IMG/VR virus record: IMGVR_UViG_3300012001_000033
Coordinates: 1-23,397 of that record
Source: a virus
DNA: 23,397 nucleotides
Strand: one strand, 5' to 3'
Under the pieces are notes generated by a model. The model saw only the letters and a list, made by a program, of their open reading frames with translations. It had not been told where the DNA came from and made no database searches. Positions 1 through 23,397 of the stretch are shown here, in pieces. Each line of letters begins with the position of its first letter. The first letter of the stretch is position 1. The position numbers and the translations under genes are program-made.

Positions 1-319
1 CCGATACTGTCAGCCAAGGATGCTCCCGGCATGCGTTCAGGACTTGGGTAAGGAACTCCAGCGCCCCGTCATAGGATCCCCAGCCATTGGCAGGGGACAG
101 GGCGACATACGGGTCAGGGTCCGCACGCATACGCAGCACAGCGGTGCTCAGGTGCTTTGCCGCCTCACCGGCCAGCATGGTGTCGAGCCCCGCCAGACCG
201 TCCGTGTCCGGGCTGGCCAGACGCCACATGCTCGCCACGTTGGAAGTCATGTTGCCGATCTCAACGATCTCATACCAGCGCCCTTTGACCCGGACCCCGA
301 GTGCAATGTCGTAGCTCAT
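1..319 (-). CDS. Hypothetical phage protein, 3' end cut by window edge
   Basis: An open minus-strand frame begins with ATG at 319 (protein start MSYDIALGVRVKGRWYEIVE) and stays open for 106 codons to the window edge, so the C-terminus is missing. The start overlaps the stop of the upstream gene by four bases (ATGA), which is typical of translational coupling. The visible part is a mixed alpha/beta-looking soluble sequence with no catalytic motif, signal peptide or membrane segment. I recognise the MSYDI start as a type seen in actinophage hypothetical proteins, but no function is known to me. Confidence rests on the open frame, the coupling and the strand agreement with its neighbours. Confidence 0.75.
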   Translation of the reverse strand, partial: MSYDIALGVRVKGRWYEIVEIGNMTSNVASMWRLASPDTDGLAGLDTMLAGEAAKHLSTAVLRMRADPDPYVALSPANGWGSYDGALEFLTQVLNACREHPWLTVS

Positions 320-513
320 CCTTCAATCCATTCCTGATAGCAGTCCGCTGTTTCCGGATCAATCTGTCGGCTTATGGCTGCAATGACATCAACCTCATCG
401 ACCTCGCAGGACTGCAGCATTTTGTCTACACTCTCATAGAAGTGGTCCATGGACATCTCCCAAAGGACCTGTATGTGCAGTCGCAGGGCTCGGGATTCTT
501 CGGTCTCCGCCAT
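316..513 (-). CDS. Small acidic hypothetical protein (65 aa)
   Basis: The protein starts MAETEESRALRLHIQVLWEM and ends QEWIEG. I placed the start at the ATG at 513 because it overlaps the stop of the upstream gene as TAATG; the frame extends further upstream only as an Arg-rich out-of-frame reading of the neighbour. Its own stop overlaps the next start as ATGA, so it sits in the middle of a coupled three-gene chain. The sequence is acidic and probably mostly helical. No domain is recognised and no function can be assigned. Confidence 0.72.
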   Translation of the reverse strand: MAETEESRALRLHIQVLWEMSMDHFYESVDKMLQSCEVDEVDVIAAISRQIDPETADCYQEWIEG

Positions 514-1106
514 TACTCGTCCTCTTCCTCTTCGTCCAGCTTGGTCTCCAATGCTGTCATGGTTTCCTTGCTGAGGTCCGCGAAGGCGTAGCTGGTGAGC
601 AGCTGCACCCCGGTGTACTCGGTCCCGTCGTAGGCCACGTAGGGCTTGTCTTGGGTGCCCCAGAGGCCCTTGCCGTTCGACGTGTTGGCGAAGCCCTTGT
701 AGACATCCAACACCTGACGGTCCAGATCCACGACGTAGGCCCACTCGCAGAAGAGTGAGTCGAAGCCGAACTTGAAGTAGTCCACATAGAATCCGGCCTT
801 GAGTGCTTCAGCCGGGTTACCCTGCGTGTCGCGCAGCAGTGCGTACCAGTCGTCCGAAGACTGCGCGGAGACGTTCAGGTTCAGGTAGCGCAGCAGTGCC
901 AGCTTCTGGTCCGTCGTCGGTGCCACACTTTCATCGATGGCGGTCAGACGGTCGAACTGTTCGATGGTCTCGGAGAAGTCCCCCTGTCGATCCAGAATCC
1001 ATTTGACCAGATCCTCGCCCAGCCCAGTGGGGTAGGAGTCGTAGTGGTTGTACATCGCCTTGACCTCGCCGTTGTGGGCAAAGGCCATCAGTCCGCGTGT
1101 TCCCAT
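513..1106 (-). CDS. MGTRG-family hypothetical protein (197 aa)
   Basis: The protein begins MGTRGLMAFAHNGEVKAMYN and continues with a YDSYPTGLG stretch. This N-terminal pattern (MGTRG, then a beta strand, then Y/F-DSYPxGLG) is a family I know from phages and some bacteria as uncharacterised proteins; its role is unknown. The N-terminal Gly-Thr-Arg-Gly could hint at an N-terminal-processing fold, but I see no direct evidence of that. The tail is a very acidic run (DEEEEDE). An AAAGGAACA ribosome site lies about 8 bases before the ATG. It heads the local coupled group with the genes at 316-513 and 1-319. Confidence 0.85.
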   Translation of the reverse strand: MGTRGLMAFAHNGEVKAMYNHYDSYPTGLGEDLVKWILDRQGDFSETIEQFDRLTAIDESVAPTTDQKLALLRYLNLNVSAQSSDDWYALLRDTQGNPAEALKAGFYVDYFKFGFDSLFCEWAYVVDLDRQVLDVYKGFANTSNGKGLWGTQDKPYVAYDGTEYTGVQLLTSYAFADLSKETMTALETKLDEEEEDE

Positions 1107-1138
1107 TGTCTTGTTCCTTTTCTTGTAGTGTTTGTTGT

Positions 1139-1390
1139 TTAGAGCGCTACTGCATCGAGTTCGCGCATGAGTTCGCCCATGTCACCAAACTCCCGGACGA
1201 TGTACCGGTTGGGATCCTCGACCCGCACGGTGATGTAGCTACGGCCTTCGTCCCCACCGTAGTTGCAGGTATCGCAGCCGTTGAACGTTGGTGCGTCAAA
1301 GTCTGATTCGTACCAGACCTTGAGACTGTCGTCCGTGATGCCGCAGACGCGACGCAAGCGTTGATCGAATTCCTCTGAAAACTTTGCCAT
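1139..1390 (-). CDS. Hypothetical protein (83 aa)
   Basis: This short gene encodes MAKFSEEFDQRLRRVCGITD and onwards, with one CDTC pair near residues 39-42 and an acidic character. One CxxC pair is not enough to claim zinc binding. The start is well supported by an AAAGGA site six bases before the ATG. A candidate promoter (TTGGGC, 18 bases, TAATAC) lies in the 57-base gap upstream but is weak. There is no recognised family. It is co-directional with its neighbours. Confidence 0.7.
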   Translation of the reverse strand: MAKFSEEFDQRLRRVCGITDDSLKVWYESDFDAPTFNGCDTCNYGGDEGRSYITVRVEDPNRYIVREFGDMGELMRELDAVAL

Positions 1391-1447
1391 GGTATATCCT
1401 TTCGTCGTTGGTATTACAAGTGTATATCCTCACAGCCCAAAACGCAA

Positions 1448-1723
1448 CTAGGATTTTCGGTAGGCCGTGATTACCTCTTTCAGGTGCCACTCGGCCTGTA
1501 ACCGGTCATCATTGTAATCCTTGGCGGAGTAACCGCAGTCGGAGAAGTAGACGAAGCCATCCTCATCCTTGGCCTCATAGGGCTCGGTGAATTCAATGTC
1601 CGGATCCTTCTCGACAAAGATACCGGCAATACGTCGGGAGTCGCAGGAGCCATCACGCTCCGGATCTGCACGGAAAACGTAATGGCCCCTGCCACACAGG
1701 TACCCGATTTCGACCTTAGACAT
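1448..1723 (-). CDS. Hypothetical protein (91 aa)
   Basis: The product starts MSKVEIGYLCGRGHYVFRAD. The C-G-x-G-H element close to the N-terminus and later Cys residues (GSCDSRR, DCGYS) may bind a metal, but the spacing fits no zinc finger I know. The ATG at 1723 lies eight bases inside the end of the metallophosphoesterase gene, so the two are probably co-translated. The function is unknown. The frame is supported by the overlap, the strand and normal acidic composition, in contrast to the Arg/Pro/Ser-rich shadow frames. Confidence 0.7.
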   Translation of the reverse strand: MSKVEIGYLCGRGHYVFRADPERDGSCDSRRIAGIFVEKDPDIEFTEPYEAKDEDGFVYFSDCGYSAKDYNDDRLQAEWHLKEVITAYRKS

Positions 1724-2279
1724 TCAGCGTCCCCAGCCATTCGGCCACTGCATCGATGGATACCGGCGTCGGGTTATGGTCCACCCCGACATTGAACTGG
1801 CGACCGTTCTTTTCCCACCGGTCGTGGACGTGGCCGTGCAGCAGAGGCAGGCCCTCGTCCGGCAGACGCCACTGGGTGTGGCGGTCCTCGCGGTCTGCGT
1901 GGTCACCTTGAAAAGGAAAATGACTCAGCAGAACCTTCTGGCCGTGGATGACATGCTGCTCGTGTACATGCACGGACTCGAAGACCTCAAGGAACCGGCG
2001 CTGTTTGGTGTGGGATTTCTTGTGCAGCGGGTGCGCTGCGTCATGGTTGCCCAGCACCAGATGCTTGATGCCGTTCAGTCGGTCGACCTGCTTCAGGCCC
2101 TCGGTGACCGAGCCCATGAACACATCCCCAAGAACCCACAGCTGGTCCCGCTTGGTGATGATCTTGTTGAAGCGTTCGATCAGCGCCTCGTCGTGCGCCT
2201 CGGAGGAGTCGAAGTCGCGGGTTCCGGCGACAAAGGTGTGGTTGAGATGCAGGTCTGAAGTGAAGAACACGTTGCCCAT
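1716..2279 (-). CDS. Calcineurin-like metallophosphoesterase (187 aa)
   Basis: This enzyme probably hydrolyses a phosphoester using two metal ions. All motifs of the calcineurin-like superfamily are visible in order: SDLHLNH (about 8-14, metal ligands Asp9 and His11), GDV (51-53), GNHD (77-80), SHFP (119-122) and HGHVH (148-152). The length of 187 aa fits the short single-domain bacterial and phage members. The true substrate cannot be read from sequence; phage members have been proposed to act on 2',3'-cyclic nucleotides or nucleic-acid ends. An AAAGGAGCC ribosome site precedes the ATG. It is followed by an overlapping unknown gene and preceded by the zinc-finger gene at 2295. Confidence 0.93.
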   Translation of the reverse strand: MGNVFFTSDLHLNHTFVAGTRDFDSSEAHDEALIERFNKIITKRDQLWVLGDVFMGSVTEGLKQVDRLNGIKHLVLGNHDAAHPLHKKSHTKQRRFLEVFESVHVHEQHVIHGQKVLLSHFPFQGDHADREDRHTQWRLPDEGLPLLHGHVHDRWEKNGRQFNVGVDHNPTPVSIDAVAEWLGTLNV

Positions 2280-2294
2280 GGGGGCTCCTTTCGT

Positions 2295-2618
2295 CTAGTT
2301 GGCGTGGGCGAGATGCGCCAGCCGGTTGGGGTTTCTGGTGAGGTTACTTGTATAGTGTAGCGTGCCACATACACACCTGTAAAGCTCATAGTGTTCGGCA
2401 GGGAAAGGATCCAGTGCCGCCTGCTCAGGTGAGCTGTAGCCACGCTTGAAGGGGTTCGGGCACAGGCCATGGCCCGTCCCGTTGATGGTCATTTCACGGA
2501 TCTGCTTACGCTCTTCAGACCGTTTCTTGGCTGCCCGCTTGGCATGGAGTTTGGTGCAGTAAACTTGTTCGATACTGTTTGGAGAAAACTCCCCAAAGCA
2601 GTACTCACAAACCCTCAT
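2295..2618 (-). CDS. Small zinc-finger protein (107 aa)
   Basis: The N-terminus MRVCEYCFGEFSPNS is followed by YCTKLHAKRAAKKR, giving Cys4, Cys7, Cys21 and His25 and then a basic helix. This is the layout of the short 'CxxC-YCxxxC/H' zinc fingers common in phage and bacterial small proteins; a nucleic-acid role is likely. A second group (CPNP, CVCG) near residues 53 and 83 may form another site. I use the ATG at 2618, although an in-frame TTG lies one codon upstream. The start overlaps the end of the upstream gene by 14 bases and has only a weak ribosome site, suggesting translational coupling. Confidence 0.75.
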   Translation of the reverse strand: MRVCEYCFGEFSPNSIEQVYCTKLHAKRAAKKRSEERKQIREMTINGTGHGLCPNPFKRGYSSPEQAALDPFPAEHYELYRCVCGTLHYTSNLTRNPNRLAHLAHAN

Positions 2619-2949
2619 CAACTTCGTCCAACCACGTCAGCAGCTGCTGCAGTCCGTTGTCACCGCACCAGCCGGTAGGCCGCAACACGACGGTGTATCC
2701 GCCGCAGTCGATCTGGTGATGGTAGTCAGTCTCCTGCGTGTACTCGGACCACCCGCCACTCTCCTGATCCTCTGTCATGATGACCGGGGTATCCCCTGAC
2801 ACGTTCAGACGTGCGCGGACCCGGTCGGCCAGCTCGCCGCTGATAATGTACTTGACGTGCGTGGTGGGGTAAGGCCAGTCGTCGGCGCTGCGTCCGGGCT
2901 CAGGCGGGTCGGTCCATTCGTGCAGCTTGGTTGAGTTTGTCGGTGCCAT
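2605..2949 (-). CDS. Hypothetical protein (114 aa)
   Basis: The product starts MAPTNSTKLHEWTDPPEPGR. I chose the ATG at 2949 rather than an upstream extension because it joins the stop of the preceding zinc-ribbon gene as TGATG and has an AAGGAG site about 12 bases upstream; the longer reading would run through that gene. The middle (YIISGELADRVRARLNV) looks alpha/beta and the C-terminus is acidic (LDEVDEGL). No family is recognised and no catalytic motif is seen. Confidence 0.72.
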   Translation of the reverse strand: MAPTNSTKLHEWTDPPEPGRSADDWPYPTTHVKYIISGELADRVRARLNVSGDTPVIMTEDQESGGWSEYTQETDYHHQIDCGGYTVVLRPTGWCGDNGLQQLLTWLDEVDEGL

Positions 2950-3101
2950 CAGTCTTCGGTCTCCTTCGGTGGCGCGTAGTCCGCGCCGTTGGTTGTTGTC
3001 CAGTAAGCGCCACACCGTGGGCAGCGCCATGCTTTTACTTGAGTGTCCCAGTCGGTGTAGCGGTCATCGATGCCGCACCGTGGGGAACTTTTCTTTGTCA
3101 T
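2949..3101 (-). CDS. Small zinc-ribbon-like protein (50 aa)
   Basis: The protein contains one clear CPRCG knuckle near residues 28-32, in a WRCPRCGAYW context, with a single earlier Cys (PRCG, residue 9). It resembles half of a zinc ribbon, so metal binding would need both Cys sites. The ATG at 3101 is preferred over an upstream in-frame start because a strong promoter lies directly in front (see 3109-3137). Its -10 box ends only seven bases before this ATG, so the mRNA may be leaderless. Alternatively the AGGA inside that -10 could serve as a ribosome site on a longer transcript. It is the first gene of a coupled block going leftward. Confidence 0.72.
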   Translation of the reverse strand: MTKKSSPRCGIDDRYTDWDTQVKAWRCPRCGAYWTTTNGADYAPPKETED

Positions 3102-3108
3102 AGTTACT

Positions 3109-3137
3109 ATCCTACAGTTACTAGATACAGCTGTCAA
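3109..3137 (-). promoter_or_regulatory. sigma70/sigA-type promoter, possibly leaderless
   Basis: On the minus strand, TTGACA (3137-3132), a 17-base spacer and TAGGAT (3114-3109) are read directly. The ATG of the 50-aa gene begins seven bases after the -10, close to the expected transcription start. The match to consensus is 6/6 at -35 and 4/6 at -10. Confidence 0.72.
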
Positions 3138-3212
3138 TACAGAAGGACCGCCTGCAGTGTGACCTACTTCACTACAAACGGCCCTTGGGTGTGTGGTATA
3201 ATGCGCTGCGGT

Positions 3213-3566
3213 TTAGTAGGTCCCTGCCTCTGAGGGCACCGTCCAATCACCATGCAGGTGTGCCACAACGCGCCTGACTACCAGCCTTGCCTTGTTCTCC
3301 GGGCTCTGTTCCAGCTGTTCGGCAAGCTCCTTCTCAGCGATGGACCGGGCAACCGTCGTACGGTGTATGGATCCGTCACCATTCTGTATGGCCCACTCAT
3401 AGCGGATACGTGACTCAGAGATCCCGTCGTCCTCAAACAGATCAAGGACCCGCGAGACCTCCTCCATGGCAGCGTTCCAGCCCTTGCCGTAGGTGGAACC
3501 GGCCCCACTGGTATTTCTGCGGCGCTTGGTGGCCTCGTGGACGGCGGTGTATAACTGGCTAGGCAT
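3213..3566 (-). CDS. Hypothetical protein (117 aa), helical and charged
   Basis: The protein starts MPSQLYTAVHEATKRRRNTS and contains a long charged helical stretch, then RTTVARSIAEKELAEQLEQ and a C-terminal VVRRVVAHLHGDW. I chose the ATG at 3566 because a strong GGAGG site lies just upstream; the frame is open 19 codons further but begins next to a terminator. Conserved-looking pieces (helical N-terminus, VARSIAEKELA, then HLHG) resemble small actinophage proteins of unknown function. It is isolated from the upstream gene by a hairpin terminator, so it should have its own promoter, which I could not identify with confidence. Confidence 0.75.
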   Translation of the reverse strand: MPSQLYTAVHEATKRRRNTSGAGSTYGKGWNAAMEEVSRVLDLFEDDGISESRIRYEWAIQNGDGSIHRTTVARSIAEKELAEQLEQSPENKARLVVRRVVAHLHGDWTVPSEAGTY

Positions 3567-3621
3567 GATTGGCCCCCTCCTCATTGGTACTGTCATCAAG
3601 CCACCATACCTCCTACAGCAC

Positions 3622-3650
3622 AAAAAGAAAAAGACACCCGAAGGTGTCTG
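3622..3650 (-). terminator. Rho-independent terminator with UUCG tetraloop
   Basis: Read on the minus strand, AGACACC, a TTCG loop and GGTGTCT form a perfect 7-bp hairpin that is followed directly by TTTTTCTTTTT. It lies 13 bases after the stop of the frameshifted gene at 3663-4044 and closes that transcript. Confidence 0.92.
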
Positions 3651-3662
3651 ATCCTTTGGCCC

Positions 3663-4044
3663 CTAGTTCAGGACTGTCCACTCCTTGAGGGCAATGCGGA
3701 GGTCGCTCAGCAGACCATTGCTGCCATCAGGGAAGGTGGTGAACCAGCCCTCATCGCCGTAGGTCTTCACGGCGAAGACCGGCAGGCCGATGTGGTTGTC
3801 GTACGCCACCAGCGATCCGGGCTCGGTCGGGAGCGACCGCGGACTTGACAAGGAAGTACTCCTCACCATACTCGTCGGCGTCCTTCCACGTCAGAAGCTC
3901 AGTCCCGGCATTCCAGTCACCGTCATCATCCTGCCACTCAGCGACACCCTGCAGGACAAGATCCACACTGTCGTTGGAGCGGGACACACGGATGGTGTCG
4001 CCCTCGGAGATGTCATCAAATCCGATCTGTACATATTCAGCCAT
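3663..4044 (-). pseudogene. Hypothetical phage protein split by a frameshift (126 aa if rejoined)
   Basis: The first frame starts at ATG 4044 (AAGGA site upstream) and reads sensibly to about residue 72 (YFLVKSAVAP). It then turns into Arg-rich sequence typical of a wrong frame and stops at 3751. The next frame continues sensibly as TEPGSLVAYDNHIGLPVFAV down to TAG at 3663. Joining at CCC (3831-3829) and skipping G3828 gives SAVAP-TEPGSLVAYD, which matches the layout I know for actinophage proteins of this type (EGDTIRV, LLTWK, FLV, TEPGSLV). The simplest cause is one extra C in CTCCCGACC, either a mutation or an assembly error; a programmed +1 shift is possible but no stalling stop codon or rare codon is seen. 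Own promoter upstream and terminator downstream make it a single-gene unit. Function unknown. Confidence 0.78.
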
Positions 4045-4077
4045 TTTGAATCCTTATTAGTCGATAGAGTCACTAGG

Positions 4078-4106
4078 ATTCTATCACCAATAGATAGGGC
4101 TGTCTA
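4078..4106 (-). promoter_or_regulatory. sigma70/sigA-type promoter for the 3663-4044 gene
   Basis: On the minus strand, TAGACA (4106-4101), a 17-base spacer and TAGAAT (4083-4078) are read directly. The start codon lies 33 bases downstream with an AAGGA ribosome site, so this one makes a normal leader. Its spacer carries CCTATCTA, similar to the spacer of the promoter at 3109-3137. Confidence 0.75.
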
Positions 4107-4120
4107 CTTGACACTGTGTA

Positions 4121-4420
4121 TCAGATGCAGCCCACAATGGTGAGTGTGGTTGCGTACCTGTTCTGTGCCCTGCAGGGGTCTGCACACCGCCAATACAGTA
4201 TCCGTTCGGAGCTGTAAGCCTGTTCGATGAAGCTGAGGCAGACATTGCGCTCTTCGGACTTTGCCCCGCAGTACCCGCACGTTGCGTAGATAATATGCGT
4301 GGCCTCACTGGGACCCGTATGCATCAACACACCGTTGCCCTTGTGCTTGTACGCGTTGTCACACTCGATCTTGAACTCAAATGCGCTCATGTCGAGGACT
4401 GCGATATCGATCTCGTCCAA
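4121..4420 (-). CDS. Hypothetical protein with Cys motifs (about 99 aa)
   Basis: The product contains MSAFEFKIECDNAYKH, then CGYCGAK near the middle, and CADPCRAQNRY near the C-terminus. The two Cys pairs could make one zinc-binding site. The start is uncertain: TTG at 4420 sits eight bases after an AAGGAGG site, TTG at 4426 is too close to it, and the first in-frame ATG (4390, MSAFEF) has no ribosome site. I prefer TTG 4420. The family is not recognised. It lies downstream of the gene at 4459 and just before the promoter of the next unit. Confidence 0.68.
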   Translation of the reverse strand: MDEIDIAVLDMSAFEFKIECDNAYKHKGNGVLMHTGPSEATHIIYATCGYCGAKSEERNVCLSFIEQAYSSERILYWRCADPCRAQNRYATTLTIVGCI

Positions 4421-4458
4421 CGTCAAGCCCTCCTTGCTGGTACTTTCAGTGTACAGGG

Positions 4459-4737
4459 CTATGCTCCCTGTGATTCAAGATCCAACTGGGCCACGATCTC
4501 CGTGTCGGTCAGACCAACTTCGCGGGCGTCCCGGATGAAGCGGTTCACGTCGGCCTTGGCCTTGGCCGTGATGAAGGGTTCGGCCCGGTAGATCCACGGG
4601 AGGACCTGCTCTTTGAGCAGATTCTTTTGCTCCATCGGTACATCGGCCCATGCGGAACGACCATCCAGCAGGATCCGGGCATCCCAGTAGTCCTGAAGAA
4701 TGCGTTCCAGCAGGTCAGTCAGATCAAAGTCATTCAT
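4459..4737 (-). CDS. Hypothetical helical protein (92 aa)
   Basis: The product starts MNDFDLTDLLERILQDYWDA and is rich in helix-forming residues throughout. The last third (VNRFIRDAREVGLTDTEIVAQ) resembles a short helix-turn-helix-like segment, but it is too weak to call a DNA-binding domain. An AGAAGGAAAACT ribosome site precedes the ATG at 4737. It probably belongs to the operon that starts at the promoter at 5166-5194. No function is assigned. Confidence 0.75.
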   Translation of the reverse strand: MNDFDLTDLLERILQDYWDARILLDGRSAWADVPMEQKNLLKEQVLPWIYRAEPFITAKAKADVNRFIRDAREVGLTDTEIVAQLDLESQGA

Positions 4738-4785
4738 AGTTTTCCTTCTTGTAGTTGTGGTGCCGGTGGCGGCTCTTGAAGATTA

Positions 4786-5064
4786 TTAACGGTATTGGTC
4801 GACGTGGTTCTGGATTTCGCGGTCTTCGGGGCGGATGAACTTCTGTGCGACAGTGGCCGCTAGGTACTCCCTTGCATCACGTTCTGAGTCAAAGCTCACA
4901 ACTCCGGAGTCATCCCGGAGCCATTCCTCCTGTATGTAGTCGTACTCATCGCACTCCTGTACACAGACGATGGTCAGATACTGTGTCAGGCGGGACTGAG
5001 GTGTCTCTGGCGTGGGGACGATGATCTTGTAGTAGGTGTTAGAGTCCCACGCGTGCGTCGGCAT
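4786..5064 (-). CDS. Hypothetical protein (92 aa)
   Basis: The product starts MPTHAWDSNTYYKIIVPTPE and is acidic and aromatic (CDEYDYIQEEWL). Start choice: the ATG at 5064 has an AGAGGA site five bases upstream, inside the end of the preceding 32-aa gene. An in-frame ATG at 5088 has no such site and would add a basic tail that looks like the neighbour's out-of-frame sequence. The 26-base overlap with the small gene suggests coupling. The C-terminal part contains a segment (SFDSERDAREYLAATVAQKF) that reads like a small ligand or RNA-binding helix, but there is no recognised family. Confidence 0.72.
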   Translation of the reverse strand: MPTHAWDSNTYYKIIVPTPETPQSRLTQYLTIVCVQECDEYDYIQEEWLRDDSGVVSFDSERDAREYLAATVAQKFIRPEDREIQNHVDQYR

Positions 5065-5137
5065 CGGCGTCCTCTTTCTCGTTGGCATCAAAGATTTCTT
5101 TGAGGGTATCGAGACCGTGTGCTACGTGCTTTCCCAT
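5039..5137 (-). CDS. Small acidic peptide gene (32 aa)
   Basis: The frame encodes MGKHVAHGLDTLKEIFDANE followed by an alternating Asp/Ala run (EDADADA) and RVGL, then TAA. It is short but well supported: a perfect AAGGAG site lies six bases before the ATG at 5137, and a strong promoter sits immediately upstream. Its end carries the ribosome site of the next gene, so it may work as a leader peptide that couples translation, or as a small protein in its own right. Its function is unknown. Confidence 0.6.
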   Translation of the reverse strand: MGKHVAHGLDTLKEIFDANEKEDADADARVGL

Positions 5138-5165
5138 GTTGCTCCTTGTTGTTGGTAGGTATTCT

Positions 5166-5194
5166 ATAGTAGGCCTAGAACACATAGATGTCAA
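5166..5194 (-). promoter_or_regulatory. sigma70/sigA-type promoter for the 4121-5137 block
   Basis: On the minus strand, TTGACA (5194-5189), a 17-base spacer and TACTAT (5171-5166) are read directly. The -35 overlaps the stop of the upstream gene. The next ATG lies 29 bases downstream of the -10 with a strong ribosome site. Confidence 0.8.
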
Positions 5195-6072
5195 ACCATC
5201 TGGTCGCCCGGGATGACCTTACCATCTACGATGAAGCCGGACGGTGCCCATGCCGACTCAGTGAAGCTCTCTGCCTGTTCGCGGGTCAGCGGTCGGCTGG
5301 TGCCCCAACTATATGCCGGTGACATCAGCCACCGGATCAGGCCCTCGCGGGTGGCAAAGACGGGAGAGATGGGCGAGCCCTCGGAAACAGTCTCCCAGAC
5401 CTGCCAGCCCTCACCCGTCGGGGGCTCGGTCGGCTCCCAGTTCTCCGCTTCCTCCCGCTGACCTTCGTACGCCTCAAGGGAAGCATGACCTGTACATGTT
5501 CCGCAAACCTCGGACACGCCCGCCTGTTCGCAGCGGGCCTTGATCAGCACCCAGCTTTCAGAGGATCCATAGCTCAGCCCGTTCAGCAGTGTCCACCGAT
5601 TGACTTCCTCGGCCACCAGCTTAGGTGTCGGTTCGATCTTCTGCCATCGGGTCTCCCGTGACCACGTGTGGGTGAGATCCCGGAGACTGTCCTCTGCAAC
5701 CAAAGTGTCTACGTCCTCCTGCGAGAGGTGGTGCATCCACATGCCGTTCCACAGGGTCGCGAGCCGGTTGGCTTCCTTGAGGATGGCGAGAGCCCCACTG
5801 CCGTAATACCATGCAGCACCGCTCACGTTGCGCTCAGCGAACGCCATAACCTCGGGGGTCTGTGCAGTGAAGGGGGCGGACCCGGTCTCGGACAGATCAA
5901 ACGGAACGTTGCCGTACCACTTCTTGTAGAGGTTCAGGGCGAACTCAGAGTACCCGTTCTCGCAGTCGGGGCAGGGAGTTTCGCAGAAGGTGTCTGGCAT
6001 CAGGTATCCGCCCCAGACCTTATCGATAGGCCACTCAAAATCCAGTGCAACCCGCTTAATTTCTCGTCCCAT
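5191..6072 (-). CDS. MGREIKRV-type actinophage protein with CxxCxG motifs (293 aa)
   Basis: I recognise this as a common, uncharacterised phage protein type: it starts MGREIKRVALDFEWP, has a CPDCENGYS knuckle around residues 34-42, a second CGTCTGHA knuckle near residue 190, then WEPTEPPTGEGWQVWET and SEGSPISPVFATREGL. The two CxxCxG elements look like DnaJ-type zinc-finger halves that could pair to bind one zinc. No enzymatic domain is known for the family. The ATG at 6072 has a good AAGGACA ribosome site; a longer in-frame start at 6114 would add 14 residues unlike the family. It is the first gene of the large leftward block. Confidence 0.88.
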   Translation of the reverse strand: MGREIKRVALDFEWPIDKVWGGYLMPDTFCETPCPDCENGYSEFALNLYKKWYGNVPFDLSETGSAPFTAQTPEVMAFAERNVSGAAWYYGSGALAILKEANRLATLWNGMWMHHLSQEDVDTLVAEDSLRDLTHTWSRETRWQKIEPTPKLVAEEVNRWTLLNGLSYGSSESWVLIKARCEQAGVSEVCGTCTGHASLEAYEGQREEAENWEPTEPPTGEGWQVWETVSEGSPISPVFATREGLIRWLMSPAYSWGTSRPLTREQAESFTESAWAPSGFIVDGKVIPGDQMV

Positions 6073-6131
6073 TGTCCTTGTCCTTTTGTCGTTTCGTCGT
6101 AATATGTGATACACACTACATCTGTGTGTTG

Positions 6132-6137
6132 TATAAT
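6132..6137 (+). promoter_or_regulatory. -10 box TATAAT of a probable leaderless promoter
   Basis: A perfect TATAAT lies six bases before the ATG at 6144. The -35 is poor (GATACA with an 18-base spacer). An imperfect inverted repeat of ACACAC/GTGTGT surrounds the region between the two divergent genes and could bind a regulator. Confidence 0.6.
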
Positions 6138-6143
6138 ACCAGT

Positions 6144-6326
6144 ATGGTAAATTCCCCGCTCCAGTTTGACAAAGGCGTCTTGATGTCTGTCCCAGAGGGG
6201 TACTCCTACGATCAGACCATGATCCTCGCCAACGCCCTGTATCTCCAGTTCTTTAGCGAACACGAGAGCTTTTGTTATCAGTTGGATCGTAAGAAGAATA
6301 CTCTCAAGATTTTTGCGGTGAACTAA
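6144..6326 (+). CDS. Small plus-strand hypothetical protein (60 aa)
   Basis: The product starts MVNSPLQFDKGVLMSVPEGY and contains YDQTMILANALYLQFFSEH followed by a basic end (DRKKNTLKIFAVN). A frame start further upstream at 6072 is open but would lie before the promoter. The ATG at 6144 follows a TATAAT by six bases and has no ribosome site, so translation from a leaderless mRNA is likely. It is one of only three plus-strand genes and is closed by its own hairpin terminator. Function unknown; the position next to a divergent operon would suit a regulator, but no DNA-binding motif is seen. Confidence 0.65.
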   Translation: MVNSPLQFDKGVLMSVPEGYSYDQTMILANALYLQFFSEHESFCYQLDRKKNTLKIFAVN

Positions 6327-6333
6327 TACTTAA

Positions 6334-6362
6334 AAGATACACCCCCTATCGACCGATGTCAA
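6334..6362 (-). promoter_or_regulatory. Possible leftward promoter inside a terminator hairpin
   Basis: On the minus strand, TTGACA (6362-6357), a 17-base spacer and TATCTT (6339-6334) are present. It points toward the gene at 5191-6072, and its transcript would run antisense through the plus-strand gene at 6144-6326. It lies in the terminator of that gene, so the match could be a coincidence of the hairpin sequence. Confidence 0.45.
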
Positions 6363-6375
6363 TAGGGGTTTGTTT
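6343..6375 (+). terminator. Rho-independent terminator after the 60-aa gene
   Basis: CCCCTAT (6343-6349) and ATAGGGG (6362-6368) form a 7-bp stem with a 12-base loop, followed by TTTGTTTATG. The tail is interrupted, so efficiency is uncertain. Confidence 0.65.
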
Positions 6376-6423
6376 ATGTGTGGGCTAGTATTTCCAACTG
6401 ACAACTGGTATCATACCGCACGA

Positions 6424-6429
6424 TAGAAT
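6424..6429 (+). promoter_or_regulatory. -10 box TAGAAT of a probable leaderless promoter
   Basis: TAGAAT lies seven bases before the ATG at 6437 and no ribosome site is present. A CTGACA element lies 20 bases upstream of it, too far for a normal -35, so the -35 is weak or activator-dependent. Confidence 0.5.
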
Positions 6430-6436
6430 AGACAGT

Positions 6437-6718
6437 ATGACGAATTCTACATATCACGGTGCGACGTTCCTGTTAGCTGAAGACCCGGGCTCTGCACGCG
6501 TTGCAGAAATTGCAAAAACCATATCGGATGATCATTTCCGTGACACACCCTGCTCCCACCATCTTTCACCAACGTTGCCTGTCGGCCTCCCAGTGGACGT
6601 CTATGACCAGCTACTGGCTCATCAGAAGGATCTCGGCCCTTCCGCCCTATTCCTCTTGGTCGAACCGTTGAGCACTACCACTACACCAAAGGCACCTAAT
6701 GTCAAAATCCCTCGCTGA
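6437..6718 (+). CDS. Hypothetical protein upstream of TerL (93 aa)
   Basis: The product starts MTNSTYHGATFLLAEDPGSA and ends in a Thr/Pro-rich tail (TTTTPKAPNVKIPR). It overlaps the terminase start by 20 bases and seems to be co-transcribed with it. The position directly before TerL is where a small terminase subunit often lies, but the sequence has no helix-turn-helix or coiled-coil pattern of the known small subunits, so I do not make that call. The likely leaderless start is described at 6424. Function unknown. Confidence 0.62.
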   Translation: MTNSTYHGATFLLAEDPGSARVAEIAKTISDDHFRDTPCSHHLSPTLPVGLPVDVYDQLLAHQKDLGPSALFLLVEPLSTTTTPKAPNVKIPR

Positions 6719-8135
6719 ACAGCTGGCCTCCCTGTCTGAGGCCGAACGTGAGGCCATCCTCGGTGAACTCAGTCCGGAGGAAGCCGCTAATCTAGAATAC
6801 GATGCCAACTTCTGGCTGCGTCCGGAGCAGATCATTCCGGATGGTGATTGGTATATAACGGCTCTGGTCAGCGGACGCGGGTTCGGAAAAACGCTCGCCA
6901 TGAGTCAGTGGGTCCGCAAGAAGGCTATGGAGAATCCGGGCTGCCGTATTGCCATTGCAGCACGTACCACTGCCGACCTCCGCAACACGGTGGTCACAGG
7001 CGAGTCCGGCATCCTTGCAGTACACCCTGAGGCTGACCGTCCCGAGTACAAGCCCTCCACCACGTCCCTGCACTGGCCGAACGGCTCCAGCGCCCTGCTG
7101 CTTTCCTCTGAGGCCCCCGACTCCGCCCGTGGACCGCAGTTCCACTTCGCGGTAGGGGATGAGTTTGCGGCGTGGAAAACCGACGTTGACTCTTCAGGTG
7201 CCACCCTGTACTCCAACCTCATTGCTGCCACCCGTCTCGGTGACAACCCGCAGATCCTATTGGCCACTACGCCCAAGCGTACTGTGATCATGAAGGAACT
7301 GATGGACCTGTCCAAGGACCCGGCTGAGAAAATCAATATCGTACGCGGATCCACCTTCGAGAATACCTCACTTTCTCCAAAGTATATCGACAACCTTGTC
7401 CGTCGTTACGGCAACTCTGACCTCGCCAAGCAGGAACTCTACGGCCAGATGCTCGATGACATGGAAGGGCTGGTCTTCAAGCAAGCGATGATTGATGGTG
7501 CCCACCTGCTGGATGATGAAGTCGTCCCTAACCTTCCGCTGCGTATCATTGCTGTTGATCCGTCCGTCTCCGGGGACCCCAAGGCTGCCGACGAATGCGG
7601 CATCATCGCCATCGGCGCGACGTCAGAGAGAGACCTGACCCGCCGACGCGCATACGTGCTCGGGGACTACTCACTGCGTGCCTCCCCAGACGTCTGGGCT
7701 CAGCAGGTTGTGGATGCAGCTGCTGCCCACCGCACCAAGTTTGTGGTGGTGGAGAAGAATCAGGGTGGCCAGTTACTCCAGATGGCGATCAATGCCGTGG
7801 ATAAATCCCTGAAGGTCATGCTAGTTGTGGCAACCAAAGGCAAGGCTGTCCGTGCAGAGCCGGTCGTCATTGCCATGCAGCAGAAGCGTGTCAAGTTCGT
7901 GGACTACATGCCGACACTGGAAGAGCAGTTGCTGTACTATGACCCCAACAACTCGACCTACTCACCGGACAGAATGGACGCCATGGTCTGGGGCATTATC
8001 GCCACGCTGATCTCACCACCGGCAGGGCTGAAGGTCGGCAGATACTCAACTACTTCGGCATCAAACAGAAAACTTCCCACAGGACTGGCAACAGGGCGTA
8101 CGCAGCCACGAATACCAGCATCCAGAAGACGCTAA
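6699..8135 (+). CDS. terL: Terminase large subunit (478 aa)
   Basis: This is the ATP-driven motor that packages phage DNA into the prohead and cuts it. The N-terminal ATPase has Walker A SGRGFGKT (58-65), Walker B with catalytic Glu in AVGDE (151-155) and a coupling motif ATTP (189-192). The C-terminal RNase H-like nuclease has AVDPSVSG (Asp287), VVVEKNQGG (Glu352) and DRMDAMVWG (Asp424, Asp427), the three acidic positions expected. The length matches typical TerL proteins, so it appears complete. AAAGG precedes the ATG at 6699. It stands alone on the plus strand between two minus-strand blocks, with no portal, protease or capsid gene after it; a strong terminator follows at once. Confidence 0.97.
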   Translation: MSKSLAEQLASLSEAEREAILGELSPEEAANLEYDANFWLRPEQIIPDGDWYITALVSGRGFGKTLAMSQWVRKKAMENPGCRIAIAARTTADLRNTVVTGESGILAVHPEADRPEYKPSTTSLHWPNGSSALLLSSEAPDSARGPQFHFAVGDEFAAWKTDVDSSGATLYSNLIAATRLGDNPQILLATTPKRTVIMKELMDLSKDPAEKINIVRGSTFENTSLSPKYIDNLVRRYGNSDLAKQELYGQMLDDMEGLVFKQAMIDGAHLLDDEVVPNLPLRIIAVDPSVSGDPKAADECGIIAIGATSERDLTRRRAYVLGDYSLRASPDVWAQQVVDAAAAHRTKFVVVEKNQGGQLLQMAINAVDKSLKVMLVVATKGKAVRAEPVVIAMQQKRVKFVDYMPTLEEQLLYYDPNNSTYSPDRMDAMVWGIIATLISPPAGLKVGRYSTTSASNRKLPTGLATGRTQPRIPASRRR

Positions 8136-8176
8136 AGAAAGAGCCCTGCCAGTCGTTGGTGGGGCTCTTTTCTTTA
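8134..8176. terminator. Strong bidirectional terminator between terL and the regulator operon
   Basis: AAAGAAAGAGCCC (8134-8146) pairs with GGGCTCTTTTCTTT (8162-8175) around a 15-base loop. The A-rich and T-rich arms give a U tail in both directions, so it can stop both terL on the plus strand and the 8174-8880 operon on the minus strand. It overlaps both stop codons. Confidence 0.9.
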
Positions 8177-8329
8177 GTCTTGACTCTCGGAATCTTCGAT
8201 CGCTTTCTTGATACTGTAGAGCATATCTGTTGAGGATCTTTGAAGGTATCCTGTAATATCGAAGTCCCAACTAGAGTGGTTAGTGCGGTTGGACTGGTTG
8301 TAGAAGTCCAGCGCGGGGTCTGGCACCAT
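8174..8329 (-). CDS. Small hypothetical protein (51 aa)
   Basis: The frame encodes MVPDPALDFYNQSNRTNHSS and ends with MLYSIKKAIEDSESQD, TAA. Its ATG joins the stop of the upstream gene as TGATG, which strongly supports coupled translation, and its stop lies in the terminator. It is the last gene in the unit that begins with the ClgR-like regulator. The sequence is polar with a C-terminal amphipathic helix. Function unknown. Confidence 0.65.
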   Translation of the reverse strand: MVPDPALDFYNQSNRTNHSSWDFDITGYLQRSSTDMLYSIKKAIEDSESQD

Positions 8330-8529
8330 CAGTATTTATCGATCGCCCGTGCCAGTACCCTGCGGAGGTTGCTCTTCTCGGCTGACGTAATCTGGACGAT
8401 GAAGTTTCCCGACCGGGTCTTATTCACCAACCGGAACTTTACATCAATCCCCGCAATCAGACCTGCGATTTCTTGCTTCCAATCTGTGTTCTTGGGGATG
8501 CATACATTGCTGTAGATTACTTTTTCCAA
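8329..8529 (-). CDS. Small hypothetical protein (66 aa)
   Basis: The product starts at a TTG (8529) with an AAGGA site six bases upstream and reads MEKVIYSNVCIPKNTDWKQE. It contains VKFRLVNKTRSGNFIVQI, which looks like beta strands, and a helical C-terminus (SNLRRVLARAIDKY). An ATG a few bases upstream is in another frame and stops after five codons. It sits between the regulator and the 51-aa gene and is coupled to the latter. Function unknown; a regulator partner is possible by position only. Confidence 0.72.
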   Translation of the reverse strand: MEKVIYSNVCIPKNTDWKQEIAGLIAGIDVKFRLVNKTRSGNFIVQITSAEKSNLRRVLARAIDKY

Positions 8530-8538
8530 AACATATCC

Positions 8539-8880
8539 TTAATTACGTGAAGATTCAATCCGGTCTGCAGTACGTCGTAGTGCATCAATAACATCTAGCC
8601 CAAGGCCTTTGCAGATAGCCTCCAGCATTTCACTGGACGGCTCCTTAATTCCGCGCTCCACCTCTGAGATGAAGCCTAGCGAGACACCGCTGCGGCTGAC
8701 GTCCCGCAGGCTGCGACCCTGTGTAAGCCGTTCCTCGCGGAGCACCTCACCCATGTATATTCTCATCGGGCCTATTTTTTGAGAACGTCTGGCAACCGGC
8801 TTCTCAGGTGTGCGCCAGTAAGAGACTCCGCCAATATCTACTCGTACCCTATTGGGGATTTCTCGGGTTTTCGTGGGCAT
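8539..8880 (-). CDS. ClgR-like XRE-family transcription regulator (113 aa)
   Basis: The C-terminal two thirds is a helix-turn-helix domain: [20 protein letters not shown], then [20 protein letters not shown] and an [10 protein letters not shown] helix. The pattern 'GEVLRxERLxQGRxLRxVSxxxxVSLGxISEVERGxKExSSExLxAIC' is that of actinobacterial ClgR-type regulators, which control Clp protease and other genes in the host. The first 40 residues (basic, [15 protein letters not shown]) are an extension outside that domain. It should bind DNA as a dimer; the phage copy could control its own operon or mimic the host regulator. An AAAGGA site precedes the ATG and a good promoter is present. It leads a three-gene unit. 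Confidence 0.9.
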
Positions 8881-8904
8881 TCAAGCTATCCTTTCAATTC
8901 TTCG

Positions 8905-8933
8905 ATTTTACATCTTTGTATGCGGTACGTCAA
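8905..8933 (-). promoter_or_regulatory. sigma70/sigA-type promoter of the ClgR-like operon
   Basis: On the minus strand, TTGACG (8933-8928), a 17-base spacer and TAAAAT (8910-8905) are read directly; the ATG follows 25 bases after the -10 with an AAAGGA site. Confidence 0.82.
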
Positions 8934-8943
8934 GTATTTAGGC

Positions 8944-8996
8944 AAAAAAGATCCCCGTAGGAGCTTATGGTACCAACAACCGCTCAACTACGGGGA
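8944..8996 (-). terminator. Long-loop terminator after the macro-domain operon
   Basis: On the minus strand, TCCCCGTAG (8996-8988) pairs with CTACGGGGA (8960-8952) as a perfect 9-bp stem. A further GAGC/GCTC pair (8985-8982 with 8964-8961) extends it, leaving a 17-base loop that contains GGTACC. ATCTTTTTTGCC follows. The outer arms are far apart, so it could also be a structured RNA element. Confidence 0.78.
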
Positions 8997-9101
8997 CCCG
9001 GCGCTATGCGCCCAACAGCAGGACTAAAGGAGACAAACGCCCTGTTCTCTGTTGTTTGACCAACAATGTAAATACTACCATCCCCAGACGGAGATTGCAA
9101 G
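8997..9101. other. Non-coding stretch, no gene seen
   Basis: Between the terminator arm and the stop of the macro-domain gene I find no credible gene on either strand. A TTGTT-TGACC-AACAA inverted repeat lies at about 9052-9066, and AAAGGAG (plus strand, 9016-9022) is not followed by a usable start codon. The region is probably 3' untranslated RNA of the operon. Confidence 0.5.
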
Positions 9102-9611
9102 TCACACTGTTGGCTGCTCTACGAGGACGAATTCCACGTCCGATTCCGTCAACAGTTCACGGAAGATGTGCTCCACGTTGTGCTTCGCGAGACCGGCGAT
9201 GCCACAGCCGATCCATGGGAGACCGACCTTGTCGAACCCCTGTTCCTCGGCATCCCGGAGCATCAAGAACGCTGCCCGCTGCAGGAGCTCATAGGATCCG
9301 TTCCGACCCGGCTGGATCTGAGAGAACAGGTTGTAGACGGTCGGAGGGAAATCCATGTGTATGAAGAGGACCGGGCCGTCTATGACCTTCTCCTCCACAG
9401 GTTCCGGGTTGTGGGTGTGAAGCAGTCCGGGGAGGATGTGCCGGTACTTGGAGCACAGTTCCCGATACTCTTCATACATTTCAGGCCAGCGCTCTCGGAA
9501 CGGTACGGCGATCCCGGCCCCCATCAGTCCCTGACAGTTGACACCCTGTGCAAAGGCATTGAACTTGTGTGCGGGATCGAAGAGATCCCCTTGAATAATC
9601 TTGAACGTCAT
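9102..9611 (-). CDS. Macro-domain protein, ADP-ribose binding/hydrolysing (169 aa)
   Basis: The fold is a single macro domain. Visible motifs are IIQGDLFD (about 5-12), NAFAQGVNCQGLMGAGIA (18-35), which forms the Gly-rich ligand loop, and LPWIGCGIAGL (131-141), the second diphosphate loop. These are the signature elements of the Appr-1''-p processing / ADP-ribosylglycohydrolase families. It could remove ADP-ribose from nucleic acids or proteins, or bind NAD-derived signals; in a phage this might counter ADP-ribosylation or NAD-based defence (inference). The ATG at 9611 overlaps the stop of the upstream gene as TAATG. It is the last gene of an operon closed by the terminator at 8944. Confidence 0.92.
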   Translation of the reverse strand: MTFKIIQGDLFDPAHKFNAFAQGVNCQGLMGAGIAVPFRERWPEMYEEYRELCSKYRHILPGLLHTHNPEPVEEKVIDGPVLFIHMDFPPTVYNLFSQIQPGRNGSYELLQRAAFLMLRDAEEQGFDKVGLPWIGCGIAGLAKHNVEHIFRELLTESDVEFVLVEQPTV

Positions 9612-10009
9612 TAGTGGAACTTCACTTTCTTGTTCTCAGAGGCCGCGAGCCTCAAGCCTTGGATGAATTGTGTAGCCTTGCCGTGTGAACTGAATTCGTA
9701 GGTGTAGCCGTCAGCTTCGAGTTTCGGGAGCAACCCCTCCAACCTATCTGCTAGTGGCAACAGGAATCTCTTCTTGATCTCCCCCTCGCAATCGGAGTGG
9801 GCCAGCAAGACCCAGATCACATCCTCCGGGTCCTTTTCCCACCGGCCCATGTAATCCGTCCCCACCGAATCCCATTCGATGGGGGTGGGGTCCGAGTACA
9901 GGTTCTCGCCCTCCTCGATGATCCCGGCAGCGACAGCCACTGCATGCCGCCACCGGGAGAAGGATCCGTAAGGCCCATGCCACGCGTCGTGCGTTGTATC
10001 TAATCCCAT
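9611..10009 (-). CDS. MGLDTTH-type phage protein (132 aa)
   Basis: I recognise the layout of a common uncharacterised actinophage protein: MGLDTTHDAWHGPYGSFSRW at the start, then AVAAG, IEWDS, VLLAHSDCEGEI, PLADRLEGLLP, TQFIQGLRLAAS and a VKFH end. The conserved His/Asp/Cys residues in HSDCEGEI suggest a metal or substrate site, but function is not known. I prefer the ATG at 10009 because family members begin there and an AGGCGG site lies nine bases upstream; the frame is open to an ATG at 10057, which would add 16 residues and give tighter packing. It is translationally coupled to the macro-domain gene downstream. Confidence 0.85.
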   Translation of the reverse strand: MGLDTTHDAWHGPYGSFSRWRHAVAVAAGIIEEGENLYSDPTPIEWDSVGTDYMGRWEKDPEDVIWVLLAHSDCEGEIKKRFLLPLADRLEGLLPKLEADGYTYEFSSHGKATQFIQGLRLAASENKKVKFH

Positions 10010-10064
10010 CAGTGGCACCGCCTGCAGTGACGGCACCAAGGCTTGAGAATGATCCATTGAATCT

Positions 10065-10247
10065 TCATGACCACTTCTCCGGATCGAACCACGCCACAGA
10101 TTCAGCGGCCTTGTCTACAACCCGTTGTGGGGGTGGTGTTAGCTTCCAGTCCTCCAACTCATTGCCGGTATGCGGAAGACCGCTCCAGCGATATTTGGGT
10201 AGCTGATCCAATATCCTCTTGATCGCGGGTACCAACTCTTCCGTCAT
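10065..10247 (-). CDS. Small hypothetical protein (60 aa)
   Basis: The product starts MTEELVPAIKRILDQLPKYR, contains WSGLPHTGNELEDWKLTPPP and ends WFDPEKWS. Its ATG overlaps the stop of the upstream gene by four bases (ATGA). It is aromatic and Pro-rich in the middle. No domain is recognised. It belongs to the operon that begins at the promoter at 10638-10667. Confidence 0.72.
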   Translation of the reverse strand: MTEELVPAIKRILDQLPKYRWSGLPHTGNELEDWKLTPPPQRVVDKAAESVAWFDPEKWS

Positions 10248-10597
10248 TTCTTCGCGTCGAAGCGCTGGTAGGTGGTGGTGGAGACGTAGGCCGCGTAGAC
10301 CTCGGGGAGGTTCTCAGCGAGGCCCTTGGTGTCGGTCTTCTGGCGGGTGGCCGTGACCAGTTCGACCTGCGTGACACCGTTGAGCGTGAGCGCCTTGACG
10401 TGGTCCTCATGCATCAGGCCTGTGATCAGTTCCTTGATCGCTTCCTGCTCAACCTTGTACGGGGCCATCAGCTTGTTGAGTTCGCGGTACCGCTCAACGA
10501 GTTCCAGAACCTCGGGGGTGATCGGCTCGGCACCTTCGAGGCGTGCTGCTTCGCGCTCTTCGGCAAGGGCGGTGGTTGCTGCGGCTGTCTGAGTCAT
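10244..10597 (-). CDS. Hypothetical coiled-coil-like phage protein (117 aa)
   Basis: The product starts MTQTAAATTALAEEREAARL, followed by a long helical, probably coiled-coil segment (VLELVERYRELNKLMAPYKV to about residue 65). A beta-strand part comes next, ending TDTKGLAENLPEVYAAYVST and YQRFDAKK. This pattern, charged coil followed by 'V..R...DTK.L.E..PE....Y....T..RF', is a type I know from phage proteins near recombination or replication genes. It may be a nuclease- or recombinase-associated tail, but that is an inference. AAAGGACAAGAAA precedes the ATG at 10597 and a promoter lies upstream. Confidence 0.8.
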   Translation of the reverse strand: MTQTAAATTALAEEREAARLEGAEPITPEVLELVERYRELNKLMAPYKVEQEAIKELITGLMHEDHVKALTLNGVTQVELVTATRQKTDTKGLAENLPEVYAAYVSTTTYQRFDAKK

Positions 10598-10637
10598 TTT
10601 CTTGTCCTTTGTTCTAAGTGGTTGGCTTGTAAGATAT

Positions 10638-10667
10638 ACACTACGCCACTAAGAATCAGTCTGTCAA
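10638..10667 (-). promoter_or_regulatory. sigma70/sigA-type promoter of the 9102-10597 operon
   Basis: On the minus strand, a perfect TTGACA (10667-10662), an 18-base spacer and TAGTGT (10643-10638) are seen. The -35 overlaps the stop of the upstream gene. Five genes could be expressed from here, down to the terminator at 8944. Confidence 0.68.
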
Positions 10668-10847
10668 GCGCCCTACCCCAGAGATTCTGGAGACTGCGTC
10701 ATCGCTGAGCAGCCAGTACATCCACTCCTTGGTGTTGCCCTCTATAGTGACGTGCCAGTGCTGCCCGCTACGTACAGCGAGGTAGGTGTGCGCCCCGAAC
10801 CTGAATGTCAAAGAGTCTTTGGCCACCGGCTCCGTCTCTGCCTCCAC
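10656..10847 (-). CDS. Small hypothetical protein (63 aa)
   Basis: The frame starts at GTG (10847), reads MEAETEPVAKDSLTFRFGAH and ends RISGVGRLTD. It is beta-rich with several aromatic residues (WHVTIEG, WMYWLLS). The start follows the stop of the upstream gene by nine bases, and the ribosome site is weak. It is retained because it fits the strand and spacing and has a natural composition. No family is recognised. Its end carries the -35 of the next operon. Confidence 0.62.
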   Translation of the reverse strand: MEAETEPVAKDSLTFRFGAHTYLAVRSGQHWHVTIEGNTKEWMYWLLSDDAVSRISGVGRLTD

Positions 10848-10856
10848 AATACGCCG

Positions 10857-11141
10857 CTATGCCGTCAGGGCAATGATCTGTTCGATGATGCCCTCCTCGG
10901 TTTCTGCGTCATCCAGAGACCCCTGCTCGATTAATTCGCCGTCCTGCCAGAGCTCAAAGGAGGTGTAGTCGCCATCCAGCATCCACTCATCATCTTCAAA
11001 CCACGTCTCAGCCAGAAAGATCGTATGGCGGTCACAGTAGATCTCCAGTACAGACGGGAGGTAAAGATACTGCTTATGCTGGAACTCGAATCCGTTTTCC
11101 CAGAGGAGTGATTCAATTTTGTCTCCATGCAGTGCAGTCAT
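10857..11141 (-). CDS. Acidic hypothetical protein (94 aa)
   Basis: The product starts MTALHGDKIESLLWENGFEF and is strongly acidic toward the C-terminus (SLDDAETEEGIIEQII). Start choice is uncertain: a TTG at 11177 extends the frame by 12 residues, but a candidate -10 (TACAAT, 11187-11182) lies four bases before it, so the first in-frame ATG at 11141 is preferred. Neither has a good ribosome site. A perfect inverted repeat CTACA-T-TGTAG covers the candidate -10 (11178-11188) and may be an operator. Function unknown. Confidence 0.68.
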   Translation of the reverse strand: MTALHGDKIESLLWENGFEFQHKQYLYLPSVLEIYCDRHTIFLAETWFEDDEWMLDGDYTSFELWQDGELIEQGSLDDAETEEGIIEQIIALTA

Positions 11142-11211
11142 CTTCAGGCCGATCTTTGGTGGTGGGTTGGTTGTCAACTACATTGTAGCGGTAATATACA
11201 CAGTAACGGTG

Positions 11212-12894
11212 CTAAAACCCTGCATCAGCAGCACTAATTACACCAGTTCCATATTTTTTACGGTACTCTATTGTTGGTTTTATGCCTGTGAAACGGACCT
11301 CGTTTGCTGAACGTTTCTTGGATCCATACCTATTTTCAATATCGTTTTCAAAATACTTTTTCGTCAAAGGCTTGTTCTCTCCTGCAAAGACCGCCCACAT
11401 CTTATAGCGTGAGTATGCCTCCATGACAGGGATGAAGTACTGTGGGTCCTCGGAGAAGTCGATCTCCAGCAGCCCCTCCTCGATAAACTCCCCCAGCCAG
11501 CGCAGGGCCGTGGAAGCGTTTGTGATGGATTCCCCGGCGTGCTGCTTTACAGACTCCGGCGGAGACAGCTTCCTGCCTTCCTTGATGAAGTGGCCCATGC
11601 CGTAGACGACCCACTGCAGGATCGCCGCACGGTCATCCATCAGCTTCTCCTCCAGCCCCTCCACGAGACGGCGTTCTTCCGGAATGTGTGTGATCCCCGG
11701 GATCTCCGCTTCGAAGTGGGTAGGAAATTCGATGACGTGTGTGCGGTCAACGATGGCCTTGTCACGGGTGTTGATCTTGAGGTCGGCGTTGGACAGAACG
11801 AAGATAACACCCTGAGGGGTCCAGCCGGAGGACTTGACATTCAGGGTCCGGGTTTCGATATGCTCATCACCGGTAAACTGTTTGACGAAGTCGTCATCGA
11901 TCCGGTCAGTCGAGCTCGGCTCGGAGATGACGATGACGCGACGGCCACGGCACGAGTCCTGTTCGAAGTTTTGTCCATTGACTTTGATGACCACCTTGGA
12001 GTCGGGCATGGCCGCGTAACCTGCACCGGCCTTGGCCAGTTTGAAGATGGTTCCGCCGAAGACAGATTTACCGGACTGCGGTGGGCCGTTGAGGTTGATC
12101 AAACAGCGAAGCTTAGACTCCCCCATGAAGGCGGCACCCAGCACGCGCTGCAGGTAGTCACGCGAATCTTTGTTAGGGATGGAGCGTTCGAGAAAGCCCT
12201 CCCACTGCTTGGTCCCCGATACAGGTTCCCAGTCAGCATCAAAGTATTTGGTGACAGGACGCCACGGCTCGTGGTCTTCGAAGACCCACTGCAGCTGTCC
12301 TGAGGAAGTGTCCCGCAGGGCATCCAGATCAAGCACCTTATTCTTCATGACAAACCATCGTTGGTCATTATCGAAGTAGTCCCCGGATACAACACAGTCC
12401 GTCCGGAGCATTTTGATCATGGCCGCGATTCCGGCACTCTCTGCCATCCGGTCCCGGAACATACGGTGCCTCGGGAACACGGTTTTGTCGTAGGCATCCC
12501 GAATGCCCTGTGCTTTCTTGTCAGCGTCCGGAATACCGGATACCGCTATCTGCTCCGCATTGCTGTAGCACGCGTCCTGAATGAACTCTAGTGCATCACA
12601 AAGGGCTTCGTAGAAGATCTTGGCAACCTGAAGCGCCACGATTTCGCCTTCGCACGGTGTGTGGATACGCTCATCCCAGAGGTACCAGCGGTTATCACGT
12701 TCAGTGTATGAGAGTAGGTTCTTGAATTTTGAGGCGATTGCAGCGGATGCTGTCGCTTCGGTGCGAGGCAGTGCCTCAGCGGCTTTGTCGTAGTCAAAGC
12801 CTTCGACCCGTGGGGCCTGACCAATCAGGTCATGCCACCATAGATCGAGACGGAGCTCCTTTCGGAGTCTCGCGAGAATATCTGTTTCGCCCAT
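11212..12894 (-). CDS. D5-like superfamily 3 replicative helicase / primase-helicase C-terminal type (560 aa)
   Basis: The protein is the probable replicative DNA helicase. An N-terminal D5_N-like region (about 60-240) is followed by an SF3 ATPase core: Walker A NGPPQSGKS (269-277), Walker B-like VIVISEP (320-326), motif B' KQFTGDE (338-344), motif C GVIFVLSNA with Asn369, and a downstream DKAIVDRTHVIEF (Arg384, likely arginine finger). This order is characteristic of D5/poxvirus-type and phage primase-helicases. The AEP-type primase domain is absent here but is encoded separately at 15258, so the two halves seem split. It would load on the lagging strand as a hexamer. AAGGTAAGGC precedes the ATG. 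Confidence 0.92.
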   Translation of the reverse strand: MGETDILARLRKELRLDLWWHDLIGQAPRVEGFDYDKAAEALPRTEATASAAIASKFKNLLSYTERDNRWYLWDERIHTPCEGEIVALQVAKIFYEALCDALEFIQDACYSNAEQIAVSGIPDADKKAQGIRDAYDKTVFPRHRMFRDRMAESAGIAAMIKMLRTDCVVSGDYFDNDQRWFVMKNKVLDLDALRDTSSGQLQWVFEDHEPWRPVTKYFDADWEPVSGTKQWEGFLERSIPNKDSRDYLQRVLGAAFMGESKLRCLINLNGPPQSGKSVFGGTIFKLAKAGAGYAAMPDSKVVIKVNGQNFEQDSCRGRRVIVISEPSSTDRIDDDFVKQFTGDEHIETRTLNVKSSGWTPQGVIFVLSNADLKINTRDKAIVDRTHVIEFPTHFEAEIPGITHIPEERRLVEGLEEKLMDDRAAILQWVVYGMGHFIKEGRKLSPPESVKQHAGESITNASTALRWLGEFIEEGLLEIDFSEDPQYFIPVMEAYSRYKMWAVFAGENKPLTKKYFENDIENRYGSKKRSANEVRFTGIKPTIEYRKKYGTGVISAADAGF

Positions 12895-12950
12895 GCCTTA
12901 CCTTTATGTGACTTTGTATTTTTATTTTCTTTGTCTTGTATCATTAGTCA

Positions 12951-13232
12951 CTAGGAATCGCGAAGCGTGACCCGGTCTCCGCTGTAGGGGGCGTGGAGTG
13001 TGCGAGCAGTACCGGACTCATCAATGTTAACACGGACCATCCGGGTGGCGGCAGGTAGGTCTGCGTCTCGCCAGCCCTGTTCATTATGGCCATCGACGTT
13101 GGGCTCACCCCAATCTCCGTCAAGTTCCTGAATGCAGATGTATTTTCCGGGCTCATGGTCCAGAATTACGCTGACAAACCGCCAGACCTTTTTGTTGCTT
13201 GTCCTGCGGGAGACGGGGATTGTATCACTCAT
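12951..13232 (-). CDS. Hypothetical protein (93 aa)
   Basis: The product starts MSDTIPVSRRTSNKKVWRFV, with beta-strand-like stretches (VSVILDHEPGKYICIQELDG) and a C-terminus ending RVTLRDS. An AAGGTAAAGAACA ribosome site precedes the ATG at 13232. It is the first gene downstream of a strong promoter at 13304-13332 and lies 56 bases before the helicase gene, so the two are likely co-transcribed. There is no domain or family I can name. Confidence 0.74.
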   Translation of the reverse strand: MSDTIPVSRRTSNKKVWRFVSVILDHEPGKYICIQELDGDWGEPNVDGHNEQGWRDADLPAATRMVRVNIDESGTARTLHAPYSGDRVTLRDS

Positions 13233-13303
13233 TGTTCTTTACCTTGTTTTTCTTATATCGTTAGACATTTATTTTAGCATGCCTAGTCAGTGCTTCAGAT
13301 CAA

Positions 13304-13332
13304 ATTGTATACGGTACTTGACTTTAGGTCAA
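13304..13332 (-). promoter_or_regulatory. sigma70/sigA-type promoter with overlapping inverted repeat
   Basis: On the minus strand, TTGACC (13332-13327), a 17-base spacer and TACAAT (13309-13304) are read directly. The -35 sits in TTGAC-CTAAA-GTCAA (13332-13318), a perfect 5-bp inverted repeat, which could be an operator. It would drive the 12951 gene and the D5-like helicase with a leader of about 65 bases. Confidence 0.8.
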
Positions 13333-13616
13333 TCCGCTGTATAAGTATCTCCACCTTTAGCATACCAACCAAAGGAAGGAAGAACTTCTCTAATGTATCG
13401 AATACTGAGAAGTACGGTGTCCGGATTAGCGTGCGGGATCCGTTTATCCCTGTCCCAGAAGCCAGCCCAAGTACGGTGGATGCGGCTCTGTATTTCTTTG
13501 GTCTTACTTTCCTTCGTGTACGGACCAAAGATTTCTTGTGTCCTGCGACCACTCTTGAAGGTGATGATTACCCGCAGGCGGTAGAACTGATCTACGTCAT
13601 CAGACAAGCGTTTCAC
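13329..13616 (-). CDS. Hypothetical protein (95 aa)
   Basis: The product starts at GTG (13616) and reads MKRLSDDVDQFYRLRVIITF, then KSGRRTQEIFGPYTKESKTK and a basic middle part (SRIHRTWAGFWDRDKR). The 'F-K-S-G-R---GPY-----K' arrangement recalls small actinophage proteins that start with two beta strands, but I cannot name a function. AAGGAG lies nine bases upstream of the GTG. The start overlaps the end of the endonuclease VII-like gene by 17 bases. The end of this gene carries the next promoter's -35. Confidence 0.72.
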   Translation of the reverse strand: MKRLSDDVDQFYRLRVIITFKSGRRTQEIFGPYTKESKTKEIQSRIHRTWAGFWDRDKRIPHANPDTVLLSIRYIREVLPSFGWYAKGGDTYTAD

Positions 13617-14793
13617 TTCTCATTCTCCTTGTCTTTTTGTCATATTTTGTAAGATAGTCCCTAAGAAATCCAAGACGTTCTACTGAGTCACCTAATATAC
13701 CTATACCCGCGTTGCACTTACCACAAAGTAGTCCTCGCACACATGCCCCACAACTATGGGGACCGGGACAGCAACTATGGTCGTGGTCAATCTGCAACCA
13801 ACCCCTGTGGGTCTCCGAGTGGGTATCTTGACAGATAGCACATGCAAACTGTTGGGTGTTGAGTAAATCGTAATATATTTCCTTTGAAATATTATGATTA
13901 CGATAGACAATACATCGCTTACACCGTGTTTGTCCACCATAGAACTCTGTTTTTGGCAGGTCTAGATCACAATACCCACAATGGGTCCACAAGTTGTCAA
14001 CACTATACCCGAACTTTTTAGGATTTAGCGTAAATACACTCTTTGGTTTAGGCCTTGTAAGATACGAAATAGCTGTGTCTATATACCCTAAGTTATCCCT
14101 TAAACCACCTAGAGAGGTGTTGCAGCTACTGCACAGCAGTCCTCGTATACATTGACTACAGGCCTTCGGCCCACCACAACACGAATGATCATGGTCAATC
14201 ACCAGCCCTAGAGGGCAGTCATCCTCAGAGGCTCCGCAGGAACCGCACGAGTGCCCCCACTCTATACGGAAGGCCAGGAATTGTTCATATGTCATTCCAA
14301 ATCTAGTAGATAGATCGGTGCATTTATTACATATGCTTCGTAGTCCTGATCTCGTTGTCCTCCTATAAGTTTTCGAAAAATTTCGAAGCTCTAACCACCG
14401 ACTACAGCCAGAGCACTCTTGATGTGTCGAATCAAACTTGACGTATTTTTGAGGCTGAATACCACGAGCCACGTCCCGGTCCCGACGAGCGCAGAGTGCA
14501 CAGATGCCTTTTCCAGCGTATGGCTGCCTACCATCTGGCGCGGACGTACCTATCCTCATCTCTCTGTTGCAACGAGAGCAGTGCTGTTCTTTTGACCAGT
14601 CTACAAACACCCCCTTGAATTTGCCGGAAGCTATACTCCTTAGACGTTTGTAGCAAAATGCACAGTACCCATTCGCTTCGTAAGTTCGTCGTGGGTCATA
14701 GAGGAACTCCTGAGTGGACGGCCTAATCCTTCTCTTACATTCTTCACCACAATTCGAACAAAATACCGGCGAACTCCAATCAATGTTTGGCAC
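13600..14793 (-). CDS. Tandem endonuclease VII-like protein with multiple zinc ribbons (397 aa)
   Basis: Two copies of the endonuclease VII core are present. Copy 1 has HSCGSCG (about 181-187), VIDHDHSCC (198-206) and CIRGLLCSSCN (215-225). Copy 2 has FACAICQ (316-322), QIDHDHSCC (334-342) and CVRGLLCGKCN (351-361). In T4 Endo VII the DHDH and Cys residues form the active site and zinc site of a Holliday-junction and mismatch nuclease. Additional paired CxxC units lie at about 12/15-44/47, 72/75-98/101, 127/130-155/158 and 272/275-291/294. Normal Endo VII has one core and works as a homodimer, so this looks like a single-chain dimer with four zinc ribbons. It starts at GTG with an AAGGT site. 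Role: junction resolvase or homing endonuclease; the AT-rich gene favours the latter. Confidence 0.88.
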   Translation of the reverse strand: MPNIDWSSPVFCSNCGEECKRRIRPSTQEFLYDPRRTYEANGYCAFCYKRLRSIASGKFKGVFVDWSKEQHCSRCNREMRIGTSAPDGRQPYAGKGICALCARRDRDVARGIQPQKYVKFDSTHQECSGCSRWLELRNFSKTYRRTTRSGLRSICNKCTDLSTRFGMTYEQFLAFRIEWGHSCGSCGASEDDCPLGLVIDHDHSCCGGPKACSQCIRGLLCSSCNTSLGGLRDNLGYIDTAISYLTRPKPKSVFTLNPKKFGYSVDNLWTHCGYCDLDLPKTEFYGGQTRCKRCIVYRNHNISKEIYYDLLNTQQFACAICQDTHSETHRGWLQIDHDHSCCPGPHSCGACVRGLLCGKCNAGIGILGDSVERLGFLRDYLTKYDKKTRRMRSETLV

Positions 14794-15088
14794 TATCTAA
14801 CCTTAATTTCTGTTGGCTTCGTTTATTCCCTAGTACTCCTCCTGTGGACTGATTGTGAAATCCACACATGGGTCTTATGTTTCCACGTGTGTACCTACCC
14901 CCTTCGCATCCCGGAATGATGCGGTCCACGGTGATGGTCTCCTCGGTCAGTAGCTCGGTACAGTTCTCAAAGCTGCAGAGCGCCGTGGTGCCGTCGCCGA
15001 AGGTCTCAAGAAGAAACCTCCGGCGACGCCTCCGGTCTTCGGAACTGCCGCGTGCGTTCGTATTGGAAGTGCCACGGGTCACGGTCAT
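14780..15088 (-). CDS. HNH endonuclease-like protein (102 aa)
   Basis: A basic N-terminus (EDRRRRRRFLLETFG) is followed by ALCSFENC (Cys38, Cys43), ITVDRIIPGCEGG (52-64), TRGNIRPMCGFHNQ (66-79). This is the small HNH layout, with the usual Asp-His at the first core position read as Asp-Arg (VDRI), a known variation in phage HNH proteins; Asn69 and His77 complete the motif. It would bind a metal and cut or nick DNA, and could be a homing enzyme or a packaging-related HNH. The ATG at 15088 has a poor ribosome site but lies three bases after the preceding stop. It overlaps the EndoVII gene by 14 bases. Confidence 0.82.
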   Translation of the reverse strand: MTVTRGTSNTNARGSSEDRRRRRRFLLETFGDGTTALCSFENCTELLTEETITVDRIIPGCEGGRYTRGNIRPMCGFHNQSTGGVLGNKRSQQKLRLDSAKH

Positions 15089-15091
15089 GGG

Positions 15092-15268
15092 CTAGCTTTT
15101 TGTAATAAATGCAAGGACTATCTGCATCGCCTGCACGGGGTTGAACCCGGCACTTAGGGCACCAGTGTACATTTCAAAGATGTCCAGCATCCCAGTTTGC
15201 ATAATGGCGCTTCGTTCGGTGGGTGCTTTTCCGCTGAACAGTCCGTCAAATTCATCTTTAGCTAGCAT
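15092..15268 (-). CDS. Small hypothetical protein (58 aa) after the primase
   Basis: The product starts MLAKDEFDGLFSGKAPTERS and contains MLDIFEMYTGALSAGFNPVQ, with a hydrophobic C-terminus (AMQIVLAFITKS). The layout (MLxxDEFD, then a helix with F-E-x-Y-x-G---AGF---QA) resembles a small actinophage protein type found near replication genes. It overlaps the primase end by 11 bases and stops three bases before the HNH start, so it fits the operon precisely. The GAAGAGGAA element upstream of its ATG (about 13 bases) may be the ribosome site. Function unknown. Confidence 0.72.
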   Translation of the reverse strand: MLAKDEFDGLFSGKAPTERSAIMQTGMLDIFEMYTGALSAGFNPVQAMQIVLAFITKS

Positions 15269-16454
15269 AATAAGGTAGTTCCTCTTCGATTGATTGCGTG
15301 TTGTTTTGCTTACCGATGACCGCTGTGATCAAGGCATTGACGTCATCATTAAAGTGAAGCCTTAGGTATACCCTGTAACGGCTGAGAGCGAGGCCTGAGT
15401 CCTTAAGATCGAACAGCCCGGTCTCCGTGGATGTGGAGAGCAGACTCATGACTGGAGATCCTTCAAAGTCAACAACGGCTGACCGCTCACTCCGGCCCGG
15501 ACGTGCCCATTCGTTGGAGCCGTCCCGCAGTTCCTTCATCCATGTCCAACCCATAGGCTCCAATATGTCGTGCCAAGTCATGGTGTCATTAACTATGTCT
15601 TCTACATACGCGATGGCCCTCAAAAGCCGCCACCGACCGACCTTCTGGTCGGACAGCAGGCTCTTTGCCAATGCATCCCCGTCGATACGGCGCTGGGCAT
15701 CTTCACCGACCAGACGCTTACGGCGTTCGCCACGGCGGAGGTACGCGCCCTCGGAGACGTCCATGACCTGCTGAGTCCCGTAGGTGAGGCCGGTAAGCTC
15801 GATGATCTTCACCATACCCAGCTTGCGGGATGCGTCACTGGAGGACGAGGTCAGCTTGGGGAAGTGTACCGTTCCGGGCAGGCGCAGCATGCGGGTGCTG
15901 TCGATCAGCTTGTCAATGGTCCGGTTCTCACCGGCCATCTCATCAAGATAGCTCCACCAGCGTTCCACCAGATTCTCATCGAACTGTTCGGTCCAGTGAG
16001 CACGCCAGTAGGCGTGGACCCCTCCAGACCCAGATCCGCAGATCATGGTGGGCTGCAGGTCCAGCGAGTGCAGCCAGTCGAGAATATCCTTTTCGGTGTC
16101 GAAGGAGTCGGGCTTGATGTCGATGTCGGCCCAGAGTCCGGGGACGTAGGAGATGTTGTCCTTGGTCCCGCGTCGGTAGATACTTAGTTCCTCACGGACA
16201 GGGCAGATTCCGGCGTAAATGTTCCAAGAACTTCCGTCCGAGTCGAAGACAATTGCCTCTAGTGCATCATCATTAAGGTGCGAAAGAAATTCCTTGGCCA
16301 CGATTGTTTGTGTTATTGTATCGAAGTTACCGGTCGGAACGGAACGGCGACCCACAATGGTGATCAGGTCGTCGGGGCGGAACCAAGATTGTACGTACTG
16401 CTTGGCAAGGTCTGCGGAGATGGTAATCTCTCCGCGCTTATCAGCGAGTCTCAC
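15258..16454 (-). CDS. AEP-type (archaeo-eukaryotic) DNA primase (398 aa)
   Basis: The enzyme probably makes the primers for phage replication. The catalytic layout of archaeo-eukaryotic primases is visible: GLWADIDIKP (106-115, with Asp110 and Asp112 as metal ligands), SGGVHAYW (143-150, with His147 in the nucleotide-binding sxH position), and DSTRMLRLPGTVHFP (185-199), which contains a conserved basic/aromatic region seen in phage primases. The C-terminal half (about 200-398) is a separate helical domain of unknown role. It starts at GTG (16454), just downstream of the DinG-like helicase stop, and pairs functionally with the D5-like helicase at 11212. Confidence 0.87.
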   Translation of the reverse strand: MRLADKRGEITISADLAKQYVQSWFRPDDLITIVGRRSVPTGNFDTITQTIVAKEFLSHLNDDALEAIVFDSDGSSWNIYAGICPVREELSIYRRGTKDNISYVPGLWADIDIKPDSFDTEKDILDWLHSLDLQPTMICGSGSGGVHAYWRAHWTEQFDENLVERWWSYLDEMAGENRTIDKLIDSTRMLRLPGTVHFPKLTSSSSDASRKLGMVKIIELTGLTYGTQQVMDVSEGAYLRRGERRKRLVGEDAQRRIDGDALAKSLLSDQKVGRWRLLRAIAYVEDIVNDTMTWHDILEPMGWTWMKELRDGSNEWARPGRSERSAVVDFEGSPVMSLLSTSTETGLFDLKDSGLALSRYRVYLRLHFNDDVNALITAVIGKQNNTQSIEEELPYYAS

Positions 16455-16464
16455 GGTGCTTCTT

Positions 16465-18564
16465 TCAGTTTGCGTCGAGGAATTGGCCGACGGCGTTCAT
16501 GTTATAAGTAATCGGGGATCCAACGGCTGACATACCGATGGCAGCTGTTCTGCCCACATTCGTGCTTGAATCCACCACGCGGTAATCGAGCATGGCAAGA
16601 ATGCCACGGCAACCGCTGGACCGGATGAGACGGCCAAAGGCCTGCTCAAGATCGGTCAGAGCCAGTCGTGAGTACCAGTTGGGGAAGCCGCGCTTGCGCC
16701 AGTGTACGATCATCATCCTGCACTCCACCGAGTAACGCGGAAGCGGGAACTTGCACATCACCACCATAGACAGGGTCTCTCCGGGTGCATCAAATCCGGT
16801 GAAGAAGGATTTTGTAGCCAAGAGGACCGAGTGTATATCTTCTTTGAAGTCGTCGGCAAGTGTATCCTTATTGGAATCCTTTTCCTGCACCAGTACACGG
16901 TACGGGAATTCTCCGCTGTTGTACAGTGCGCGAAGCCTCATAGCCGCCTCATCCAGTTCGACACGGGATGTAAATAGTACAAGGGCTCGACCCTTGGATA
17001 CCTTGAGGAGCTCCACCAGTTCTTCGAAACTGTACTGGGCACCTTCCACCTTGTCACCACGGGCTGAGGTAATGTAGGCACGTTGGACGTCTGCCAGTGC
17101 GAAGGGGGTACCAACCTTCAGCTCCCGGCCCTCCGGGAAGCCAACGCTTTCACGGGCGTACCGGAGAGTTCCGTCCGTGAGGTCGGTCAGCGTTGCCGAA
17201 ACAAGGATATTGGTTCGGTTCTCTTTCCAGACGTTTTTGGCGCGTGTCGAGATGTCCAGCGGCACCAGACGCAGGGTCATCCCTTTTTCCCCGTTACGGC
17301 GCTCCCAGCCGTCCACGATGGCCCCGTACGCGCCATACTGGCTGACTACCCCGTCCTTGCTTTCAAGGGCCTTAGAGATGATCTCAGCGGTTTCCGAGAG
17401 ATCCTTGCTGGCTCGGATAGCCTTGTTGATCTTCCGGAGTCCGCTGCCCTTCTGGTCCGCTGCCAGTTCAGCGGCAGCTCCGAGATACTTCACGGCTTTC
17501 TCAAGTACCTCAACGACGATAGCGAGTCGCTTGGGGTTCTCCTCCTCGAATTCCCGCATCATCGTCAGCAGGAATGCGGGGTCGGATGATGAGTGGTTCT
17601 TCGGGCAGAGGGCGAAGGAGTTGTTCTTCCACTCCTCGTTGCCCTTTTCCGCCATGGCAGAGAAATATTTTCTCGTATTGTTCAAGACATCGGTGAACCC
17701 TTCCAGACCCTTGAACACGGTGTCGCCGATGGTGGAGTTGGAGACATGGTTCTTGGCGGCGTCAAGCCCCTCCAAAACGGAGCTAGACATCTCTGCAAGT
17801 TCCCAGTCACTGATCTTTTTTGTCCATTGATCGATCAGCACACCCTCCAGCCGGTGCCCTTCATCAACCACAAGGCAGTCGATCTGGCCCAGCATGCCGT
17901 CAGCGAAAACGCCGCCACCGGAGTTGAGCTTCATCTCCGTGTCTGTGGCCAGCAGCGCATGGTTGACGACCACAAGGTCCGCTGTCAGCGCCTTGGCACG
18001 GGCGGCAGTGGAGAAGCATTCGTCGGTCTTGCACTGGTTGTCGGCACAGAACTTGGAGGACCCGACGAGGGACGCCCACTCATCCTTGGTCAGCGTCTTC
18101 TTGAGGACGCGTTCCACGTCACTAAGTTCGCCGTCACCAAGATCGATCTGCCGGGTCTTCAGCCGCTGGTACATCATATCGGTCAGGGCATTGCCACGGG
18201 CGTTCAGCTTGGCTGAAGGCAGGCAGAGGTAGTTGGTCCGCCCCATGAGCTTACGGAAAGTGAATCCGGGGTACAGGGTGGAGAGGAATGGCAGGTCAGA
18301 GAGGGTTAATTGCCGCTGAAGTGTAAGCGTCTCAGTAGAAACCACTCCTCGGAAGGATTTGTTCTGGGCCTTGGCACGCAGTATGGCGTTTATAATGGGT
18401 AGCAGAGTTCCGAATGATTTTCCCGTGCCCGTGGCACATTCTCCAATCAGCGATCCTCCATTTTCGATAGCATATATAACCTCGTTCCCGAGCTGTCGCT
18501 GTCCATCACGGGACTCTCGTCCAAGGGCTAGAACTGGGGTAAAAATCTCATCCCACGTCACCAT
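16465..18564 (-). CDS. DinG/XPD-like superfamily 2 helicase with Fe-S cluster (699 aa)
   Basis: The motor core is visible: motif I GECATGTGKSFGT (41-53), VVNHALL (199-205), DEGH (234-237, the DEAH-box variant), SATL (456-459), TSR (532-534), FFTGFDAPG (587-595) and QAFGRLIR (641-648). Between motifs I and II are four cysteines at about 114, 173, 178 and 183 (NYLCL, FCADNQCKTDEC), the pattern of the 4Fe-4S domain of XPD/DinG. These 5'-3' helicases unwind forks, R-loops and G-quadruplexes; DinG-like proteins also occur with type IV CRISPR, but no cas genes are here. The length is normal. The start overlaps the GIY-YIG gene end by 17 bases. It is likely a replication/repair helicase of the phage. 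Confidence 0.93.
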   Translation of the reverse strand: MVTWDEIFTPVLALGRESRDGQRQLGNEVIYAIENGGSLIGECATGTGKSFGTLLPIINAILRAKAQNKSFRGVVSTETLTLQRQLTLSDLPFLSTLYPGFTFRKLMGRTNYLCLPSAKLNARGNALTDMMYQRLKTRQIDLGDGELSDVERVLKKTLTKDEWASLVGSSKFCADNQCKTDECFSTAARAKALTADLVVVNHALLATDTEMKLNSGGGVFADGMLGQIDCLVVDEGHRLEGVLIDQWTKKISDWELAEMSSSVLEGLDAAKNHVSNSTIGDTVFKGLEGFTDVLNNTRKYFSAMAEKGNEEWKNNSFALCPKNHSSSDPAFLLTMMREFEEENPKRLAIVVEVLEKAVKYLGAAAELAADQKGSGLRKINKAIRASKDLSETAEIISKALESKDGVVSQYGAYGAIVDGWERRNGEKGMTLRLVPLDISTRAKNVWKENRTNILVSATLTDLTDGTLRYARESVGFPEGRELKVGTPFALADVQRAYITSARGDKVEGAQYSFEELVELLKVSKGRALVLFTSRVELDEAAMRLRALYNSGEFPYRVLVQEKDSNKDTLADDFKEDIHSVLLATKSFFTGFDAPGETLSMVVMCKFPLPRYSVECRMMIVHWRKRGFPNWYSRLALTDLEQAFGRLIRSSGCRGILAMLDYRVVDSSTNVGRTAAIGMSAVGSPITYNMNAVGQFLDAN

Positions 18565-19387
18565 CTAAAGCTGTGTCCTTTTCTTTTAATACATCTTCAA
18601 GCGAATCACCCAAACACCACCGACAGCTAGGTTTCACAGTAATCATATGTAAACGCCTATGCTGACCGAAGCTCATTCGAAGCCGAGTTGCCTCTGGCTT
18701 GGGTCTCCCTTTGGTTTTTTCAGATATCTTTTTCTTTGCTTCTTCAGTGTGGTGTGTACCGAACATCGGATGCTTCTCAGCGACTCTACCATACGCAGGT
18801 GCCAATAAGCCACTCCTACCATACATAGGATTACCTATACCTGACAAGGAGGCTGACGCCTTAGCTCGCTTGGCTTCTAGAAGTGTCATAGCCTCATCTT
18901 CGCCATACTTATCCACCCAGAACTCATACACACTCTTATGGCCGTTTTGTTCGAAGTGTTTGACAACACCCATCGAAATAGATATCCTGTGGTCCTCCGT
19001 GAGAACCTTTCCGATGTTGATGGATCGGAGTAGCTCCTTCTGTTCCACAGACATGGGCAGCCCTTTGTTCCATGCCGGTACTCCGAGAACACCCTTACCC
19101 CCTTCGGAGATGTTTAGAAGGGTGTGGCCAAGATCCTTGAGCGCGCGGATCCAATATCTTTCAACATAGTTGAGGTATTCGAGGTCTTCCGGGCACTCTT
19201 CAAGAACACTCATCCTTATGTTCTCTCGCCCGTGCTTACGTATCCAGTGGTGTACAGGATACTGAGAGTTCTGCGAAAGTGCGTCAGATATGTGGGCACT
19301 CATACGGACGGCTGGGCTACGGGTCGTAAGGCCGACGTATCGAAAACCTTTAGCGCTCTTTAGTCCAAGAGCATAGATATAATACAC
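18548..19387 (-). CDS. GIY-YIG homing endonuclease with NUMOD3 repeats (279 aa)
   Basis: The N-terminal catalytic domain reads YIYALG (3-8), FRYVGL (15-20), a helix with Arg28 (VRMSAH), the metal-binding Glu76 in YVERYWI, and Asn92 in LLNISEGGKG. This is the GIY-YIG nuclease fold. NUMOD3-like DNA-contact motifs follow (WNKGLPMSVEQ; GNPMYG; HPMFG; TEEAKKKISEKTKG). The C-terminus has HRRLH, then CRWC (about residue 257), probably a zinc-binding unit. Start is GTG (19387), only two bases after the WhiB gene stop. The gene lies tightly between WhiB and the helicase, as a free-standing homing endonuclease would. Its target is unknown. Confidence 0.92.
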   Translation of the reverse strand: MYYIYALGLKSAKGFRYVGLTTRSPAVRMSAHISDALSQNSQYPVHHWIRKHGRENIRMSVLEECPEDLEYLNYVERYWIRALKDLGHTLLNISEGGKGVLGVPAWNKGLPMSVEQKELLRSINIGKVLTEDHRISISMGVVKHFEQNGHKSVYEFWVDKYGEDEAMTLLEAKRAKASASLSGIGNPMYGRSGLLAPAYGRVAEKHPMFGTHHTEEAKKKISEKTKGRPKPEATRLRMSFGQHRRLHMITVKPSCRWCLGDSLEDVLKEKDTALDGDVG

Positions 19388-19389
19388 TA

Positions 19390-19794
19390 CTAGAAATTAT
19401 TCCTCTTATTTATCAGCTTACGTGTTACCCACTGGAGCCCACAGACCGTGCATCTTACTTCAGTCTTAGTCCTCTTACGCTCTACGACTTCGAGTTGATC
19501 ACTAGTTCGTGGTCCGCAGTATAGACAGCGGATACGTCGCTTTGGATCAACTGCTGTCTCACCTTTATGATTTATCCCCTGCGCAATCCTAAGCTCACGT
19601 TCATCTACTGATCCGCGTACACCAAATCTTTCATGCATGTCGAGAGCGTCCTGCAGGCACTCAAGCCTCACAGGGCATTCAGCGCAGATGTCCTTGGCAA
19701 TTTTCTTGTCGTCATCCTTGTATGAATGAAAGAACTGCTCCAGACCGAGGCAGGCGGCGTCATCTGTCCAATGTTTCCCGGTATCAGATGACAA
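19390..19794 (-). CDS. WhiB-family regulator fused to a C-terminal zinc ribbon (134 aa)
   Basis: The N-terminal part is WhiB-like: WTDDAACLG with Cys15, then ICAECPVRLEC with Cys37, Cys40 and Cys46, which bind a 4Fe-4S cluster, then FGVRGSVDERELR, where GVRG replaces the usual G-V/I-W-G turn. WhiB proteins bind the host sigma factor sigA and act as redox-responsive transcription factors; this family is almost confined to actinobacteria and their phages. Residues 90-118 add CLYC and CTVC, a second four-Cys zinc-ribbon-like unit that normal WhiB proteins lack. I prefer TTG at 19794 (GAGGG site five bases upstream); ATG at 19806 and a longer frame to 19863 are alternatives. It is coupled to the upstream 82-aa gene. 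Confidence 0.9.
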   Translation of the reverse strand: MSSDTGKHWTDDAACLGLEQFFHSYKDDDKKIAKDICAECPVRLECLQDALDMHERFGVRGSVDERELRIAQGINHKGETAVDPKRRIRCLYCGPRTSDQLEVVERKRTKTEVRCTVCGLQWVTRKLINKRNNF

Positions 19795-20032
19795 TTTCGC
19801 CCTCATATACGATTTCATCATCTTCGGTGAAGTGGTCACTGGGCTTGATGTCCATGATACCAACGGAAGTGAATCCGCCCTTGGTGCCTAGGTATCTGGC
19901 GATCTCGATGCGCTGCTCTTCGGTTTCAACCGGTAGGTCCGTGTTGACCTGCGTCTTGGCGTAACCGAACTTCTTGTTTTTTACATCAGCATCATCATTT
20001 GTAAATGCATACTGTACCGTGTAATTAGGCAT
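19784..20032 (-). CDS. Hypothetical protein (82 aa)
   Basis: The product starts MPNYTVQYAFTNDDADVKNK and appears all-beta plus a short helix (ETEEQRIEIARYLGTKGGF), ending in EGEIVI. An AGAGGAACCAT ribosome site and a strong promoter precede it. It is the first gene of the block that contains WhiB and possibly reads on into the helicase and primase. The compact size and position would suit a protein partner of WhiB, but there is no direct evidence. No family is recognised. Confidence 0.78.
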   Translation of the reverse strand: MPNYTVQYAFTNDDADVKNKKFGYAKTQVNTDLPVETEEQRIEIARYLGTKGGFTSVGIMDIKPSDHFTEDDEIVYEGEIVI

Positions 20033-20063
20033 ATGGTTCCTCTAATAGGGGTTTACCATACTG

Positions 20064-20092
20064 ATTCTACAGTATCAAGTTTATTTTGTAAA
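20064..20092 (-). promoter_or_regulatory. sigma70/sigA-type promoter of the 82-aa gene/WhiB block
   Basis: On the minus strand, TTTACA (20092-20087), a 17-base spacer and TAGAAT (20069-20064) are read directly. It starts inside the end of the BCS1-like gene; the ATG at 20032 follows with a good ribosome site. Confidence 0.8.
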
Positions 20093-21472
20093 GTCCAGCA
20101 CTTTACTTTGAACAAACTTTAGGATATCATCACCGGAGTTTTGAACCTTCGGTATGTGGTTCCTAATGATCCCAACGATCTGTGCACTGGTGATCTTGTT
20201 GTCAGGGGTGACTGAGGGAAGACCTTCCGGGAGACTGCCAACGAAGTATTCACAGATGCCGCGCAGCTGGTAGTCATCCAATTCATTGAGCTCTTCCATA
20301 AGGTCTACACGTCCGGGCCGGATGATGGCAGGGTCGAGCGAGTCAATATGGTTGGTTGTCATAATGGTGATGACTCCGTGGGGGGAGTTGAAACCATCTA
20401 GCACGTTCAACATTCCGGCAAGTGTGACGCCGTTGGACTCCCCAGTATCACTATCCTTCCGGGACTGTACGGCGTTGTAGACATCCACATCTTCAAGGAT
20501 AGCGAGGGAGTAGGGTGGCACCTCGTTCAGAGCCCGTGCGAGGGAGTCATCCCCGTCAAGTCCGGACAGGGAGATGTAGTAGATGTTCAAGCCCAGCTCA
20601 TGGGCAATGGCACTTGCTGTGGAGGATTTTCCGGATCCGGGGTTGCCGTGCAGCATAATGCCGGTACGGTAGGGCACACCCAGACGGATGTACTCAGGCT
20701 CATTATCGAGGAACCGTCGCATGAAAGCGATGATCCGGTCCATCTGTCCCTCTTTGAGGATGACTGATTCGATGGGTCGGTGCGGGATCTCCGAGATGTT
20801 CCGGTAGCCTCCCCAGCTTGTGGAGGTGTTGAAGGTGGGGGGTTGGTCTACCAGCTTCTGTGCTTCCTGCTGCAGCTGGCCTACGATGGCGTTACGTGCT
20901 TCTACAGAGCCACAGGTGATGACAATGGACCGTGCTGTGTAGTAGCTCTTTTTCTTCTTCTCGTCCGAGTCAAGCGGATTGGTGGTCGAGATCTTGACCG
21001 GGAAACCGGCAATGACTACGTCCTGAGTCATGGCCCCATCCGTTTGCATGGTCAGGGTGATCTTACTCTTCTTCGCTCGCGGTGTATCGGGTACCGCAGC
21101 CTCATCCCCAGCGCCCGAATAGTTTACCGAGTCAGGGCTGGTTGTTCGTACAAAAACAGATTTCCGTAGGTCTTCGTGTAGTGCATCGTTGAGCCACTTT
21201 TCGGCGATGGCGAAGACACGGTCTGTTTCGGATACCTTCACAACAAACTCAGATGCTGAGCTTCGGTTTTTGAGTGCTGTATAGAAATAACTGCCAACTG
21301 TGGATACTGACGTAAGAACGCTGATCCCGGTGACGACACGGGCAAGACGTTTGTTATCTGTCAGGTTGGCAGAAAGGGATACGATTGTGGAGAGTTCCCG
21401 CAAGATACTGAGAGTATCAAGTTTGTCATCCGAAGAAGAGTCTGTTTTCTTGAGGAGGTCAGAGATTTTCAC
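20081..21472 (-). CDS. BCS1-like AAA+ ATPase with N-terminal membrane segment (463 aa)
   Basis: The C-terminal AAA+ core has Walker A GNPGSGKSS (276-284), Walker B LAILEDVD (323-330), the BCS1 signature NGVTLAGMLNVLDG (347-360), TTNHIDSLDPAIIRPGRVD (372-390; sensor 1 Asn374, arginines 385/388). A hydrophobic stretch at about 46-66 (VVTGISVLTSVSTVGSYFYT) could cross the membrane, followed by a middle domain of about 190 residues. This order (TM, BCS1 middle domain, AAA) matches mitochondrial Bcs1, which translocates folded proteins; bacterial relatives have less clear roles. Start: GTG at 21472 with AAGGA four bases upstream, or GTG at 21490; both are downstream of the promoter. Function in the phage is unknown. 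Confidence 0.88.
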   Translation of the reverse strand: MKISDLLKKTDSSSDDKLDTLSILRELSTIVSLSANLTDNKRLARVVTGISVLTSVSTVGSYFYTALKNRSSASEFVVKVSETDRVFAIAEKWLNDALHEDLRKSVFVRTTSPDSVNYSGAGDEAAVPDTPRAKKSKITLTMQTDGAMTQDVVIAGFPVKISTTNPLDSDEKKKKSYYTARSIVITCGSVEARNAIVGQLQQEAQKLVDQPPTFNTSTSWGGYRNISEIPHRPIESVILKEGQMDRIIAFMRRFLDNEPEYIRLGVPYRTGIMLHGNPGSGKSSTASAIAHELGLNIYYISLSGLDGDDSLARALNEVPPYSLAILEDVDVYNAVQSRKDSDTGESNGVTLAGMLNVLDGFNSPHGVITIMTTNHIDSLDPAIIRPGRVDLMEELNELDDYQLRGICEYFVGSLPEGLPSVTPDNKITSAQIVGIIRNHIPKVQNSGDDILKFVQSKVLDFTK

Positions 21473-21515
21473 ATTTTCCTTAGCATACACAAGGTACCAT
21501 CCGATACTTCTTATG

Positions 21516-21544
21516 ATTATACACAGGTAACCGCTAAAGCACAA
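21516..21544 (-). promoter_or_regulatory. Promoter in front of the BCS1-like gene
   Basis: On the minus strand, TTGTGC (21544-21539), a 17-base spacer and a perfect TATAAT (21521-21516) are present. The predicted transcription start lies before both candidate GTG starts, which excludes the longer reading frame that begins upstream. Confidence 0.7.
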
Positions 21545-21590
21545 ACAGGCTGCTTTTCAAATATCAGCCGAATTCGTCTTAGTCGATTAA

Positions 21591-22325
21591 TTAGGGCATG
21601 GAAGTGGTCCCGAGAGTAGGACAGAACTCGCAACCATCCTTTACGACCCCTCGATTTTCATGCCACCGAGTGTGCCTACCCCTGTTGGGAAGTCCAGTAT
21701 GTATCTCTGACAGCTTCTTTTTGCGTTCTTCCGAATACTTTACACCTAGATTTGAATTAACATAATTGGGGGTGAGTTCAGACATCTTCTTACCACTATT
21801 CCAAGCAAGTTTGCCGAACATTGGGTTGTCCTCACCCATTTTAGATGAGGAAAGTAGTTGACGATGCTCCGCAGAAAGCGTCTTACCTCGGTTGAATTCA
21901 CTGATTTTTCTTTTGGTGTCTTCTGATCGGGGTCTCCCCAACTTCGCGTTACGCATTTTGAGACGACTTTCAGATCCCATAACATGACCACGAACACCCT
22001 CTCCACCATCAGTCTTGTTTAGAAGCGTATAATCACGCTCTTTGAAGATAGCGATCCATCTCATCTCGCTGAGGTTTAGTGTGTCGTCGGATTCTAGGAC
22101 TTCAAGTATGTCAAACGTAACAGCGAAAAAGTGTTTCCTGAGCCATCTAGATTTATGTGTATCATATGTTCCCGACCCTCTGTTACGCGCTGCATCAATG
22201 TGCTGCCTACATCTCAGGACACCTTTGCTGGTCTGTCCTACATATACATAACTGAGGGTCGGGTCATAAGTTAGACGCATGGCATAGATGAAATTTTTGT
22301 CGTCTATGTCTGGAATTACAGTCAA
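21591..22325 (-). CDS. GIY-YIG homing endonuclease with NUMOD3 repeats (244 aa)
   Basis: The GIY-YIG domain reads FIYAMRLT (12-19), YVYVGQT (26-32), Arg38/Arg40, the catalytic Glu87 in LSEMRWI and Asn103 in LLNKTDGGEG. NUMOD3-like motifs follow (ESRLKMRNAKLGRPRSEDTK; GEDNPMFGKLAWNSGKK; KYSEERKKKLSE). The C-terminus has HTRWH and CEFC, the same HxRxH-CxxC arrangement as the other GIY-YIG protein in this window. The start is TTG with AAGGT eight bases upstream, ten bases after the PhoH-like gene stop. It lies between the PhoH-like gene and the promoter of the BCS1-like gene, as expected for a mobile free-standing endonuclease. Confidence 0.92.
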   Translation of the reverse strand: MTVIPDIDDKNFIYAMRLTYDPTLSYVYVGQTSKGVLRCRQHIDAARNRGSGTYDTHKSRWLRKHFFAVTFDILEVLESDDTLNLSEMRWIAIFKERDYTLLNKTDGGEGVRGHVMGSESRLKMRNAKLGRPRSEDTKRKISEFNRGKTLSAEHRQLLSSSKMGEDNPMFGKLAWNSGKKMSELTPNYVNSNLGVKYSEERKKKLSEIHTGLPNRGRHTRWHENRGVVKDGCEFCPTLGTTSMP

Positions 22326-22335
22326 CGCATGGACC

Positions 22336-23397
22336 TTAGATGTCTTCCAGCAGGCCCGATACCATCTCGGAGATAGGGCTTCGCTCAGACTTCTTGAGGG
22401 TTACATGCGCAAAGAGCTTGTGTCCGTAAAGCTTGCGAACAACCTTGTAGATCCCGTCATACTTGCCGATGAAGCGGGCGTCACGCTGTGCAGTATCCCA
22501 ACCTACGAAGACACGGGCATTGATACCTAGGCGAGAGATAAGGGTAAGAATGGTAGTTGCTTCGACGTTCTGTAGCTCATCCAGAATGACAATGCAGTTT
22601 GCCAAGGTACGACCACGGACGTGGGAGATCGATGAAATCTCGATTACACCACTCTTCTTAACCTTATCCAGCTCAATGGGGTTGAGAAGAGTCCCCAGTG
22701 TATCGAATACGGCCTGTGCGTGTGGGGCCAATTTTTCATTGACGTCCCCCGGGAGGAACCCTAGGTCCTGCGCAGCACCACCTACAGGGTTTACCGGCCT
22801 GAACACGATGATTTTGCGGTAAGGCGTCGACCTGTCATTGACCAGTTCAAGGGCTGTAGCAAGCATAAGGAAGGATTTTCCTGACCCGGCTGTACCAGAC
22901 ACCGAGACCACGCCGACAGAGCTGTCAGTGAGGTGCTGAAGAAGGATACGTTGTTCGGCAGATCGGCCCACAATACTGCCCACGTGGATGTCTTTGACGA
23001 GTTCGAAGGTCCACCGTGACTTGCTGACCGCCAGTGCTGACCCGCTCGTAGTCCCTCTGAGAATTACGCCTGTGTTGATTGGAGCGTCTATGTCGAGCTT
23101 GGCAGTCTCATTGTCATAGAGAGCCGTCATCTCATCATCTGTGATGGTGTATGTCTTCAACCCAGCGATGTATTCATCTGCTGCCGTGTTCTCTCCGTCA
23201 GAGATATCATCACAGAGGACATTCTCGATCTTGGCGAGGATCTGAAGCTCAATATCACGAGTAATCAGGACCACACGTTCAGAACTCTCCAAACCAAGGG
23301 ACTTGGCGACGGCGAGGATGCGAACGTCGTTTGTCTTGTCAGAGAGGACTGCATCCGAAAGGTTGGATTGATCTACGTGATTGATCTCAATCCGAAG
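22336..23397 (-). CDS. phoH: PIN-PhoH family ATPase, 5' end cut by window edge (353 aa visible)
   Basis: The frame is open to the window edge, so the true start is beyond 23397. The visible N-terminal part (NDVRILAVAKSLG, VVLITRDIELQILAKI) is the end of a PIN nuclease domain. The PhoH ATPase follows: Walker A VSGTAGSGKSF (about 166-176 from the edge), FRPVNPVGG, GFLPGDVNEKLAPHAQ and Walker B IVILDELQNVE, then the sensor-like SRLGINARVFVGWDTAQRD. PIN-PhoH proteins of this type are suspected RNA-directed nuclease/helicase pairs; PhoH genes are common in phages. Its stop lies ten bases before the GIY-YIG start. Confidence 0.93.
   Translation of the reverse strand, partial: LRIEINHVDQSNLSDAVLSDKTNDVRILAVAKSLGLESSERVVLITRDIELQILAKIENVLCDDISDGENTAADEYIAGLKTYTITDDEMTALYDNETAKLDIDAPINTGVILRGTTSGSALAVSKSRWTFELVKDIHVGSIVGRSAEQRILLQHLTDSSVGVVSVSGTAGSGKSFLMLATALELVNDRSTPYRKIIVFRPVNPVGGAAQDLGFLPGDVNEKLAPHAQAVFDTLGTLLNPIELDKVKKSGVIEISSISHVRGRTLANCIVILDELQNVEATTILTLISRLGINARVFVGWDTAQRDARFIGKYDGIYKVVRKLYGHKLFAHVTLKKSERSPISEMVSGLLEDI

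Follow-up and report, generated by a model that had tools for sequence, protein, structure and literature searches.

A two-core endonuclease VII gene in a phage replication operon is probably a free-standing homing endonuclease

Is an endonuclease VII (Endo VII) gene with two cores in a single chain the recombination enzyme of the phage that carries it, or a mobile gene that has entered its replication operon? The question is raised by a 397-aa gene in a 23,397-base virus record (the whole stretch analysed here, referred to as the window), which is probably a fragment of a phage genome. Judged from protein identities, this phage is related to the Arthrobacter phages Racecar, Mimi, Talia1610 and Atuin, its terminase and D5-like helicase being 65% and 55% identical to those of the first three and 66% and 53% identical to those of Atuin. 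The closest relative is L082, a 158-kb viral contig with a helicase that is 81% identical, and gene order is conserved over the stretch that runs from the AAA ATPase or WhiB gene to the D5-like helicase. The gene and its surroundings are as follows:

13600..14793, minus strand: double-core Endonuclease VII gene, 397 aa, GTG start, matching PF02945 twice
14801..14806, minus strand: Shine-Dalgarno-like TTAAGG, 7 nt before the GTG, read from the sequence
14780..15088, minus strand: HNH gene, the upstream flank, 62-67% identical in L082, Racecar, Atuin and L271, outside the insert
13329..13616, minus strand: orf95, the downstream flank, which directly overlaps the HNH gene in L082
18548..19387, minus strand: GIY-YIG/NUMOD3 homing endonuclease, between WhiB and the helicase
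21591..22325, minus strand: second GIY-YIG/NUMOD3 homing endonuclease, between the AAA ATPase and PhoH

Two stretches of the 397-aa ORF matched the Pfam family Endonuclease_7 (PF02945, E 2.2e-26), and the full score of 92 bits against a curated cut-off of 23.6 places the protein in this family. A preliminary description of this DNA had proposed that two Endo VII cores share one chain with four CxxC...CxxC units, and both parts of that proposal held: the cores are complete and each passed the PF02945 cut-off by itself in a six-frame search (58.1 and 53.6 bits; matches at 14056-14307 and 13648-13902), while three of the four zinc ribbons precede core 1 and the fourth separates, and joins, the two cores. 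Five endonuclease VII families of PHROGs each matched the ORF in two stretches (phrog_2633 at 4.8e-38 and phrog_2914 at 9.4e-36), and the structure of T4 Endo VII (1e7d_A) matched the protein with an E of 8e-4. From the N-terminus, the parts of the protein are:

14653..14760, minus strand: zinc ribbon 1 (C12, C15, C44, C47), CxxC...CxxC
14491..14580, minus strand: zinc ribbon 2 (C72, C75, C98, C101), CxxC...CxxC
14320..14415, minus strand: zinc ribbon 3 (C127, C130, C155, C158), forming unit 1 with core 1
14056..14304, minus strand: Endo VII core 1, residues about 164-246
13912..13980, minus strand: zinc ribbon 4 (C272, C275, C291, C294), forming unit 2 with core 2
13648..13902, minus strand: Endo VII core 2, residues 298-382

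The motif of core 1 runs C183/C186...D200 H201 D202 H203...R217...C221/C224 N225, and that of core 2 runs C318/C321...D336 H337 D338 H339...R353...C357/C360 N361. As assigned from the sequence, the structural zinc would be held by C183/186/221/224 and C318/321/357/360, and catalysis would depend on D200, H201, H203, R217 and N225 in core 1 and on D336, H337, H339, R353 and N361 in core 2. In neither core is any part of the signature lost: the CxxC pairs for structural zinc, the D-H-D-H box, the arginine of RGLLC and the asparagine that follows the final CxxC are all in place, and these are the residues needed in T4 Endo VII and F-CphI (PMC6083498). Additional cysteines (C205, C206, C212 and C215 in core 1; C341, C342, C348 and C351 in core 2) make up an extra CC...CxxC insert in each core, which was general among the closest relatives, a sample picked with a pattern that itself contains CC. 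Since the two cores are 32% identical over 109 aa (E 7e-17), the repeat is not due to chance.

The catalytic motif places the protein beside the DHHRN family, whose member F-CphI, from cyanophage S-PM2, has been demonstrated to be a homing endonuclease (Fang et al. 2018, PMC6083498), and in whose tree most putative homing enzymes have the motif at the C-terminus (PMC6083498). The family motif of CxxC, DHxH, R and CxxC-N was found in both cores, where it aligned with F-CphI, and in both units the catalytic motif is C-terminal and a ribbon forms the N-terminal extension. F-CphI shares this layout, with a ribbon (C12/15, C38/41) ahead of a C-terminal core, as well as the D-H-H-R-N residues, and its free-standing gene is inserted beside conserved phage genes, as in the window. 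It differs in being a 142-aa protein with a single core and a single ribbon, where the window protein has two cores and four ribbons, and in the CC..CxxC inserts of both window cores; the window gene is also without an intron. Free-standing gp49-like genes in Cluster J mycobacteriophages have likewise been proposed to be homing endonucleases (PMC3706429).

T4 endonuclease VII (gp49), which had been the comparison in the preliminary description, has the same zinc-bound beta-beta-alpha-metal catalytic core, and to that extent the comparison stands; by score and by the ribbon-plus-core layout, however, F-CphI is the closer model. In pairwise scoring of the units to the two proteins, which is how homing and resolvase affinities were compared, unit 1 and unit 2 matched F-CphI with E values of 1.3e-12 and 5.4e-10, versus about 1.5e-7 for both against T4 gp49. 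Only the catalytic core aligned with T4 gp49, instead of the whole length expected of a T4-type resolvase: gp49, the resolvase of its phage, has one N-terminal core per chain and no ribbon, and its C-terminal dimerisation region has no counterpart in the window protein. We give a probability of roughly 0.7 to the reading that the gene encodes a free-standing homing endonuclease of the DHHRN (F-CphI) family, which, on the sequence comparisons, would consist of two F-CphI-like ribbon-plus-core units and two further N-terminal ribbons.

A homing gene should be sporadic and inserted between conserved genes, and this is what was found. The HNH gene of L082 (7933-8235) shares 17 bp with orf95 (8219-8506). 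In the window these two genes are separated by the Endo VII gene, which overlaps the HNH gene by 14 bp and orf95 by 17 bp, and whose stop codon falls where the HNH stop falls in L082, in the start region of orf95. Nucleotide similarity between the window and L082 ends at 14917 and returns at 13602. Because identity in the flanks of this empty site is about 75% and the HNH gene varies at its 3' end, the edge of the insertion is known only to within tens of bases. That the insert damaged the HNH gene was ruled out: the C-terminus of the window HNH protein resembles those of Racecar and Atuin, L082 being the divergent one, and the gene is intact except for a short AT-rich tail. The TTAAGG Shine-Dalgarno-like site is located in this AT-rich 3' end and probably arrived with the insert. 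In Atuin (L084), the conserved HNH gene of the group is present at 13560-13859, unannotated. The 14-base overlap of the Endo VII and HNH genes, noted earlier as a sign of mobility, is present but does not serve as one, since the HNH gene of L082 overlaps orf95 in the same manner without any insert.

The Endo VII gene was absent from this locus in L082, L268, L269, L270, L271, L276, L277, L278, Racecar, Mimi, Talia1610 and Atuin, and no match to PF02945 came up anywhere in these 12 related records, which include four complete phage genomes; the window served as positive control. Some of the 12 are fragments, several may represent the same species (L268/L269/L270; L276/L277) and both flanking genes are present in L082 only, so the records do not amount to 12 independent empty sites. 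Among the relatives found, no second phage carried an Endo VII gene at this site, and the gene is represented by a single sequence.

These absences bear directly on the proposal that the gene encodes the Holliday-junction resolvase or debranching enzyme of the phage, with the second core as a built-in dimer partner. In its favour are the sequence similarity of both cores to T4 Endo VII and the position of the gene within the replication operon; no native resolvase of the RuvC family was matched in the four related records searched, which leaves some room for resolvase activity in the window protein. A resolvase of the T4 type would, however, be conserved in its phage lineage, and because the gene and PF02945 were missing from 12 of 12 related records we conclude that it is not the resolvase of this lineage, and the automatic label 'recombination endonuclease VII' is corrected to that extent. 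The lack of a T4-type dimerisation region, the unusual composition and the ribbon with a C-terminal core, which is the layout of the homing clade (PMC6083498), also speak against this proposal, which we consider improbable. The earlier suggestion that the gene is a mobile homing gene and not the resolvase of the phage is therefore well supported by the L082 empty site, the absence from 12 relatives and the F-CphI-like layout; the gene is very likely mobile, and the locus offers a concrete empty site together with a candidate enzyme in a homing family for which one characterised member was found.

Composition is consistent with the homing reading. The gene had been described as AT-richer than its neighbours, and its GC3 is indeed 0.42 versus 0.66 for the conserved phage genes, the lowest among the genes tested, no segment of equal length in the conserved genes reaching so low a value. 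Taken by itself, composition is a weak sign of mobility, as the GC3 of 0.49 in the conserved WhiB gene shows. Low GC3 is nevertheless common to the two GIY-YIG homing genes of the operon (0.49 and 0.44), one of them itself sporadic, which supports the homing reading: the GIY-YIG gene at the WhiB/helicase junction is missing from L082 and Racecar, and L268 has a gene at the same site (3929-4759, 57% identity). The second GIY-YIG gene is also absent from L082, where a different proline-rich ORF lies between the AAA ATPase and PhoH, making this a less clean empty site. A further insertion point in the operon is seen in L268, which has another GIY-YIG-like gene (6934-7548) between helicase and primase. 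The replication operon is a repeated target of homing genes, and such genes are known to gather near replisome genes in phages (PMC10448857). Two other signs of insertion were considered and set aside. A group I intron was rejected, Rfam having no match in the window. The profiles for the N- and C-terminal parts of the primase/helicase match two separate ORFs, as if a primase had been split by an insertion, but this pair of genes is shared with Racecar, Atuin and L082, so the split is older.

In the AF2 model of the full chain (pTM 0.60; 19 alignment rows, core 2 being covered by double-core rows only), the cores were confident, with a pLDDT mostly of 82-96 in core 1, and the linker around ribbon 4 was of low confidence. 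Unit 2 modelled separately matched the restriction endonuclease Hpy99I (E 1.2e-4) and T4 Endo VII, and Hpy99I, which also carries its DHHRN core at the C-terminus, was the closest solved fold to the models of the window protein. This fold match, together with the fact that homing nucleases can be domesticated (PMC10448857), raises the alternative of an interference or restriction-type nuclease that would cut the DNA of competing phages or of the host without homing, like its duplex-cutting Hpy99I-type relatives. Hpy99I itself has one core per chain and belongs to a restriction-modification pair. We regard this alternative as unlikely: the subset of neighbouring ORFs scanned gave no match to a methyltransferase family, and homing predicts just such a clean insertion at a point where two genes touch. 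Other fold matches included the 342-aa Endo VII of Gordonia phage Phistory and, in BFVD, giant-virus proteins (Pithovirus LCPAC403/404, Fadolivirus, Klosneuvirus) that covered much of the double-core model with poor superposition and may be multi-domain HNH/zinc arrays.

If the gene is a homing endonuclease, the ribbons would bind DNA across the HNH/orf95 junction of phages without the gene, and one core would cut a strand there; repair of the break from the gene-bearing copy would spread the gene, and the insertion, by splitting the target site, would protect the carrier. The most speculative step is that the two cores might act jointly as a covalent pseudo-dimer, each cutting one strand of an asymmetric site.

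How unusual such a protein is was assessed among 238 distinct Endo VII ORFs, of which five carried a single-chain double core, a frequency of 2% that is biased since the ORFs were gathered by similarity to the window protein. Besides the window, these were from Kocuria dechangensis (L087), Nonomuraea cypriaca (L101) and the contigs L159 and L160; same-ORF pairs in L262 and L264 were rejected as double cores, each being one core split by an insert. The other four resemble the window protein in having two PF02945-type cores in one ORF, but lack a ribbon in the inter-core linker and are only 26-33% identical to it. Since the linkers differ (core starts 300-408 nt apart) and identity is low among these ORFs, their sequences suggest that the five cases are independent of each other. 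In an annotated phage collection, only single-core spans were seen among the best-ranked matches listed of up to 1573 records, and no description of a double-core Endo VII was found in the open-access literature searched. The preliminary description would have been undermined had this been a common, already described resolvase architecture, of which these searches gave no sign; the family is already known, and the two-core arrangement is rare in this sample but not unique. The double-core genes of L159 (2657-4120) and L160 (781-2469) both adjoin large serine recombinase genes, outside a replication operon, and downstream of its double-core gene L160 carries another Endo VII gene with a single core (4453-5100).

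Of 396 sampled Actinomycetota genomes, 7 contain two Endo VII genes side by side as separate genes, their cores spaced 353-410 nt apart, and in L163 one ribbon-plus-core gene directly follows another. Fusion of such tandem pairs is a plausible origin of the double core. Recent duplication appears unlikely from the sequences because for each core there is a single-core protein (49% and 54%) that resembles it more than the other core does. A tree of the cores (82 columns, 140 rows, built without F-CphI and T4 gp49) is compatible with fusion as with old duplication, and with independent as with related double cores.

In two-domain LAGLIDADG homing endonucleases, two nuclease units in one chain permit asymmetric sites. 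By analogy with these enzymes, which extends to the fusion only, their fold and active site being unrelated to the window protein, we tentatively propose a natural homing endonuclease of the beta-beta-alpha-metal type whose single chain holds two different F-CphI-like units that would form a covalent heterodimer cutting both strands of an asymmetric site, as one of several tandem-pair fusions in parallel to LAGLIDADG evolution. It is also possible, within the homing reading and with similar reserve, that the cores are independent, one cutting the homing site and the second being redundant or a DNA-binding leftover of fusion; double cores elsewhere have differing linkers, the other four lack the inter-core ribbon, and the tandem genes exist as separate proteins. 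Against independent cores, every catalytic and zinc residue is kept in both at only 32% identity, suggesting that both are maintained. The pseudo-dimer idea is the part most worth attention. The protein may be a naturally occurring scaffold in which two cores of the Endo VII fold share a single chain, and the recurring fused units, with the tandem pairs as a plausible starting point, would give a route to ask how homodimeric or nicking nucleases turn into asymmetric single-chain enzymes. The tandem pairs themselves (L135, L139, L140, L142, L143, L147 and L148) lie mostly in different frames and could be subunits of one enzyme; in most of them a 'YGIGxxEVxALI' type stands upstream and a 'YGVDxxQVxWM' type downstream.
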